A stretch of 64,000 bases of DNA, from positions 280,326 to 344,325 of the forward strand of contig NZ_JACHLP010000005.1 of NCBI RefSeq assembly GCF_014204525.1, written 5' to 3'. Origin of the DNA: Roseateles oligotrophus (GTDB lineage Bacteria > Pseudomonadota > Gammaproteobacteria > Burkholderiales > Burkholderiaceae_C). Each line of letters begins with the position of its first letter. Position 1 is the stretch's first letter. A program made the position numbers and the translations under genes. The notes under the pieces were generated by a model. That model saw only the letters and a program-made list of their open reading frames with translations, did no database searches and had not been told where the DNA came from. Shown here one piece after another: positions 1 through 64,000 of this stretch.

Positions 1-225
1 CGGGTGGCCGCCTTCGAGGGCGTCAGCCACTGCTACCGCCGGCCGCGCCGCCTGCCGCAATGGCCTTACAACCTGTTCGCCATGTTGCATGGCCGCAGCC
101 GCGCGGAGGTCGAGGCGCAAGCCGGGGCCTTGCGCGAGTTGCTGGGCCCCGCCTGCCGGGCCCATGACATTCTTTACAGCAGTGCCATCCTCAAAAAGAC
201 CGGCCTGCGCTTGCAGCCCGAATGA
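1..225 (+). CDS. siroheme decarboxylase subunit, C-terminal fragment (NirDLGH/AhbB type)
   Basis: The reading frame is open at the window edge and gives 74 C-terminal residues. They contain the pattern HCYRRP followed by WPYNLFAMLHG, typical of the C-terminal half of siroheme decarboxylase subunits (NirD, NirL, NirG, NirH). These proteins convert siroheme to 12,18-didecarboxysiroheme in heme d1 biosynthesis in the cytoplasm. The gene stops 25 bases before nirJ, so they should be co-transcribed. In nir operons the subunit just before nirJ is usually NirH, but the fragment alone cannot distinguish H from D, L or G. The N-terminal AsnC-like part lies outside the window. Confidence 0.85.
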   Translation, partial: RVAAFEGVSHCYRRPRRLPQWPYNLFAMLHGRSRAEVEAQAGALRELLGPACRAHDILYSSAILKKTGLRLQPE

Positions 226-250
226 GACCCAAGAAGAGAAAGGCCGCAGC

Positions 251-1537
251 ATGTTGCGTATCAGCCAATACCTGCGCGAAGTCGCGCGGGCCGAGCAAGA
301 CGGCCACTACCCCAGCCCGCCAGGGCGCCGCCGGGCCCAGGCCCCTGGCCCGGTGCTGATCTGGAACCTGACCCGGCGCTGCAATCTGACCTGCAAACAT
401 TGCTACGCCTTGTCGGCCGACCATGACTACCCGGGCGAGCTGAGCTTTGCCGAGGTCTGCACCGTCATGGATGACCTCAAACTGGCGGGCGTGCCGGTGC
501 TGATCCTCTCCGGCGGCGAGCCCCTGCTGCGGCCGGACCTGTTCGAGATCGCCTCGCGCGCCCAGGCCATGGGCTTTTACACCGCGCTGTCCACCAACGG
601 CACCTTGATCGACGCCGCCATGGCCGAGCGCATCGCGCAGCAGAACTTCGACTATGTGGGCATCAGCATCGACGGCTTGCGCGAGACGCATGACCGCTTC
701 CGCCGCCTGGCCGGTGCCTTCGATGCCTCCCTGGCCGCGCTGCGACTGCTGCGTGAAAATGGAGTTAGGACCGGGCTGCGCTACACCTTCACCGACTTGA
801 ACCAGCAGGACTTCCCGGCCCTGCTGGAACTGATGCATGCGGAGCGGGTCGACAAGTTCTACTTCTCCCACCTCAATTACGCCGGCCGCGGCAATATCCA
901 CCGCGGCCGCGACGCGCATTTCAAGGCGACGCGCGCCGCGCTGGAACTGCTGTTCGAAACCGCCTGGCGCGACGCGCAGGAGGATGTGCGCACGGGCACG
1001 CCGCAGCCGCGCGACTACGTCACCGGCAATAACGATGCCGACGCCGCCTATCTGCTGGCCTGGGTCGGTGCGCGCTGGCCGCAGTGGGCGGGCGATTTGC
1101 GCCGGCGCCTGGTGGCCTGGGGCGGCAATGCCTCCGGCGTGGGGGTGGCCAATATCGACAATCTGGGCGAGGTCCACCCCGACACCATGTGGTGGCATTA
1201 CCGCCTGGGCAATGTGCGCCAGCGCCCCTTCTCGGCCATCTGGCAAGACCGCAGCGACCCGCTGATGGACGGCCTGAAGGCCAGGCCGCGGCCGGTGAAG
1301 GGCCGCTGCGCCGAGTGCCTGCACCTGGCCCTGTGTGGCGGCAACACCCGCGTGCGCGCCCAGCAGACCCGCGGCGACCTCTGGGCCGAGGACCCGGGCT
1401 GCTATCTGGAGGATCTTGAAATCGGCCTGTCCGCCGAGGCCAGTGCCCGCCTCAACCCCGAGGGACGGGACGGGCAGGCCCAGCCCTTTCGCGCGCAGCG
1501 CCGCAGCATCCCTATCGCCGAGAAGCAAGAGCCATGA
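251..1537 (+). CDS. nirJ: heme d1 biosynthesis radical SAM protein NirJ
   Basis: A protein of 428 residues. The radical SAM motif CxxxCxxC is at C44, C48 and C51 and would bind the SAM-cleaving 4Fe-4S cluster. A second cysteine set at C353, C356, C362 and C384 matches the auxiliary-cluster (SPASM-like) tail of the family. NirJ removes propionate side chains from didecarboxysiroheme on the way to heme d1. I chose the ATG at 251 because homology begins there and upstream codons overlap the preceding gene. The stop overlaps the nirN start in an ATGA arrangement, so translation is probably coupled. Identification is firm from the motifs and the flanking nir genes. Confidence 0.93.
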   Translation: MLRISQYLREVARAEQDGHYPSPPGRRRAQAPGPVLIWNLTRRCNLTCKHCYALSADHDYPGELSFAEVCTVMDDLKLAGVPVLILSGGEPLLRPDLFEIASRAQAMGFYTALSTNGTLIDAAMAERIAQQNFDYVGISIDGLRETHDRFRRLAGAFDASLAALRLLRENGVRTGLRYTFTDLNQQDFPALLELMHAERVDKFYFSHLNYAGRGNIHRGRDAHFKATRAALELLFETAWRDAQEDVRTGTPQPRDYVTGNNDADAAYLLAWVGARWPQWAGDLRRRLVAWGGNASGVGVANIDNLGEVHPDTMWWHYRLGNVRQRPFSAIWQDRSDPLMDGLKARPRPVKGRCAECLHLALCGGNTRVRAQQTRGDLWAEDPGCYLEDLEIGLSAEASARLNPEGRDGQAQPFRAQRRSIPIAEKQEP

Positions 1538-3126
1538 TGAAAGAATCGCTGAAGACCTTGTGCAAGCTCGCCCTGGCGCTGGGCCTGTTCGGCCTGGCCT
1601 GGGACTACGCCCGCGCGCAGACCGTGGACGCCCGCGCCCTGTACCAGCAGCATTGCGCCGCCTGCCATGGCGAGCAGCGGCTGGGCTCGATGGGCCCGGC
1701 CCTGCTGCCGGAAAGCCTGGAGCGCCTGCGCCGCCCCGAGGCCCTGAAGCTGATCCGCGAGGGCCGGCCCGCCACCCAGATGCCGGGCTTTGGCACCCAG
1801 CTCGGCGAGGCCGAGATCCAGGCCCTGGCCGCCTATATCTACCAGCCGCAGCTGCCCGCCCCGCAATGGACGGCGGCCGATATCCGGCGCTCGCGCAGCT
1901 TTGATGCGGGCAGCCGCCAATGGCCGGCCCGCCCGCAGTGGCAGGCCGACCCCATGAATCTCTTCGTGGTGGTGGAGGGCGGCGATCATCACATCAGCCT
2001 GCTCGACGGCGACCGCTTCGAAGTCATCCACCGCTTCCCCAGCCGCTACGCCCTGCACGGTGGCCCCAAGTTCACGCCGGATGGCCGTTATGTCTACTTC
2101 GGTTCACGCGACGGCTGGATCAGCAAATACGACCTCTGGAACCTCAAGCAGGTGGCCGAGGTGCGGGCCGGCCTGAATATGCGCAACGTCGCCGTCAGCA
2201 GCGACGGCCGCTGGGTCATGGCGGCCAACTACCTGCCGCAGGAGCTGCTGCTGTTTGATGCCGACCTGAACCTGGTCAAGCAGTTCGAGGCCAGGAGCCT
2301 GGACGGCAAGCAGGGCTCGCGCGTCTCGGCCGTCTACGACGCCGCGCCGCGCAAGAGCTTTGTTGTGGCACTCAAGGACATGGCCGAGCTGTGGGAGATC
2401 TCCTACGACCCCAAGGCCGAGCCCATCCACGACGGCCTGGTGCATGACTACCGCATGGGCGAGGCCATTGCGCGCCCCGGCTATCTGAATGCGCGCCGCA
2501 CGCCGCTGGAGGAGCCGCTGGACGACTTCTTCTTCGACGACAGCTACAGACATGTGCTGGGCTCGGCCCGGCCGGGTACTGCCAGCGCGTCCAACCTGGG
2601 CCAGGTGGTCAATCTGGATGCCCGGCGCAAGGTCAGCAGCCTGCCCATTGCCGGCATGCCCCATCTGGGCTCGGGCATCAGCTTCGACTGGCAGGGCCGC
2701 CGCGTGATGGCCAGCCCTAACCTCAAGGACGGGCGTATCAGCGTGATCGACCTCAAGAGCTGGGAGCTGGTCCGCGAGATCGCCACGCCCGGTCCGGGCT
2801 TCTTCATGCGCAGCCATGCCAGGAGCCGCTATGCCTGGACCGACTCCATGATGGGCGGCAAAGAGGCCAAAGACACCCTGAGCATCATCGACAAGCAAAG
2901 CCTGGAGGTGGTGGCCCAGGTCAGGGAGCCGGGCAAGACCCTGGCCCATATCGAATTCACAAAGGATGGCCGTTATGCCCTGGCCAGCGTCTGGGAGCTC
3001 GATGGCGCCTTGGTCGTCTACGACGCCGCCAGCTTCAAGGAAGTGAAGCGCCTCCCCATGAGCAAGCCGGTCGGCAAATACAACGTCTGGAACAAGATCA
3101 GCAGGGAGGAGGGGACGTCGCATTGA
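1534..3126 (+). CDS. nirN: NirN, cytochrome c / d1-type eight-bladed propeller protein
   Basis: A protein of 530 residues with an N-terminal export signal cleaved near A28. A c-type heme motif CAACH is at residues 41-45, and the remaining roughly 400 residues form a d1-type beta-propeller resembling NirS. NirN is the periplasmic enzyme that oxidises dihydro-heme d1 to heme d1 and hands the cofactor to NirS. NirF has the propeller without the cytochrome domain, so the CAACH motif favours NirN. The start codon ATG at 1534 overlaps the nirJ stop; a second ATG follows directly at 1537. It is the last gene of the left-hand nir operon. Confidence 0.9.
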   Translation: MMKESLKTLCKLALALGLFGLAWDYARAQTVDARALYQQHCAACHGEQRLGSMGPALLPESLERLRRPEALKLIREGRPATQMPGFGTQLGEAEIQALAAYIYQPQLPAPQWTAADIRRSRSFDAGSRQWPARPQWQADPMNLFVVVEGGDHHISLLDGDRFEVIHRFPSRYALHGGPKFTPDGRYVYFGSRDGWISKYDLWNLKQVAEVRAGLNMRNVAVSSDGRWVMAANYLPQELLLFDADLNLVKQFEARSLDGKQGSRVSAVYDAAPRKSFVVALKDMAELWEISYDPKAEPIHDGLVHDYRMGEAIARPGYLNARRTPLEEPLDDFFFDDSYRHVLGSARPGTASASNLGQVVNLDARRKVSSLPIAGMPHLGSGISFDWQGRRVMASPNLKDGRISVIDLKSWELVREIATPGPGFFMRSHARSRYAWTDSMMGGKEAKDTLSIIDKQSLEVVAQVREPGKTLAHIEFTKDGRYALASVWELDGALVVYDAASFKEVKRLPMSKPVGKYNVWNKISREEGTSH

Positions 3127-3284
3127 GGGGGCTGGCCGCGGGATGGCCTGGACTCCGCCCCAACCAGGCAGTTGAGGAACCTGAATCTGTCACTCCCAGC
3201 GCTTGGCGCGCTATCAAATTGCGGTCGTTCAATATTGCAATTCAACGTCGCCGTTGATAATCCGCTGTAATAACAGGTTAGAAA

Positions 3285-3839
3285 TCAGAGTCGCTGCTCG
3301 TCCTCGGGCCGAAGCGGTGAGTGGGACCAATTCATGCTGTTCAGTAGCGCGCTGGCGTCAGCGTCGCACTCGTGCCGATAGTGGTGCTGATGCGCGAACG
3401 AAATGCTTGCATCGCCGTGAACAAAGCCGAGCGCTCGAAGTTCCGATGAGTACCGGTCGATCGGGCCGTAGGCGAAGATCTGGTTATGGCGATCCCATAC
3501 CACCGTGGCTTGATCGCTCGAAGAATGAGCCCAAATGTCAAACCTGGCGTCTGACGATAGGAAATTGCCAAACCGCTGCACGAATTCATGAAATTGTTGC
3601 TGCGACATCGCCGGACTTTGGTAGCGACCTGGTTCGCCTTCGCCCCGAGGCGTATGCAGCACGTAGAGCAAGAAGTAGGGAGGCTCTAGGCATGAGACCA
3701 GATGGACAAACGGAGTCGGGTCACCGCCTGGAACGCCGGCCAGAATTCGTTCGCTCAGGTCGTTCGCGGAAACGCTGAAGACTGCTTTGTGGGAGTACGG
3801 AACCCAGCTATCGGCGATGGCGTGAGACAACTTCTGCAT
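3285..3839 (-). CDS. hypothetical protein, 184 aa
   Basis: An uncharacterised, probably cytoplasmic protein of 184 residues without signal peptide or membrane segment. I do not recognise its family. It is rich in aromatic residues and has a histidine cluster HQHHYRHE near residue 150 that could bind metal. The flanking DNA is visibly less GC-rich than the nir genes (for example 3215-3290), which suggests later acquisition. It lies alone between nirN and the nirS-nirM operon, on the opposite strand to nirN. Its codon use is less biased than that of neighbouring genes, so it could be a degraded or recently gained gene. Confidence 0.55.
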   Translation of the reverse strand: MQKLSHAIADSWVPYSHKAVFSVSANDLSERILAGVPGGDPTPFVHLVSCLEPPYFLLYVLHTPRGEGEPGRYQSPAMSQQQFHEFVQRFGNFLSSDARFDIWAHSSSDQATVVWDRHNQIFAYGPIDRYSSELRALGFVHGDASISFAHQHHYRHECDADASALLNSMNWSHSPLRPEDEQRL

Positions 3840-3860
3840 ATGAGGTCTACCGTTGAAGTC

Positions 3861-3898
3861 GAGCCGACTCGCGGCGGCCTGCCGACGCGAGTCGGCTC
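3861..3898. repeat. 13-bp-stem inverted repeat
   Basis: Two perfect 13-base arms (GAGCCGACTCGCG and its reverse complement) flank a 12-base loop. The element lies downstream of the 3939-4445 gene and upstream of the 3285-3839 gene. Neither side carries a T-run, so it is not a convincing intrinsic terminator. It may be an RNA hairpin or a REP-like element. Confidence 0.6.
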
Positions 3899-3938
3899 GG
3901 GCGAGAGGGTAGGCCTCTTGCGGGCATCGCTCCGGCGA

Positions 3939-4445
3939 TCAAGCGCAGCCTTCCACGTACTGGATGCTCTCATCGCCGGCGTAGATCTCGGTCACTCGGT
4001 CCCCGCCAATCTCGAACTTCACGCCGAAGCGCTTGCCCTGTTCCCAGACGAAGTAATAGAAGCCGTGGTCGTCGTACTTGTGCTGTTCGATCTCCAGTCG
4101 GCTGCCAAATACCTGTTTGAGTCGGGCGGTCGAATCTCCGACCTTGATGCCCGAGAGCGTCTGGATATTTGGGTTTGAAATCACAATGCGAGTGATCTTG
4201 CCGTTCTGGACCATGAGGCTCAGGCCTTCGAAGCCCTTCTCCGGGTACAGGTGGTCGCAGGAGGGGTCGAGCGCTCGGCCCTCGAAGGTCCTCAAGCGTG
4301 TGCCCATCAGGCCGGTTGCTTCGGACGGCGTCATCCCAGCCCGGATCGGCCCGTATCCACGCGTCGTGATCCGCCAAGCGTCGTCTGCGGAACTGATCAA
4401 GGGACAGAGGAGCAAGACAGCGAGCGCTGCGGCGGTGTGTTTCAT
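3939..4445 (-). CDS. hypothetical secreted protein, 168 aa
   Basis: From the ATG at 4445 the protein begins MKHTAAALAVLLLC, a good Sec signal peptide cleaved after about residue 20. A longer version from 4484 adds 13 residues; neither start has a clear ribosome binding site. The mature part contains a motif of the type GYGPIRAGMTPSEA, which recurs in small exported proteins of unknown function, and a late cysteine pair. It is probably periplasmic. Neighbours give no functional link beyond lying next to the nirS-nirM operon on the same strand. Confidence 0.65.
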   Translation of the reverse strand: MKHTAAALAVLLLCPLISSADDAWRITTRGYGPIRAGMTPSEATGLMGTRLRTFEGRALDPSCDHLYPEKGFEGLSLMVQNGKITRIVISNPNIQTLSGIKVGDSTARLKQVFGSRLEIEQHKYDDHGFYYFVWEQGKRFGVKFEIGGDRVTEIYAGDESIQYVEGCA

Positions 4446-4663
4446 GAGGAAGAAGGAGGCTGGGAAATAACTTGTTTTCTGCATGGCATGCAGAACGAGT
4501 TGTTTGGTCGTGTGGGTAGTTTTTCCATCGCAGACTTGACGGTGCCGTCTGTGTCCTTTCGACCCATTCTGACCGATTTGCAGCGTGGCTTTGCGACTCC
4601 GACCTCAATCACGCCAGCCACCCGCTGTTCGCTCCAAGCCCGCGCCCATGCAGGGCGCACAAG

Positions 4664-4687
4664 GAAAAGCGGCGCCCGCAGGCGCCT
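4664..4687 (-). terminator. intrinsic terminator after nirM
   Basis: On the minus strand the stem GGCGCC-TGCG-GGCGCC is followed by GCTTTTCC, about 28 bases past the nirM stop. It is a plausible Rho-independent end of the nirS-nirM transcript, although the T-run is short. Confidence 0.6.
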
Positions 4688-4714
4688 CTTGCTCTGATTC
4701 GGCTTGCTACTTCG

Positions 4715-5023
4715 CTATTGCTTGAGGATCCACTCCACCCCGCTCTTGAGCTCCGCATCGCCGATTTTCTCGGCTGGGTTGGGCGGCATCGGGATGGGGC
4801 CGTAGACGCCCTTGCCGCCGCTGCGGACTTTCTGCATCAGGGCCACGGTGGCGTCCTGGCCTTTGTACTTGGCGGCGATGTCCTTGAAGGACGGGCCGAC
4901 CAGTTTCTTGTCCTTGGTGTGGCAGGCCATGCAGCCGGCCTTGTTCAAGGCTTCTTCATTGGCTTGAGCGGCGGGGGCGGCCAGCAAGGCAGTCGCGGCC
5001 AGCAAAAATGGAAGTGCGCGCAT
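4715..5023 (-). CDS. nirM: cytochrome c-551 (NirM)
   Basis: A 102-residue class I c-type cytochrome. It has a signal peptide ending at about A21, the heme motif CMACH at residues 31-35, and a probable axial methionine at M79 in the PIPMPP loop. These are all hallmarks of the small c-551/c8 family. It is the periplasmic electron donor to cd1 nitrite reductase. It sits 52 bases after nirS on the same strand, has a good AAGGAG site 9 bases before its ATG, and ends before a terminator-like hairpin. Confidence 0.93.
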   Translation of the reverse strand: MRALPFLLAATALLAAPAAQANEEALNKAGCMACHTKDKKLVGPSFKDIAAKYKGQDATVALMQKVRSGGKGVYGPIPMPPNPAEKIGDAELKSGVEWILKQ

Positions 5024-5075
5024 CTGTCATTTCTCCTTTGAAAAACAGGGGGCGGGTAGGCCGCCCCCCGAGCGA

Positions 5076-6945
<1,870 letters not shown>

Positions 6946-7243
6946 GGACGCGGCATGCCGCTCGGCATAGACGCCACGCTTGAGCCAGCGCAAGTCAAAG
7001 CCTTGTGGCAACACAAGCCATGGCGCCGGCCGGCGCGCTAGGCCGCGCTTCTCGGGCCTCGCCTGCACCGGGCCGCAGAGGCATAGCGCGGAATTTGACC
7101 GGATCTCAGCGAAGCCCTGGCTGGCCTTTTGCCCGACAGAAATGCTCGGATTCTTATGCCAGGTCAATGTCGAGCGCAGGCCTTCGATGGTCGACTACGG
7201 ATTCAGGAATTGACGCCCGCATCCACACAGAAAGCAGCGCCTC

Positions 7244-8002
7244 ATGAATGCTTCGATTCACACAGAAACCAGCCCCTACAGCGGCCCGCAACTCAGCCCG
7301 GCCCAGTTGCAAGCCCGGCAGGTGCGTCAGGCGCTTGAGCAGGCCTGGCCGGCGCTGGCCGATGTGCCTCAGACCCTGAACGAGCTTGCCGGCCTGGGCC
7401 GCACGCATCGCGTGCGCGCCCGCGGCCGGGTGTTGAATGAAGGCCTCGCCAACAAGGGCAGCCTGTGGTTGCTGCTGCGCGGCAAGGTCAGCATGGGCAA
7501 ACGTTCGGACAAGGGCAAATGGTGGCAGAGCCACTCGCTGGCCGCCGGCCAATGGCTGGACTTGTCGAGTGCCTGGAGCCAGTCGCTCTACCCGGAGACC
7601 GCCATCGCCACGACGGCGGTGCTGGCGCATGAGTTCCCCGCCAACGAGGTGCTGCGACTGAGTCGTGAGGAGCCGGTGCTGTTGGGCGCTTTGCTGGCCA
7701 GCCTGGCCCGTTGCAGCTGCGAGGCCATCGCGGCCCGCCAGGCGCTGACGACCAAGGACTTCCCGGTGCGCCTGGCCGAGTGGCTGCTGGAGCAGTTGCA
7801 GCTGTCGGACAGCCCCGACCACCTGCTCATCAAGGAGCTCAAACGCGATCTCGCCGCACAGCTGGGCGCCACACCCGAGACCTTGTCACGCACCTTGCGC
7901 CAGTTTCAGGAGAGTGGCTTGATCACGATGCAGCACAGCGAGGTCTGGATCCCCGATGCCCAGCGCTTGCGCAGTTTTTGCCGGGCCGGCAGCGCCGCTT
8001 GA
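7244..8002 (+). CDS. Crp/Fnr-family transcriptional regulator, Dnr/NnrR-like
   Basis: A 252-residue regulator with an N-terminal cyclic-nucleotide-binding-type beta-barrel (about 60-150), a dimerisation helix and a C-terminal winged helix. The recognition helix reads TPETLSRTLRQF, close to the ETLSR motif that contacts TTGAT half-sites. There is no N-terminal cysteine cluster, so it is not an oxygen-sensing FNR. Its place divergent from nirS fits the nitric-oxide-sensing Dnr/NnrR group that activates denitrification genes, presumably through the box at 6932-6945. The ligand is inferred, not seen. The ATG at 7244 is the first in frame with family-like length. Confidence 0.85.
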   Translation: MNASIHTETSPYSGPQLSPAQLQARQVRQALEQAWPALADVPQTLNELAGLGRTHRVRARGRVLNEGLANKGSLWLLLRGKVSMGKRSDKGKWWQSHSLAAGQWLDLSSAWSQSLYPETAIATTAVLAHEFPANEVLRLSREEPVLLGALLASLARCSCEAIAARQALTTKDFPVRLAEWLLEQLQLSDSPDHLLIKELKRDLAAQLGATPETLSRTLRQFQESGLITMQHSEVWIPDAQRLRSFCRAGSAA

Positions 8003-8234
8003 ACCTCGGCTTTGCACAAGCCGGCGGCGATCCGCGCAAAGCTGATTGGCCCAGTAGCACCCGGGCCGGATCGACGGCCATCATCTGCAGTGATAACTGC
8101 CTATCGCACAGACAATGCGCCGCCCCCTGATTCACGGGATAGGCGCCAATCATCGGCGCCATGACACTCAATTTGTTAGTTATGTTTATCGACATGGGCT
8201 GACCAAATTTCAACCCGATACCTATCAAATTCAG

Positions 8235-8927
8235 ATGAAATTCAAGACAACGCTGCTGGCCCCGATCGCAATGGCCGCCTCCCTCCTTGCTGCCTCGATG
8301 GGCGCACAGGCCGAGGTGAAGGTCTATACCAACGAAGCCGAATTCCTGGCGGCCATCAGCAACAAGGGGGTCGATCACTTCGAAGGGCTTCCCAACTGGA
8401 CCAATCTTGGCTCACCCCTGAATCGCACGGCGGGTGTTCATAGCTACAACGCCAGTACGTTTGGGTCCGGCTCCGAACTGTATGTCGCGAATGGCTTTCA
8501 GAATGCTACTTGGCTGGTCGGTTGGGGCAATGGCAACAGCATTCCCTGGCTATCGTTGGATAAATTCTCTTCTGGCGTACAGGCTGTTGGAGGAAATTTC
8601 TTCTCTCAACCATCCGACAATAAACCGACAACCAAGACGGATTTGGTTGTTTGGGGCAAGGATGGCAGCTTCGCCCAACTGAGACTCGCCAACGAAACTA
8701 ACACCTTCCTGGGCTTTGTTTCCACTAGCGGCCTGAGCGAACTAAAGCTGCAAATTCAACAAGATGCTGGCATTCCTCTGGGGGCCATTGGCGTCAGCAA
8801 TCTGACCCTCGGCAGCGTCACCGCCGTCCCCGAACCCCAGACCTACGCCCTGATGCTGGGCGGTCTCGGCCTGGTGGGCTGGATGGCCAGCCGCCGCAAG
8901 AAGGGCGAAGCGGATCAGCAGGCCTGA
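8235..8927 (+). CDS. PEP-CTERM sorting domain protein
   Basis: A 230-residue exported protein. The ATG at 8235 starts a clean signal peptide (MKFKTTLLAPIAMAASLL, cleaved after AQA). The last 30 residues form a canonical PEP-CTERM tail: the VPEP motif, a hydrophobic helix LMLGGLGLVGWMA, and a basic SRRKK end. Such tails are recognised and cleaved by exosortase during export to the cell surface or exopolysaccharide. The middle region has no recognised domain and is rich in Asn, Ser and Gly. It is followed by two hairpins, the second a strong terminator. No exosortase is in the window. Confidence 0.9.
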   Translation: MKFKTTLLAPIAMAASLLAASMGAQAEVKVYTNEAEFLAAISNKGVDHFEGLPNWTNLGSPLNRTAGVHSYNASTFGSGSELYVANGFQNATWLVGWGNGNSIPWLSLDKFSSGVQAVGGNFFSQPSDNKPTTKTDLVVWGKDGSFAQLRLANETNTFLGFVSTSGLSELKLQIQQDAGIPLGAIGVSNLTLGSVTAVPEPQTYALMLGGLGLVGWMASRRKKGEADQQA

Positions 8928-8939
8928 TAAGGCCTTGCA

Positions 8940-8963
8940 CACAAACACCTGCAGGTGTTTGTG
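8940..8963. repeat. 24-bp perfect palindrome
   Basis: A 12-base arm CACAAACACCTG is followed immediately by its reverse complement with no loop. It starts 13 bases after the PEP-CTERM gene and 13 bases before the terminator at 8976. It could be a protein-binding site or an RNA-end stabilising hairpin. Confidence 0.7.
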
Positions 8964-8975
8964 GCTGGCGACGCG

Positions 8976-9016
8976 TCGGCTGGGCCACGGATATCGTGGC
9001 CCAGCCGATTGTTTTT
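8976..9016 (+). terminator. intrinsic terminator of the PEP-CTERM gene
   Basis: A perfect 14-base-pair stem (TCGGCTGGGCCACG) with loop GATAT is followed by TTGTTTTT. It is one of the clearest Rho-independent terminators in the window and separates the PEP-CTERM gene from the convergent NnrS operon. Confidence 0.88.
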
Positions 9017-9055
9017 GGGCCGCCTCGGCGGCACAGCGTTCGCGTCTTTTTTATT

Positions 9056-10129
9056 TCATGCGTTTGCCCTTGGCTCGGGCCGCAGCAACCAAGCCATCGT
9101 CAAAGCAAACAACAGCAAGGCCAGCCCATGGCCCACGCCGGCCAGGGCCAGCCCATCGGCCCAGCCGCCCAGCCAGGCCAGGGTGCGCAAGAGCAGGCTG
9201 GCGCCCATCAGGGCCAGCGGCACAAGCGCCCAGCGGCTGGGGCGTGGCCGCAGGCCGGCCAAGGGCGGCAGCATCAGCGGCGCATGGCCGAACACCATGG
9301 CGAACACAAAACCCAGCCACAGCAGATGCCAGGCCACGCCGCCGGCAGCGCCCTGGCCCAGCAGCCCGGCCACCGCCGCCGCCAAAAGCCAGACATAGCC
9401 CAGCAGCAGGCAGATCGCCGTGTGGCCGGCCCAGCCGGGCAGGCGCCACTGCAAGCGCGCCAGATCGAAGCGCAAAAGCCACAGGGCCAGCAGGCCCAGC
9501 ACCGCCCAGCCCAAACGCGCCGCCTGCTCGGGCCAGACGCCCATCAACAGCGCCACCGCCACCAGCAAGGCCCAGGCGCACAGAAAGGCCTGGGCGGCCC
9601 AGCGCGGCAGGGGCCGCAAGCGCATCAGCTCGCGCCGCTCGCCCACGATGGTCAGCACCAGAAACAGGCTCCAGCCCCAGCGCGCCTGGCCGGCCGCACC
9701 CAGCGCAAAAGCCAGCGCCGCCCACAGCAGGGCCAGGGCGCCCGTGGCCTCCACAGCCAAGGGCAGCGAGACGGCGCGATAACGCCCCGCCCACAGGTAC
9801 AGGCCCAGCAGACCCAGGGCGCTGAACACCCACAGCCCGGCCGCCCAGGGCCACAGGCCAGCCCAAGCCAGCAGGCCGGCCGCCCCCGAAGCCAGCGGCA
9901 CCCAGACGCCGCGCCGCAAGGCGACGGCTCGCTCCAGGCTGATCAGCGTGGCGAAGAAGCCGGCCATCATGAACACGCCATGGCCGGCCAGGGTTTGGCT
10001 GCCCGCGGCGAGGGGCAGCCCCAGACGCTGCAGGCCGCCGGAGAGGCCGGCCAGCAGGTTCAGCATCGCCAGCAGCAGGCTCAACAGCAGCCAGTGGCGG
10101 GCCAGGGCCGCCGGCTGGCTCGGTCTCAT
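9056..10129 (-). CDS. NnrS-like polytopic membrane protein
   Basis: A very hydrophobic protein of 357 residues with about ten or eleven predicted membrane helices and a high content of Leu, Ala and Trp. Histidine-containing helices such as GFVFAMVFGHAPL resemble the NnrS fold, so it is probably a distant NnrS-family member, but the match is weaker than for its two neighbours. It is the last gene of the nsrR operon and overlaps the DUF59 gene by ATGA. NnrS proteins are heme- and copper-containing membrane proteins that protect iron metabolism from nitric oxide; a similar role is inferred here. Confidence 0.7.
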   Translation of the reverse strand: MRPSQPAALARHWLLLSLLLAMLNLLAGLSGGLQRLGLPLAAGSQTLAGHGVFMMAGFFATLISLERAVALRRGVWVPLASGAAGLLAWAGLWPWAAGLWVFSALGLLGLYLWAGRYRAVSLPLAVEATGALALLWAALAFALGAAGQARWGWSLFLVLTIVGERRELMRLRPLPRWAAQAFLCAWALLVAVALLMGVWPEQAARLGWAVLGLLALWLLRFDLARLQWRLPGWAGHTAICLLLGYVWLLAAAVAGLLGQGAAGGVAWHLLWLGFVFAMVFGHAPLMLPPLAGLRPRPSRWALVPLALMGASLLLRTLAWLGGWADGLALAGVGHGLALLLFALTMAWLLRPEPRANA

Positions 10130-10455
10130 GGCGCCTCACTCCAGCCCAGGCGGGCGCGCAAGGCCGGCGTCATGCGTGCGGGCGACCAGGGCAGGCCCCA
10201 GTCCATATCGACCTCGACCCGCCAATCGGGCGGGCACTGGGCTTCGATGGCGCGGCCGGCTTCTTCCATCAGCTGGTCCGCCATCGGGCAGGTGGCGCTG
10301 GTGGGGATGAGCAGCAACTCGGCCAGACCGGGGCTCAAGCTCAGCGACTCCAGCAGGCCCAGGGCGACGATGCTCTCGCCGATCTCGGGGTCCATGACCT
10401 GGGCCAAGGCGTCCATGATGCGCTGGCGCAGGGCGGCCATATCGGATTCGTTCAT
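10126..10455 (-). CDS. DUF59/MIP18-family metal-sulfur cluster assembly protein
   Basis: A 109-residue protein of the DUF59 family, which helps assemble or transfer iron-sulfur clusters. The family signature is visible in VMDPEIGESIVALGLLE and in the later TSATCPMADQL stretch, whose cysteine (residue 57) is the usual reactive residue. It overlaps both neighbours by four bases (ATGA), so it is tightly coupled to the two NnrS-type genes. In this setting it may support repair of Fe-S proteins damaged by nitric oxide, which is inference from context. Confidence 0.85.
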   Translation of the reverse strand: MNESDMAALRQRIMDALAQVMDPEIGESIVALGLLESLSLSPGLAELLLIPTSATCPMADQLMEEAGRAIEAQCPPDWRVEVDMDWGLPWSPARMTPALRARLGWSEAP

Positions 10456-11645
10456 CGATTGCTTTCTTTTGGTTGAGGCGGGTTCAGCAGCCAGGGGCCA
10501 TAGCGCCCCGCCCAGCACAGGGCCAGCAGCGCAAAAACGGCGCCGGCCAGGGCCAGCAGCGGGCCGCGTTGGGCACCGACATCGGCCGCCAGGCGGATCA
10601 GGATGGTGGCTTGCAGAAGTGCTTGCATGGCCCAGAGCGGGCGGTCCACCGCCACACTGCGGCCCTGCTGCACGGCGCTGACCCGGCTGGCCATGGCCAG
10701 CAAGGTCGTGCACATAAAGCCCAGGCTCATCGCGTGCAGGGGCGCCAGGCCGAGCAGGCCGGGCCGGCCGCTGGCCGCGGCGGCCAGGGCCGCGGCTTCG
10801 AGCAAAAAGCTCAGGCCCAGCCAGAGATAGCCCAGATGCAGCTGGGCCACCAGCGGCGTGCGCCTGGCCGCCGCCAGCTCCGGCGCCCAGGCATCACGCC
10901 AGAGCCAGAGGCCCAGGCCCAGCAAGGCCGCCGCAGCGGGCCAGGCCAAAAGCATAGGCGGCGGGTAGCCTAGCAGGGCGGCCAAGCCCAGTGCCGCGCG
11001 CAAGCCCAGGCCACTCAGCAGGGCCAGCAGGAGCAGGGGCTGGCGGCGCCCGTCCTGGTGCAAAAAGGGCGTGAGCCGCTGCAAGGCCAGGGCAAATACG
11101 CCGGCCACGCCCAGGCTCAGGCCGGCATGGATGGCCAGGCGCAGCGGCAGGCGTTGCTCGGCAAGCAAGGCCAGGGCCGCCAGGGCCTGGCACAGGGCCA
11201 GCACGAGCAAGCCCAGGGCCAGGCCCCGCGCATGGCCCGAGCGCCTGGCGCCGGGCTGGCGGCAGGCGGCCCAGATGAGCAGGCTGGCATTGCCAAGCAC
11301 CAGGGCCGGCAGGGCCGCGCCCAGCACGGCCATGCCGCGTTCGCCCAGCGCCGCACCTGCCAGCAGCAAGGCCCAGCCCAACACGGCAAGCCATGCCCTG
11401 GGCCAAAAAGAAGGCCAGGCCGGCGGCGCGGCCAAGCCCAGCCAGCGCGGCACCGTGGTCAAGGCAAAGCCGGCGATGAAGAGCGGCATAAAGCCCAGGC
11501 CCATGCTCCAGCCATGCAGCAGGTTTGCGGGCAGCAGCAGCTCGGTATGAGGTGCAGCGGGCAGCAGCTGCCAGGCCCAGAAGCCAGCGGCGCCCAGCCA
11601 GACCGCGGCTGCGGCGCTGAAGAAGGGGCGGTGTGGCGAGGCCAA
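10452..11645 (-). CDS. NnrS family protein (second copy)
   Basis: A 397-residue membrane protein with about twelve helices and NnrS-type histidine motifs: LLHGWSMGLGFMPLFIAGF near residue 45 and PLHAMSLGFMCTTLLAM near 310. The first in-frame start is TTG at 11645, 14 bases after the ccoG stop, and no ATG precedes the conserved region. NnrS proteins are induced by nitric oxide and protect metal-containing enzymes from nitrosative stress. It is the fifth of seven genes on the nsrR operon. Confidence 0.87.
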   Translation of the reverse strand: MASPHRPFFSAAAAVWLGAAGFWAWQLLPAAPHTELLLPANLLHGWSMGLGFMPLFIAGFALTTVPRWLGLAAPPAWPSFWPRAWLAVLGWALLLAGAALGERGMAVLGAALPALVLGNASLLIWAACRQPGARRSGHARGLALGLLVLALCQALAALALLAEQRLPLRLAIHAGLSLGVAGVFALALQRLTPFLHQDGRRQPLLLLALLSGLGLRAALGLAALLGYPPPMLLAWPAAAALLGLGLWLWRDAWAPELAAARRTPLVAQLHLGYLWLGLSFLLEAAALAAAASGRPGLLGLAPLHAMSLGFMCTTLLAMASRVSAVQQGRSVAVDRPLWAMQALLQATILIRLAADVGAQRGPLLALAGAVFALLALCWAGRYGPWLLNPPQPKESNR

Positions 11646-11659
11646 GACCAGGGCCCAAT

Positions 11660-13081
11660 CTAGCGTGGCACGAAGAACACGGCCTTGGCCGTGAAGATCC
11701 TGCCGCCGCCCAGTTCCTGGGCCTCGATCTGCACGGGGTGGGCGCCGGCCGGCAAGCCGGCGGCGGGCTGCAAGCGCAATTGCATGGGCAGGGTGGCGAT
11801 GCCGGAGGCCGGCACCTTGAAGCTCTGCGCGCCCTGGGCCAGCAGGCGCAGGCCGGGCAGGCCCTCGGCCCGCAGGCGCAGTTGCAGCGGCGCTTCGCTG
11901 CGGTTGATCAGCTGCAGGCGGTAGACGTTTTCAATTTCGCCGTCCTCCACCTGGCGCGCCATGAGCTGGCGGTCCTTGATCACATCGATCAAGAGCGCTT
12001 TGCGCTGAGACACGCTGAGGACGAAGGCCAGGCTGAGTGCCGCCAAGGCCGTGCCGTAGAGCAGCACCCGTGGCCGCAGCACGCGCGCCAGCATCTGCCG
12101 GCGGCTCCAGTGGCCGCGGATGCCGTTCTCGGTGGCATAGCGGATCAGGCCGCGCGGGGCGCCAACCTTGTCCATCACCTGGTCGCAGACGTCGATGCAG
12201 GCGGCGCAGCCTATGCACTCGTTCTGCAGGCCGTTGCGGATGTCGATGCCGGTGGGGCAGACCTGCACGCACAGGGTGCAGTCCACGCAGTCCGCGGCGC
12301 CGCTGACCTGTGACGTTAAGGCCTGCTTGCGCGAGCGTGCGCCGCGCGGTTCGCCGCGCTGGGCGTCGTAGCTGATGATGAGCGAGTCGGCATCGATCAG
12401 GGCGCTCTGAAAGCGCGCATAGGGGCAGATGTATTTGCACATCTGCTCGCGCAGAAAGCCGGCATTGCCATAGGTGGCGCCGGCGTAAAACAGCACCCAG
12501 AACAGCGGCCAGGCCTGCAGCTCCAGGCTCAGCACCTGGTCGGCCAGTTCACGCACCGGGATGAAATAGGCCACAAAGCTGAAGCCGGTCAGCAGCGACA
12601 GGGCCAGCCAGCCGCCGTGCTTGGCGGCTTTGCGCGCCAGCTTGTGCCAGGACCAGGGTTCGCGGTCCAGGCGCATACGGGCCTGGCGATCGCCCTCGGT
12701 GTGGCGCTCGATCCAGAGGAACATCTCGGTGTACACCGTTTGCGGGCAGCTATAGCCGCACCACAGGCGCCCGGCCACGGCCGTGAAGAAGAACAGCGCC
12801 AGAGCGCTGAGCACCAGCAGGGCCGCCAGATAGATGAAGTCCTGCGGGTAGAGCAGCAGGCCCAGCACGTAGAAGCGGCCGGCCTCCAGATCGAACAACA
12901 GGGCCTGGCGGCCGTTCCACTGCAGCCAGGGCATGCCGTAGAAGAAGAGCTGGGTCAGCGCCACCATCAGCCAACGCCAGTTGGCAAAGCGACCGCTGAC
13001 CGAGCGGGGGTAGACCTTGGCTTCGGCCACGTAGAGCGGGATCACCCGCTGCGGCGCAGCCGGCTTGTCAGACGGGCTCAT
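11660..13081 (-). CDS. ccoG: cytochrome c oxidase accessory protein CcoG (RdxA/FixG)
   Basis: A 473-residue membrane ferredoxin. Predicted helices lie near residues 36-52, 82-103, 157-175, 190-205 and 340-357. Two 4Fe-4S motifs of the type CxxCxxCxxxC are at C265-C275 and C289-C299, and the C-terminal periplasmic domain is Ig-like (IG_FixG type). CcoG reduces copper for cbb3 oxidase assembly. Its start overlaps nsrR by 14 bases. Being inside the nsrR operon, rather than next to ccoNOPQ, suggests it is made together with nitric oxide defence proteins. Confidence 0.95.
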   Translation of the reverse strand: MSPSDKPAAPQRVIPLYVAEAKVYPRSVSGRFANWRWLMVALTQLFFYGMPWLQWNGRQALLFDLEAGRFYVLGLLLYPQDFIYLAALLVLSALALFFFTAVAGRLWCGYSCPQTVYTEMFLWIERHTEGDRQARMRLDREPWSWHKLARKAAKHGGWLALSLLTGFSFVAYFIPVRELADQVLSLELQAWPLFWVLFYAGATYGNAGFLREQMCKYICPYARFQSALIDADSLIISYDAQRGEPRGARSRKQALTSQVSGAADCVDCTLCVQVCPTGIDIRNGLQNECIGCAACIDVCDQVMDKVGAPRGLIRYATENGIRGHWSRRQMLARVLRPRVLLYGTALAALSLAFVLSVSQRKALLIDVIKDRQLMARQVEDGEIENVYRLQLINRSEAPLQLRLRAEGLPGLRLLAQGAQSFKVPASGIATLPMQLRLQPAAGLPAGAHPVQIEAQELGGGRIFTAKAVFFVPR

Positions 13082-13535
13082 GCTTGCCCTTTTTGTGCAG
13101 CTTGATTTCCAGCAGCCCTTGCTTGGCCCTGGCCGGCAGGGGGCTGAGCAGATCGGCCAGGCTGTGGCGGTCCAGTTGCTCCAGAAAGGCCGCCAGGGCC
13201 TCGTTGAAGATGCCGGTCAGCCGGCAGCGGCCGGTGAGATTGCAGGCATTGCCCGTGCCCAGGCATTCGACCAGGTAGAAGTCCGTCTCGATGGCCCGCA
13301 CCAGCTCGCCCAGCATGATCTCGCTCGGGGCCAGTGCCAGACGCATGCCGCCGCCCTTGCCGCGCACCGTGCTGATCCAGCCGCCCAGGCCCAGCTGGTG
13401 GGTGATCTTGGTCAGATGGGCTTCGGAGATGCCATAGGCCTGCGCGATTTCCGCGGTGGTGCAGAGCCGCTCCGGGTGTTGGCCCAGATAGAGCAGCATG
13501 CGCAGGGCATAGTCGGTCATGGTGGTCAGGCGCAT
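13068..13535 (-). CDS. nsrR: nitric-oxide-sensing Rrf2 repressor NsrR
   Basis: A 155-residue Rrf2-family protein with an N-terminal winged helix beginning MRLTTMTDYALRMLLYLG and cluster cysteines at C91, C98 and C104. The spacing and the surrounding sequence ECLGTGNAC...GRCRL match NsrR rather than IscR. NsrR carries a nitric-oxide-sensitive Fe-S cluster and represses detoxification genes. It lies third in its own operon, which starts at a matching NsrR-like operator (15084-15106), so it is probably autoregulated. Confidence 0.9.
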   Translation of the reverse strand: MRLTTMTDYALRMLLYLGQHPERLCTTAEIAQAYGISEAHLTKITHQLGLGGWISTVRGKGGGMRLALAPSEIMLGELVRAIETDFYLVECLGTGNACNLTGRCRLTGIFNEALAAFLEQLDRHSLADLLSPLPARAKQGLLEIKLHKKGKHEPV

Positions 13536-13547
13536 ATCGAGTCCTTC

Positions 13548-14759
13548 TCAGCCAGGCAGGCCGTCCACCCGGGGGCGCATCAGCATGGGGACGTAACGCC
13601 ACAGGTAGAGGGCAAAAGCCAGGGCCCAGAGCGCCGACGACAGCCACACCGCCTCCAGCAAGGCGGCCGGCCACAGCAGGGGCACAAACACCCGCAGCAG
13701 GGCGGCGGCCAGCACGGCCAGGTAGGCGGCGGTCTCGATGGGGCCGGCCTTGAGCGGCCGGCCGGTATGGCCCAGGGCCGTGCGGGTGATCATGCCCAGG
13801 GTGATGAGGCCGATCAAACCCACCGTTAGCGCGTGGGTGGCCAGCGAGGGCGGCACCCATCCCAGGGCCGATGCTGCACGCAAGGCCAGGTGAATCAGCA
13901 GCCAGGCATAGGCCGCGTGCAGCACCCAGACCAGCGGATTGCCCCGCGTCTTCCAGGGCTGCCAGAGGGCGAAGCGCCAACTGTGTGCCAGCAGGGCCGG
14001 CAGCAGCACCAGCAGCGTCAGCGAGCCGCTCAGGCCCAGGCCGTCGCAGGCAGCCAGCAGCAAGACGCTGCCGAGTGCGGCCTGCTCCACCCGGGGTTCG
14101 CGCCGCGCATTCATGCCCGGCACGCCGTTGTTGGAGAACATGGGCACGACGCGGCCGGCCATCACGGCAATCATGAACAGCAAAACGTCGAGCGCCAGCG
14201 GCAGGCCCAGGCCGCTGGCCAGGGCGCCGGGCAGGGGCAGCCGGCCCGCCTGGTTCAGATGCAGGGCCGCCGTGGCCAGGCCCATGGCCAGCAAGAGGCC
14301 GACGAAGAAGTAGTTGCGCCGGTTGCCGCCGGCGTGCAAGGCCCGCCACAAGCCCCAGGCGGCCAGCCAGGGCACGGCCAGATTGACGATCAGCGAGGCC
14401 CAAAGCCAGGGCGACAGCACCAGCACGCGGGCCAGCAGCCAGAGGGCGGCCAAGGCCATCAGCGGCCGGCCGGTGGGCGTGGGCTGGCCCGACCAATTGC
14501 GCCCGGCCGTGAAAAGAAAGCCGATGACGATGGCCAGGGCGTAGCCGAACACCATTTCATGAGCATGCCAGGCCGGGCCGCGCAGGCCGCCGCTGCCCAG
14601 CAGGCCGCTGAATTGCAGCGCCCACAAGGGCACGGACAGCAGGGCCAGCAAGGCCGCCAGCAGATAGAAGGGGCGAAAGCCCAAGTCCCACAGCGCCAGG
14701 CCTTCGCCAGGCCGGCGCCGCACAGGGGGCTCTTGCAATTGCACGAAAACTTGACTCAT
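13548..14759 (-). CDS. nnrS: NnrS family protein
   Basis: A 403-residue polytopic membrane protein, clearly NnrS. It has the conserved WDLGFRPFYLLAA start, the histidine motif AWHAHEMVFGYA near residue 65, MFSNNGVPG near residue 205 and TALGHTGRPL near 335. About twelve membrane helices are expected. NnrS binds heme and copper and protects cells from nitrosative stress during denitrification. It is 24 bases after the DUF2249 gene and 12 bases before nsrR, within one operon. Confidence 0.94.
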   Translation of the reverse strand: MSQVFVQLQEPPVRRRPGEGLALWDLGFRPFYLLAALLALLSVPLWALQFSGLLGSGGLRGPAWHAHEMVFGYALAIVIGFLFTAGRNWSGQPTPTGRPLMALAALWLLARVLVLSPWLWASLIVNLAVPWLAAWGLWRALHAGGNRRNYFFVGLLLAMGLATAALHLNQAGRLPLPGALASGLGLPLALDVLLFMIAVMAGRVVPMFSNNGVPGMNARREPRVEQAALGSVLLLAACDGLGLSGSLTLLVLLPALLAHSWRFALWQPWKTRGNPLVWVLHAAYAWLLIHLALRAASALGWVPPSLATHALTVGLIGLITLGMITRTALGHTGRPLKAGPIETAAYLAVLAAALLRVFVPLLWPAALLEAVWLSSALWALAFALYLWRYVPMLMRPRVDGLPG

Positions 14760-14783
14760 CGCGACCTCTCTGCCTGGCTGGGC

Positions 14784-15071
14784 TCAGTTCCCGCTGCAGC
14801 AGCCGCAGCAGCTCTTGCCCGCCGGGCGGCGGCCGATGCGCAAGCGCCACTGCTGCGGCCCGGCCTCCAGCACCTCCCAATCAAACTGCCCCGGCCAAAG
14901 CGATTGGAATTGCTGCTTCAGCGGCAGCGGCTCGTGGTCGCTGTGCAACTCAAACCATGCACCGACGGGCAGGCTCTCAAAGTGCTGAAAGATCAGGCCG
15001 TGACGCTGGGCGGGCGGAATCTGGCGCACATCGATGGTGGCGGCCACAGTGCCGGCGGGGACGGTATTCAT
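14784..15071 (-). CDS. DUF2249 domain protein with C-terminal cysteine cluster
   Basis: A 95-residue protein. DUF2249 motifs are visible: DVRQIPPAQRHGLIFQHFE near the start and LHSDHEPLPL in the middle. The C-terminus adds a cysteine-rich KSCCGCCSGN tail that could bind metal or a cluster. The family is common beside denitrification and Rrf2 genes, but its biochemical role is not established. The ATG at 15071 was chosen because upstream codons run into the NsrR operator. It is the first gene of the seven-gene operon. Confidence 0.85.
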   Translation of the reverse strand: MNTVPAGTVAATIDVRQIPPAQRHGLIFQHFESLPVGAWFELHSDHEPLPLKQQFQSLWPGQFDWEVLEAGPQQWRLRIGRRPAGKSCCGCCSGN

Positions 15072-15083
15072 GCGGGCTCCTAT

Positions 15084-15106
15084 AAGTTGCATTTTGGATG
15101 CAGCTA
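15084..15106 (-). promoter_or_regulatory. NsrR-type operator and promoter of the nsrR operon
   Basis: The plus-strand bases AAGTTGCATTTTGGATGCA form an inverted repeat TGCAT-N5-ATGCA with further matching AG/CT at the ends. This is the spacing of the NsrR consensus AAGATGCATTT-N-AAATGCATCTT. It lies 13 bases before the DUF2249 start codon. On the minus strand a weak -35/-10 pair (TTGCTT, 17 bases, GACAAT) sits directly upstream, so bound repressor would cover the transcription start. Confidence 0.72.
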
Positions 15107-15193
15107 TTGTCCCGAGAACTCTCGCCAAAAGCAATATTTTAAATATAGATTAAAGAAAAAGACGCCGCGTCTGGCCCCCACAGTGCGGGCGCA

Positions 15194-15649
15194 TCAGTCC
15201 TTGCTGGGGCGATGCCAGTGCCAGGCGGCGAGGATGAGCAGGCCCAGGCCCGTGTGGAACAGGCCGAAACCGGCGTGCAGGGATTCCGGCACCAGGTAGT
15301 ACAGCCCATAGGCCGTCAGCACGGTGCAGGCCGCCAGGCCGCTGAGGACCAGGCCGGTTTTTCGCTGGGTGGCACGGCTGGGCTCCCGCGTCATGCGCCA
15401 ACCCGGCGGGATGTGTTGGCCGGCCACCGCGCCCAGGCCCAGCAGGGCGGCAAAGCTGCCCAGGCCGTGCAAGCGCATGGCCCAGGGCTCCCAGGGCGAG
15501 GGTAGGCCTTCCAGGCCATCGGCGCTGCCGCCGGGGCCGTAGTGCAGCCACAACCAAGCGCCGCCGCTGAGCAGGAGCAGCAGGGCCGAGGAGTAGATCC
15601 AGCGCTTCAGCCAGGGGCTCAGCTTCAGGCGGGGGCGGTGATGTCTCAT
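15194..15649 (-). CDS. four-helix membrane protein with paired histidines (cytochrome b-like)
   Basis: A 151-residue membrane protein with four predicted helices (about 16-34, 56-76, 97-117, 125-143). Histidines fall in or near helices two and four (RLHGLGS, GQHIPPG, LHAGFGLFHTG, WHWH), which would suit b-type heme binding, but no named family is recognised. It overlaps the apbE stop-start region by four bases (ATGA), so the two are coupled. By analogy with other ApbE-linked membrane cytochromes it may carry electrons to a periplasmic flavoprotein. The heme is inferred. Confidence 0.75.
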   Translation of the reverse strand: MRHHRPRLKLSPWLKRWIYSSALLLLLSGGAWLWLHYGPGGSADGLEGLPSPWEPWAMRLHGLGSFAALLGLGAVAGQHIPPGWRMTREPSRATQRKTGLVLSGLAACTVLTAYGLYYLVPESLHAGFGLFHTGLGLLILAAWHWHRPSKD

Positions 15650-16392
15650 GCGGAAAATTGTGTGTGCAGGAAAGCACGGGCGCCGAAGCGTAGCAGCAAA
15701 GGATGCTGCGGATTGCCGCTGCAGGCGACCAGCTTGGTCAGGGCATCGGCCCAGAGGCAGCGTGGGGCCGCCACACTCACATGGCCCGCCTGGGCGGCCG
15801 CGGCCGGGTAGGCGGCGCTGCGGCTGTGGGCGGCGAAATAGCTGGTGGCAAAGCTGCCCTCGGCCAATTGGCCGAACTCGCGCACGCCACCGGTCTCCTC
15901 ATCGCGCAGCTGCAGGCGCAGGCTCAGCGCACCGAAGACCCGCAGATCGCCGCCCGCATTGACGCTGCCCAGCGCGCAGCCGGCGCGTCGCAGCGCGGCC
16001 ACCGCTCGGTCCACCGCAAAGCCTTTGGCGATGCCGCCCAGGTCCAGGCGGACCGTGTCGCCCAGCTTGTGCAAGCGTCGGCCTTGCAGGCGCCAGGCTT
16101 GCGGGCCCGTGCCCTGGCTGATGTCGAAACGGCCTTCGCTCGCCAGCTGCAGCAGGGCCGCCGCGCGCAGCAAGCGGGCGCTCAAGGGCGCCAGCACCAG
16201 GCTGTGGCCGGCGGGCAGGGCGTTGAAGCGGGCGATATCGCTGCCGGCCTCGAAGCGCGACAAGCAGGCCTGCACCGCCTGCACCGCCGCAAAGCCGGCC
16301 TCGAACTGGACCGGCACGGCCTGCTCGGGTAGGGCGATCTCCAGCAAGGTGCCCAGCAGGGGGCGGGCACGGCGCAGCAAGGTGGGGCTCAT
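15646..16392 (-). CDS. apbE: FAD:protein FMN transferase (ApbE)
   Basis: A 248-residue ApbE-family flavin transferase, which moves FMN from FAD onto Thr or Ser residues of exported target proteins. The family motifs are visible: LLGTLLEI near the start, SRFEAGSDIARFN, DLGGIAKGFAVDRA in the middle, and NAGGDLRVFG. The C-terminal ADALTKL segment supplies metal-binding residues. I chose the ATG at 16392; an upstream in-frame start at 16431 is less likely. An obvious partner, the FMN-binding-domain protein, lies just upstream, separated by a large hairpin element. Confidence 0.93.
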   Translation of the reverse strand: MSPTLLRRARPLLGTLLEIALPEQAVPVQFEAGFAAVQAVQACLSRFEAGSDIARFNALPAGHSLVLAPLSARLLRAAALLQLASEGRFDISQGTGPQAWRLQGRRLHKLGDTVRLDLGGIAKGFAVDRAVAALRRAGCALGSVNAGGDLRVFGALSLRLQLRDEETGGVREFGQLAEGSFATSYFAAHSRSAAYPAAAAQAGHVSVAAPRCLWADALTKLVACSGNPQHPLLLRFGARAFLHTQFSA

Positions 16393-16452
16393 ATCAGTTA
16401 TCCATAGCGCTGCGCGCCACCCGCAAGGCATGAAACCAAGTACAAAAAGTCA

Positions 16453-16520
16453 ACCACAGAGTCACAGAGACACAGAGAAAGCAAGCTTTGAATTCCTCTG
16501 TGTCTCTGTGACTCTGTGGT
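16453..16520. repeat. inverted repeat built of CACAGAG octamers
   Basis: Two perfect 25-base arms (16453-16477 and 16496-16520) flank an 18-base loop that contains HindIII-like and EcoRI-like hexamers. Each arm is itself three copies of CACAGAG spaced every 8 bases. It fills the apbE to FMN-protein gap. It lacks a T-run, so it looks more like a dispersed repeat or RNA-processing hairpin than a terminator. Confidence 0.85.
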
Positions 16521-16544
16521 CGCATTTGAATTTGGGGTTTTGTC

Positions 16545-17090
16545 TCAGCTCAGCAGGCCGGCCTTCTGGGCAAGCTCCAACGTGGCCAGCAGGCGTTTGA
16601 CGCCCTCCGTCACATGGCTGCAGCTGAGTGTGGCGCCGGAGATATTGGCGATGTCCTCGCCCACCTGCAGGGGCGCGGCGCTGTTCTTGCCGATGAATTG
16701 CTTGCGCCAGGCCGGCAGGCGGATCTCGGCCCCATGGCTCTCGCGGTAGCTGAGGATTTCCACGCCCCGGATGCGCCCGTCCAGCCCGACGGCGGTGGCA
16801 TAGCCGATTTGCTCAAACTTGCCCAGCACCTGGTCGCTGGCCAGCACGCCCAGCAAGTCCTTGCCGCGCCAGGCCAGGCGCAGCTGCAGATGGGCGCTGC
16901 GCGGCTTGAAGCCTTTCTCGGCCAGCTTTTGCAGCAGGGCCGGCTCCAGCAAGAGGTCGCGCGCCTCGAAGCGGTCGGCCTCCTGGAACAGCAGCTTGGC
17001 GGCTTGCTCGGCACTCAGATAGTCCACCGCAAAGCTGCTGACCGGGGCCAGCGCGGCCAGACCCAGGGCCGCGCTGAGCTGCAAGCGCAT
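16545..17090 (-). CDS. FMN-binding domain protein, exported
   Basis: A 181-residue protein with a signal peptide (MRLQLSAALGLAALAPVSSFA) and a C-terminal FMN-binding domain. The flavin attachment motif reads ISGATLS at residues 150-156, so T154 would be the ApbE target. The aspartate usually three residues before the Ser/Thr is replaced by alanine, so covalent flavinylation is likely but not certain. It is expected in the periplasm, receiving electrons from a membrane cytochrome. Its start shares one base with the porin stop (TGATG), indicating co-translation. Confidence 0.85.
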   Translation of the reverse strand: MRLQLSAALGLAALAPVSSFAVDYLSAEQAAKLLFQEADRFEARDLLLEPALLQKLAEKGFKPRSAHLQLRLAWRGKDLLGVLASDQVLGKFEQIGYATAVGLDGRIRGVEILSYRESHGAEIRLPAWRKQFIGKNSAAPLQVGEDIANISGATLSCSHVTEGVKRLLATLELAQKAGLLS

Positions 17091-18391
17091 CAGAAGCTCC
17101 AGCCGACGCCGAGGTTGAAGCGATCCATGTCCTTGTTCTCGCGGAAGCGCTGCAGATCGGCCTTGAACACCACGCCATCCGTCAGGCGGAAGTTGGCGCC
17201 GACGGTGAAGATGCGTTCGGTGGGCGCGGCGGCCGGGGTCAGGCCCTGGCCCAGATCGGCATAGCTGCGCGCGGTGTTGACCTGCTCCCAGCGGGCAAAG
17301 GGCGACAGGCGGTAGCTGCCCTGTTCCCACAGCTTGTAGGCGGCCTGGGCATACCAGCCGTCGAAGCTGGCCGGGATCAGGTTGTCACCACCCACCAGCG
17401 GGGCGTTGAGGGCGGCGGTATTGGAGATGGTGCCCTTGGCGTAGACGGCGCTCAGGTCCCAGCGGCCCGGCGTCCAGCGGGCGTGCACGTCCCACAGGCT
17501 GATGCGGGACTCCAGCTCGGTCTGGCGCTGCGTGGCCTTGCCGCTGAAGACGCTGGCGCCCAGCAGGAGGCCGGGCAGGCCGCGCCAGTTGGCGGCGCCG
17601 AACAGGGCCAGATCGTGGGCCTTGGCCTGGGCCATTTCCTGGTGGATGGCGCCCAGGGGCGACTCGCGGCCCTCGCTGCTGGCGGCGTCCCATTTGTTCA
17701 GATTGAAGCCGGTGCTGATGCCGGCCTGCAGGCTCAGGCCACTGCCCAGATTGCTGACCAGTTGGAAGCCGCCTTCGCGCCAGGTGCTGGGGATGATGGC
17801 GGTCTCGACGAAATTGCGCTCGACGCCGTAGTAATTGGGCGGCTCGTGGTTCTCGTTGAGCAAGCCCACAGGCATCAGGAACAGGCCGCCGCGCAGCGTG
17901 AACAAGGGGTTGATCTGGTGTTCGATATAGGCCTGCTCGATGGCGACTTCGCCGCCGTCGCTGGCCGACGCGATGCCGTGTTCGATCTCGATCTCGGTGA
18001 CCACCTTGGTCTTCTCGTCGAAGCGATGCTGGTAGCCCAGCACGACCCGGCGCAGATCGGCCTGGGCGTCCTTGCTATTGCTGGGGCGGTTGTAATTGAT
18101 CTCGGCATAGCCGCTGATGACGGTGCTGGGTTCGCCATTGCCGCGTGTGGCGGCTTCGGCCGCGGCGCTGCTGGTGGCCGGCGCGGCGGCCGGTGCCGGT
18201 GCCGGCGCGGCGGCCTGCTTTTGCTGCAGGGTCTGCAACTCGGTTTTGAGCTTGGCGAGCTCGGTGCTGAGCTGGTCGAGCCGGCGCATCAGTTCCAGCT
18301 CGGTGCTGGTTTGAGCCTGGCTGGCGCTAGCGCCCAGGGCCAGTGAAAGGGCCAGGGCCAGCGGAGAGAGACGGGGAGAGAGGAGGGACAT
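17090..18391 (-). CDS. outer membrane porin-like beta-barrel protein
   Basis: A 433-residue outer membrane protein. It has a signal peptide cleaved after SQAQ, a short coiled coil (residues 30-62, heptads of Leu with Lys and Glu), an Ala/Pro-rich linker, and then alternating beta-strands to a terminal phenylalanine (LGVGWSF). This layout resembles trimeric porins with an N-terminal coiled coil (OprP/OprO-like). The substrate is unknown. It is directly upstream of, and coupled with, the FMN-binding protein and 44 bases after the diheme peroxidase gene, so the three probably form one transcript. Confidence 0.8.
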   Translation of the reverse strand: MSLLSPRLSPLALALSLALGASASQAQTSTELELMRRLDQLSTELAKLKTELQTLQQKQAAAPAPAPAAAPATSSAAAEAATRGNGEPSTVISGYAEINYNRPSNSKDAQADLRRVVLGYQHRFDEKTKVVTEIEIEHGIASASDGGEVAIEQAYIEHQINPLFTLRGGLFLMPVGLLNENHEPPNYYGVERNFVETAIIPSTWREGGFQLVSNLGSGLSLQAGISTGFNLNKWDAASSEGRESPLGAIHQEMAQAKAHDLALFGAANWRGLPGLLLGASVFSGKATQRQTELESRISLWDVHARWTPGRWDLSAVYAKGTISNTAALNAPLVGGDNLIPASFDGWYAQAAYKLWEQGSYRLSPFARWEQVNTARSYADLGQGLTPAAAPTERIFTVGANFRLTDGVVFKADLQRFRENKDMDRFNLGVGWSF

Positions 18392-18435
18392 GGACTGCTC
18401 TTTGTTTTGATTTGCGGATGGATGGTGGGCGTCGC

Positions 18436-19677
18436 TTACTTCTTGAAGCCGTCGCTGAGCGTGGCCAGGAAGGCCAGCACATCGTCGATTTCCTGCTCGC
18501 TCAGCGCCGGGGCCTCACCGGGCTTGCGGTTGTAAGGGCCTTCGCTGGTGTTGACGTTTTTGTGCAGCTCGGCGGGCAGGTCGTCGAACTTGTTGACCCG
18601 GCCGTCGGCCGTCAGCGAGTACCACTTCTGCGGGTCGGTATCACGCTGCACATAAAACTGCAGCACTTCGCGCAGGCTGGTGAAACGGCCGTTATGGAAG
18701 TAGCTCAGGCGCTGCGTCACATTGCGCAGGCTGGGCACCTTGAAGGCGCCGCAGAGCTCTTGGCGCGCCGTCAGATCGCCGCCTTCCCGGGCGCACAGGC
18801 CCAGGTCGAAGAAGGCGGGGTCGGCGTTCTGGCTCAGCTTGGCGTTGCGGGGCACGCCCAGATTGTCGTAGCTGAAGTCGGTGAACAGCGGGTGGCTGCC
18901 GTCGGCGCCCTTGGCGGAGGGGTGGCAGGCGGCGCAATTGCCCTTGTCCTTGGCGTTGAAGAGCGCCAGGCCGCGCAGTTCCTGCGGATTCAGGGCTAGC
19001 TTACCGCGCAGGAACTCGTCGTACTTGCTGTCGAAGGGCTGGAACTCCGGGCTCTGCTCATAGGCTTGCAAGACCAGGGTCATGCGGTTCAAAGCGTCTT
19101 GCGGCCGGCTGAAGATGTCGGCACCGAACATGGCGGCGAACTCCGCCGCGTAGCTGGCGCGCGCCAGCTTGGCGATCAGCGCCTCGACGCTCTCATTGGC
19201 CATCTCCTTGGGATTGAAGAAGGGCTTGCCGGCCTGGTCCTGCAAGGATGTGGCGCGGCCGTCCCAGAAGAAGCCGCCGGCCGCCTTGCCCTCGGCGTCG
19301 AAGTGGAAGGGGGTGTTGCTGGCCAGATAGCGTATGCCCGGCGAGTTGCGCCCGCCTTGCTGATCCAGCGAGGGCCCGCCCAGCTGCGTCGGCAAATCGT
19401 TGGGGCCGGCATGGCCGGTGGCCGTTGCATGGCAGCTGGCGCAAGCCTGCTGGCCGGAGGCCGACAAGGAGATGTCGTTGAAGATTTTTTCGCCCAACTC
19501 CGCGCGGCTGATTGTGGCGGCGGGCGGGTTGCTGCCTTGGTCGCTGCTGCCGCCGCCGCAGGCCGTCAAGGCCAGGCTCAGGCCGAGCACGAGAGCGGCA
19601 GGCAGGGGGCGGAAGATGGACCGTTGGGGCTTGGGGCAGGGCGAAACGCGGGGGAGGACGTACAGCTGCTGGTTCAA
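18436..19677 (-). CDS. diheme cytochrome c peroxidase family lipoprotein
   Basis: A 413-residue protein with a lipobox ending LTAC at C40, so it should be anchored to a membrane facing the periplasm. It has two c-type heme motifs, CASCH (79-83) and CAACH (248-252), in the arrangement of bacterial cytochrome c peroxidase and MauG relatives. Usual members reduce hydrogen peroxide or oxidise protein side chains. The only usable start is TTG at 19677; no in-frame ATG precedes the signal sequence. It heads the porin and FMN-protein genes. A weak Fur-like sequence lies at about 19727-19745 upstream. Confidence 0.88.
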   Translation of the reverse strand: MNQQLYVLPRVSPCPKPQRSIFRPLPAALVLGLSLALTACGGGSSDQGSNPPAATISRAELGEKIFNDISLSASGQQACASCHATATGHAGPNDLPTQLGGPSLDQQGGRNSPGIRYLASNTPFHFDAEGKAAGGFFWDGRATSLQDQAGKPFFNPKEMANESVEALIAKLARASYAAEFAAMFGADIFSRPQDALNRMTLVLQAYEQSPEFQPFDSKYDEFLRGKLALNPQELRGLALFNAKDKGNCAACHPSAKGADGSHPLFTDFSYDNLGVPRNAKLSQNADPAFFDLGLCAREGGDLTARQELCGAFKVPSLRNVTQRLSYFHNGRFTSLREVLQFYVQRDTDPQKWYSLTADGRVNKFDDLPAELHKNVNTSEGPYNRKPGEAPALSEQEIDDVLAFLATLSDGFKK

Positions 19678-19726
19678 GATCGGACTTCTTTTTTGGAAAA
19701 ATTCTTGGTGTTTGCTAACTCCTTAA

Positions 19727-19745
19727 GATGATAACTATTCGCACT
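19727..19745 (-). promoter_or_regulatory. weak Fur-like sequence upstream of the diheme peroxidase
   Basis: Read towards the gene the bases include AATAGTTATCATCTT, about 10 of 16 matches to the inner Fur consensus. The 19678-19870 gap otherwise shows only AT-rich sequence. Confidence 0.3.
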
Positions 19746-19870
19746 TAGATTTAGGTTTGAGTTGATGAATTAGCAACACAAGACGTTTTTGCTCGCGCCT
19801 GATTTGATCTGGCGCAAGGTTCAAGCGTCTCGTGGCTGCCCAACGGTTGCGGGCCGCCAAAGCCCGCCGA

Positions 19871-20668
19871 TCAGGCCTGCTGAAGCCGCGGATGCTGGAG
19901 CGCCAGATCGACGTGATTGGCCTGGGCGACCACGCTGCCCAGCACCAGGATGGCGGGGCTGCGCAGGCCTTGCGTGCGGATGCTGTGGCCCAGGTTTTCG
20001 AGCGTGCAGATCAGGGACTGCTGCTGCGGGGTGTGGGCCGAGGCGATGGCCGCGGCCTGGGTCTGGGGCGCCATGCCTGCCTCGATCAAGGTTTGAACCA
20101 ATTGGTCTACTTGGCGCAAGCCCATGTAAATGACCAGGGTCAAGCCACTCTGAACCAGGGCCGGCCAGTTGGGCCCGCTAGGCCCGCCGTCCTGATCGGC
20201 ATTGTTTCGGCATTGCCCGGTCACAAAGGCGACACCCGGCGCGTGGCGGCGGTCCGTCACCGGGATGCCCAGGCTGGCGGGTGCGGCGATGCCGGCGGTG
20301 ATGCCGCTGAGGACCTCGACCGCAATGCCCGCGGCGCGCAGCGCGTCCACCTCCTCGCCACCGCGGCCGAACACAAAGGGATCGCCGCCTTTGAGCCGGA
20401 CGACCCGCAGCCCGGCCCGTGCCTCCCGGATCATCAACTCATGGATGAAGCGCTGCTCGGTCGAGGGCCGGCCGCCGCGCTTGCCCACAAAGATCCGCCG
20501 GGCGCGGGGATTGGCCAGGGCCAGCACCCGCGCGTCCACCAACTCGTCGCAGAGCAGGACATCGGCTTGTTGCAGGCGGCGCAAGGCCCCCAGGGTCAGC
20601 AAGTCGGGATCACCGGGGCCGGCGCCGACAAGGCTGAGGGGAAACAGGCTCGGGCTGCTGCTGTTCAT
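19871..20668 (-). CDS. cobA: uroporphyrinogen-III C-methyltransferase (CobA/SumT)
   Basis: A 265-residue SAM-dependent methylase that makes precorrin-2, the first step from uroporphyrinogen III to siroheme, the cofactor of NirB. Family motifs are VGAGPGDPDLLTL at the start, VRLKGGDPFVFGRGGEE near residue 90, SGITAGIAAPA and YMGLRQ. The ATG at 20668 overlaps the nasA stop by four bases. As the last gene of the nitrate assimilation operon it would supply siroheme during nitrate growth. It lacks the CysG oxidase/ferrochelatase domains, so another enzyme must finish siroheme. Confidence 0.95.
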   Translation of the reverse strand: MNSSSPSLFPLSLVGAGPGDPDLLTLGALRRLQQADVLLCDELVDARVLALANPRARRIFVGKRGGRPSTEQRFIHELMIREARAGLRVVRLKGGDPFVFGRGGEEVDALRAAGIAVEVLSGITAGIAAPASLGIPVTDRRHAPGVAFVTGQCRNNADQDGGPSGPNWPALVQSGLTLVIYMGLRQVDQLVQTLIEAGMAPQTQAAAIASAHTPQQQSLICTLENLGHSIRTQGLRSPAILVLGSVVAQANHVDLALQHPRLQQA

Positions 20669-23487
20669 GCTTTCATCTCCTCGCGATAAGGGTGTTGGGT
20701 TTCGAGCCGGCGCAGGGCCGGCAGGCAGGAACCGCATTGGCCACCACAGCCCAGCGTGCCCTGCAGGGCTTGCAGACGCGCCGTGCTTGAGCCCGGCAGG
20801 CGGGTCAGGGCCTGGCAGATGGCGGCCTCGGAGACGCCCAGGCAGTTGCAGACCTGGGGGCTGCGATCGCTGGCCGGGCCGGCGCCTGCCTCGTTCTGCG
20901 GCCGCGGCGAGAGCAGGCGGGCGCCCAGGCCGGCCAGCCCGCTGCGCAGCCGCCACAGATCGAGCAGATAGGCCCAGGCCTCTTGCTCGCCTGCTTGAGC
21001 CGGCTCGCCCATCAGCAGCAGGGCGCGCAGCCTTGCCGTCTCGCCGGGCTGGCTCAGAGCCAGCAGGCGGCTGCGGCCTTTCTGGCCGTCGGCATAACGC
21101 AGCACTTGGGCGCTGTTGAGCGCCAGCAGGGTTTTCAGGTGCTGCAATACCTCGGCGCGCGGCGCCAGGGCCGCGGCGGCGTCAAAGCGCCAGCCCAGCT
21201 CCGGCACATCGCCGGCCGCGGCCACCGGCAGGCATTGGGCAAAGCTGAACTCGCGCATCAAGCCGCGCAGCGCGGCGCGCAGGGACTGGCCTTGCTCCGG
21301 CGGGCACCAGACCGCCGCGCACAGCCGCCAGGGCAGCTGGGCCGCCTGCACCTGCACGGCGGCGAACTTCAGCTCGGGCTGCTGCGAGCTGGGGCAAAAA
21401 GCGCGGTTGCTCAAGGCGTTGACGCCGCTGAAGGGCGCGGCCTCGGCCTCCTGCCCGGACACAAACTCCTCGCCCCAGTGCATGGGCAGATAGGCCTGGG
21501 CGGGGCGCAGGCTGGCGTCGGCCAGCACGGGCAGGATCAGCTCGCCGTGGCGGGAGCTGATGCGCGCCAGCTCGCCCGTTCTGAGCCCGCGCGAGTGCAG
21601 GTCCTGCGCATGCATATGCAGGGCCGGCTGCGCCGTGTGGCCAAACAGGCGCGGCACCAGGCCGCTGCGGCTCATGCCATGCCATTGCTCGCGCAAACGG
21701 CCGCTCGTCAGGGCCAGGGGGTAGCGGGCGTCCAGGCGGTCGTGGGGGGGCTGGTAGGGCTGGGCGATGAAGCGGGCACGGCCATCGGCGGTGGCGAAGC
21801 GCCGGTCCTGGTAGAGGCGCGCCTGGCCCTGGCTGGCGCCCGCCGGGAAGGGCCATTGCTGCGGGCCCAAGCTGTCCAGCAAGGCATAGCTGAGGCCGCT
21901 GATGTCCAGGTCGCGGCCGGCCGTGGCGGCGCGGTGCTCCAGCCAAAGCGCCTCGGGCGTGGCCGCCGCCAGCAGCGCGGGCCCGGGGCCCGACTTGAGC
22001 AGGGGCAGCAGGGCCAGGCCCACATCGCGCACGATGCGCCAGTCGGCCCGCGCCTCGCCGGGCGGCGCGATGGCCGCGCGGACGCGGCTGATGCAGCGTT
22101 CGGAGTTCGTCACCGTGCCCTCTTTTTCGCCCCAGCTGGCGGCCGGCAGCAGCACGTCGGCAAAGGCCGCCGTGGCGGTGTCGGCAAAGGCTTCCTGCAG
22201 GATGACCAGCTCGCAGCGCGCCAGGGCGCGGCGCACCAGGGCCTGGTCGGGCATGGACTGGGCCGGGTTGGTGCAGGCTATCCACAAGACCTTGATCTCG
22301 CCGCGGGCCGCGGCCTCGAACATCTCCACCGCCGTCTTGGCCGGCGCCTCGGGCAGCTCGGCCTGGCCCCAGAGCGCGGCCACCTCGGCGCGGTCCTGGG
22401 CCGAGCCCGGGTCGCGGTGGCCGGGCAGCAGCGTGGCCATGCCGCCCACCTCGCGCCCGCCCATGGCATTGGGCTGGCCGGTGAGCGAAAAAGGCCCGGC
22501 GCCGGGCCGGGCGATCTGGCCGCAAGCCAGGTGCAGATTGATCAGGGCGCTGTTCTTGGCCGTGCCGCTGCTGCTCTGGTTGAGGCCCTGGCAGTACAGC
22601 GACAGGCTGGCCGGCGACTGCGCAAACCAGCGCGCCGCCTGCAGCAGATCGGCCTCCTTGATGCCGCACAGCCGCGCCGCTTCTGGCGGCGGCAGCTCGC
22701 GCACAAGGTTTTTGAGCTCGGCAAAGCCCTGGGTGTGCTCGGCGATGAAACGGGCGTCCAGCCAGCCCTCCCAGATGCAGGCGTGCAAAAGCCCGTGGCA
22801 AAGAATGACATCGGTGCCGGGCAGGATCTGCAGATGCAGATCGGCCAGCTCGGCCGTCTCGGTGCGGCGCGGGTCGACGACGATGAGCTTCTGCTCGGGC
22901 CTGCGCTGCCTGGCCGCCTCCAGGCGCCGGAACAGGATGGGGTGGGCCCAGGCCGGGTTGGCGCCGGTGATGAGGATGCAGTCGGCCAGGTCCAGGTCTT
23001 CGTAGCAGGTCGGCGGCGCGTCGGCGCCCAGGCTTTGCTTGTAGCCGGCCACGGCGGAGCTCATGCAGAGCCGGGAGTTGCTGTCGATATTGTTCGTGCC
23101 CAGCACGCCGCGGGCGAATTTATTGAAGGCGTGGTAGTCCTCGCTCAGCAATTGGCCGGAGATGTAGAGGCCGAAGGCTTGCGGGCCATGCTGGGCATGC
23201 AGCGCGGCCAGGCGCTCGGCCAGGCGCTGGTTCATCGTGGGCCAGTCCAGCGCCTGCGGCGGCTCGGCGCGCGAGGGCCGCCAGGCGGGCTGCAAGAGGC
23301 GCTGCGTGCGGCGGATCAGCGGCGTGGCGGTCAGATGCAGGGTCTGGCCCTTGCTGCACAGCCGGCCCCGGTTGGCCGGATGGGCGGGGTCGCCGCGCAC
23401 GCCGCAGATCTCGCCGGCCTCGCTTTCGATGATCACGCCGCAGCCCACCCCGCAGTAAGGGCAGGTCGACGCCGTTTCCTTACGCAT
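20665..23487 (-). CDS. nasA: assimilatory nitrate reductase catalytic subunit NasA
   Basis: A 940-residue cytoplasmic molybdopterin enzyme reducing nitrate to nitrite. The N-terminal 4Fe-4S motif uses C9, C12, C16 and C44. Molybdopterin-guanine-dinucleotide binding domains follow, including the NSRLCMSSAVAGYK segment with a cysteine that is the likely Mo ligand. The C-terminus carries an added BFD-like 2Fe-2S domain (CNCLGVSE ... CGGQCGSC), found in NasA/NasC proteins that take electrons from a flavoprotein or NAD(P)H partner. No separate NasB-type reductase is in this operon, so the electron donor is not evident. It overlaps nirD by 8 bases. Confidence 0.95.
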   Translation of the reverse strand: MRKETASTCPYCGVGCGVIIESEAGEICGVRGDPAHPANRGRLCSKGQTLHLTATPLIRRTQRLLQPAWRPSRAEPPQALDWPTMNQRLAERLAALHAQHGPQAFGLYISGQLLSEDYHAFNKFARGVLGTNNIDSNSRLCMSSAVAGYKQSLGADAPPTCYEDLDLADCILITGANPAWAHPILFRRLEAARQRRPEQKLIVVDPRRTETAELADLHLQILPGTDVILCHGLLHACIWEGWLDARFIAEHTQGFAELKNLVRELPPPEAARLCGIKEADLLQAARWFAQSPASLSLYCQGLNQSSSGTAKNSALINLHLACGQIARPGAGPFSLTGQPNAMGGREVGGMATLLPGHRDPGSAQDRAEVAALWGQAELPEAPAKTAVEMFEAAARGEIKVLWIACTNPAQSMPDQALVRRALARCELVILQEAFADTATAAFADVLLPAASWGEKEGTVTNSERCISRVRAAIAPPGEARADWRIVRDVGLALLPLLKSGPGPALLAAATPEALWLEHRAATAGRDLDISGLSYALLDSLGPQQWPFPAGASQGQARLYQDRRFATADGRARFIAQPYQPPHDRLDARYPLALTSGRLREQWHGMSRSGLVPRLFGHTAQPALHMHAQDLHSRGLRTGELARISSRHGELILPVLADASLRPAQAYLPMHWGEEFVSGQEAEAAPFSGVNALSNRAFCPSSQQPELKFAAVQVQAAQLPWRLCAAVWCPPEQGQSLRAALRGLMREFSFAQCLPVAAAGDVPELGWRFDAAAALAPRAEVLQHLKTLLALNSAQVLRYADGQKGRSRLLALSQPGETARLRALLLMGEPAQAGEQEAWAYLLDLWRLRSGLAGLGARLLSPRPQNEAGAGPASDRSPQVCNCLGVSEAAICQALTRLPGSSTARLQALQGTLGCGGQCGSCLPALRRLETQHPYREEMKA

Positions 23488-23857
23488 GGCAGGGCCCGGC
23501 GCGCAGGGGCTGGAACTCTAGGCCCTGGCTGTCCAGCTGGGCCTGGTCCAGATAGACCTCGCCGGCCTCGACCCTGACCTCGAAGCGGGCCGCACAGCCC
23601 TCGTCGGGCGCCAGGGCCTGGCCGCTGTCCAGCGCGATGGTCCAACCATGCAGGGGGCAGGCCACGGCCTCGCCAAACACCAGGCCCTGGCTCAAGGGCC
23701 CGCCCTTGTGCGGGCAGCGGTCCAGCAGGGCGTAGACCCGATCGCCGGCGACGCGGAACAGGGCCACATCGGGGCCGCGGGCGCGCTGGACGCGGCGGGC
23801 GCCCAGCAAGGGGATGTCGGCGAGGGCGCAGATATGGCGCCAGTTGCTCTTGCTCAT
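23480..23857 (-). CDS. nirD: nitrite reductase small subunit NirD
   Basis: A 125-residue Rieske-type protein. The two Rieske motifs are CPHKGG (C48-H50) and CPLHGW (C67-H70), so it may bind a 2Fe-2S cluster, unlike some NirD proteins that have lost it. NirD partners NirB to reduce nitrite to ammonium in the cytoplasm. It lies 14 bases after nirB and overlaps nasA by 8 bases. Confidence 0.93.
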   Translation of the reverse strand: MSKSNWRHICALADIPLLGARRVQRARGPDVALFRVAGDRVYALLDRCPHKGGPLSQGLVFGEAVACPLHGWTIALDSGQALAPDEGCAARFEVRVEAGEVYLDQAQLDSQGLEFQPLRAGPCHA

Positions 23858-23871
23858 GGGGCACCTTTGCT

Positions 23872-26322
23872 TCAGACGGGGACAAACTGGCGCAGATCCA
23901 GCTGCGCCTTGGCGTGCTCGAACCAGGGATCGGGCTCGCCGGAGAGGGCGAACTGCAGTTCGGCCCAGAGGGCGCGGCGGCCTTCCAGGTCGTCCAGCAC
24001 GCGCGCCTTCACATGGTCCATGCCCACGCGCGCCAGATAGTGCACGGTGCGTTCCAGATACCAGCCCTCGCTTCGATAGAGCTGCATGAAGGCGCCGGTG
24101 ATTTCCATCACCTCCTCGGCCGTCTTGACCTTGCAGAAGAACTGCGCCACCTCGGTCTTGATGCCGCCGTTGCCGCCGATGTAAAGCTCCCAGCCGCTGT
24201 CCACGCCGATGATGCCCACGTCCTTGATGCCGGCCTCGGCGCAGTTGCGCGGGCAGCCGCTGACGGCGAACTTGACCTTGTGCGGGGCATACATGCGCCA
24301 CATGGCGCGCTCCAGGTCCTTGCCCATGCGGGTGCTGTCCTGGGTGCCCATGCGACACCACTCCGAACCCACGCAGGTCTTCACCGTGCGCAAGGCCTTG
24401 GCATAGGCATGGCCCGAGGGCATGCCGATATCGGCCCAGACCTGGGGCAGGTCTTGCTTCTTGACGCCCAGCAGGTCGATGCGCTGGCCGCCGGTGACCT
24501 TGACGGTGGGAATCTTGTATTTGTCCACCGCATTGGCGATGCGGCGCAGCTCGTCGGCCGTGGTCTCGCCGCCCCACATGCGCGGGATCACCGAGTACGT
24601 GCCGTCCTTCTGGATATTGGCGTGGGCCCGCTCGTTGATGGGGCGGGACTGCGGGTCGTCCACCGCCTCCTTGGGCCAGGTGGAGAGCAGGTAGTAGTTG
24701 AGGGCAGGGCGGCAGCTGGGGCAGCCATTGGGCGTGCGCCAGCTCAGGGCCTCGTAGAGCTGGGGCAGGCGGGTCAGATGCTCTTTGCGTATGGCCTCGC
24801 GCACATCCTGGTGGCTCAGCTCGGTGCAGGCGCACAAAGCCTTTTTCTTCGGGCTGGCGGAGTAGTCGCCGCCGGCCGTGAACATCAGCAACTGCTCGAC
24901 CAGGCCGGTGCAGGAGCCGCAAGAGGCGCTGGCCTTGGTGTGCTTGCGCACCTCTTCCAGCGTGAACAAGCCCTTGTCCTTGATGGCCTTGCAGATGCTG
25001 CCCTTGCTGACCCCGTTGCAGCCGCAGACCTCGTCGCTATCGGCCATGGCGGCCGCCTTGCTATGGCCTTGGTGGCCGACATCGCCGATATTCGATTCGC
25101 CGAACATCAGCTTGTCGCGGATATCGCTGAGCTTGCGCCCTTCGCGCAGCAGCTTGAAATACCAGCTGCCGTCCACCGTGTCGCCGTAGAGGCAGGCGCC
25201 GATCAGCCTGTCATCGCGCAGCACCAGCTTTTTGTAGACGCCGCCGCTCTTGGAGAAGGGGTCGCTGAGCACGATCTCCTCGGTGCCCTCGCCGCCCATG
25301 AAATTACCCGCCGAGAACAGGTCGATGCCGGTCACCTTGAGCTTGGTCGAGGTCTGCGAGCCGCCGTAGCGGCCGATGCCGAACTGCGCCAGATGGGTGG
25401 CGCAGACCTTGGCCTGCTCGAACAGCGGCGCCACCAGGCCGTAGGCCACGCCGCGGTGGGCGGCGCATTCGCCCACCGAGTAGATGCGCGGATCGGTGAC
25501 GGTCTGCAAGGTGTCGCTGACGACGATGCCGCGGCTGCAGTGCAGGCCGGCGCTTTCGGCCAGCGCGGTATTGGGGCGTATGCCGGCGGCCATCACGACC
25601 AGGTCGGCGGGGATCTCCTGGCCGTCCTTGAAGCGGACGGCCATCACGCGGCCTTGCGGGTCGGGGATCAGGGCCTCGGTCTGCGCGCCCAGCAGGAAGC
25701 GCAGGCCGCGCGCCTGCAGGGATTGGCGCAGCATATCGCCGGCCACATCGTCCAGCTGGCGCTCCATCAGCCAGCCCGCGATATGCACCACCGTCACCTG
25801 CATGCCCCGCAGCATCAGGCCGTTAGCGGCCTCCAGGCCCAGCAGGCCGCCGCCTATCACCACCGCGTGCTGGTAGCGCGCGGCGGCGGCCAGCATGGCC
25901 TGGGTGTCGGCGATGTCGCGGTAGGCCACCACGCCGTCCAGCTCCTTGCCCGGCACGGGCAGGATGAAGGGGCTGGAGCCGGTGGCGATCAGCAGGCGGT
26001 CGTAGTCGGCCTTTGTGCCGTCCTCGGCCACGACGCGGCGCTTGATGCGGTCGATCTGCTGCACTTTCTTGCCCAGGTGCAGGGTGATGCCGTGGCCGGC
26101 ATACCAGTCCAGGGGGTTGAGGATGATGTCCTCGATCTGCATCTCGCCGGCCAGCACGGGGCTGAGCAGGATGCGGTTGTAATTGGGGTGCGGCTCGGCG
26201 CCGAAGACGGTGATGTCGTAGAGCTCGGGCGCGATCTTCAGCAATTCCTCCAGGGCGCGGACCCCGGCCATGCCATTGCCGATCAGCACCAGCTTTTGTT
26301 TGGGCTTTGCGTCTGTGTTCAT
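23872..26322 (-). CDS. nirB: NAD(P)H nitrite reductase large subunit NirB
   Basis: An 816-residue siroheme enzyme that reduces nitrite to ammonium. The FAD-binding start GNGMAGVRALEEL and a second dinucleotide motif GGGLLGLEAANGL give the flavin/NAD module. A BFD-like 2Fe-2S region (VCGCNGVSKG ... SCGSCTG) follows near residues 430-480. The C-terminal sulfite/nitrite reductase half carries the siroheme and 4Fe-4S cysteines in TCVGSEWCRMGTQDS and SGCPRNCAEA. The ATG at 26322 overlaps the nrtD stop (ATGA). It is the assimilatory enzyme, unrelated to NirS. Confidence 0.97.
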   Translation of the reverse strand: MNTDAKPKQKLVLIGNGMAGVRALEELLKIAPELYDITVFGAEPHPNYNRILLSPVLAGEMQIEDIILNPLDWYAGHGITLHLGKKVQQIDRIKRRVVAEDGTKADYDRLLIATGSSPFILPVPGKELDGVVAYRDIADTQAMLAAAARYQHAVVIGGGLLGLEAANGLMLRGMQVTVVHIAGWLMERQLDDVAGDMLRQSLQARGLRFLLGAQTEALIPDPQGRVMAVRFKDGQEIPADLVVMAAGIRPNTALAESAGLHCSRGIVVSDTLQTVTDPRIYSVGECAAHRGVAYGLVAPLFEQAKVCATHLAQFGIGRYGGSQTSTKLKVTGIDLFSAGNFMGGEGTEEIVLSDPFSKSGGVYKKLVLRDDRLIGACLYGDTVDGSWYFKLLREGRKLSDIRDKLMFGESNIGDVGHQGHSKAAAMADSDEVCGCNGVSKGSICKAIKDKGLFTLEEVRKHTKASASCGSCTGLVEQLLMFTAGGDYSASPKKKALCACTELSHQDVREAIRKEHLTRLPQLYEALSWRTPNGCPSCRPALNYYLLSTWPKEAVDDPQSRPINERAHANIQKDGTYSVIPRMWGGETTADELRRIANAVDKYKIPTVKVTGGQRIDLLGVKKQDLPQVWADIGMPSGHAYAKALRTVKTCVGSEWCRMGTQDSTRMGKDLERAMWRMYAPHKVKFAVSGCPRNCAEAGIKDVGIIGVDSGWELYIGGNGGIKTEVAQFFCKVKTAEEVMEITGAFMQLYRSEGWYLERTVHYLARVGMDHVKARVLDDLEGRRALWAELQFALSGEPDPWFEHAKAQLDLRQFVPV

Positions 26323-27125
26323 GCGGCCAGCTCCGTCCGCGCATGGCGGGTGTAGAGGAAATCGATCACCGCCTTGCGGGCGGCGATATAGCCCGGGTCT
26401 TCCGCCAGGGCCACCCGCTCGCGCGGGCGCGGCAGGTTGACCTTGAGGATCTCGCCAATCGTCGCGGCGGGGCCATTGCTCATCATCACGATGCGGTCGC
26501 TCAGCAGCACGGCCTCGTCCACATCGTGGGTCACCATCACCACCGTGCTCTGGGTGCGCGCCACGATCTGCAGCAACGCATCCTGCAGATGGGCGCGCGT
26601 CAGCGCGTCGAGCGCGCCAAAAGGCTCGTCCATCAGCAAGACCTTGGGCTCCATGGCCAGGGCGCGGGCAATGCCCACGCGCTGCTTCATGCCGCCCGAG
26701 ATCTCGCCCGGCTTCTTGTTCAAGGCATGCGCCATGCCCACCAAGTGCAGGGCCTGCTCGGTGCGGGCCCGCAGCTGCGACCTGCTTTCCTGCGCGCCGA
26801 ACACCGACTCCACGCCCAGATAGACGTTGTCGAAACAGCTCAACCAGGGCAACAGGGAGTGGTTCTGGAACACCACGGCGCGCTCCGGGCCGGGGGCATG
26901 GATCTCGCGCTCCTCGCACAGCAGCACGCCGCTGCTGGCCTGCAGCAGGCCCGCCATCAGATTGAGCAAGGTGGACTTGCCGCAGCCCGAGTGGCCGATC
27001 AAGGTGATGAACTCGCCGCGCTCGACCTGCAGATGAATATCGCGCAGGGCGTGGAAGCTGGCTTTGCGGGTCTTGAACTCCATCTCGACCGCCTGCACAT
27101 CGATGAAGGCTTTGTGCTTTTGCAT
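26319..27125 (-). CDS. nrtD: nitrate ABC transporter ATPase
   Basis: A 268-residue ABC ATPase. The Walker A motif GHSGCGKST is near residue 44, the signature ISGGMKQR near 142, and Walker B VLLMDEPFGALD near 162. The type matches NrtD/NasD of nitrate importers. Only one ATPase is encoded, so it probably forms a homodimer with NrtB. It sits 4 bases after nrtB and overlaps nirB. Confidence 0.95.
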   Translation of the reverse strand: MQKHKAFIDVQAVEMEFKTRKASFHALRDIHLQVERGEFITLIGHSGCGKSTLLNLMAGLLQASSGVLLCEEREIHAPGPERAVVFQNHSLLPWLSCFDNVYLGVESVFGAQESRSQLRARTEQALHLVGMAHALNKKPGEISGGMKQRVGIARALAMEPKVLLMDEPFGALDALTRAHLQDALLQIVARTQSTVVMVTHDVDEAVLLSDRIVMMSNGPAATIGEILKVNLPRPRERVALAEDPGYIAARKAVIDFLYTRHARTELAA

Positions 27126-27129
27126 CAGC

Positions 27130-28035
27130 TCACTCCGTAAAAGAAAAGCGTTCGGCCAGGCTCACCAGGGCCTGCTCCAGCGCCATGCCGACGATGCCGA
27201 TGACGAAGATGGCGATGATGATGTGGGCGACATTGAGGTTGTTCCACTCGTCCCAGACCCAGAAACCTATGCCTACGCCGCCGGTCAGCATCTCGGCCGC
27301 CACGATCACCAGCCAAGCCGTGCCCACGCTCAGGCGCACGCCGGTCAGCACATAGGGCAGGATGGCGGGCAGATAGATCTGGGTGATCAGCTTCCACTCG
27401 CTCAGGCGCAGCACCCGGGCCACATTGAGATAGTCCTGCGGCACCCGCTGCACGCCCACGGCGGTGTTGACGACCATGGGCCAGATGGAGCAGATGAAGA
27501 GCGTCCAGATGGCGGCCGGATTGGCGCTCTTGAACACCAGCAGCCCGATCGGCAGCCAGGCCAGCGGCGAGACCGGTTTGAGCAGGCTGATCAGGGGCGA
27601 GAGCATGCGGCCGATGAACTCGAAGCGCCCGATCACAAAGCCCAGCGGGATGCCCACGGCCGCCGCCAGGCCAAAACCCAGGGCCACGCGCTGCAGCGAG
27701 GCCAGGATGTTCCAGCCTATGCCCTGGTCATTGGGCCCCTTGCTGTAGAAGGGCTCGGCGAAGAGCTGCAGGGCCGAGGCCCAGGTCTGCCCCGGCGTCG
27801 GGAAGGCGCCGCCTTTCTGCGTGAACAGGCCCCACAAACCTATCGCCAAGGCCAGGCCGAGCAGCGGAGGCAGCAGGCGCATCCACAGGCCTTGCCAGTC
27901 GAAGCGTGCGGCGGCCGGGCCGGCATTCGCCGCGGGCTGCGCGGGCGCCGTGGCTGAGGGAGGAGAGAGCGGGGAGAGCGAGGAAGAGGGGGCCTCTGCC
28001 TCGCCGCGGGGGGAGTGGAACACGGCACTGACCAT
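27130..28035 (-). CDS. nrtB: nitrate ABC transporter permease
   Basis: A 301-residue inner membrane permease with six expected helices and the binding-protein-dependent EAA-type loop (NVARVLRLSEWKLITQIYLPAILPY split over residues 200-225). The proline- and serine-rich first 40 residues are unusual. The ATG at 28035 has a strong AAGGAG site. It belongs to the NrtB/SsuC-type group and lies between nrtA and the ATPase gene. Confidence 0.94.
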   Translation of the reverse strand: MVSAVFHSPRGEAEAPSSSLSPLSPPSATAPAQPAANAGPAAARFDWQGLWMRLLPPLLGLALAIGLWGLFTQKGGAFPTPGQTWASALQLFAEPFYSKGPNDQGIGWNILASLQRVALGFGLAAAVGIPLGFVIGRFEFIGRMLSPLISLLKPVSPLAWLPIGLLVFKSANPAAIWTLFICSIWPMVVNTAVGVQRVPQDYLNVARVLRLSEWKLITQIYLPAILPYVLTGVRLSVGTAWLVIVAAEMLTGGVGIGFWVWDEWNNLNVAHIIIAIFVIGIVGMALEQALVSLAERFSFTE

Positions 28036-28051
28036 TACAGCTCCTTGTTGT

Positions 28052-29305
28052 TCAAGCCTTGAGTTTGAAAGCGTCGGCATAGGCGGCGGGGGCCTTGCCG
28101 TCCCATAGCGTGCCGTCGACCAGCCTGGCGCTGCGCATGGGATCCTTGGGCACGGCGATCTTGAGTTGGGCGGCGGCCTGTTTGTAGAGCTCGATCTGGT
28201 TGATCTGCTGGGCCAGGGCCAGATAGTCCGGGTGGCTCTTCAGCAAGCCCCAGCGCTTGTGCTGGGTCAGGAACCACATGCCATCGCTCAGATAGGGGAA
28301 GTTGACCGCGCCATCGGCGAAGAACTTCATGGCATGGGGCTCGTCCCAGGTCTTGCCCAGGCCGTTCTGGTAGCGGCCCAGAATGCGCTGGCTGATGGCG
28401 TCGACGCTGGTGTTGACATAGGCCTTGTCGGCGATCACCTCGGCCATCTTCAGCTTGTTCTGCAGGCTGGCGTCTATCCAGCGGCCGGCTTCCAGCACGG
28501 CCATGATGACGGCGCGGGCCGTGTTGGGGTATTTCTTGGCGAAATCGCCGCTGCTGGCCAGCACTTTCTCGGGGTGGTCCCTCCAGATGTCTTGCGTGGT
28601 CGTCGCGGTGATGCCGATGCCGTCCATGATGGCGCGGTGGTTCCAGGGCTCGCCGACGCAATAGCCGTCCATATTGCCCACCCGCATATTGGCCACCATC
28701 TGGGGCGGGGGCACGGTGATGACCTTGCTGTCCTGCAAGGGATGGATGCCCTGGGCCGCCAGCCAGTAGTAAAGCCACATGGCGTGGGTGCCGGTCGGAA
28801 AGGTCTGCGCGAATACATATTCCCGCTTTTCCTTGCTCATCAGCTTGGCCAGGCTGGGGCCATCCACGGCCCCCTTGTCTGCCAGCTTTTTTGACAAGGT
28901 GATGGCCTGACCGTTCTGGTTCAGCGTCATCAGGACGGCCATGTCTTTCTTGGGGCCGGCGATGCCCAGATGCACGCCATACACCATGCCGTACAAGGCA
29001 TGGGCCATGTCCAGTTCGCCATTGACCAGCTTGTCGCGCACACCGGCCCAGGAGGCCTCCTTGCTGGCGACGATCTTGATGCCGTACTTCTTGTCAAAGC
29101 CCAGCACCGAGGCCATCACCAGCGAGGCGCAATCGGTCAGTGGAATAAAGCCGATACGGACCTCGTCCTTCTCCGGCTTGTCCGAGCCGGCGGCCCAGGC
29201 GCCGCCCGGCAGCGCGGCCCCCAGTGCGGCGCTCGCCGCGCCAGCCACCCATTGGCGTCTTTGCTCACTCATCAAACCTCTATTGATCTCGGCAACCTTG
29301 CGCAT
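28052..29305 (-). CDS. nrtA: nitrate-binding protein NrtA
   Basis: A 417-residue periplasmic solute-binding protein for nitrate/nitrite import. The leader has an RRQW twin-arginine-like motif followed by AAGSDKPEKDE, suggesting Tat export. Family motifs include IGFIPLTDCASLV, the AHALYGMVYGVHLG region and YCVGEPWNHRA. The start ATG at 29305 has GAGGAG eight bases before it. An ATG at 29272 would also keep the signal. This is the first structural gene of the assimilation operon, 41 bases after the leader terminator. Confidence 0.95.
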   Translation of the reverse strand: MRKVAEINRGLMSEQRRQWVAGAASAALGAALPGGAWAAGSDKPEKDEVRIGFIPLTDCASLVMASVLGFDKKYGIKIVASKEASWAGVRDKLVNGELDMAHALYGMVYGVHLGIAGPKKDMAVLMTLNQNGQAITLSKKLADKGAVDGPSLAKLMSKEKREYVFAQTFPTGTHAMWLYYWLAAQGIHPLQDSKVITVPPPQMVANMRVGNMDGYCVGEPWNHRAIMDGIGITATTTQDIWRDHPEKVLASSGDFAKKYPNTARAVIMAVLEAGRWIDASLQNKLKMAEVIADKAYVNTSVDAISQRILGRYQNGLGKTWDEPHAMKFFADGAVNFPYLSDGMWFLTQHKRWGLLKSHPDYLALAQQINQIELYKQAAAQLKIAVPKDPMRSARLVDGTLWDGKAPAAYADAFKLKA

Positions 29306-29345
29306 GGAAGCGACTCCTCAATCTGTGATTTCAGCGGCAGAAATG

Positions 29346-29364
29346 AAAAAAGGCGTCTCGACGC
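29346..29364 (-). terminator. leader terminator upstream of nrtA
   Basis: The minus strand reads GCGTC-GA-GACGC followed by a run of six T. The small hairpin is tight, but the GACGCCTTT arm can alternatively pair with P2 over nine bases around an inner hairpin (about 29370-29400), giving a stronger terminator. Confidence 0.7.
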
Positions 29365-29465
29365 TTCCCCAGGCCGATCGGCAATCCATGCCGGCCGGCC
29401 TGCGAAAAGAGTCGGACGCCTTTGCCCGATCCAACAATCCCTAACCCACGCCTTTGTGGGTCCTG
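29346..29465 (-). ncRNA. ANTAR two-hairpin antitermination leader of the nrtA operon
   Basis: Reading the minus strand, hairpin P1 (29445-29460) is CCCAC-AAAGGC-GTGGG and hairpin P2 (29413-29428) is CGGGC-AAAGGC-GTCCG. Both have the same six-base loop with A at position 1 and G at position 4, the signature recognised by ANTAR proteins such as NasR and NasT. A terminator follows at 29346-29364 with six T residues. Nine bases of P2 (AAAGGCGTC) are exactly complementary to GACGCCTTT in the terminator, so the two structures exclude each other. Confidence 0.85.
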
Positions 29466-29475
29466 CTCAGGTATC

Positions 29476-29491
29476 AGCACAATGCGTGCCA
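29476..29491 (-). promoter_or_regulatory. sigma-54-type promoter of the nitrate assimilation operon
   Basis: The minus strand reads TGGCACGCATTGTGCT. It matches TGGCAC-N5-TTGCW at all but one fixed position, with the invariant GG and GC in correct spacing. The predicted start near 29465 is only five bases before hairpin P1, which supports both assignments. Confidence 0.75.
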
Positions 29492-29520
29492 GCTTGTTCA
29501 GGCCTTGTTTGCCCGCCGCC

Positions 29521-29567
29521 TGCACGCTTTGCGCGCAATTCCTCTCGGCTGAGCGCCATCTTGGTGC
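29521..29567 (-). promoter_or_regulatory. two candidate NtrC enhancer sites
   Basis: TGCACG-CTTTG-CGCGCA (29521-29537) and GCGCC-ATCTT-GGTGC (29553-29567) are imperfect palindromes resembling TGCACC-N5-GGTGCA. They lie about 60 and 95 bases upstream of the predicted sigma-54 start, the usual range for NtrC. The second site overlaps the region just before the nasT stop. Confidence 0.5.
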
Positions 29568-29577
29568 GGCGGCGGAG

Positions 29578-30180
29578 TCATGTGGGGCGAAGCAGGGACT
29601 GCGCTTCAATGATGCGTTCGGCCACCTCCGCCAGCGCCGCGCCGCGGTCCATGGCCAGGCGGCGCAGGCGTTGGTAGGCGGCGTCTTCGTCCAGGCCCAG
29701 TTCGGCCATCAGAATGCCTTTGGCGCGCTCGATGCGCTTGCGGGCCGCCAACTGGGCCTCGCTGCGGTCCAGCTTCTGCCGCAGGGCCAGGTCTTGCTCG
29801 AAGCGGGCAATGGCAAGCTGCATCACCGCGGCCAGCCGCTGCGGCTGCAGTCCGGCGACCACATAGGCGCTGACGCCTGCCTTCAAGGCCCCACGCATGG
29901 GTGCGTCGCTGCCGTCCTCGGCAAACACCACCACCGGTTTGGGGCTTGCTTCATTCAGCGCGGCGAGATTCTCCAGCGTGTCGCGGGAGGGCGAGTTGCT
30001 GTCCACGATGACCACATCGGGCCGCAGGCGCAGCACGCAATCGTGGATCAGCGTGGCCTGCTCGATCACGCCCACTACCTCGCAGCCTTGGCGGGCCAGC
30101 TCCTGCTGGATCAGCTGGAGGTGGTGGGCGCCATCATTGATCAGCAGAACGCGCAAGGGTGAAGGTGGTGGTTTGGGCAT
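29578..30180 (-). CDS. nasT: ANTAR-domain antiterminator NasT
   Basis: A 200-residue protein with an N-terminal receiver-like domain (about 8-125) and a C-terminal ANTAR RNA-binding domain (about 140-195; RIERAKGILMAELGLDEDAAYQRLR). The receiver keeps an aspartate (VIVDSN) but lacks the usual Thr/Ser and Lys switch residues, so it is probably not controlled by normal phosphorylation. In known systems NasT is held by the nitrate sensor NasS and, when released, binds the two-hexaloop leader to prevent termination. It reads toward the nrtA leader. No nasS is next to it. Confidence 0.92.
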   Translation of the reverse strand: MPKPPPSPLRVLLINDGAHHLQLIQQELARQGCEVVGVIEQATLIHDCVLRLRPDVVIVDSNSPSRDTLENLAALNEASPKPVVVFAEDGSDAPMRGALKAGVSAYVVAGLQPQRLAAVMQLAIARFEQDLALRQKLDRSEAQLAARKRIERAKGILMAELGLDEDAAYQRLRRLAMDRGAALAEVAERIIEAQSLLRPT

Positions 30181-30227
30181 GGCAGGGCGAGGCCCGCAAT
30201 TTCCGTGCCGCCACGGGCGACCCGCCG

Positions 30228-31172
30228 CTATTCGACGCTGCGATCTGGCACCGACTTGGGCGCATAGCCGAAATAGCGCCGGAATGCCGCGCTGAAGTTG
30301 GACGGATGCTGGAAGCCCGTCCGGTAAGCGACGCTGGACACACGCTCGCCTGCAGCCAGCAGGTCCAGCGCGGCTTGCATGCGCACCTCCGTCAGCATGC
30401 GATACGGTGTGCTGCCGAACAGCTCGCGAAAGCCTTGTTTCAATGTGAACTCGTTGCTGCCGACTTGCGCGCACAGCCAAGCCACCGTCAGCGCCTGGTC
30501 GAAATGCTGGTGAATGAGCTCGCGGGCCGCGCAGATGCGGCGGTACTCGTCCGGCCGCCAGGCCGCTGGCTTGGCGGGCGGCGCCATGCAGCGGCCTTGC
30601 TCCGCCAGCAGGCTGAGCGCGGCGATCTGAATCTCCAGCAAAGAAGCGTCTGGCCTGGCATGGCCTTGCAGCAGCCTCTGCGCGAGACGGCTGAGCACCG
30701 GCTTGCTGGCGCCATGAAACACCTGGCAAGCGCTTCCGGCGCTCTGTGCGGGCGCAAGAGCCAGCGCTTCCAGCGAATACCGCCTTAGTGCCACGGTGTC
30801 CACAATCAGCCGCAGCTGGCATACATCGTCCCCGGCCCGGTAACGCCGCAGGCCGCGCGTCGCGCGCGCGGCGGTCACCGTGGTGTGGCCCGCCAGGAAG
30901 TCGAGCACGGCGCCGGCCGAGCTTTGGTAGCTGGAGGCGCCGGCCAGCGCGATCGTGACGGTCAGCGAAGGCGTGTCGCGTTCGATCACACTTTCCTCCA
31001 GCAGATCCCGTTGCGGCCGGTAGCGGGAGATGGCCAGGGTCAGGCCCTCGTCCAGGCGCAGGCGGTCGGCATATCCGATGCCGAGTTCGGCGGGGATGCG
31101 GGAGCGCTCCCAAGCCAAGCCGCCGTGCTCCTTCGTGCTGATGAGGTCGGTGCTCGAGAGTCGATAGCTCAT
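30228..31172 (-). CDS. AraC-family regulator of siderophore uptake (PchR-like)
   Basis: A 314-residue regulator with a C-terminal double helix-turn-helix (about 215-310; GSNEFTLKQGFRELFGSTPYRML split across the second half), typical of PchR and related siderophore-responsive activators. I chose the ATG at 31172, which has a GGAGGA site. Longer starts would run through the direct repeats and Fur box. It is divergent from a TonB-dependent receptor. Such proteins usually bind the ferric siderophore and activate the receptor gene. The ligand here is unknown. Confidence 0.88.
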   Translation of the reverse strand: MSYRLSSTDLISTKEHGGLAWERSRIPAELGIGYADRLRLDEGLTLAISRYRPQRDLLEESVIERDTPSLTVTIALAGASSYQSSAGAVLDFLAGHTTVTAARATRGLRRYRAGDDVCQLRLIVDTVALRRYSLEALALAPAQSAGSACQVFHGASKPVLSRLAQRLLQGHARPDASLLEIQIAALSLLAEQGRCMAPPAKPAAWRPDEYRRICAARELIHQHFDQALTVAWLCAQVGSNEFTLKQGFRELFGSTPYRMLTEVRMQAALDLLAAGERVSSVAYRTGFQHPSNFSAAFRRYFGYAPKSVPDRSVE

Positions 31173-31185
31173 GGAATCCTCCCAA

Positions 31186-31218
31186 CCGGAATGCATACGA
31201 AACAATCCGGAATGCATA
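31186..31218. promoter_or_regulatory. direct repeats, candidate AraC-regulator operator
   Basis: The 12-base sequence CCGGAATGCATA occurs at 31186-31197 and again at 31207-31218, exactly 21 bases apart, which puts both on the same DNA face. This is the usual layout of an AraC-family operator. It lies between the divergent regulator and receptor genes, within the regulator's 5' leader. Confidence 0.7.
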
Positions 31219-31222
31219 AATA

Positions 31223-31241
31223 TCAAATGATAATCATTCTC
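31223..31241. promoter_or_regulatory. Fur box
   Basis: TCAAATGATAATCATTCTC matches 15 of 19 bases of the Fur consensus, including the 13-base palindrome AATGATAATCATT. It sits between the AraC regulator and the receptor start at 31303, so both are expected to be iron-repressed. Confidence 0.85.
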
Positions 31242-31302
31242 ATACAGGAATTAGAGTGCTCGTCAATCGGCAGCAAAGCTGCTTCATCGACGGCAAATTC
31301 CT

Positions 31303-33369
31303 ATGAACGATGCAATATGTGGCGAGCAGCGCCTCGCCTTACGGACACCTGCGCGGCGGCTGTGGCTGGGGCTGCTACGGCGCCATCTGCTGGCCGGCGC
31401 CTGCGGCGCTGCCTTGGGTGTGTGCAGCTCGGCCGGGGCTGCGGAGGCGGGGCCGCCAACGGCCGCGCTGCCGGCGGTGACGGTGCGTGCCGAGAAGCTG
31501 GTGCAAGCCTTGGAGAAGGTGCCGGCCAGTCTCACCGTACTTGAGGGCCAGGAGAGCGAGCGGGCGGGCTTCTCCAGCCTGGCGCAGCTGGAGGGGCGCG
31601 TTCCCGGCTTGTCCTTCCAACCCTTTGGGCAGGCCGGCCTGAACGCACCGGTGATGCGCGGCCTGACGGCCAATTTCAGCAGCTTCTCGACCGCCGCCCT
31701 GCTATTGGTGGACGGTGTGCCGATGTTGACGGCGCAGGGCTTTGAATACGACTTTCTCGACCTCGACCGGATCGAGGTCTTGCGCGGGCCGCAGTCGACG
31801 CTGTATGGGCGCAATGCGGAGGCGGGCGTGATTGCGGTCCATAGCCTGCCGATGGACGGTGCGCCGCGAGCCAGCATGTCCGCGGAGGCCGGCAGCCGTA
31901 ACAAGCGATGGCTGCGCTTCTCGCTCGGCCGCGCACTGCTTCCGGACACGCTGGCGGCCAGCATCGCCGGAGGCTGGTCCGGGCAACAGGGCTTTATCGA
32001 CAATCTGTATACCGGGCGGCGGGAGGACGAGCGCGAGCAGCTGCACCTCAATCTGGGCCTGCGCTGGACACCAACGGCGGCGACCGAGCTGGTACTGCGC
32101 TACACGCGGCAGCAGTACGACGACGGTGCAGCACTCTGGGGCAGCCCTGCGTCGTCGCGGGCCCAGGTCGCCTCGGGCACGCCGAGCTGGAATCGCTCGC
32201 GCGGCCAGACCTTGTCGCTCAATGCCACGCAGGGCTTGGCTGCGGGCTTGCGCTTGCAGGCGATCACCGCCTACAGCGCCTTGCTTGACCGCGTGCAACA
32301 AGACACCGACTTCAGGCCGGCCGACCTGCTGCATATCGGCCGCGACCATCATCTGCGCAATCTATCGCAGGAGCTGAGGCTGGAAGGGCGGCTTGGCACG
32401 GCCGACTGGCTGGCCGGCATCTACGCCGATCGGCAGGACGACGCTTTACACAATCTGGCGAAGTCACCGATGGGCGCCAGCGATCTGCGGGTGGCCAGGC
32501 AGGGGAATACCTTCGCCTTGTTCACGAACTGGAACCAGCCTTTGAGCTCGGCGTGGTCCCTGTCGGCCGGCGCCCGCGTCGAACGCAACACGGTGGAGAT
32601 CCTGCCAGAGGGCGATGCGCGGCGGCAGGCCGGCTGGACCCAGGTCTCGCCCAGGCTCGCGCTGCAGTCCCGCTTCGCCCGCGATCAGCAGTGGTATCTC
32701 AGCGCAAGCCGTGGCGTGCGCGCCGGGGGCTTCAACGTGCTTTCGCCGGCCGTGCATTACCTGCCTTACGAGCCCGAGAAGGTCTGGTCCTACGAGGTGG
32801 GCATCAAGGGCAGGGCGGCCGACCGACGGTTGCGCCACTCCCTCGCGGCTTACCTGATGGAGGTCCGTGATATGCAGGTCATGCAGATGCCCGCGCCCGG
32901 CCTGGCCTATATCACCAGCGCCGCGGCGGCACGGTCCAAGGGCCTGGAGCTGGAGCTTGACTATCTGCCCGGCGGCGGCTGGCAGATCAAGAGCGGGCTG
33001 AGCTGGAACCACACCCGTTTCGAGCGCTTCCGCGACGCTGCCGCCGACTATGCCGGCAAACACAATCCCTTCGCTCCCGATTGGAGTGGCCACATCGGCC
33101 TGCGCTACGAGGCGCCTTCGGGCTGGTATGCGCAGGCGGGCTTGGTGGGCATGGGCAAGGTCTATCTCGACGCCGCGAACCGCTACGCACGCCAGGGCCA
33201 TGGTTTGCTGAACCTTCTCGGCGGCTATGCGCGAGGCGCATGGGAGTTCGCGGCCTACGCGAACAACGCTGCCAACAAACGCTACGACGCCGTGGGCTAC
33301 CAGAACGGTTTCGTGACGGTATTCAGCCCGCCGCGTGAGTTGGGCGCACGGCTGAGCTGGCGCCAGTGA
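31303..33369 (+). CDS. TonB-dependent siderophore receptor (FyuA/FptA-like)
   Basis: A 688-residue outer membrane receptor. It has an export signal ending near AGAA, a TonB-box-like ALPAVTVRA segment, a plug domain (about 60-165; LLVDGVPM, DRIEVLRGPQSTLYGRNAEAG split) and a 22-strand barrel ending in LGARLSWRQ. The plug resembles FyuA-type yersiniabactin/pesticin receptors more than catecholate receptors. It imports a ferric siderophore using TonB energy. It shares its promoter region with the AraC regulator and is followed by a methyltransferase and an MFS transporter. The exact siderophore cannot be read from sequence. Confidence 0.92.
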   Translation: MNDAICGEQRLALRTPARRLWLGLLRRHLLAGACGAALGVCSSAGAAEAGPPTAALPAVTVRAEKLVQALEKVPASLTVLEGQESERAGFSSLAQLEGRVPGLSFQPFGQAGLNAPVMRGLTANFSSFSTAALLLVDGVPMLTAQGFEYDFLDLDRIEVLRGPQSTLYGRNAEAGVIAVHSLPMDGAPRASMSAEAGSRNKRWLRFSLGRALLPDTLAASIAGGWSGQQGFIDNLYTGRREDEREQLHLNLGLRWTPTAATELVLRYTRQQYDDGAALWGSPASSRAQVASGTPSWNRSRGQTLSLNATQGLAAGLRLQAITAYSALLDRVQQDTDFRPADLLHIGRDHHLRNLSQELRLEGRLGTADWLAGIYADRQDDALHNLAKSPMGASDLRVARQGNTFALFTNWNQPLSSAWSLSAGARVERNTVEILPEGDARRQAGWTQVSPRLALQSRFARDQQWYLSASRGVRAGGFNVLSPAVHYLPYEPEKVWSYEVGIKGRAADRRLRHSLAAYLMEVRDMQVMQMPAPGLAYITSAAAARSKGLELELDYLPGGGWQIKSGLSWNHTRFERFRDAAADYAGKHNPFAPDWSGHIGLRYEAPSGWYAQAGLVGMGKVYLDAANRYARQGHGLLNLLGGYARGAWEFAAYANNAANKRYDAVGYQNGFVTVFSPPRELGARLSWRQ

Positions 33370-33403
33370 GGGCGAGCCTGAAACAAGGACAAGGAACATT
33401 CTG

Positions 33404-34438
33404 ATGACGATGAACTTCAAAGAAGACCATGCGCTGCAGCCATTCTGGCAATTGGTTGCAGCCCCCATCCAGACGCAGGCCTTGGAGCTGGCACTCGCGA
33501 AGGGTTTGCTGAATGCGCTGGAACATCACGCAACGATCGACGAGGTGGCCGAAAGATTTGCATTGCATCCGCGTAACACCGCCGTTTGGCTGGAGCTGCT
33601 GTGGAGCATGGGCATGCTCTCGCGCATTCGGCCCATGGGCGCTTACGCCACGATGTACGTCGCTTCGCCCCTGGCGCGGCGGTTTTTTTCACCGGCCTCC
33701 GCCGAGGACTGCTCGCAGGCCTGGCTGTACCGTGCCGGCTTTCTGCGCGGCTTTGCCGGGCAGATGGGCGATTTCATTGCGCAAGCCGAGGCGGCGCCGC
33801 CGGCCGAGCCGGCGAATCCAGCGGCCTGGGCCCGCGCCGCCCAGGCGCAGATTGCCCAGGAGCAACGCGCCGTGACCGTGCCGGCCGCTTTGCAACTGCT
33901 GCGCAATCTGCCCGCTCTTCCGGCATGCTGCCGTTTTCTCGATCTTGGCGGCGGCCCCGGCCTCGTGGCCATTGCCCTGGCCACGACCTATGCCGCCTGG
34001 CAGGGCACGGTCTGCGATCTGCCAGAGGCGGCCCAGATCGCGCAAGCGAATATCGATGAAGCAGGGCTGTCGTCCCGCATCGCCACGCTGGGCGCCAATC
34101 TTGACCGGGACCCGATAGGCAGTGGCTACGATCTGATCTGGTGCTCATCCGTGCTGCACTTCGTGCAAGACATCGACGCCGTGTTGCGCAAGATGTTCCA
34201 GGCATTGAAGCCGGGCGGGCGACTGCTTCTGGCGCATGCCGAGCAGCGCGAGGATGCCGAAATATGCGCACGGGTGCTGCCTTTTTACACGCCGATGCGG
34301 ATGCGAGGTCGGTATCTGCCGGAGCAGGGCGAGCTCGCAAGCGCCATGATCGATGCAGGCTTTGAGCCGGTCGATGCGCTGGAGCCGGCGTGCTTCCCGA
34401 TGGCGCCAGCCTGGGTCTATATCGGCAGGCGCCCATGA
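33404..34438 (+). CDS. class I SAM-dependent methyltransferase (O-methyltransferase-2 type fold)
   Basis: A 344-residue methyltransferase. An N-terminal winged-helix dimerisation domain (about 10-95) is followed by a Rossmann domain with the SAM motif FLDLGGGPGLVAIALA near residue 182 and the acidic D in CDLPEAA. This is the layout of small-molecule O-methyltransferases. It has an AAGGA site and lies 34 bases after the receptor gene. Its stop overlaps the MFS start (ATGA), so it clearly belongs to the uptake operon. Its substrate is unknown; no siderophore synthetase is present nearby. Confidence 0.85.
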   Translation: MTMNFKEDHALQPFWQLVAAPIQTQALELALAKGLLNALEHHATIDEVAERFALHPRNTAVWLELLWSMGMLSRIRPMGAYATMYVASPLARRFFSPASAEDCSQAWLYRAGFLRGFAGQMGDFIAQAEAAPPAEPANPAAWARAAQAQIAQEQRAVTVPAALQLLRNLPALPACCRFLDLGGGPGLVAIALATTYAAWQGTVCDLPEAAQIAQANIDEAGLSSRIATLGANLDRDPIGSGYDLIWCSSVLHFVQDIDAVLRKMFQALKPGGRLLLAHAEQREDAEICARVLPFYTPMRMRGRYLPEQGELASAMIDAGFEPVDALEPACFPMAPAWVYIGRRP

Positions 34439-35676
34439 GCGTCAGCGCACAGCGCGGGGCTGCATCGTGGTGGCCGCAGCACTTGGTTCTGGCTTGGCTC
34501 CACCTGGCGTTGTCGGCGCCGCTCATCTATCTGTACCTCGGGCTGCCGCTGCTGCTGCGCCAGCAGGGTTGGAGTGGCACCTCGATCGGCTTGCTGCAGT
34601 TGGCCGGCTTGCCGGCCATGCTGAAATTCGTGCTGGCCCTGCCCATCGAACGCCTCCGTCTGGGCCAGGCCAATTACCGCAACTGGGCCGCCCTGCTGGG
34701 CTTGGCCTATGCCGCAGCGCTGGCTTTGCTCGCGCTCCATGATCTGGCGCACAGCCCGCGCTGGCTGCTGTTTGGCCTGGCCATGGCGGTCAATCTGCTG
34801 GGAACCTGGGTCGATGTGCCGACCAATGCGCTCGCCATTGAAATCCTGCCGGAATCTGAGCGTGTTCGCGCCGGCGCCATTCGGTCGGCCGCGACCTCGC
34901 TGGGCGCCATCGTGGGCGGCGGCCTCGCACTCTTGATCCATGGGCGTTTTGGCTGGGCCGGCACCTTCATGGCGCTGACCGCCCCCGTGGTGTTGGGCGC
35001 TGCACTGATATTTGCCTTGCCGGCGAAGCGGGCAGGGCGGGCACCCGTCCCCGTGGCAGTGAAAGCAGGGTGGCGGGAGTGGATCGGCTACTTTGGCCTG
35101 CCGCAGCGTCGGCGCTGGTGCTTGCTGATGCTGTGCTACTTCCCCTTTGTGGGGGCCGCCTGGGTCTATCTGAAGCCCTTGCTGCTCGATCAGGGCTTCG
35201 AGCCGCAGCGGATCGCGATGCTCGTGGGCCTTGCCGGCGGTTTGGTCGGGGCGGTCTCCAGCCTAGCGGGTGCCTACCTGACGCGCGTCCTGGGGCTGGC
35301 CAGGACCTTGCCGGGCTTTGCCGTGTTCAATGTGATCGCATTGAGCGTCTTGCTCGCGGCCACGGTCTTGGCGACGTCAGCGCCTGTCTTCATGCTGGCC
35401 GCACTGATGGTTGCGGTGGCGATGGGCGCAAGCGCCGGGCTGGTGTTCGGCGCCATGATGTTCCATATTCGTCCGGGACTTGCCGCGCTGGACTACGGCC
35501 TGCAATCCAGCCTCTTTGTTCTTGCGCGTACGCTGGTGCCGTTTGCCGCCGGCGTATTGCTGGACCGTTTCGGTTATGCCGGGATGTTGGTCGGGTTGCT
35601 TGCCGGAACAGGATTTGCGTTGCTGCTGGCCTCGGGGATGGGGACTTCGGGCAAGCCGAGCGGGGCTCATCGCTGA
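34435..35676 (+). CDS. MFS transporter, RhtX/FptX-like siderophore importer
   Basis: A 413-residue membrane protein with twelve expected helices. It resembles the RhtX/FptX group, which carries ferric siderophores across the inner membrane as single proteins: note GLPLLLRQQGWSGTSIGLLQ at the start and TWVDVPTNALAIEIL near residue 125. It starts at the ATG overlapping the methyltransferase stop. With the TonB receptor it would complete uptake into the cytoplasm without an ABC transporter. Confidence 0.85.
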   Translation: MSVSAQRGAASWWPQHLVLAWLHLALSAPLIYLYLGLPLLLRQQGWSGTSIGLLQLAGLPAMLKFVLALPIERLRLGQANYRNWAALLGLAYAAALALLALHDLAHSPRWLLFGLAMAVNLLGTWVDVPTNALAIEILPESERVRAGAIRSAATSLGAIVGGGLALLIHGRFGWAGTFMALTAPVVLGAALIFALPAKRAGRAPVPVAVKAGWREWIGYFGLPQRRRWCLLMLCYFPFVGAAWVYLKPLLLDQGFEPQRIAMLVGLAGGLVGAVSSLAGAYLTRVLGLARTLPGFAVFNVIALSVLLAATVLATSAPVFMLAALMVAVAMGASAGLVFGAMMFHIRPGLAALDYGLQSSLFVLARTLVPFAAGVLLDRFGYAGMLVGLLAGTGFALLLASGMGTSGKPSGAHR

Positions 35677-35680
35677 GCTT

Positions 35681-35704
35681 AGGAGGCGGTTTTCTCCGTC
35701 TCCT
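35681..35704 (+). repeat. stem-loop after the MFS gene
   Basis: AGGAGGCGG and CCGTCTCCT pair over 8 of 9 positions around a TTTTCT loop, five bases after the MFS stop. No T-run follows, so termination is uncertain. Confidence 0.45.
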
Positions 35705-35805
35705 TGAAAGTTCGACAATGTGTATTATGTAAAATCACAGAAAAACAAAAGAAGGCGCCGTCACCGCCCACAAGAGTTCGAACGCATCACCGTCATCACT
35801 CAGCG

Positions 35806-36816
35806 TCAAGCCTGCCCGCGTTTGGTTCTGCCGGACTTGGGACTGGGTGCAGGCGCTGGAACGGGCTTGAACTGCTCCAGCAAGGCGCGCAGGGTTTGCG
35901 CTTCGCTCTTGAACTGCGTGGCTTGCTCCTGGGACAGCAGCAATTGCTGGGTTTGCTCCGCAAAGTTGGCCTGTAGCCGGCCGAGGCTGAGTTGCGCGGC
36001 CTCAAACTCGGTGCTGATGCGGGAATGCTGGGCGGCCAGGTCCAGAGCCCTGGCCTGGGTGTGTCGTTCAGCCTCAAGCTGTTTGGCACGCAAGGCTTCC
36101 AGCTGTTTTTCGGCGTTGGCGCGGGCGACGCGCTCGCGGTCTATCTCCAGCAAGGCGCGGCGCTCGGAGCCCAGGGCGCGTTCTTCGCTGGCTTGGACGG
36201 CTGTACGGCTTTTTTCCAGTTCGGCCGCGAAATCGGCGCGAACGCGCTCTTGCTGGAACAGCAACTCATTCACCTGACGCTGCAACTCATCGGCGCGCGC
36301 CAGGCTGGCGGCGTGCGAGCGCCTTTCGCTCTGCAACTCATCATTGAGCTGCCTATGTTCCGCCCGCAAATCTGACGCGGCGGTACGCGACTCAAGGATC
36401 TGGGCTTGCAGACCTTGATTGCTGGCCTCTTGCCGCGCCAAGTCCGCCAGGGCCTGATCGGCGCTGGCCTGCGCCTCCAGCCGCAACGCCGCCAATTCCT
36501 CGCGGGCCAAGTCCGTCGCCTGGGTCCAGAGCGTCTGCACCGCATCGGCTGCGGCTTGCTTGAGGGCCTCCGGCAGATCGGGATGGTCGATCTGCACCTT
36601 GGCCTTGCCCCTCAACTCCTCCCAAAACCTGGCCAGGGCCTCGGCCGGCACGCTCATCGAGCCTTTGCGCACGTACTGGTAGAGCTTGGAGGCCGTGGGT
36701 GCGATGCCGTGGCGAAAGAACAGCAAGGCGCAAACCTCGCGGTACAGGGCCTTGGTTTCGCTGAATCGGGCTTTCAGGGCCTCGACCTCGGCCTGGATCT
36801 CTGTTTCTGTGCTCAT
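35806..36816 (-). CDS. KfrA-like DNA-binding coiled-coil protein
   Basis: A 336-residue protein with an N-terminal KfrA-type DNA-binding domain (about 5-105) and a long coiled coil (about 110-315) rich in Gln, Glu, Arg and Ala. The tail is basic (PKSGRTKRGQA). KfrA proteins are plasmid proteins that bind their own promoter and help segregation. Here one lies in apparently chromosomal DNA, divergent from a tyrosine recombinase, with an AT-rich, inverted-repeat-containing gap between them. That suggests a plasmid- or element-derived pair. Confidence 0.85.
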   Translation of the reverse strand: MSTETEIQAEVEALKARFSETKALYREVCALLFFRHGIAPTASKLYQYVRKGSMSVPAEALARFWEELRGKAKVQIDHPDLPEALKQAAADAVQTLWTQATDLAREELAALRLEAQASADQALADLARQEASNQGLQAQILESRTAASDLRAEHRQLNDELQSERRSHAASLARADELQRQVNELLFQQERVRADFAAELEKSRTAVQASEERALGSERRALLEIDRERVARANAEKQLEALRAKQLEAERHTQARALDLAAQHSRISTEFEAAQLSLGRLQANFAEQTQQLLLSQEQATQFKSEAQTLRALLEQFKPVPAPAPSPKSGRTKRGQA

Positions 36817-36869
36817 TGATAAATATTACAACGTAAAAAGTATAATTCAAAGATATTCAGATTAGTCTT

Positions 36870-36893
36870 TGGACATAATTATCATAATGTCCA
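36870..36893. promoter_or_regulatory. inverted repeat between kfrA-like gene and recombinase
   Basis: TGGACAT and ATGTCCA are separated by ten AT-rich bases. The repeat is centred in the 111-base divergent gap and is 35 bases before the recombinase GTG. It is a candidate operator for the KfrA-like protein or a recombinase binding site. Confidence 0.6.
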
Positions 36894-36927
36894 GAATCGG
36901 CAAAAAGTCCTCTTTGGAATCCATCCA

Positions 36928-38100
36928 GTGTCAGAAATCGTCTCTCTCGAAGCCCTGAAGCCCTCTTCCGCCCTGGACGGCAGCCAGGGCCTGAACCGCG
37001 GCAGCGGCCCCATGCAAATCGATGCGCGGGACGACCGATCGGCCATCCTGGCCTGGCTGGCCCGGTTTGCCGATTCGCCGGCAACGCTGAGCAGCTATCG
37101 CAAGGAGTCCGAGCGCCTGCTGCTGTGGTGCGTGATGCAGCGCGAGACCGCCCTCTCCAGCCTGCGGCATGAAGACATGCTGGCCTACCAGCACTTTCTG
37201 GCCGACCCCTACCCTGCGCATATCTGGGTGATGGCGCCCGGGCAGAAGCCGGCGCGCAGCTCGCCGCTGTGGCGCCCTTTTGCCGGACCCTTGAGCCCGC
37301 AAAGCGTGCGCCAGGCGCTCTCCATCATCAATAGCTTGTTCAGCTGGCTGGTGGCCGCCGGCTATCTGGCGGGCAATCCCCTCGCCCTGGCACGGCGCAA
37401 GACCAAGCAGCGCTCGCCGCGTGTCACCCGTTTTCTGTCCATGGACCAATGGGCGCAGGTGCGCATCACCATCGAGTCCCTGCCCCAGGAAACCGAGAGA
37501 CAGCGCGCCCATGCGGCGCGGGTGCGCTGGTTGTTTTCCCTGCTCTATATCGGCGGGCTGCGGGTCAGCGAGGTTTGCGATGGGCGGATGGCGGGTTTTT
37601 TCTGCCGCCCCGGCGCCGATGGCAAGGACCGCTGGTGGATGGAGGTGACCGGCAAGGGCGAAAAAACCCGGCTGATCCCGGCCACCACCGAATTGGTCAA
37701 GGAGTTGATGGACTACCGCCGCTCCAGAGGCCTGAGCCCCCTCGCCGCCCACGATGAAACCACGCCTCTGCTGCTGCCCTTGATCGGCCCGCCCAAGGCC
37801 ATGGCCAGGACGGCCGTGCACGAGATCGTCAAATCCGTCATGGAAGCCACGGCGGCACGGCTGCGCCTCAGCGGTACACCCGAGGCCGCGGCGGCCGCCG
37901 CCCATATCGAGCAAGCCTCGACCCACTGGATGCGCCACACGGCGGGCAGCCACCTGAGCAATCAGGTGGACCTGAAAGTGGTGCGCGACAACCTGGGCCA
38001 CGCCAATATTTCGACCACCAACACCTATGTGCACGCCGAGGACGACAGCCGCCACGATGCCACCGCCGGCGCCCACAAGGCCGGCTGGACGCCGCGATAA
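36928..38100 (+). CDS. tyrosine recombinase/integrase
   Basis: A 390-residue site-specific recombinase. The SAM-like core-binding domain covers about 35-150 and the catalytic domain about 165-380. Catalytic residues are visible: Arg in GGLRVSEV, Lys in TGKGEKTR, His/Arg in HWMRHTAGSH, His in LGHANIS and the tyrosine in TNTYVH. The start is a GTG. It is larger than XerC/XerD and has extra segments in the catalytic domain. No att sites or other phage genes flank it, so it may be an orphan or act with the KfrA-like protein. Confidence 0.9.
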   Translation: MSEIVSLEALKPSSALDGSQGLNRGSGPMQIDARDDRSAILAWLARFADSPATLSSYRKESERLLLWCVMQRETALSSLRHEDMLAYQHFLADPYPAHIWVMAPGQKPARSSPLWRPFAGPLSPQSVRQALSIINSLFSWLVAAGYLAGNPLALARRKTKQRSPRVTRFLSMDQWAQVRITIESLPQETERQRAHAARVRWLFSLLYIGGLRVSEVCDGRMAGFFCRPGADGKDRWWMEVTGKGEKTRLIPATTELVKELMDYRRSRGLSPLAAHDETTPLLLPLIGPPKAMARTAVHEIVKSVMEATAARLRLSGTPEAAAAAAHIEQASTHWMRHTAGSHLSNQVDLKVVRDNLGHANISTTNTYVHAEDDSRHDATAGAHKAGWTPR

Positions 38101-38172
38101 GCCGCCTGCCTACAATGAGTGTTTGCTCCGCACAAGCCAGGATTTGGGCGCAGCAAATACCGGAAAACAGCC

Positions 38173-38940
38173 ATGCCCGACTCAGCCGACAGCGCCTTGC
38201 ACGTCAAACCCTATGTGTACGAGGCCCATGGGCTCAAGGCCTTGCACTTCTCCATCCACGAGATCCAGAGCCGCATGCAGACGGCGCGGCCTTTTGCGCT
38301 GGAACTGGAGTACACGCGGGCCATGATGGCCTTCCTGCTGCTGAAGCCGGCGCCCGCCACACTGGCGATGATTGGCCTGGGCGGCGGCTCCATGGCCAAG
38401 TTTTGCCACCGCTTTCTGCCGCAGACGCGGATCCAGGTGCTGGAGATCAATCCCCATGTCATCGCCCTGCGCGAGGCATTTGAGGTGCCCGCGGATGACG
38501 AGCGCTTCACCGTCCATCAGGCCGATGGCGCCGAGTTCGTCCGCCAGCCACCCTGCCCCCAAGATGTCTTGTTGGTGGATGGTTTCGATGATCAGGGCCA
38601 GCCACCGGCCCTGTGTTCGCAGCGTTTTTACGATGATTGCCTTGCGGCGCTGGACGATGAAGGCCTGATGGTGGCCAATCTCCACGCCGGCCACCGCCAC
38701 TTCGACGCCCATCTGGCTCGCATCGAGCGCAGCTTTGGCGCCGACAAGGTCTTGTCCCTCAAGGACAGCGAGGGCTCCAATGCGGTGGTCCTGGCTTGCA
38801 AGGGCGTGGAGTTGCAGGCCTTCAAACCCGCGCCGCTGTGCCAAGCGCCCAGCTTTGATGCCCAGACCTGGGCCGACATGATGCCCGCCTTCGCCAAGCT
38901 CGCTGCCGCCATCAGGAATAAGCAGGCCGAAGCTCAATAA
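38173..38940 (+). CDS. spermidine synthase-like methyltransferase-fold protein
   Basis: A 255-residue protein with a spermidine-synthase-type Rossmann domain: IGLGGGSMAKFCHR near residue 68, VLEINPHVIALR near 90 and LLVDGFDDQG near 130. It lacks the N-terminal beta-domain of true spermidine synthases and the usual polyamine-binding aspartates are not obvious, so polyamine synthesis is not assured. I took the ATG at 38173. It lies 72 bases after the recombinase and 30 bases before the DUF4062 gene, both on the same strand. Confidence 0.75.
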   Translation: MPDSADSALHVKPYVYEAHGLKALHFSIHEIQSRMQTARPFALELEYTRAMMAFLLLKPAPATLAMIGLGGGSMAKFCHRFLPQTRIQVLEINPHVIALREAFEVPADDERFTVHQADGAEFVRQPPCPQDVLLVDGFDDQGQPPALCSQRFYDDCLAALDDEGLMVANLHAGHRHFDAHLARIERSFGADKVLSLKDSEGSNAVVLACKGVELQAFKPAPLCQAPSFDAQTWADMMPAFAKLAAAIRNKQAEAQ

Positions 38941-38970
38941 GATGCCTGCACTTCGCAAAAAGGAGCGCGC

Positions 38971-40149
38971 ATGAGCACGGACAAGCTGAGGGTGATGATT
39001 TCCAGCCGCTGCAAGCCTTATCAGACCGAGGCGGGCGAGACCTTCCCCCTGGATCGGCTGCGCCAGAGCATCAAAGACGAATTGGACGCCGCCCATTTAT
39101 TGGGCCAGCCCTTGTTCGAATGCTGGATCAATGAGCAAGAGCCTGCCAAGCCGGCCACCCTGGACGTCTGGGACGAATGCATGAAGGCTGTGCGCCAAGC
39201 CCAGATCGTCATCGCGCTATACAACGGCGACGCCGGCTGGTGCGCCGAGGGCGGCGACGGGGGCGAGTTGGGTATCTGCCATGCCGAACTCAGCACCGCC
39301 TTGCAAACGGGGCGCGACCGGGTCTTCATGCTGAACCTGCCGCTAGCAGCCGAATGCGGCGAGGCCACCGACCGGCGTTTTCAGGAATTCGTTCGACAGG
39401 AGCTGAGCTTCAACGGCCCAGCCGCCACAGACGATACCAACGCCTTGGCCAAGTTGAAACAGACCGTGGCCGAAGCGGTAGCCCTGCTGGCACGCGAGGG
39501 CAGCAGCCAATTGCGCAAAAGCAGCTATGCCCTGGGCCAGGCCCTGGCCTGGAGTCGGATGAGCTTTGCAGAGCGCAAGCGGGAAATGGAAAAAACGGTC
39601 GGCCAGGCCTTGCTGGAGCGCTTTGCGTCGACCAGCCCCCGCTCGCTAGGCGAGTTCAATGCCGGTGGGCTCAGGCTGCTCCTGCAGTTCGAGACTCAGG
39701 TCTTGCTGATGACGGTGCATGCCATCCCTGCGCCGATGACGACGGCGGCCGCGCGCGAGATGGTGGGCCGGCCTTTTTTGAGCGACCACAAGGTCCTGCA
39801 GGTGGACGAGGCCGAGCGGCCAAAGACCCCGCTCGGCAAGGCGCTGAAATTCCATGGCCCGGTGCATCTGATCGCCTGCCACCGCGGCGTGACCGAGAAG
39901 CAGGCCACCGATATGCTGGGCTTCCCCGATGCCACGGTGGTCAGCACCGGCTTTGGTGTCTATGTGCTGGACCCGGTGCAGCGGGTTCAGCTGATCTTGC
40001 TGGCCAATTGCCGCGATGCCAGCTCCAGCCGCTACGCGGTGCAACGCTTCTTCGACTGGCTCAAACGCTCGGCGCAGGCGCCCGAGTTCATCGCCCACGC
40101 CAAGGCCAGATCGCGCATCGTGCGGGCCATTCAGAAAGAGCAGGCCTGA
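38971..40149 (+). CDS. DUF4062-domain protein
   Basis: A 392-residue cytoplasmic protein. Residues 5-160 match the DUF4062 pattern: VMISSR at the start, a PLDRLR...KDELD helix, VWDECMKAVRQAQIVIALYNG near residue 70 and GICHAEL near 100. DUF4062 has a TIR-like fold and is often found at the N-terminus of NTPase and anti-phage proteins. The C-terminal 200 residues contain no recognised NTPase motif. Function is unknown; nucleotide binding is possible. The ATG has a good AAGGAG site. Confidence 0.75.
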   Translation: MSTDKLRVMISSRCKPYQTEAGETFPLDRLRQSIKDELDAAHLLGQPLFECWINEQEPAKPATLDVWDECMKAVRQAQIVIALYNGDAGWCAEGGDGGELGICHAELSTALQTGRDRVFMLNLPLAAECGEATDRRFQEFVRQELSFNGPAATDDTNALAKLKQTVAEAVALLAREGSSQLRKSSYALGQALAWSRMSFAERKREMEKTVGQALLERFASTSPRSLGEFNAGGLRLLLQFETQVLLMTVHAIPAPMTTAAAREMVGRPFLSDHKVLQVDEAERPKTPLGKALKFHGPVHLIACHRGVTEKQATDMLGFPDATVVSTGFGVYVLDPVQRVQLILLANCRDASSSRYAVQRFFDWLKRSAQAPEFIAHAKARSRIVRAIQKEQA

Positions 40150-40150
40150 T

Positions 40151-40402
40151 TCAGCAGACCAGGGGCGCGTCGCCCTCGGCAGCGTCCTCGTCCAGGGCCT
40201 CCAGCAGCTCGACGGCCTCGTCCACCAGATGGTCGAACTCGGCCAGATCCACCGCCAAGCCCTTGGGGATCAGGGGCTTGTCCAGCGGGCGGTAGACGCG
40301 GCTGTGCAGATGGGCCAGGCGCTCCGAATGCACCATGGCTTGAATCACGCTCTCGGGGTTCAAGAGCATGGCGAAGGGACTGACTAGTGCCGGGCTCAAC
40401 AT
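40151..40402 (-). CDS. small conserved hypothetical protein, 83 aa
   Basis: An 83-residue acidic protein starting at the ATG at 40402, which has a strong GAGGAG site. It has a predicted helix-rich form and the segment VYRPLDKPLIPKGLA. I do not recognise the family. It ends one base after the DUF4062 stop on the opposite strand, and an inverted repeat lies 18 bases upstream. Codon use is normal for the window, so it looks real. Confidence 0.6.
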   Translation of the reverse strand: MLSPALVSPFAMLLNPESVIQAMVHSERLAHLHSRVYRPLDKPLIPKGLAVDLAEFDHLVDEAVELLEALDEDAAEGDAPLVC

Positions 40403-40419
40403 ATTCACTCTCCTCAGGG

Positions 40420-40441
40420 GTTTACAAAACAAGATGTAAAC
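40420..40441 (-). promoter_or_regulatory. inverted repeat upstream of the 83-aa gene
   Basis: GTTTACA and TGTAAAC flank eight AT-rich bases. It lies 18 bases before the start codon of the 83-residue protein and could be an operator. Confidence 0.5.
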
Positions 40442-40539
40442 AATGTAGGCAGGGCGATGGCCTTGGCGTAGTCGGCCCGCTGCCAAAGGCTTTGTCAGGC
40501 AAAGTCCTAGGCGATTGCTGTTGCTGGCGCAGGTTTTTG

Positions 40540-41178
40540 TCAGCGTGCGGCGGCTTCGGCCAGCTGTTTTTGCGGCCGCTCGCGACCAGCGCGGCGGGCG
40601 AAATCTTCGGCACTCAGGCCCTGGGCATTGCGGGGCGTGAGCAGCGCACCGGCCTTGATCAGCAGCGGCGTCAGGTCCAGGGCGCCGTAGCCGGCGGCCA
40701 TCATCAACGGCGTCGTGCCATTGGGCGCGCGGGCCTCGATGTCGGCGCCTTGTGAGATCAGCCACTGGGCCACGCCGTTGTCGGGCCCGCTGCAGGCGTA
40801 GTGCAGCGGGGTCCAGCCGCTTTGATTGATCTCGGCGCCCTTGGCCACCAGCTTCTTGACCCAGTCCAGCCGGCCCTTGATGGCGGCCAGCATCAGCGGT
40901 GTCTCGCCCTTGGCATTGCGGGCCTTGATCTCCAGGCCGGGATGGCTCAGCAAGGCATCGAAGGCACGCTCCGAATCTTCCTTCATCGCCGTGGCCAGGG
41001 CCTGGCGGCCGCGCGCGTCGAGGGCATTCGGGTCGACGCCGCGCAGCAGCAGCTTGAGCACGCTGCGGCCGTCGTCCATCTCGGCCGCCATCAGCAGATC
41101 GTCGATGTCCGCCGCCCGCCCGCTCAGAGGCAGGGCCGTCAACGTCAGCAAAAGCAGGACATAACGACGCGACTGCAT
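40540..41178 (-). CDS. ankyrin repeat protein, exported
   Basis: A 212-residue protein with a signal peptide (MQSRRYVLLLLTLTALPLSGRA) and about four to five ankyrin repeats (residues 30-200; for example GETPLMLAAIKGRL, GWTPLHYACSG, GTTPLMMAAGYGAL). Ankyrin repeats mediate protein binding. It is expected in the periplasm. It is 17 bases after tatD on the same strand, a conserved neighbour in many Burkholderiales. The partner is unknown. Confidence 0.9.
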   Translation of the reverse strand: MQSRRYVLLLLTLTALPLSGRAADIDDLLMAAEMDDGRSVLKLLLRGVDPNALDARGRQALATAMKEDSERAFDALLSHPGLEIKARNAKGETPLMLAAIKGRLDWVKKLVAKGAEINQSGWTPLHYACSGPDNGVAQWLISQGADIEARAPNGTTPLMMAAGYGALDLTPLLIKAGALLTPRNAQGLSAEDFARRAGRERPQKQLAEAAAR

Positions 41179-41195
41179 GGCAAGGCCCTCCGTAC

Positions 41196-41972
41196 TCAGC
41201 TCAGGCCGAACAAGCGCCGGCAATTGGCCGTGGTCTGGGCGGCCAACTCTTCCACGCTGACACCCTTGACCTGGGCCAGGGCCGTGGCCACATGGGGCAC
41301 ATAGGCGGGGCTGTTGGTCCGGCCGCGATGGGGCACGGGGGCCAGATAGGGGCTGTCGGTCTCGATCAGCAGGCGCTCCAGCGGCAGGGCCGCGGCCACA
41401 TCGCGCAAGTCCTGCGCATTGCGAAAACTCAGGATGCCGGAGAAGGAGACGTAAAAGCCCCGCTCGATCGCGGCCAGCGCGATCTCCACCGTCTCGGTGA
41501 AGCAATGGAAGACGCCGCCGGCCTGCTCACCGCCCTCCTCGTCCAGCACCCTCAAGGTGTCGGCCGCGCTGCTGCGGGTATGGATGACCAGGGGCTTGGC
41601 CACCCGCTTGGCGGCGCGGATATGGCTGCGGAAGCGCTCGCGCTGCCATTCCATATCGGCCATGCTGCGGCCATTCAGCCGGTAATAGTCCAGGCCGGTC
41701 TCGCCGATGGCGACGATTTTTTCGCCCTGGGCCGCCTGCACCAACTCTTCGACCGTGGGTTCGTGGACGTCCTCGTTGTCGGGGTGTACGCCGACCGAGG
41801 CCCAGAGCTGCGGGTGAGCCAGGGCCAGGCCATGGACCTCGGGGAACTCCTCCATCGTGGTGCAGATGCAGATGGCCTGCTCCACCTGGGCCTGGCTCAT
41901 CTCGGCCAGGATTTGCGGCAAGCGGGCTTTGAGCTCGGGAAAGCTCAGATGGCAATGGGAATCAATGAACAT
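41196..41972 (-). CDS. tatD: TatD-family metal-dependent hydrolase
   Basis: A 258-residue TIM-barrel hydrolase. The metal-binding motif FIDSHCHL is at the N-terminus, VGVHPDN near residue 72, GETGLDYY near 99, PLVIHTRSS near 130, GVFHCFTE near 155 and ETDSPYLAP near 205. TatD proteins are 3'-5' DNases involved in DNA repair and turnover. It lies between pilZ and the ankyrin gene. Confidence 0.95.
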   Translation of the reverse strand: MFIDSHCHLSFPELKARLPQILAEMSQAQVEQAICICTTMEEFPEVHGLALAHPQLWASVGVHPDNEDVHEPTVEELVQAAQGEKIVAIGETGLDYYRLNGRSMADMEWQRERFRSHIRAAKRVAKPLVIHTRSSAADTLRVLDEEGGEQAGGVFHCFTETVEIALAAIERGFYVSFSGILSFRNAQDLRDVAAALPLERLLIETDSPYLAPVPHRGRTNSPAYVPHVATALAQVKGVSVEELAAQTTANCRRLFGLS

Positions 41973-42007
41973 GCAAGAGGCCTGGGGCGCCAATGTGGCG
42001 GCGCCGG

Positions 42008-42409
42008 TCAAATGGTCTGGGTGGGCTTGGACGAGGCGATCAGGGTGCCCAGAATTTCTTCTATCCTCAGCTTGATCAGGCGGCTCTTCTCGTCGGCCGG
42101 GAAACGCACGCCTATGCCCTGGGTGCGGCCACCCGAGGCATTGGGTGGCGTCAGCCAAGCCACCTTGCCGGCCACCGGGTAGCGCTGGGTGTCCTCGGGC
42201 AAGGCCAGCAGCAGATAGACGTCCTCGCCCAGGCGGTAATCCCTTGTGGTGGGCACAAACAGGCCGCCATCGGCAAACACCGGCATATAGGCCGCGTAGA
42301 GCGCGCCCTTTTCGCGGAACACCAGTTGGATCACGCTGGGCCGCGCGCCCCCGACAAGGGCGGGCGCGGGAGGAGTGGTCGGAGCAATAGGAGGTTTGGA
42401 TTCGCTCAT
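42008..42409 (-). CDS. PilZ domain protein
   Basis: A 133-residue single-domain PilZ protein (FVPTTRDYRLGEDVYLLLALPE; TQGIGVRF). It belongs to the type IV pilus PilZ group encoded next to holB in many proteobacteria, and it lacks the N-terminal RxxxR motif, so it probably does not bind c-di-GMP. The ATG at 42409 starts at MSESKPP. Its usual upstream neighbour holB is separated from it by the DUF4344 gene. Confidence 0.88.
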   Translation of the reverse strand: MSESKPPIAPTTPPAPALVGGARPSVIQLVFREKGALYAAYMPVFADGGLFVPTTRDYRLGEDVYLLLALPEDTQRYPVAGKVAWLTPPNASGGRTQGIGVRFPADEKSRLIKLRIEEILGTLIASSKPTQTI

Positions 42410-42564
42410 GGGTCCGAGTGTAGCCAGGCTGGGCAAGCCCATTTGCTTCCGCGCTCGGCAGCAGCAAGCCGCCTTGCGCAATTTTCCGATTCGCTGGAGA
42501 CTCTCTCGCCAGGCAAAAATTGCTAGGTTAAGATTTTCTGATAAAAAAGATAACTCGGAAGAGA

Positions 42565-43365
42565 ATGAATAAATTATTAAATTCGTTTGTCTGCAGTCTG
42601 TGCTTTTTTCTGCCCCTGAGCGGGGTCGCACAACCCAGCAAACCCAATAAACTCAGCATGCAGGTGGTGATCGACCCGCCTAGAAATGCTGAAGACAAGG
42701 CCGCCCTGCAGGCCATGAAAGACGCTCGCACGATCGATCAATTTGCGCAGCATGTAAAAGATAACTTTGTATTGGAGCGGGCGCTAACGCTGCACTTTGG
42801 CGGCGAGGATGGCCCGCACTACGACCCTGAGGCCAGCACGATCCACATGCCTTATGGCTTCATCCAAGAAGTCGACGACAATTTTTCCAAAGCACGCTAT
42901 CAGCGCCCAGGCGTGAGTCGTAAAGAGGCGATCCAGCATGCGATCACCGCCGTCTTATTCCATGAACTGGCTCATGCCCTCATTGACGCCTACGGTTTGC
43001 CCATTGTGGGCAAGGAAGAAGACGCTGCCGATGGCTTGGCCGTCGTCGCCTTGATCCGCCTGTACCCCAAAGGGCGCGAGTTGGCCATCAGCGCGGCCGA
43101 CTTGTATGAAATCGAGAGCCGTGACACCACGCCGGAAAAAGAAGACTACTTCGATGCCCACAGCCTAGACATTCAACGTCACTACAGCATGCTGTGCCAA
43201 GTCTATGGCAGCGATCCTGGGCCTTATGCCTGGCTCGCTAAAAAAGCTGGCTTCACACAAGACCGGCGCGAGGGCTGCGAAGAAGAATTCGTCATTCTGG
43301 ACGATAGCTGGCTGGCCCTGCTTGAGCCCTTTCTCAAAAAAGGCGCGCCGCTGCTCAAGCAATAA
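42565..43365 (+). CDS. DUF4344 putative metallopeptidase, exported
   Basis: A 266-residue protein with a signal peptide (MNKLLNSFVCSLCFFLPLSG) and a zinc-protease HExxH motif at H133-H137 (FHELAH), with a likely third ligand among the glutamates at 151-152 (KEEDAADG). DUF4344 proteins are a conserved family of putative secreted metallopeptidases with no assigned substrate. Base composition is lower in GC than the neighbours, and the upstream region is AT-rich, suggesting transfer. Its stop abuts the holB stop with no spacer. Confidence 0.88.
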   Translation: MNKLLNSFVCSLCFFLPLSGVAQPSKPNKLSMQVVIDPPRNAEDKAALQAMKDARTIDQFAQHVKDNFVLERALTLHFGGEDGPHYDPEASTIHMPYGFIQEVDDNFSKARYQRPGVSRKEAIQHAITAVLFHELAHALIDAYGLPIVGKEEDAADGLAVVALIRLYPKGRELAISAADLYEIESRDTTPEKEDYFDAHSLDIQRHYSMLCQVYGSDPGPYAWLAKKAGFTQDRREGCEEEFVILDDSWLALLEPFLKKGAPLLKQ

Positions 43366-44418
43366 CTATCCGTTTCGACGCTGAACTTCCTGGCTCTGCC
43401 GATTGGAAGCCTCGCGCAAGGCTTGCTGGCCTTGCGCGAACAAGGACTCCATCAGCAAGCCGGCATTCAAGGGGTGTTCGGCATGGCGGGCGGCGCGGCG
43501 CAAGGCGGCCTCCCAGGCCTGCAAGGGCGCGGCCAGTTTCGGAGCCGGCAGGCTGGCCGCCGGGAAGAAACTGGGTGCAGCGCCGTGCGCCACGCGCAAC
43601 AAATCATGGCAAAGGCGCTGCAAGGCGTCGATGGCGCGGGGCTGCGACCAGTCCGACAAGGCCGCCGCCTCGCCACGCGCCAGGCGTTGCGGCAGTTGCT
43701 GCCAGGCGGCCGCGCGCAGACCGGCCTCAAACCAGTCACGCGCTTCTTGTGGCCGGCCACCGGCAGCGGCCAGCAAGACCTCGGCACCTTCCACGCCCTG
43801 CTCCTTCAGCCACTGCAGGCTGGGCGCATGCGCGGGCAGGCCCAGGGGCAAAGGCTGGCAGCGGCTGCGTATGGTGGGCAGCAAGGCGGCGGGCTCGCTG
43901 CTGGCCAGCACAAAGCGCAAGAGCCCGGCCGGTTCCTCCAGGGTCTTGAGCAGGGCGTTGGCCGCCACCGTGTTGAGCGCCTCGGCCGGGTAAACCACCA
44001 CCACCTTGGCCCGGCCCCGCGCCGAAGTCGCCTGAGCAAAGCCCAGCATGCCGCGCACCGCCTCGATCTTGATCTCACGGCTGGGCTTGCTCTTGCTTTC
44101 CTTGGCCGGCGTCTCGCTCTCCTGCGCCCAGCCCAGGGGTTCGCGCAAGGCATCGGGCAAGAGCAGCAGAAAGTCGGGGTGGGTGTGGGACTGGAAGAGA
44201 TGGCAGCTGGCGCAATTGCCGCAGGCCCAGCGCGGGCGCTCGGGGTCTTGCAGCGGCGCTTCGCACAAATAAGCCTGGGCCAGCAGCAGGGCCAGATCGA
44301 ACTGGCCCACACCGGCCGGCCCCTGCACGACCAGGGCGTGGGAGCGCGCCGTCGCCAGCGCCTGGCTCAGGGGCTGAGCCAGCCAGGGCAGGGGTAGCTT
44401 TTGATCGGGGCCTAGCAT
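43366..44418 (-). CDS. holB: DNA polymerase III delta' subunit HolB
   Basis: A 350-residue clamp-loader subunit. The P-loop is degenerate (GPAGVGQFD, no Lys), as usual for delta'. A zinc-binding cysteine set lies in [12 protein letters not shown], followed by HTHPDF. Downstream motifs include [18 protein letters not shown], the SRC-like sensor region (TIRSRCQ) and the C-terminal collar domain. It overlaps tmk by seven bases and should be made from the mltG-tmk-holB transcript. Confidence 0.93.
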
Positions 44419-45029
44419 CCGCGCGCCTCCAGATGGGCGGCGATCTGGGCCGCCACCTCGGCCACGCTGAGGCTGGCATCGATGCGGGCAAAGCGCTGCG
44501 GGGCGGCGGCGGCGCGGGCGGCATAGCCGGCGCGCACGCGCTCGAAGAATTCCAGGTCTTGCTGCTCGAAACGGTCGGCCTCGCGGGCGGCGGCGCGGCG
44601 CTGGGCGGCCACTTCGGCGGGCAGGTCGAACCAGAAGGTCAGGTCGGGTTGGCGGCCTTCCTGTACCCATTGCTCCAGCGTCGCGAGCACGGCCAGGTCC
44701 ATACCACGCCCGGCGCCCTGGTAGGCAAAGCTGGCATCGGTGAAGCGGTCGCAGACCACGGTCTTGCCGGCCGCCAGCGCCGGCACAATCACCTGGCGCA
44801 GATGGTCACGGCGGCCAGCGAAAACCAGCAAGGCCTCGGTCAGCCCGTCCATGCTGCTGTGCAGGAACAGGGCGCGCAGGGACTCGGCCAGCGGCGTGCC
44901 GCCGGGCTCGCGGGTGTTCAGGACCTCGGCGCCGCGCTCGCGCAGGCGTTGGCTCACGCTGGCGATATGGGTGGACTTGCCGGCTCCGTCTATGCCTTCA
45001 AAGGTGATGAATCTGCTGCTACTGCTCAC
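44412..45029 (-). CDS. tmk: thymidylate kinase
   Basis: A 205-residue dTMP kinase. The P-loop [10 protein letters not shown] is at residues 11-20, [11 protein letters not shown] near 40, the DR motif in [15 protein letters not shown] near 94, and a lid region rich in Arg ([12 protein letters not shown]). It supplies dTDP for DNA synthesis. It overlaps mltG by four bases and holB by seven. Confidence 0.97.
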
Positions 45030-46051
45030 TGGCCACCGCGCTGGTATTTGTTGACCGCGCGATTATGCGCGGCGAGATCTTCGCTGAACTGGCTGCTGCC
45101 ATCGCCACGCGCCACAAAGTACAGGGCCTTGCTGCGCGCCGGATGCAGGGCCGCCTGCAAAGAGGCCTTGCCCGGCATGGCGATGGGCGTGGGCGGCAAG
45201 CCGCCGCGGGTATAGGTGTTGAAGGGGGTGTCGGCCTGCAGATCGCGCTTGCGCAGATTGCCGTCGAAACTGGCGCCCAGGCCGTAGATGACGGTCGGGT
45301 CGGTCTGCAAAGGCATGCCGATCTTGAGCCGGTTGATGAAGACCGAGGCCACCAGACCGCGGTCGGCCGCCGTGCCGGTTTCCTTCTCGATGATGGAGGC
45401 GAGGATCAGCGCCTCCTCGGGCGACTTCAGCGGCAGGCCCTCGCTGCGGCCTTGCCAGGCAATGTCCAGCTGGGTATTCATGGCCTTGAAGGCGCGCCTG
45501 AGCACGGTCACATCGCTAACGCCCTTGCTGTACGCATAGGTGTCGGGGAAGAAGCGGCCCTCGGGCGCCAGGCCCGGTGCGCCGATGGCGGCCATCAACT
45601 CGGCATCGCTCATCGCAGCCGTGCTGGGCTTGAGCGCGGGCTGCCTGGCCAGGGCGGCGCGCACCTGGCGGAAGCTCCAGCCCTCGATCAGGCGCAGCTG
45701 CTCCAGCACCTCGTCGCCACGCACCATCTTGGCCAGCAGATCGCGTGGCGTGGCACCCTGATGGATCTCATAGCTGCCGGCGCGGATCTGGCGCGACTGG
45801 CCGGACCAGCGGAACCATTGGTAGAGCAGGCGGGCGTCCTCCTGCACCCCGGCGTTGACCCAGGCCTGGGCCACCTCGCGCGGCGGCGTGCCGGCCTCCA
45901 CCGACAACTCCACCGCCGACGCGCCCAGGCGCAGCGGCGCCTGCAACCACCACCAGGCAGCACCTGCCGCGGCGGCCGCCGCCAGGACCGCCAACACCAA
46001 GACCCACAGCAGCAAGCCGCCGAGCAGGGATCTGCCGCGCTGTTTCTTCAT
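45026..46051 (-). CDS. mltG: endolytic transglycosylase MltG
   Basis: A 341-residue inner membrane enzyme with one N-terminal helix (about 10-34) and a periplasmic YceG domain. The catalytic Glu is in the SIIEKETG motif near residue 220, with [22 protein letters not shown] split after it. It cleaves nascent glycan strands and releases terminated peptidoglycan. I chose ATG 46051, with a GAGGA site, over the upstream TTG. It is the first gene of the operon and divergent from ygfZ. Confidence 0.93.
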
Positions 46052-46132
46052 TCCCAATCCTCAAAGCCCTCAAATCCCAATTCTTTGCCCTTCCGAGTCC
46101 GGGTGGAATCGGGCGCTGATGATAATCAGGTC

Positions 46133-47092
46133 ATGAGCACTTCAACTCCCAACACCACGACTATTTCCGGCGCCCTGCGTCTGACGGACTGGGGCCTGAT
46201 CCGCGCCGAAGGGCCGGAGGCCGCCAAATTCCTGCACGGCCAGCTGACCCAGGACTTTGAGCTGCTGGGCCCGGGCCAGGCCCGCCTGGCCGGTTTCTGC
46301 ACCGCCAAGGGCCGCTTGCTGGCCACGCTGATCGCCTGGAAAAACGGCCCCGAGAGCATCGATCTGGCCCTGCCGCTGGAGCTGCTGCCCGGCATTCTGA
46401 AGCGCCTGTCCATGTTTGTGCTGCGCGCCAAATGCAAGCTGCGCGACGCCACGGCCGAGCAAAGCCTGTGGGGCTTGAGCGGCGCGGCCGCCCAGGCCTG
46501 GCTGGCCGAGGCCGCACCCGCCCAGCGCTGGGGCCGCCAGGTCACGGCCGCCGGCGCCACCGTTGTGCGCCTGCCGGACGGCACGAGCGAGGCCGGCGCC
46601 CTGCCGCGCTTTTTGCTGGCCCAAGCCCCCGAGGCCGCCGCCCCGGCCCTGCCCGAGTTGTCGGCCGCCGACTGGCAATGGCAGGAGGTGCAGGCCGGCC
46701 TGGCCTGGGTGCGCGCCGCCACCAGCGAGGCCTTTGTGCCGCAGATGCTGAATCTGGAACTGCTGGAGGGCGTGAACTTCAAAAAAGGCTGCTACCCCGG
46801 CCAGGAGATCGTCGCCCGCAGCCAGTACCGCGGCACGCTGAAGCGCCGCACCCATCTGTTTGAGCTGGCGGGTGCGGCCCAGATCGGCCAGGAAATCTTC
46901 CACAGCGAGGACCCCGAGCAACCCGCCGGCCTGGTCGCCGCCGCGGCCCAGCGCGAGGGCCAGGGCCTCTTGCTGGCCGAGGTCAAGATCGCCGCGCTGG
47001 AGTCCGGCAGCCTGCATCTGGGCGCGGCCGACGGCCCGGCCCTGCAGGCCCGCGCCCTGCCCTACGCCATCCCGCTCAATTCCGAGGTTTGA
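46133..47092 (+). CDS. ygfZ: YgfZ-type folate-binding protein
   Basis: A 319-residue protein related to aminomethyltransferase GcvT. The family-defining KGCYPGQE motif is near residue 220, and the start RLTDWGLIRAEGPEAAKFLHGQ is typical. YgfZ uses tetrahydrofolate to help assemble or repair Fe-S clusters in enzymes such as MiaB. The ATG at 46133 was chosen because the conserved N-terminus begins there. It is divergent from mltG and overlaps the DUF4936 gene. Confidence 0.93.
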   Translation: MSTSTPNTTTISGALRLTDWGLIRAEGPEAAKFLHGQLTQDFELLGPGQARLAGFCTAKGRLLATLIAWKNGPESIDLALPLELLPGILKRLSMFVLRAKCKLRDATAEQSLWGLSGAAAQAWLAEAAPAQRWGRQVTAAGATVVRLPDGTSEAGALPRFLLAQAPEAAAPALPELSAADWQWQEVQAGLAWVRAATSEAFVPQMLNLELLEGVNFKKGCYPGQEIVARSQYRGTLKRRTHLFELAGAAQIGQEIFHSEDPEQPAGLVAAAAQREGQGLLLAEVKIAALESGSLHLGAADGPALQARALPYAIPLNSEV

Positions 47093-47388
47093 GCGAGCCG
47101 GCCGAGGTGGAGCTCTACGTCTACTACAAGCTCGCCGGCGCGCAGCGGCAGGCGGCCCTGGCCGCGTTTGCAGCCGCCTGCCAAGGCCTGAGCGAGCCCC
47201 GGCCACGCCTGCTGCTGCGGCAGGATGAGGATCCGGCAACAGCCCTGGAGACCTGGATGGAGATCCACACGGGGCCGCGGGCCGAGCAGACCGAGGCCGC
47301 CTTGGCCACGGCCCTGGCGCCCTTTGTTCAGGGTGGTCAGCGGCATATCGAAAGATTTGTGCCGCTGAGCCCGCTCACAAGCGCCTGA
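47089..47388 (+). CDS. DUF4936 family protein
   Basis: A 99-residue protein in which ELYVYYKL at the start and TWMEIHTG in the middle match the DUF4936 pattern of small conserved betaproteobacterial proteins of unknown function. The start is a TTG overlapping the ygfZ stop. An internal GTG at 47107 is an alternative. Its 3' end overlaps the convergent thioesterase-GNAT gene by 14 bases. Confidence 0.78.
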   Translation: MSEPAEVELYVYYKLAGAQRQAALAAFAAACQGLSEPRPRLLLRQDEDPATALETWMEIHTGPRAEQTEAALATALAPFVQGGQRHIERFVPLSPLTSA

Positions 47389-48250
47389 CCATCTCCACAT
47401 GGCCGATGCCGGCCTCTTCAAAGACGGGGCCGCGCTGCACAAAACCGGCGCGGGTGTAAAAGCCCGCGGCCGAGATCTGCGCGTGCAGGATGATCTCGCG
47501 ATAGCCCATCTCGCGGCCGCGCTGCAGCAAGGCCTCCAGCACCTCGCGGCCCACCCGGCTGCCGCGCATATTGCGCAGCACGGCCATGCGGCCGACCTTG
47601 GCGACGCCGGGCACATGTTCCAGCAAACGACCGGTAGCCAGGGCCTTGCCAAAACGGTTGAAGGCGACGGCGTGCAAGCAGCTTTCATCGGCGGCGTCCC
47701 ATTCCATCTCGGCGGGGATCTGCTGCTCTTGCACAAAGACTTCCTGACGGATGGCGCGGGCATGCGGACCCAGATCGCTCCACGGGCCCAGCCGGACCTC
47801 GACGACAGACTCGCCCGCCTCAAAACCCTCCAGCAGCTTGCGCAGTTCCAGCGGCACCGGCTTGGGGCTCTGAGTCTTGCCATCGGCAAAAACATAAATC
47901 AGCTCGCCATGCACCAGCAACTGCTCGCCGCGGAAGACGGCGGCCCTCATCTGGATGGAGCTGTTGCCGATGCGCTCGCAGCGGATGGCGACGTCCAGCA
48001 ACTCGTCATAACGCGCCGAACCCAGGTACTCCAGCGTGGACTTGCGCACGAATAGATCGCCGCCCAGCTCCGCCATGGTCTCGGCATAAGGCATGGCCAT
48101 GGCGCGCCAGTAGGCGCTGGCGGCGGTGTCGAAATAACTCAGGTAATGGCCGTTGAAGACGATTTGCTGGGCATCGACCTCGACCCAGCGCACGCGCAGG
48201 CGCTCGGCAAAGCGGAAGTCCTGCCGGCGCAGGCCTTTTTTCTCGGTCAT
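47375..48250 (-). CDS. fused hotdog thioesterase - GNAT acetyltransferase
   Basis: A 291-residue two-domain protein. Residues 15-145 are a YbgC/FcbC-type acyl-CoA thioesterase (RVRWVEVDAQQIVFNGHYLSYFD at its start, including the active-site Asp). Residues 155-291 are a GNAT domain with the acetyl-CoA loop RNMRGSRVGREVLEALL and the AGF...GPVFEEAG end. It probably acts on acyl-CoA or acyl-ACP and acetyl-CoA, but the substrates are unknown. It overlaps the hydrolase gene by four bases (ATGA). Confidence 0.9.
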   Translation of the reverse strand: MTEKKGLRRQDFRFAERLRVRWVEVDAQQIVFNGHYLSYFDTAASAYWRAMAMPYAETMAELGGDLFVRKSTLEYLGSARYDELLDVAIRCERIGNSSIQMRAAVFRGEQLLVHGELIYVFADGKTQSPKPVPLELRKLLEGFEAGESVVEVRLGPWSDLGPHARAIRQEVFVQEQQIPAEMEWDAADESCLHAVAFNRFGKALATGRLLEHVPGVAKVGRMAVLRNMRGSRVGREVLEALLQRGREMGYREIILHAQISAAGFYTRAGFVQRGPVFEEAGIGHVEMVRRL

Positions 48251-49155
48251 GGTTTGAGAGCCTCCTTGAGGGCCTTTGCGCAATCGTCCAAGGCAGTCAA
48301 AGCCTCGGGAATGGCGCGGCCCATTTTGATGAAATCGTGCGTGACGCCACGCACCAGTTCCAGGCTCACAGTATTACCGCTGGCGCGCAGGGTATCGGCG
48401 TAAACAATACCCTCGTCCACCAGCGGATCGCATTCGGCCAGCAGCAAGAAGGCGGGCGCCAGATCGCTGTGCTCGGCCGCCTCCTGCGGGGCGAAACGCC
48501 AGTCACGCCGGTGGTTTCTGGGAATGTAGTGGTTGAAGAACCAGGCTATAGACGCCGCCTCCAGCAAGAAGCCGTTGGCAAACAGCTTGTGCGAGGGCGT
48601 GTCGGCATGGGCGCCGGTGCCGGGGGTGATCAGCAATTGCAGGGCCAGGGGCAGCTGGATATCGCGCGCATGCAGGGCCGCCACCGCCGCCAGCGTGCCG
48701 CCCGCGCTATCGCCACCCACGGCCAGGCGGCTAGCGTCCAGCCCCCACTGACCGCCCTGCTCGGCCAGCCAGCGCATGGCGGCCCAGCTATCGTCCACCG
48801 CCGCCGGGAAGGGGTGCTCGGGCGCCAGCCGGTAATCCAGCGACACCACCGCCACGCCGCTGCGCAAGGCCAGTTGCCGGCACAGGCTGTCGTGGGTCTC
48901 GATGCTGCCTATGGTGAAGCCTCCGCCGTGCAGATAAAGCAGCACCGGCAGGCGCTCTGCCGAACTGGCGTAGAGGCGCGCCGGCAGCGGGCCGGCCGGG
49001 CCGGGGATCTGCACATCCTCCACCCGGGCCAGGGGGGCGCGCGGCAGGTCCAGGATCTCGGCACCCATCAAATAGGCGATGCGCGCCTCGCTGGGGCTCA
49101 GGCTGTGGAAGGGGCGGCGATGCGCCCGCTGTATCCGTTCCAACACACCGGCCAT
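48247..49155 (-). CDS. alpha/beta hydrolase, HSL-type esterase
   Basis: A 302-residue esterase of the hormone-sensitive-lipase family. The oxyanion motif HGGGFTIGS is near residue 82, the nucleophile elbow GDSAGG near 150, the Asp in ECDPLVDEG near 248 and the His in GVTHDF near 280. The ATG at 49155 gives a family-like length; upstream TTG starts are possible because some homologues are slightly longer. It is divergent from the alcohol dehydrogenase gene and co-transcribed with the thioesterase-GNAT fusion. Confidence 0.88.
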   Translation of the reverse strand: MAGVLERIQRAHRRPFHSLSPSEARIAYLMGAEILDLPRAPLARVEDVQIPGPAGPLPARLYASSAERLPVLLYLHGGGFTIGSIETHDSLCRQLALRSGVAVVSLDYRLAPEHPFPAAVDDSWAAMRWLAEQGGQWGLDASRLAVGGDSAGGTLAAVAALHARDIQLPLALQLLITPGTGAHADTPSHKLFANGFLLEAASIAWFFNHYIPRNHRRDWRFAPQEAAEHSDLAPAFLLLAECDPLVDEGIVYADTLRASGNTVSLELVRGVTHDFIKMGRAIPEALTALDDCAKALKEALKP

Positions 49156-49260
49156 GCGCGGTGTCAACAAGCTGCTACCCAAGAATGCTCTCCATCCACT
49201 ACGCTCGCACAGGTCGGCAAGCCAGCCCGGCAGTTTGCCAGAGCCTTGAAAGCACAAAGC

Positions 49261-50409
49261 ATGGCCATGATCCAGTACCTGACCCAGATCCATTTGGACT
49301 TCGGCGCCAGCGCCCTGCTGCCCCAGGAATGCCTGCGTCTGGGCATGTTGCGGCCGCTGATCATCAGCGACGCCGGCGTGCGCGCCGCCGGTGTGCTGGA
49401 CCAAGCCATGGCCGGCTGGCTGACGCCGCGCCCGCCGGTCTTCGACGCCACACCCGCCAACCCCACCGAGGCGGCCGTGCGCGAGGCGGTGGCGCTATGC
49501 CAGCGCGAGCACTGCGATGGCCTGGTGGCCATAGGCGGCGGCTCCAGCATGGACCTGGCCAAGGGCGTGGCCCTGGCCGCCACCCACGAAGGCCCGTTGC
49601 GGCGCTATGCCACCATCGAGGGCGGCAGCGGCCTGATCAGCTCCAACGTGCTGCCCATGGTGGCCGTGCCCACCACGGCCGGCACCGGCAGCGAGGTAGC
49701 GCGCGGCGCCATCCTGATCGTCGACGATGGCCGCAAGCTGGGCTTCCACAGCTGGGAGCTGATGCCCAAGCTGGCCCTCTGCGACCCCGCCCTGACCCTG
49801 GGCCTGCCACCCGGCCTGACGGCGGCCACCGGCATGGACGCCATCGCCCATTGCATGGAGACCTTTATGTCGGCCGCCGTGAACCCACCCGCCGACGGCA
49901 TCGCCCTGGACGGCCTGCGCCGCGGCTGGGCCCATATCCTGCGCGCCACCCGCGATGGCCAGGACCGCGAGGCCCGCTGGCAGATGATGAGTTGCAGCAT
50001 GCAGGGCGCCATGGCTTTTCAGAAAGGCCTGGGCTGCGTGCATTCGCTCAGCCACAGCCTGGGCGGCCTCAACCCGCGCCTGCATCACGGCACGCTGAAC
50101 GCCCTCTTCCTGCCGGCCGTCGTGCGCTTCAATGCCGCCGCGCCCAGCATGGCGGCCGAAGACCGCCTGGCCCGCATGGCCCATGCCATGGGCCTGAGCG
50201 GCTGCGGCGCCGACGGCGAGGCGATTGCACAGGCCATTCGCACGCTGAACGCCGCACTGGGCCTGCCCAGCGGCCTGGCCGCCCTGGGCGTGGGGCCAGA
50301 GCTGTTCGAGCGCATCATCGACGGCGCCATGGCCGACCACTGCCACAAGAGCAATCCGCGCCTGGCGACGCGGGCGGACTACCAAACCTTGCTCGAACAG
50401 TCGCTCTGA
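49261..50409 (+). CDS. iron-containing alcohol dehydrogenase
   Basis: A 382-residue group III alcohol dehydrogenase. NAD-binding GGGSSMDLAKG is near residue 98, PTTAGTGSE near 140, and metal ligands are in MDAIAHCMETF (D and H) and CVHSLSHSLGG with a later HHG. It oxidises alcohols or reduces aldehydes. Substrate is not predictable. The double ATG at 49261/49267 gives a two-residue uncertainty. Confidence 0.92.
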   Translation: MAMIQYLTQIHLDFGASALLPQECLRLGMLRPLIISDAGVRAAGVLDQAMAGWLTPRPPVFDATPANPTEAAVREAVALCQREHCDGLVAIGGGSSMDLAKGVALAATHEGPLRRYATIEGGSGLISSNVLPMVAVPTTAGTGSEVARGAILIVDDGRKLGFHSWELMPKLALCDPALTLGLPPGLTAATGMDAIAHCMETFMSAAVNPPADGIALDGLRRGWAHILRATRDGQDREARWQMMSCSMQGAMAFQKGLGCVHSLSHSLGGLNPRLHHGTLNALFLPAVVRFNAAAPSMAAEDRLARMAHAMGLSGCGADGEAIAQAIRTLNAALGLPSGLAALGVGPELFERIIDGAMADHCHKSNPRLATRADYQTLLEQSL

Positions 50410-50552
50410 TCGCTCCGCTTGAGCTGCGGGATTTTCCTAGGATTCAAACGTGGGGGGGCCATGAGCCGAGCGCAAGCTGGGCCGATAAATTCAAGTCGTC
50501 GAAGATGAAAGTCAATGTCGGCGATCGCTTCGCAACCGATGGGAGTTTTGTT

Positions 50553-51107
50553 ATGGCATTGCGTACACCATTTCGTCTGCTCGCGGCTACGGCGACTTTC
50601 AGCCTGCTGGCGATCACCGGCCATGTCCAGGCGGCCACCTATACGATGACCGGCGACACCACCGGCGCCCCCACCTTCAACCGGCCCGTGCAGGGGCTCG
50701 GCTCCTTGTCGGGCGTGGGCACGGCCGTGCATTACCAGACCTTTTCCTTCAGCGTCGACACCTCAGGCAGCTACAGCTTCACCAGCCTGGCCTCGCCCAC
50801 CTGGGACAACTTCCTGATCCTGTACCACACCAGCTTCAATCCCGCTGCGGCCTTGTCCAATGCGGTCATCGCCAACGATGATTCGCCGAGTGTTGGTTCG
50901 TCCGCGTTCACGACCAACCTGAGCTCAGGGACGCAGTACATCCTGGTGACCACCGGCTTTGGCAATAATCATTTTGGCGCCTACACCGACACCATCACCG
51001 GCCCCGGCAATGTAGTCGCCGTGCCCGAGCCCGAAAGCTATGCCTTGATGGGCGCCGGCCTGGGCTTGCTGGCCTGGGTTTCGCGCCGCCGCCAAGCCAA
51101 GGCTTGA
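50553..51107 (+). CDS. PEP-CTERM sorting domain protein (second)
   Basis: A 184-residue exported protein. The ATG at 50553 (GGGAG site) begins a signal peptide ending VQAA. The C-terminus has VPEPESYALM, a hydrophobic helix and RRRQAKA, a PEP-CTERM tail. The middle is rich in Ser and Thr and resembles FxDxF-type PEP-CTERM proteins. It is expected at the cell surface after exosortase processing. A terminator follows. Confidence 0.9.
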   Translation: MALRTPFRLLAATATFSLLAITGHVQAATYTMTGDTTGAPTFNRPVQGLGSLSGVGTAVHYQTFSFSVDTSGSYSFTSLASPTWDNFLILYHTSFNPAAALSNAVIANDDSPSVGSSAFTTNLSSGTQYILVTTGFGNNHFGAYTDTITGPGNVVAVPEPESYALMGAGLGLLAWVSRRRQAKA

Positions 51108-51129
51108 TGGCCCGCTGACCGCCAATGAA

Positions 51130-51160
51130 AAGAGCCCGGTGATGCCGGGCTCTTCGGTTT
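51130..51160 (+). terminator. terminator of the second PEP-CTERM gene
   Basis: AAGAGCCCGG and its complement pair around TGATG, followed by CGGTTT. The stem is strong, but the T-run is weak. Confidence 0.7.
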
Positions 51161-51192
51161 CCGACGGGGTCCGCTTAGATGCAGCGTTATAG

Positions 51193-51207
51193 TGAGAATT
51201 ATTCTCA
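51193..51207. promoter_or_regulatory. Fur box upstream of the fecI-like gene
   Basis: TGAGAATTATTCTCA is a perfect 7-1-7 palindrome matching the common Fur variant GAGAATNATTCTC. It lies 33 bases before the chosen GTG start of the sigma factor, so the cassette should be iron-repressed. Confidence 0.82.
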
Positions 51208-51239
51208 TTTGCTCCTTGCCCAGCCCGCTGCATCTTCCC

Positions 51240-51749
51240 GTGACCACCCATACCGCCCCGCTTCACGGCCAAATTCATCTCCTTTGCAGCGAGCACCACG
51301 GCTGGTTGTTGGGCTTCCTGCGCAGGAAGCTGGGCTGCAGCCACCGGGCGGCCGATCTGGCACAGGATACTTTTGTTCGCCTGCTCGCAACGGGTACCCC
51401 GGCCATCATCGAAGAGCCGCGCGCCTATCTGAGCACGGTCGCCAAGGGCTTGCTGATCAACTGGTACCGGCGCCAGGCGCTGGAGCGTGCCTATCTGGAG
51501 GCGCTGGCCCTGCTGCCCGAGCCGCTGGCCCCGTCGGAAGAGCAGCGCGCCCTCATCCTCGAAACCCTGCATGCGGTAGACGCCATGCTGGACGCGCTGC
51601 CGGCACAGGTCCGGCGCACCTTCCTGCTCTCGCAGATCGAGGGCCTGGGCTATGAAGACATCGCGCAGCAGCTGGGCGTCTCGCTATCCACCGTCAAGCG
51701 CCATATGAAGCTGGCCTTCCGGCAATGCCTGGAGCTGGTCGAAACATGA
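51240..51749 (+). CDS. FecI-type ECF sigma factor
   Basis: A 169-residue ECF sigma factor. Region 2 (HGWLLGFLRRKLGCSHRAADLAQDTFVRLL split) and region 4 (GLGYEDIAQQLGVSLSTVKRHMKLA) are clear. I chose the GTG at 51240; the longer GTG at 51192 lies within the Fur box, so it is unlikely. It overlaps the fecR-like gene by ATGA. It directs transcription of the siderophore receptor when FecR senses the loaded receptor. Confidence 0.88.
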   Translation: MTTHTAPLHGQIHLLCSEHHGWLLGFLRRKLGCSHRAADLAQDTFVRLLATGTPAIIEEPRAYLSTVAKGLLINWYRRQALERAYLEALALLPEPLAPSEEQRALILETLHAVDAMLDALPAQVRRTFLLSQIEGLGYEDIAQQLGVSLSTVKRHMKLAFRQCLELVET

Positions 51750-52699
51750 GCGGCAATGCCATCCCGCCCCGCATCCTCGATGAAGCCGCCGATTGGCTGA
51801 GCCGCCTGGCTGCCGATGACGCCAGCGATGCCGACCGCGCCGCCTGCGAGCGCTGGCGCCAGCGCAGCCCCGAGCATGCCCGCGCCTGGGCGCGCGCCCA
51901 GGCCCTGCTCGACAAGCTGGGCTCCCTGCCCCCCGGCCTGGCCATGCCTGCGCTGAACCGGCCAGCCAAGGTGGGCCGCCGCGCTGCGCTGGCCAAGCTC
52001 GCCGCGCTGCTGCTGGTGCTGCCCGGCGGCTGGGCCGGCTGGCGGCTGGCCGAGGACCATGGCTGGGCGGCCGAGCACCGCAGCGCCGCTGGCGAAGGCC
52101 GCGAGCTGCTGCTGGCCGATGGCAGCCGCCTCAGGCTGGACACGGCCACCGCCGTCGATGTGCGTTATGACGCCACCCAGCGCCTGCTGCAACTGCGTGC
52201 CGGCCAGATTCTGGTGGAAACCGCAACACAAACCGCACCCTTTCGCGTTGCCACGTCGCAGGGCCGCATGCAGGCCCTGGGCACGCGCTTTGGCGTGCGC
52301 ATCGCCAATGGCCGCACACAGCTGACGGTGCTGGAAGGCATGGTGCGCATCGAACCCTTGAGCGGCGCCCCGCAGTTGCTGAAAGCGGGCGAACAGGCGA
52401 CGTTCAGCGCCCAGGCCGTCGGCCCCGTCAGCCACCTCGACGCGGCCAGCACGGCCTGGACACGCGGCATGCTGCTGGCCGACAAGATGCCGCTGGCCGT
52501 GCTGGCCGCCGAGCTGGCGCGTTACCGCCGCGGCATCATCCACTGCGAGCCAGCCATCGCCGGCCTGCCCGTCTCGGGCGCCTTCCCCGTCGGCGACAGC
52601 CAGGCCACCGACCGCGCGCTAACCATGCTGGTCTCCACCTACCCGGTCGAGGCCAAGCTGCGGCTGCGCGGGCTGTGGGTGAGCTTGGCGGCGCGCTAG
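51746..52699 (+). CDS. FecR-type anti-sigma/sensor protein
   Basis: A 317-residue inner membrane regulator. The N-terminal cytoplasmic DUF4880 domain binds the sigma factor (ILDEAADWLSRL ... RQRSPEHARAWARAQ). A helix near residues 80-100 follows, then a periplasmic FecR domain (GEGRELLLADGSRLRLDTAT; APFRVAT; GTRFGVR) and a C-terminal STN-like part. It links the receptor at 53563 to the FecI-like sigma factor. Confidence 0.92.
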   Translation: MSGNAIPPRILDEAADWLSRLAADDASDADRAACERWRQRSPEHARAWARAQALLDKLGSLPPGLAMPALNRPAKVGRRAALAKLAALLLVLPGGWAGWRLAEDHGWAAEHRSAAGEGRELLLADGSRLRLDTATAVDVRYDATQRLLQLRAGQILVETATQTAPFRVATSQGRMQALGTRFGVRIANGRTQLTVLEGMVRIEPLSGAPQLLKAGEQATFSAQAVGPVSHLDAASTAWTRGMLLADKMPLAVLAAELARYRRGIIHCEPAIAGLPVSGAFPVGDSQATDRALTMLVSTYPVEAKLRLRGLWVSLAAR

Positions 52700-52710
52700 T
52701 GGCGCAGCCG

Positions 52711-53025
52711 CTAAACGACGATCGCCAGACCTCGTTCCTGGACCAGCCGCAGCAGCTTCAAGGCCGTGCCCGTGGGTCGCTTTTGTCCGATCTCCCACTT
52801 CTGGACGGTAGACAGGCTGGTGTTCAGAAGCCGGGCAAAAACAGCCTGGCTGACCTGCGAGGCCTCGCGAATCTTCTTGATCTCCTCCGGCCGCAGCGGC
52901 TCGATTGGCGGCAGGCACAGCCGGTCAAACTCGCGCAGCGTGATCCTGTCCATCGCACCCGCCTCATGCAGGCCCCGCGCCGTCTCGTGCATGGCTTCGA
53001 GAATGGCAGATTTGGTCTTACGCAT
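52711..53025 (-). CDS. HigA-type antitoxin, Xre family
   Basis: A 104-residue protein with a helix-turn-helix (VSQAVFARLLNTSLSTVQKWE near residues 57-75) of the HigA/RelB2-like antitoxin group. It overlaps the toxin gene by 8 bases, being second in the operon as in higBA systems. It should neutralise the toxin and repress the operon through the palindrome at 53405-53421. Confidence 0.85.
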   Translation of the reverse strand: MRKTKSAILEAMHETARGLHEAGAMDRITLREFDRLCLPPIEPLRPEEIKKIREASQVSQAVFARLLNTSLSTVQKWEIGQKRPTGTALKLLRLVQERGLAIVV

Positions 53026-53392
53026 CACAGAACACCTCAATCAATTCACCCGCCTGTTCGGCCTTCGCAAGCGCTGGCCCGGTCAGCGACAGCAGATGTG
53101 CCGCCATCGCCTTCAACGCGGCCTCCTCGTCCTTGTCGATATTGCTGCGCTCATTTTTCGCGAAGCCATAAACAAAGACCCAGCGATCACCCTTGTTGGT
53201 GGCGACCAAGGTGCGGAAACCACTGCTCTTCCCTTGTCCAGGGCGCGCCACCCGCTTCTTGAACAGACCGCCGCCGAGGTCTGCATCGAACAAACCGTCC
53301 AGCATTTCACGCACAGCCGCACAGAGGCTTGAGGGCGCCAAGCCCTGCTTGCGCGACCAGCGGTCGAACCAGCGGGTTTTGTAAATCGCCAT
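53018..53392 (-). CDS. RelE/HigB-type toxin
   Basis: A 124-residue protein of the RelE-like family (DUF1044 type): MAIYKTRWFDRWSRKQGL at the start and DADLGGGLFKKRVARPGQGKSSGFR split in the middle, with GDRWVFVYGFAKNERSNI. It probably cleaves mRNA. The start could also be the ATG three codons earlier (53401), but a TATAAA sequence directly upstream suggests the message begins at about 53395. It is inserted between the fecR-like and receptor genes on the opposite strand. Confidence 0.83.
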   Translation of the reverse strand: MAIYKTRWFDRWSRKQGLAPSSLCAAVREMLDGLFDADLGGGLFKKRVARPGQGKSSGFRTLVATNKGDRWVFVYGFAKNERSNIDKDEEAALKAMAAHLLSLTGPALAKAEQAGELIEVFCDA

Positions 53393-53404
53393 GCCCTGCA
53401 TTTT

Positions 53405-53421
53405 ATAGCACTAAGTGCTAT
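53405..53421 (-). promoter_or_regulatory. 17-bp palindrome, toxin-antitoxin operator
   Basis: ATAGCACTAAGTGCTAT is a perfect 17-base palindrome overlapping the putative -10 TATAAA of the toxin-antitoxin operon. It is the likely antitoxin binding site. Confidence 0.7.
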
Positions 53422-53562
53422 TAATTTAAGCCTTCCACAGGCCCCTATTTAGCTACCCGGCCAGGATTGATCGCAAAGGCTGACACTTTTTTCGTTCTCG
53501 GCTGGCAAGGGGATGAGACCTCTCATTCATTCCCTTCTTCCTTGACCGAAAGCAGCCATCCC

Positions 53563-56022
53563 ATGCCTTTTGCCTCTTCGCGGCCCCAGCCCCCTGCCCT
53601 TTATGCCGCCCCTGTCTTGAACCCCCTCGCCCAGGCCGTGCAACTGGCACTGCTGGGCATGGCCTTGGTCGCCGCCCTGGGCGCCAGCCCGGCCGCCCGG
53701 GCGGCCAGTCCGCAGCCCCTGGATGCCGTGGCGGTGCAAAGTTATGAACTGCCCGCCGGCCCGTTGGGGCGCACGCTGGCCGGCTTTGCCGTCCAGGCGG
53801 GCATTGCCCTGTCCTTCGAGCCCGCGCTCACCGAAGGCCTGCGCAGCCCGCCTCTGCAGGGCCGTTTCAGCGCTCGCGAAGCCGCCACCCGGCTGCTGGC
53901 CGGCAGCGGCCTCAGCCTGGTGCTGCGTAGCGACGGCAGCTACACGCTGCAAAAAGCAGCCCTGACTCTGGAAGAGGCCACGCTGCCGGTGGTGCGGGCC
54001 AAGGCCAAGGTGGAGCGCGAGACGGCGACCGGGCCGGTGCTGGGCTTTGTGGCCACGCGCAGCGCCACGGCAACCAAGACGGACAGCACGCTGCTGGAAA
54101 TTCCCCAATCGCTGTCGGTCATAGGCCGCGATGAGATCGAATCGCATGGCTTTCTTAGCACGCGCGAGGCCTTGCGCTACACGGCCGGGGTGCAGACCGA
54201 ACCCTGGGGTATCGACGACCGTCCCTACCAGTACGCCACAATCCGCGGGTTCGACCCAGCCTCCTACCTCGACGGGCTGCGCCTGCCGAGTTCCCCGAGT
54301 GGCTGGACATTCGGCTCAAGCGAATCCTACGGCCTGGAGCGGGTCGAGGTGCTGCGTGGGCCGTCCTCGGTGCTGTTCGGCCAAGGCGATGTTGGCGGCT
54401 TGGTCAACTGGGTCAGCAAGCTACCCCGGCAGCAGGCGGTGAACGAGGTGGAACTGCAGCTTGGCGGCAATGCCTTGCGCCAGCTTGGCATCGACCTCGG
54501 TGGCAGCGCCGATGCCGAGGGGCGCCTGCTGTGGCGATTTGTCGGCCTCAGCCAGGAGCGCAATTCTCAACACGATTTCCCTGGTTTCAAGCCCTTGGGT
54601 GCCAGTCGCCAATACCTGGCGCCGTCGCTGACCTGGCTGCTCTCCCCGGCCACCCGCCTGACCCTGCACGGCAGCTATTTGCAACACCGCAGTCCAGGGA
54701 ACTTTGCTGAGTATGTCTACGATCAAGGAGGCCGTAGCGGCGTGCTGACCGACGAACCCGGCTACACCCATTTCGAACAAAAACAATGGGGCATCGGCTA
54801 CAAACTCGAGCACCGCTTCGATTCCGGCTGGCGCTTGCAACAGGATCTGCGCACCGCCTCCCAAGCCATCCCGGATCACACCACCCTGTCCGCCTACGGC
54901 CGGGCCGACCCGGTCAGCGGCATATTGCCCCGCACCAATGTACTGGTTGATGAGTTGCTACGCTCCACCGCAGTGGACACGCGTTTGCTAGGCAGCTTTG
55001 TCACCGGCGCCGTCGAGCATCACCTGCTCGTCGGTGTCGATGGGCTGCGCAGCCACTCCGACGTGGAGAATACCTACTCGCCCAAGGCGCCCAGCCTCGA
55101 TATTCACAAACCGGTCTATGGCGTCGGCGTCAGCCGGCCGGGTGCCGCGGAGCGCAGCAGTGATTACAGCGAGATCCAACATCTGGCCGGTCTCTACCTG
55201 CAAGACCAGATCAAATTCGGCCCGCATTGGCAGCTTACCTTGGGTGGCAGGCAAGACTGGGTGAAGAGCCGGCAAAACAACCGCCTGAACGGCGAAAAGA
55301 CCGGTGCCAACGATCAGGCCTTCACCGGCCGCGCCGGGCTGAGCTACCTCGCCAGCTCGGGGCTGGCGCCGTATCTCAGCTATTCCGAGTCCTTCCTGCC
55401 CACGACCGGAAAGGACGGCCAGGGCGAGCCCTTCAAGCCCACCCGGGGGCAGCAGGTCGAGCTGGGCGTCAAATACCAGCCATCCGGCGCCCGCACTCTG
55501 CTGACGGCGGCGGTGTACGAGCTGAGCAAGACCCATGTCGTCAGCTACGACCCGGTAACCTTTGCGGGCCACCAGCGCGGCGAGATATGCACGCGCGGCC
55601 TGGAACTGGAGGCCAAGGCTTCGCTGGTTAACGGGCTTGATCTGACGGCCCAGTATTCGTTCAACAATGTAGCGACCACCCGCGACAGCAACCCTGGCCT
55701 GATCGGCAAGCGCCCGGTCGGCGTGTCCCGGCACCTGGCATCGGTCTGGCTGGATTACACAATCCAGAGCGGTGAGCTGAGCGGCCTGGGCTTCGGTGCC
55801 GGCGCGCGCTACCGGGAGGGCTTCTATGGCGACGACAAGAACTCGGTGAGCAATCGCAGCATCACCCTGGTCGATGCCACGCTGCATTACACGAGCGGCC
55901 CCTGGCGCTTGGCGCTGAACGGCAGCAATCTGTTCGACCAGGAACAAGGCAGCTACGCATGGGGCGTGTACTGGCCCGGCGTCAAACGTGCGCTAACGGC
56001 CAGCCTGCGCTACCAGTTCTGA
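53563..56022 (+). CDS. TonB-dependent ferrisiderophore receptor with STN signalling domain
   Basis: An 819-residue outer membrane receptor. After a signal peptide (to about residue 47) a secretin/TonB short N-terminal (STN) domain covers about 60-120; it signals to FecR. The plug lies at about 160-300 (LEIPQSLSVIGRDEIE; RGFDPASYLDGLRLP; RVEVLRGPSSVLFGQGDVGG split), then the barrel ends ALTASLRYQF. I chose ATG 53563. It completes the FecI-FecR-receptor cassette and would import a ferric siderophore. Confidence 0.93.
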   Translation: MPFASSRPQPPALYAAPVLNPLAQAVQLALLGMALVAALGASPAARAASPQPLDAVAVQSYELPAGPLGRTLAGFAVQAGIALSFEPALTEGLRSPPLQGRFSAREAATRLLAGSGLSLVLRSDGSYTLQKAALTLEEATLPVVRAKAKVERETATGPVLGFVATRSATATKTDSTLLEIPQSLSVIGRDEIESHGFLSTREALRYTAGVQTEPWGIDDRPYQYATIRGFDPASYLDGLRLPSSPSGWTFGSSESYGLERVEVLRGPSSVLFGQGDVGGLVNWVSKLPRQQAVNEVELQLGGNALRQLGIDLGGSADAEGRLLWRFVGLSQERNSQHDFPGFKPLGASRQYLAPSLTWLLSPATRLTLHGSYLQHRSPGNFAEYVYDQGGRSGVLTDEPGYTHFEQKQWGIGYKLEHRFDSGWRLQQDLRTASQAIPDHTTLSAYGRADPVSGILPRTNVLVDELLRSTAVDTRLLGSFVTGAVEHHLLVGVDGLRSHSDVENTYSPKAPSLDIHKPVYGVGVSRPGAAERSSDYSEIQHLAGLYLQDQIKFGPHWQLTLGGRQDWVKSRQNNRLNGEKTGANDQAFTGRAGLSYLASSGLAPYLSYSESFLPTTGKDGQGEPFKPTRGQQVELGVKYQPSGARTLLTAAVYELSKTHVVSYDPVTFAGHQRGEICTRGLELEAKASLVNGLDLTAQYSFNNVATTRDSNPGLIGKRPVGVSRHLASVWLDYTIQSGELSGLGFGAGARYREGFYGDDKNSVSNRSITLVDATLHYTSGPWRLALNGSNLFDQEQGSYAWGVYWPGVKRALTASLRYQF

Positions 56023-56115
56023 GCGGCACGCGAGGCGGGCGCCGCCCGCCTCTCCATCACCCAGCTCGCCGATGCGCTGGGCCAGCGGTACCAGGATCTG
56101 ATTCCGCTGCTGTGA
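56023..56115 (+). pseudogene. remnant of an Xre/antitoxin gene duplicating 56234-56605
   Basis: The 30 codons after the receptor stop read AAREAG..RLSITQLADALGQRYQDL and then a stop. They line up with residues 12-40 of the antitoxin at 56234 with about two thirds identical positions, and the DNA is also clearly similar. It lacks a start and most of the gene, so it is a degenerate duplicate or the scar of an insertion. Confidence 0.7.
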
Positions 56116-56122
56116 ATAGTTT

Positions 56123-56162
56123 GGGGTCGGAGTCAATTAATTGACTCCGACCCCATTTTTTC
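56123..56162 (+). terminator. 32-bp perfect palindrome followed by T-run
   Basis: GGGGTCGGAGTCAATT is followed without loop by its exact reverse complement (56123-56154), then A and seven T. It can terminate transcription from the receptor gene. Its shape also resembles REP/RAYT-associated palindromes of the type GGGGTC...GACCCC. Confidence 0.8.
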
Positions 56163-56233
56163 ACATGGCTTGGCACCATGCATGCACAGTGCACAAAATG
56201 TGCCTACCAACCGCCTGCCTTCGGGAGTGACCC

Positions 56234-56605
56234 ATGGACACCACGGCCTTCGCGGAAGTGCTTGAAGCGGCACGCGAAGCGGGCACCTCCCGCTTCTCAG
56301 CCACCTACCTCGCCGATGCGCTCGGCCTGCAGTACCAGGATCTGGCCTCGCTGGCCGGGGTGCATCGCAACACCTTGCGCACCCACCCCGAATTGCCGCG
56401 GCTGCAGGCGGCGCTGCGAGATCTGGTGCGGGTGCTGTCGGCCGCCAGGACGCTGCAGCCGGATACCGCACGAGCCTTCTTCATGGTCAAGAACGAGCCC
56501 ATCCCGGTGTTTCGCCACAAGACCTTGTTGCAGTTGGTGCAGGAAGGTCGCACGGATGATGCGGTGGACTATCTGGAGTCCGTCAGCGCCGGTTTCACCG
56601 GATGA
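56234..56605 (+). CDS. Xre/ParS-type antitoxin (partner of RES toxin)
   Basis: A 123-residue antitoxin with a helix-turn-helix (SATYLADALGLQYQDLASLAGVHRNTL split) and a C-terminal toxin-binding DUF2384-like part (MVKNEPIPVFRHKTLLQLVQEG split, then AVDYLESV). It overlaps the RES toxin by ATGA. The frame is intact although its toxin is broken. A second, decayed copy lies at 56023-56115. Confidence 0.85.
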   Translation: MDTTAFAEVLEAAREAGTSRFSATYLADALGLQYQDLASLAGVHRNTLRTHPELPRLQAALRDLVRVLSAARTLQPDTARAFFMVKNEPIPVFRHKTLLQLVQEGRTDDAVDYLESVSAGFTG

Positions 56606-56948
56606 TTCTTTGCGACCTGCCTCCCGGCACGCCGCTGTTTCGCGCGCATGTGCCGCAGTGGGCGAGCCGACCCACCAGTGGCGCCGGTGCTGCACGCAAG
56701 GGCGGACGCTTCAACCGCGAAGGTGTCGCCGCGCTGTATCTGTCGCTGGACGAATTGAACCGCCCACCTGGGTGCTTGGCGATATGGTGCTGGCCCAGGG
56801 ACACAAGGGCATCTTGTTTCCCAGCCAGGTTCATGCCGGCGGGAGCAATGTGGTGGTGTATGTGGACAGGCTCAAGGACGGCGCTTCGGTCGAAGCCAAC
56901 GATCCCAATGGCGATCTCCCCAGGGACCGCTCCAGTTGGCGGCGCTGA
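56602..56948 (+). pseudogene. RES-domain toxin, deleted and frameshifted
   Basis: The first 55 codons encode a good RES start (LFRAHVPQWA; KGGRFNREGVAALYLS). After about 56757 the homology jumps to another frame that continues the toxin end (PTWVLGDMVLAQGHKGILFPS; NVVVYVDRL; LPRDRSSW). About 60 central residues, including catalytic positions, are missing. The toxin is therefore inactive, and the antitoxin is orphaned. Confidence 0.85.
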
Positions 56949-57275
56949 GCAAGGCCTGCAGCAAGGGCCGATGAACCTGGCACTGAGCTTGTCCAGGGTC
57001 CACAACTCGGCGCCCGGTGTCATCAGGGTGGAGGCGAGCAGTTGCATGTCCATCCGTCCGCAACCCAGGCCGTACAGGCGCTCGCTGTGTCGCCGGAAGT
57101 GGTCAACCCACACCGAGGTGTCAACCAGCACCTCTTTCATCGATCGCGGCATGTCATCTCGGCGGCGGGGAATCTCCGGCATATCAGCTGCGGCCCCGCC
57201 CAATGCGGCCAAGCGTTTCGCCGTCTGGATGCGCACAAAGGTCTTGACGGCTTCACGGTCCTGACAACACGCCAT
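56938..57275 (-). pseudogene. decayed VapB-VapC toxin-antitoxin remnant
   Basis: On the minus strand, the sequence begins with a VapB C-terminal remnant (REAVKTFVRIQTAKRLAALGG; EIPRRR) and runs in the same frame into a PIN-domain start (MKEVLVDTSVWVDHFRRH at 57140). This joins abruptly to a PIN C-terminal part (LLASTLMTPGAELWTLDK) and then shifts frame to an end such as VHRPLLQALLSA. The central acidic residues are gone, so it is non-functional. Confidence 0.75.
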
Positions 57276-57301
57276 GAACCCATGGCCGTCATGGAGGGCA
57301 C

Positions 57302-57329
57302 AACAAAACCGGCCTCTGGTGGAGGCCGG
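57302..57329 (-). terminator. terminator of aceA
   Basis: On the minus strand CCGGCCTC and GAGGCCGG pair around CACCA, followed by TTTTGTTG. It lies 38 bases after the aceA stop. Confidence 0.8.
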
Positions 57330-57366
57330 CTCTGCTCACAAGCCCGGGCAGCCCGGGTCCACGTCC

Positions 57367-58668
57367 TCAACCATGCTTGGCGTCAAAGAACTGCTCGTCC
57401 TCGGTCGAGCCCTTCAGCGCGGCGGTGGAGGCTTCGCGCTCGATGGTGGTGGTGACGGCGTCGAAGTAACCCGTACCCACCTCGCGCTGGTGCTTGACGG
57501 CCGTGAAGCCACGCTCGGCGGCGGCGAACTCGGCTTCCTGCAGCTCCACGAAGGCGCTCATATTGTTGCGGGCATAGCCGTAGGCCAGGTTGAACATCGA
57601 GTAGTTCAGGCTGTGGAAGCCGGCCAGGGTGATGAACTGGAATTTGTAGCCCATGGCGCCCAGCTCGCGCTGGAACTTGGCGATCGTCGCGTCATCCAGG
57701 TTCTTCTTCCAGTTGAAGGAGGGCGAGCAGTTGTAAGCCAGCAGCTTGCCGGGGAACTTGGCATGGATGGCGTCGGCAAAGGCCTTGGCGAAGGCCAGGT
57801 CGGGCTTGCCGGTTTCGCACCAGATCATGTCGGCGTACTCGGCATAGGCCAGGCCGCGGCTGATGGCTTGCTCCAGGCCGTTGCGGGTGCGGAAGAAGCC
57901 TTCGACGGTGCGCTCGCCGGTGCAGAAGGGCTTGTCGTTGTCGTCGATATCGCTGGTGACCAGGTCGCCGGCCTCGGCATCGGTGCGGGCCAGCAAGACG
58001 GTGGGCGTGCCCATCACATCGGCCGCCAGACGGGCCGCCACCAGCTTGGCCACGGCCTCGCGGGTGGGCACCAGCACCTTGCCACCCATATGGCCGCACT
58101 TCTTGGCGGCGGCCAGTTGGTCCTCGAAGTGGACGCCGGCGGCGCCGGCTTCGATCATGGCCTTCATCAGCTCGAAGGCGTTCAGCACGCCGCCGAAACC
58201 GGCTTCGGCATCGGCCACGATGGGGGCGAAGTAGTCGATGTCGTTCTTGCCCTCGCTCCACTGGATCTGGTCGGCACGGGCGAAGGTGGCGTTGATCTTT
58301 TTGACGACCTTGGGCACCGAGTCCACCGAGTACAGGGACTGGTCGGGGTACATCTCGCCATTGCTATTGGCGTCGCCCGCCACCTGCCAGCCGGACAGAT
58401 AGATGGCCTTCAGGCCGGCCTTGACCTGCTGCATGGCCTGGTTGCCGGTCAGCGCGCCCAGAGAGTTGACGAAGGGCTCGGTGTTGACCAGGTTCCACAG
58501 CTTCTCGGCGCCGCGCTGGGCCAGGGTGTGCTCGACCTTCAGCGAGCCGCGCAGGCGCACCACGTCGGCGGCCGTGTAGCCGCGCTTGATGCCCTTCCAA
58601 CGGGGGTTCTCGGCCCAGTCTTTCTCGAGGGCGGCGATTTGCTGTTCACGGCTCAGATTCGTTGTCAT
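57367..58668 (-). CDS. aceA: isocitrate lyase
   Basis: A 433-residue glyoxylate-shunt enzyme that splits isocitrate into glyoxylate and succinate. The catalytic KKCGH loop is at residues 189-193. Other motifs are [10 protein letters not shown] near 92, [11 protein letters not shown] near 150 and [10 protein letters not shown] near 225. It is a stand-alone transcript ending at its own terminator. Its 5' leader carries an ATCA repeat. Confidence 0.97.
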
Positions 58669-58712
58669 GGTGTGTACTCCTGCAAGGGTAGAGAGAGGAA
58701 AGGAAAGAAGCG

Positions 58713-58736
58713 ATCAATCAATCAATCAATCAATCA
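58713..58736. repeat. ATCA tetranucleotide repeat, six units
   Basis: Six uninterrupted ATCA units lie 45 bases upstream of the aceA start codon (TGAT units in the aceA direction), within the probable leader. Confidence 0.9.
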
Positions 58737-58880
58737 GGCAATCAAAAAACGGCAAGCAAACTTTCTGCAAAACAGGCGCGCCGGCTGGGGCGAACTCCGG
58801 GCTGTTGAAACAGCGCGTCTGGGCTTGTTTCTACGGCTTCCGTGTTCCGGCGCTGTGACTCAAGATTAGCCCTCTCTCCA

Positions 58881-58932
58881 AGTCTTGTGAAGACTTATGT
58901 CTTATATAAGACTCAATTTAATATTCATGCAA
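58881..58932 (-). promoter_or_regulatory. aceA promoter region with nested inverted repeats
   Basis: AGTCTT-GTG-AAGACT (58881-58895) and GTCTTATATAAGAC (58899-58912) share a GTCTT/AAGAC motif. A possible promoter on the minus strand is TTGCAT (58927-58932), 18 bases, TATATA (58903-58908). The rest of the 536-base gap 58669-59204 is AT-rich (58860-59040) and holds no convincing gene. Confidence 0.45.
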
Positions 58933-59134
58933 ATCAACAACTTAAAAACAAAATTTCTGATCATGAAATGTCATTCACCATAATGAGAAAAAATGTCGCA
59001 GCGCAGCATCAGATGAAATCACGATGTGGAATCACCGTTTCGTATCGTGGAATTTTGCTGGCAAGGCCAAAAATCCAGCCGCTGCCCTCCTCTTGATCGG
59101 TGCTCTTGCAGCGGAATCGCGCGGCGCACAGACG

Positions 59135-59157
59135 AAAAAAAGCCCACCGAGGTGGGC
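59135..59157 (-). terminator. terminator of marC
   Basis: The minus strand reads GCCCACC-TC-GGTGGGC followed by seven T, about 48 bases after the marC stop. Confidence 0.88.
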
Positions 59158-59204
59158 CGAGGCAAGGTGGAAGTGGGTGGATAAGTTTTCCAGCCCGCGC
59201 AAGC

Positions 59205-59807
59205 TCAAAGCCCGCCGATGAAGTAGCGCTTCAGGCCGGCTAGGCACATCTCCACCGCGATGGCGGTCAGCACCAGGCCCATCAGCTTCTCCAGCGCGGA
59301 GATCACCGAGTCGCCCAGCAAGCGGCGGATGCGGTCGGCCATCAACAGCATCAGGCCGGAGACCAGCATGGCGGCCGTCAGCGCGGCAATCCACTCCAGG
59401 ATGCGCTCGGGCTGGCGCGAGGCCAGCAGCAACACCGTGGCCATGGCCGAGGGCCCCGCCAGCAAGGGCACGGCCAGCGGGAAGATCAGCGGCTCGCGGC
59501 CCGGCTCCAGGCCGTAGGCCGACTCGCTGGAGGTGCCGAAGATCATGCGGATGGCGATGATCAGCAGGATCACGCCGCCGGCCACCTCCAGCGAGCGCTC
59601 GGACAGATGCATGACGCGCAAAAAGCTGTCGCCCAGGAACATAAAGGCAAACAGCACGACAAAGGCGATGCCCACCTCGCGGAAAGCCACCCAGCGGCGG
59701 CGCTTCTCGGGCACGGCGCGCATGATGGGGATGAAGATGGGGAGGCTGCCCAGCGGGTCCAAAACCAGCAAAAGCAGGATGAAGGCGGAGAGAAAGCTAT
59801 GGTCCAT
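59205..59807 (-). CDS. MarC family integral membrane protein
   Basis: A 200-residue membrane protein with six expected helices. LLLVLDPLGSLPIFIPI at the start and the FPLAVPLLAGPSAMATVLLL region near residue 108 are MarC family motifs. Function in the family is unknown; the old link to multiple antibiotic resistance is not supported. It lies 56 bases from xerD on the same strand. Confidence 0.9.
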   Translation of the reverse strand: MDHSFLSAFILLLLVLDPLGSLPIFIPIMRAVPEKRRRWVAFREVGIAFVVLFAFMFLGDSFLRVMHLSERSLEVAGGVILLIIAIRMIFGTSSESAYGLEPGREPLIFPLAVPLLAGPSAMATVLLLASRQPERILEWIAALTAAMLVSGLMLLMADRIRRLLGDSVISALEKLMGLVLTAIAVEMCLAGLKRYFIGGL

Positions 59808-59863
59808 GGGGCGCGATTGTCGCGCGCCCGCCCCCACTTGGTCCGGAAAACAAGGCCGAAAAC

Positions 59864-60835
59864 TCAGGCACGGGGGTGGTGAGCCGCGTGGATGGCCTTG
59901 AGACGCTCGCGCGCCACATGGGTGTAGATCTGGGTGGTGGACAGATCGGCATGCCCCAACAGCAGCTGCACCACCCGCAGATCGGCGCCATGGTTGAGCA
60001 GATGGGTGGCAAAAGCATGGCGCAAGGTATGGGGCGAGAGCGGGCTGCTGATGCCGGCCGCCAGCGCATGCTTTTTCACCAGGGTCCAGAACATCTGGCG
60101 CGTCATGCACTCGCCACGCACCGTGACGAAGAGCTCATCGCAGCGCATGCCTTTGAGCAACTCGCCGCGCGCCTGCTGCAAATAGCGCATCAGCCAGCCA
60201 TGGGCGATCTCGCCAAAGGGCACGAGCCGCTCTTTCGAGCCCTTGCCGGTGATGCGCAAGACCGTTTCCTTGAAGCCCACATGCACGCTTTTGAGGGTCA
60301 CCAGCTCCGTCACCCGCAAGCCGCTGGCATACATCAGCTCCAGCATGGCGCGGTCGCGCAGGCCCAGGGCAGTGTCGGTATCGGGTGCATTCAGCAAGGC
60401 CTCGACCTGGGCCTGACTGAGCAGCTTGATATTGCGCGGCTGGGCTTTGGAGTTCGCCAGCCGCAGGCTCGGGTCTTGCTGGATGCGCTGCTCCCGCAAG
60501 GCCCAGCGGAAAAAGCGCTTGAACACGCTCAGGCGGCGGTTGGCGCTGGTGGTCTTGCCGCCCTCAAAGCGGCTGCACGCGTAGGCCTCCAGATCGTCCT
60601 CGCTGCATTGGTCCAGATTGCGCTCGGCCTCAAGCGCCAGCCAATCGGCCAGCAAGCCTAGATCGCGCCCATAGGCCTCCAGGGTGTTGCGGGCCAAGCC
60701 ATCTTCCAGCCACAGCGCCTCGACAAATTGGTCGATCAGCTGCTGGCTTTGCTGGCGTGGCTGCGAGTGGGCCAGGCGCTCCGCCGCATCAATCGAGCTT
60801 GAGTTTTTGTTGTTGGACGACGGATTTGTAGACAT
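59864..60835 (-). CDS. xerD: tyrosine recombinase XerD
   Basis: A 323-residue site-specific recombinase that resolves chromosome dimers at dif. The catalytic residues are R in SGLRVTEL, K in TGKGSKER, H and R in [11 protein letters not shown] in LGHADLS and Y in TQIYTHV. The start ATG at 60835 overlaps the Bug-receptor gene by 47 bases. The N-terminal 30 residues are Ser/Asn-rich and unlike other XerD proteins, so a later non-ATG start cannot be excluded. Confidence 0.93.
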
Positions 60836-61772
60836 CGAATTCGGCCTTGATCTGGGCCGCAAACTGTTCCGGGCTGTTGGCAACGATCAGGGAGCCGGTG
60901 TCCTCGATGCGTTTTTTGACCTCGGGGATTTCCAAGGTCTTGCGCGCCGCATTGTGGATCTTGTCCACCACCTCCCTGGGCAAGCCCTTGGGGCCGTAGA
61001 GGCCGTAGTAAGCCATGCGGTTGACCGGCGCCAGCCCGACTTCCTTGAAGGTCGGCACATTGGGCAGCTGGGCCAGGCGCTGCGGCGCGGCCACGACGAT
61101 GGGGATCAGGCGGCCGTCCTTGATGAAAGGCAGGGCCGAGGGCAGATTGTCAAAAATCATCGGCACCTGGCCGGCCACCGTGTCGTTCAGCGCCGGGCCG
61201 GCGCCGCGGTAAGGGATGTGCAGCACGAAGACCCCGGCCAGGCTTTTGTACAGCTCCATCTGCAGATGGCCGATGCCGCCGGTGCCCGAGCTGGCGTAGC
61301 TGTACTTGCCCGGGTTTTTCTTCAGCTCGGCCACAAAGCCCTTGTAATCGCGCGCCGGAAACGAGGGGTGGACCGCGATCACATTGGGCGTGGCCGCCAG
61401 ATTGATGATGGGGGTGAAATCGGTGATGGGGTTGTAGGGGATCTTGGCATTGATGGCCGGATTGGCTGCCGTGGTCGAGACCGTGGCCATGCCCAGGGAA
61501 TAGCCATCGGGCGCGGACTTGGCCGTGTCATTGGCGCCGATCAGGCCGCCGCCACCGGCCTTGTTCTCCACCACCACCGTCTGGCCCAGGGCCAGATGCA
61601 TGCGCTCGGCCAGCACCCGGGCCACGATGTCCGTCGTGCCACCCGGCGCAAAAGGCACGACCAGACGAACCGGCTTGCTCGGATAGGGCTGCTGCGCCCA
61701 GGCCCCGGCGGGGCCCCAAGCCACCAAGCCCAACAGCAGGGTTTTGATCATGCAGATGCGTCCGTAGGCCAT
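60789..61772 (-). CDS. Bug-family tripartite tricarboxylate transporter receptor
   Basis: A 327-residue periplasmic binding protein with a signal peptide ending AWAQQ. Motifs of the Bug family are [16 protein letters not shown] near residue 29, [10 protein letters not shown] near 70, and [12 protein letters not shown] near 185. Such receptors are abundant in Burkholderiales and often lack nearby transporter genes, as here. The ligand is unknown. The ATG at 61772 has GGAG seven bases upstream. Confidence 0.93.
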
Positions 61773-61813
61773 GGCAAGACTCCAGGGTGAAAGTGCAAGC
61801 AACGATAAGGCCT

Positions 61814-62920
61814 TCAGGGCGGCTCCGGGGAGCGGGCTAACGCCCAGTCGATGTGCTCGGCCAGCAGCTCCGAGGCGCCCGCGCGCTGGGCTTGCAGGGC
61901 GGCACGGATCTCGGCCGAGTCTTGCACCCGCAAGGCATTGCCCAGGGCCACGGCCAGATTGCGCTGCCAGCGCGCGTGGCCGATGCGGCGTATCGCCGAG
62001 CCCTCGGTCTGGCGCAGAAACGTCGCCTCGTCCCAGGCCCAGAGCTGCATCAGGCTGGCGGCGGCCAGTGCTGGCCTGACGTCGAAATCGGGCAGCAAAG
62101 CCTTTTTCGCAAACTTGTTCCAGGGGCAGATCAGCTGGCAGTCGTCACAGCCATAGATGCGATTGCCCATCAGCGGCCGCAGCTCCAGCGGAATAGGGCC
62201 CTCATGCTCGATGGTCAGATAGGACACGCAGCGCCGTGCATCCACCCGATAGGGCGCGACGATGGCCTGGGTGGGGCAGATGTCCAGGCAGGCGCGGCAC
62301 TGGCCGCAATGCGCCGTGACGGGCTCGCTCAGCGGCAAGGGCAGGTCCAGATAGATTTCGCCCAGGAAGAACATCGAGCCGGCCTCGCGGTGCAGCGTCA
62401 ACGTGTGCCTGCCGCGCCAGCCCAGGCCCGAGCGCGAGGCCAGCTCCACCTCCAGCACCGGGGCGGAATCGGTGAAGGCGCGGTAACCCAGCGGCCCGAC
62501 GGCCTCGGCCAGGCGCTCGGCCAGTTTTTGCAAACGGGCGCGCAAGACCTTGTGATAGTCGCGGCCGCGGGCATAAATCGATAGCTGTGCGTGCTGCGGA
62601 TTCTTCAGCCCGGCCCATTCAATCGCCTGCCAATCGCCGCTGCTGGCGCGTGGCAGATAGTCCATGCGCGCCGTCAGCACCCTGACGGTGCCAGGCACCA
62701 GCTCGGCCGGCCGGGCACGCTTGAGGCCATGCGCCGCCATATAGTGCATGGAGCCGTGGAAACCAGCCTCCAGCCAGGCCAGCAAACCAGGCTCGGCGCG
62801 GGACAAATCGATATCGGCCACGCCAATCTGTGAGAATCCCAACTCAAGCGCCCAAGCGCGCAACTGGTCCAGCAGGGCCAGGCCTTGGTCTTCCTTCAAT
62901 TCCTTCGGAGCTTGCGTCAT
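61814..62920 (-). CDS. queG: epoxyqueuosine reductase QueG
   Basis: A 368-residue cobalamin-dependent reductase that makes queuosine in tRNA. A QueG start [14 protein letters not shown] is followed by two 4Fe-4S motifs: [17 protein letters not shown] and [13 protein letters not shown]. It is divergent from tsaE with a gap of zero bases between start codons. Confidence 0.96.
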
Positions 62921-63418
62921 TTGCGCATTCTAGAAACCCGCGTTCTGCAGTGGCCCGATGAGGCCGCCACCCAGGCTTTTTGCGCAAGGCTGGCGCTCGT
63001 CCTGCAAACCCATCCCTCGCTGATGAATGCCAGCATCGAACTGCATGGCAGCCTGGGCGCCGGCAAGACCAGCTGGGTCCGCCATCTGCTGCGCGCCCTG
63101 GGCGTAGAGGGCCGCATCAAAAGCCCCAGCTACGCGGTGATGGAGAGTTATGAGCTGCCGCTGGGCCTCGTCAGCCATTTTGATTTCTACCGCTTTGACG
63201 ACCCGCGCGAGTGGGAGGACGCCGGCTTTCGCGATGTGTTCGCCGCCTCCGGCCTCAAGCTCAGCGAATGGCCCGAGAAGGCCGCGGGCATGCTGCCCAC
63301 GCCCGATCTGCAAATCTGGATAGCAACGCAGGCGGACGAGAGCCGCAGCGTCAAACTCGTGGCCGGCACCGAAGGGGGTGTCGCCTTGCTTCAAATTCTG
63401 GAAGGGGTCAGGTCTTGA
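62921..63418 (+). CDS. tsaE: tRNA threonylcarbamoyladenosine biosynthesis ATPase TsaE
   Basis: A 165-residue P-loop ATPase. The P-loop is GSLGAGKTSWV near residue 46, followed by SPSYAVMESYE and HFDFYRF. TsaE supports TsaD-TsaB in making t6A. No ATG precedes the conserved DEAATQAF segment, so I chose the TTG at 62921. The stop overlaps the amidase start. Confidence 0.9.
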   Translation: MRILETRVLQWPDEAATQAFCARLALVLQTHPSLMNASIELHGSLGAGKTSWVRHLLRALGVEGRIKSPSYAVMESYELPLGLVSHFDFYRFDDPREWEDAGFRDVFAASGLKLSEWPEKAAGMLPTPDLQIWIATQADESRSVKLVAGTEGGVALLQILEGVRS

Positions 63419-64000
63419 CAGTCGAGCGCCGCTTGCCGCATCAGTTCAGATTGCAACGCCGCCAGGCCTTGCGCGCCATGGGCGCCCTGGCCCTGGTATT
63501 GAAAGCCCCCCAGGTCGTCGCCGCCCCGGCCCCCGTGGGCAAAAGCAGCAAGTCAGTGGGCGACGGCTCGGGCGCCTTGCAGCCCCTGCCTGCGCAGAAA
63601 AAACCCGCGGCCGCCGCAAGCCCGGCGCCAGCCCCGACGGCCCAGACCAATAGCAATATCGTCGCCGTGCGCGTCTGGCCGGCCGATGAATACACCCGGG
63701 TCACGCTGGAGTCCGACAAGCCCCTGGCCGCCCAGCACTTTCTGGTCGAGGGCCCGGACCGGCTGGTGATCGATATCGAGGGCCTGGAACTCAGCCCCGG
63801 CCTGCGCGAGCTGCTAGGCAAGGTGCATGCCGACGACCCCTTCATCGCCGGCGTGCGTGTGGGCCAGAACCGGCCCCGCGTGGTGCGCCTGGTGCTGGAC
63901 CTGAAGCAGCCGGTGGCGCCGCAGATCTTCACGCTGGCGCCGGTGGCGGCCTATCAGAACCGCCTGGTGTTCGACCTCTACCCCAAGGTCGAGGTCGACC
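63415..64000 (+). CDS. amiC: N-acetylmuramoyl-L-alanine amidase with AMIN domain, N-terminal part
   Basis: The gene starts at TTG 63415 and runs off the window; 195 residues are visible. RRQALRAMGALALVLKAP is a twin-arginine signal. A Pro/Ala-rich linker leads to an AMIN domain (VRVWPADEYTRVTLES ... DIEGLEL ... IAGVRVGQNRP). AMIN domains target amidases to the septum. The catalytic amidase_3 domain lies beyond the edge. The tsaE-amiC order is common in proteobacteria. Confidence 0.85.
   Translation, partial: MTVERRLPHQFRLQRRQALRAMGALALVLKAPQVVAAPAPVGKSSKSVGDGSGALQPLPAQKKPAAAASPAPAPTAQTNSNIVAVRVWPADEYTRVTLESDKPLAAQHFLVEGPDRLVIDIEGLELSPGLRELLGKVHADDPFIAGVRVGQNRPRVVRLVLDLKQPVAPQIFTLAPVAAYQNRLVFDLYPKVEVD

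Follow-up and report, generated by a model that had tools for sequence, protein, structure and literature searches.

Probable NtrC/sigma-54 and ANTAR antitermination control in front of nrtA of Roseateles oligotrophus, and a candidate nitrate sensor for NasT

The leader between nasT and nrtA of Roseateles oligotrophus, analysed here within a 64,000-nucleotide stretch of DNA (the window) and across related genomes, is best read as a layered control region, and we consider it very likely that NtrC/sigma-54 initiation is followed there by ANTAR antitermination. This reading is preferred because nasT adjoins the leader, both of its mutually exclusive folds are conserved with compensating changes, and the promoter lies at a few fixed distances from the first hairpin, P1. 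By sequence comparison, the elements are present and conserved, both exclusive folds covary, and the leader occurs once in the genome. From these we infer that NtrC would activate the promoter, that NasT would bind the RNA and permit read-through, and that the genes behind the leader would form one transcript.

Under nitrogen limitation, NtrC together with sigma-54 would initiate transcription some 3 nt ahead of P1. If no active NasT is present, P1 would form and the sequence of the second hairpin, P2, would pair with GACGCCUUU, creating a terminator that would stop the transcript before nrtA. Active NasT would bind the A1/G4 hexaloops and keep P2 folded, blocking the terminator, and with the terminator blocked nrtA-nrtB-nrtC-nirB-nirD-nasA would be transcribed. 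One RNA loop would thereby serve as both protein target and terminator strand. Dual-hexaloop ANTAR antitermination is a published mechanism (PMC3369931, PMC8934654; these and all other papers are cited from excerpts), and the embedding of P2 in the terminator is likewise a published arrangement (PMC8934654). The switch design itself is therefore already known, and the window holds a covariation-supported example of it.

The nrtA leader and its gene neighbourhood

All leader elements lie on the minus strand, as do nasT and the genes from nrtA to nasA. Directly upstream of the leader, nasT (29578..30180) encodes a 200-aa protein with a receiver-like domain ahead of an ANTAR domain (66.2 bits to PF03861), in which a domain search found no NIT domain. 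The nearest named NasT is that of a Paucibacter (81% identical), and the next come from Paucibacter, Mitsuaria, and Roseateles, which suggests that the genome belongs to that Sphaerotilaceae group. Farther upstream (30228-35676), an AraC-type regulator is followed by plus-strand frames that by eye are TonB-receptor-like, methyltransferase-like, and exporter-like, giving the locus a siderophore-like appearance.

Downstream, nrtA (28052..29305, start codon at 29305, beyond the terminator) encodes a protein matching NMT1_2 with 336.8 bits and NrtA of PDB 2g29 with E 2e-78. Its N terminus is twin-arginine signal-like (QRRQWVAGAAS) and nrtB follows directly, the two marks of an exported-type NrtA, and the protein is predicted to be exported. 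The nrtB permease (27130..28035) matches BPD_transp_1, and the longer frame 27130-28080 exceeds the TIGR01183 cut-off. The nrtC/D-type ATPase (26319..27125, 268 aa) exceeds the TIGR01184 cut-off and has no C-terminal NrtA-like domain. These are followed by nirB for the nitrite reductase large subunit (23872..26322; Pyr_redox_2, Fer2_BFD, and NIR_SIR domains), nirD for the small subunit (23480..23857; Rieske_2 domain), and a nasA-type assimilatory nitrate reductase gene (20665..23487), whose product has molybdopterin oxidoreductase domains and scores below the NCBIfam NasA/NasC cut-offs. Behind nasA, a tetrapyrrole methylase gene (19871-20668) probably serves the sirohaem of the nitrite reductase.

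The initiation elements comprise two NtrC-like sites, CGCACCAAGATGGCGCT at 29568-29552 and TGCGCGCAAAGCGTGCA at 29537-29521, each with three mismatches, and a sigma-54-like promoter, TGGCACGCATTGTGCT, at 29491-29476. The sigma-54 consensus is TGGCACGN4TTGCW, from which the promoter departs by the one mismatch that an earlier note on this DNA had reported (11 of 12 positions); the GG and GC of its -24/-12 element are 10 bp apart, as the sigma-54 type demands. By the usual distance from promoter to start, transcription would begin 3 nt before the P1 stem. The earlier note had placed the start five bases before P1; its position upstream of P1 and close to that figure stands, but the implied distance is 3 nt.

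The antitermination elements agree with that note as well. Two hairpins share the identical A1/G4 hexaloop AAAGGC: P1 (29462-29443, 7-bp stem, loop at 29455-29450) and P2 (29429-29412, 6-bp stem, loop at 29423-29418). The intrinsic terminator (29423-29346) has the 5' arm AAAGGCGTC and the 3' arm GACGCCTTT and ends in six T (29351-29346). Its 5' arm (29423-29415) is common to the P2 loop and the P2 3' stem, and these nine bases are exactly complementary to the 3' arm at 29357-29349. The 13-nt linker between P1 and P2 (29442-29430) can form a small hairpin of the GAUU/GAUC type that would bring P1 and P2 together.

Folding the whole leader in silico, a check proposed in the earlier note, returned P1 together with the terminator and P2 buried inside it (z -4.1). 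The terminator region (29424-29345) reached -53.6 kcal/mol with z -8.8, and none of 200 shuffles was as stable. P1 and P2 alone were only moderately stable relative to shuffles (-17.9 kcal/mol, z -2.1, 6 of 200 as stable), and the 3' side of the terminator without P2 (29372-29352) formed a short hairpin no better than shuffles (z +0.24). The protein-binding motifs were at chance level in the window, with one sigma-54 match carrying one mismatch against 1.2 expected, and 57 NtrC-like matches with up to three mismatches against 66 expected. Since window statistics alone are at chance level, whether these motifs are real was decided by conservation.

Conservation of the folds and the promoter

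For the hairpin count we used the best 30 matches among the relatives' loci, or 31 with the window genome. An NrtA-like gene follows the leader in 28 of them; two (L011 and L015) have none downstream, and in L037 nasS follows after 12 nt. Two or more A1/G4 hexaloop hairpins are present in 25 of the 28 leaders, counting stems of at least 4 bp (L029, L030, and L038 have one), and in 32 of 37 named loci (fewer in L128, L144, L157, L165, and L173), single counts that include some chance because spare hexaloop matches also turn up. Fifteen leaders have a start-to-P1 distance of at least 25 nt, and 10 of them (L013, L019, L020, L024, L032, L108, L111, L136, L169, and L175) carry a third such hairpin between the implied start and P1, a count with an uncontrolled chance level; the window has no third hairpin.

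Covariation was assessed on an alignment of 26 of the 42 prepared leaders. The P1 and P2 stems are paired in 93.5% of cells, compared with 70.3% in shuffled and 31-46% in slid alignments, and their covariation score of 0.574 (0.139 shuffled) was equalled by none of 500 shuffles. Leader selection drew on the inner four pairs of each stem but not on the outer three pairs of P1, where changes on both sides occurred in 26 cells and 9 cells were unpaired. The competing helix between the P2 loop and the terminator 3' arm, which played no part in choosing leaders, is paired in 99.1% of cells (37-74% slid). Position 3 of the P2 loop changes together with its terminator partner (19 A-U, 6 C-G, and 1 unpaired among the 26 rows). 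Two of five measures for this helix did not or barely beat shuffles, namely further pair types (437 of 500) and both-side changes (22 of 500). Both folds are thus conserved with compensating changes in the 26 leaders, which bears out the mutually exclusive P2/terminator switch that had been proposed. A covariance model, in which the window itself is included, detected a single leader in the window genome. It gave matches in 19 genomes out of 39, many of which had supplied training rows; G020 and G041 have two each.

In a scan that required GG and GC, 42 of the 44 leaders have a sigma-54 site matching at least 10 of 12 positions ahead of P1, the exceptions being L132 (none) and L149 (6 of 12). 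The implied starts lie 1-13 nt (3 in the window), 25-29 nt, 39-42 nt, or, in L136, 59 nt from P1. The NtrC-like sites are moderately supported by comparison. Element 2 is present in all nine aligned close relatives (window included) and element 1 in all five rows long enough to cover it, and L122, L124, L139, L142, and L150 have good sites 87-90 bp upstream of the promoter. The two sites described earlier are therefore present and kept in close kin, although each is at chance level in the window alone. In Acidovorax citrulli, deletion of ntrC lowered 'nasS' transcripts, raised nasT transcripts, and abolished growth on nitrate (PMC10052978). Provided that this 'nasS' corresponds to the nrtA discussed here, the result would be consistent with a promoter lying between the two genes.

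One alternative, a plain terminator behind nasT and an unrelated promoter with no regulated switch, draws on the chance-level statistics of the single sites and on an Rfam search that returned nothing at gathering score for the window leader. It would leave unexplained why the hexaloop bases, both exclusive folds, and the promoter spacing are all conserved and why the assumed start is upstream of P1 in 43 of 43 leaders with a scored site, and we regard it as highly improbable.

Three known systems come closest. The Klebsiella nasF operon has an NtrC/sigma-54 promoter, probably like the window, and begins, as here, with a gene for a nitrate-binding protein. Its nitrate assimilation genes are controlled by ANTAR antitermination at the leader (PMC3795266), whereas NasR senses nitrate through its own NIT domain and the window protein has none. 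The eut leaders of Enterococcus faecalis, controlled by EutV, share the two small A1/G4 hexaloop hairpins with P1 free and P2 in the terminator (PMC8934654, PMC3369931). However, eut answers ethanolamine through the EutW kinase, and the sigma-54 promoter belongs to the window side. The eut linkers span 5-12 nt, and induction was impaired with a linker of 14 nt (PMC3369931), whereas the P1-P2 linker is 13 nt in the window and very variable in its kin. In the NasS-NasT systems of Paracoccus, Azotobacter, Bradyrhizobium, and Pseudomonas, a NasT-type ANTAR protein also acts on a nitrate-assimilation leader (PMC3795266, PMC5424462, PMC6759348, PMC7261876), and in Paracoccus NasT was shown to bind the nasA leader and a leader hairpin proved necessary (PMC3795266, PMC5424462). 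The window genome differs in having no NasS, its sole close relative being the exported-type NrtA behind the leader. The earlier note supposed control of the NasR/NasT type; an ANTAR protein, NasT, is indeed encoded directly upstream, but the genome has no NasS and the ANTAR protein no NIT domain.

NasT without NasS

Classical NasS is a signal-less relative of NrtA that holds NasT until nitrate binds (PMC3795266). It was not found in the window genome, a 5.34-Mb assembly with a completeness score of 100%, where nasT is present; the search can detect NasS, since it recovered NasS in G037. The genome encodes a single NrtA-like protein, the runner-up matching at E 0.07. Two of its proteins match NMT1_2, the weaker of them with 58 bits and a membrane-spanning or anchored start. 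An NrtA at least 69% identical to that of the window occurs in 31 of 59 genomes. In 21 of these 31, the Tat-signal-bearing NrtA behind the switch is the only NrtA/NasS-like match (E 1e-5 or better), the single NrtA of G001 being counted from two pieces of one masked gene. Many Burkholderiales relatives retain NasT and the RNA switch without NasS, a gap that this region exposes.

Ten of the 31 genomes hold further nitrate-binding-like matches, and in nine of them the second copies read have a twin-arginine or hydrophobic start. As a hidden NasS we rejected the second NrtA-like proteins of G022, G023, G026, G028, G030, G019, G024, and G056, genomes that each have one or more copies with a twin-arginine stretch, and the G041 copy and second G056 copy, with a hydrophobic start. 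In the tenth genome, G014, the frame of the second copy opens at the mature part and no signal is recognisable in the three upstream frames, so that it is either signal-less or broken; this reading concerns that copy, beside which G014 has a further fragment (C364).

Other sensor domains were considered as well. PilJ is a nitrate-binding domain in McpN (PMC6381276), and double-PilJ proteins were rejected as NasS substitutes in the window genome, where PilJ domains occur only in proteins of 646 and 782 aa. Among five double-PilJ proteins read, L183, L184, and L186 have a signal-like start, the frame of L185 starts inside an apparent one, and L187 is a different protein. In three relatives without NasS, the genes of the first three lie some 6-10 kb away from nasT. 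The second ANTAR protein of the window genome (L007) was also set aside, being of response-regulator type beside a histidine kinase, with a weak ANTAR match below cut-off and nothing that ties it to this leader. In G010 and G001, a gene near nrtABC encodes a second ANTAR protein, which carries a pair of PilJ domains at its C terminus (L078:1140-2585 and L080:1513-2931, both plus strand), and ANTAR and PilJ matches share one frame also in G024, G025, G028, and G014. In G020 (L014) and G034 (L038), a NIT-ANTAR protein of NasR type takes the place of nasT upstream of an NrtA-type gene. G020 has a clear dual-hexaloop leader at this place and a second one about 7 kb away.

NrtA as a candidate sensor of NasT

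In a genome without NasS, NrtA is the most economical sensor candidate. We put forward tentatively, at somewhat below even confidence, that NrtA would be the nitrate sensor of NasT in NasS-less operons. As a Tat substrate, NrtA would reach its folded state in the cytoplasm, where it could bind nitrate ahead of export. Such a bifunctional NrtA might hold NasT when nitrate-free and release it when nitrate-bound; where transport was taken over or lost, NrtA may have dropped its signal and survived as a dedicated NasS, which would have arisen several times. This reading as a whole, taken jointly, carries the same tentative standing. If NrtA already bound NasT, loss of the signal would give NasS in one step, and repeatedly, which makes NrtA the simplest candidate.

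The phylogeny of signal-less relatives bears on this proposal. In a rapid tree of 106 proteins, from which two rows were left out for shortness and which gave long-branch warnings, signal-less proteins of Massilia, Pseudoduganella, Thiobacillus, Crenobacter, Lysobacter, and Xanthomonas fell within the NrtA clade of the window. Careful trees of chosen rows agree, and a single clade of signal-bearing copies was rejected at p-AU 0.0036 (45 rows) and 1e-10 (53 rows), a grouping chosen after the first tree, with long branches and odd composition flagged. The 54- and 53-row trees give five changes of signal state, also the minimum forced by well-supported branches; L105 has no RR, and the 53-row tree without it gives the same five. 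One change separates classical NasS, and four fall inside the NrtA clade, at L124, G019, the Massilia-to-Xanthomonas group, and L144. If L144 is instead scored as signal-bearing, four changes remain, three of them inside. In our reading, the export signal was probably lost about four times inside the clade (three without the doubtful L144), and loss rather than gain is favored because the signal-less copies are nested there, as change counts alone cannot tell the two apart. Undibacterium griseum (L144) was discarded as clean support, since the model found no leader and inspection of the sequence showed a weak P1 and no terminator strand; the locus may be in decay.

In each lineage except Thiobacillus (L157), the signal-less copies lie directly behind nasT or behind nasT and the leader. 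G019, of the window's own family, has the order nasT, leader, signal-less copy (70% identical), signal-bearing canonical NrtA, nrtB, and two ATPase genes, and L124 has nasT, leader, signal-less copy, and canonical NrtA. In Pseudoduganella and Massilia (G060 and G061), the signal-less copy adjoins nasT with the leader downstream, and the signal-bearing NrtA adjoins nrtBC with neither nasT nor a leader within the surrounding 9 kb. The Xanthomonas, Lysobacter, and Crenobacter copies come directly after nasT at loci without an nrtB match, while the Thiobacillus copy, counted as signal-less because its RR precedes the start codon, lies downstream of transporter genes. Among named loci with enough sequence (that of L104, L105, L150, and L168 ends too soon), nrtB comes next after 26 of 26 signal-bearing copies and after none of six signal-less ones (L124, L144, L157, L161, L172, and L174); as these rows are related, the independent evidence amounts to three or four signal changes.

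Several observations count against NrtA as the sensor. Its export is predicted, L144 may be decaying, and in G020 and G034 a NIT-ANTAR protein replaces nasT, so that NrtA need not sense there. Recruitment of NrtA as sensor after the fact would moreover leave much the same picture. A test of relaxed constraint was not significant (Fisher p 0.095), with changes at positions shared with signal-less relatives versus NrtA-only positions numbering 8 versus 7 in NrtA copies unlinked to a NasT-type gene and 54 versus 117 in linked copies. Among the titles and excerpts covered by our literature search, which reached few subscription journals, no paper was recognised that describes NrtA as a sensor of NasT or NasT without NasS.

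Two other accounts of NasT compete with a sensing NrtA. NasT might be controlled by another partner, by direct ligand binding, or by phosphorylation, a serious possibility that we nonetheless find doubtful. The export signal of NrtA speaks for it, as do the long NIT- and PilJ-containing proteins of the window genome and the fusions of ANTAR to other nitrate sensors in its kin (NIT-ANTAR in G020, G034, and G010; ANTAR-PilJ in G010 and G001). However, among partner types other than AmiC-like ones no candidate gene stands beside nasT, the upstream neighbors being the AraC regulator and the TonB-type receptor, and signal-less relatives of the window NrtA adjoin nasT in several lineages. Alternatively, NasT could be sensor-less and always active, with NtrC alone controlling the operon and the leader only scaling output with the level of NasT. 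The genome has no NasS, and NasT, which NasS normally holds (PMC3795266), should be free once NasS is lost. A terminator with two hexaloops, conserved with compensation across the order, would then serve little, though, and NasS-like proteins beside nasT arose repeatedly in the clade, and two relatives have a nitrate-sensing NIT-ANTAR protein in place of NasT; we judge a permanently active NasT unlikely.

Were NrtA indeed the sensor of NasT, an exported receptor would perform a cytoplasmic regulatory job before leaving the cell, and the origin of NasS would become traceable. A transport receptor would then signal nitrate to the very RNA switch that governs its production.
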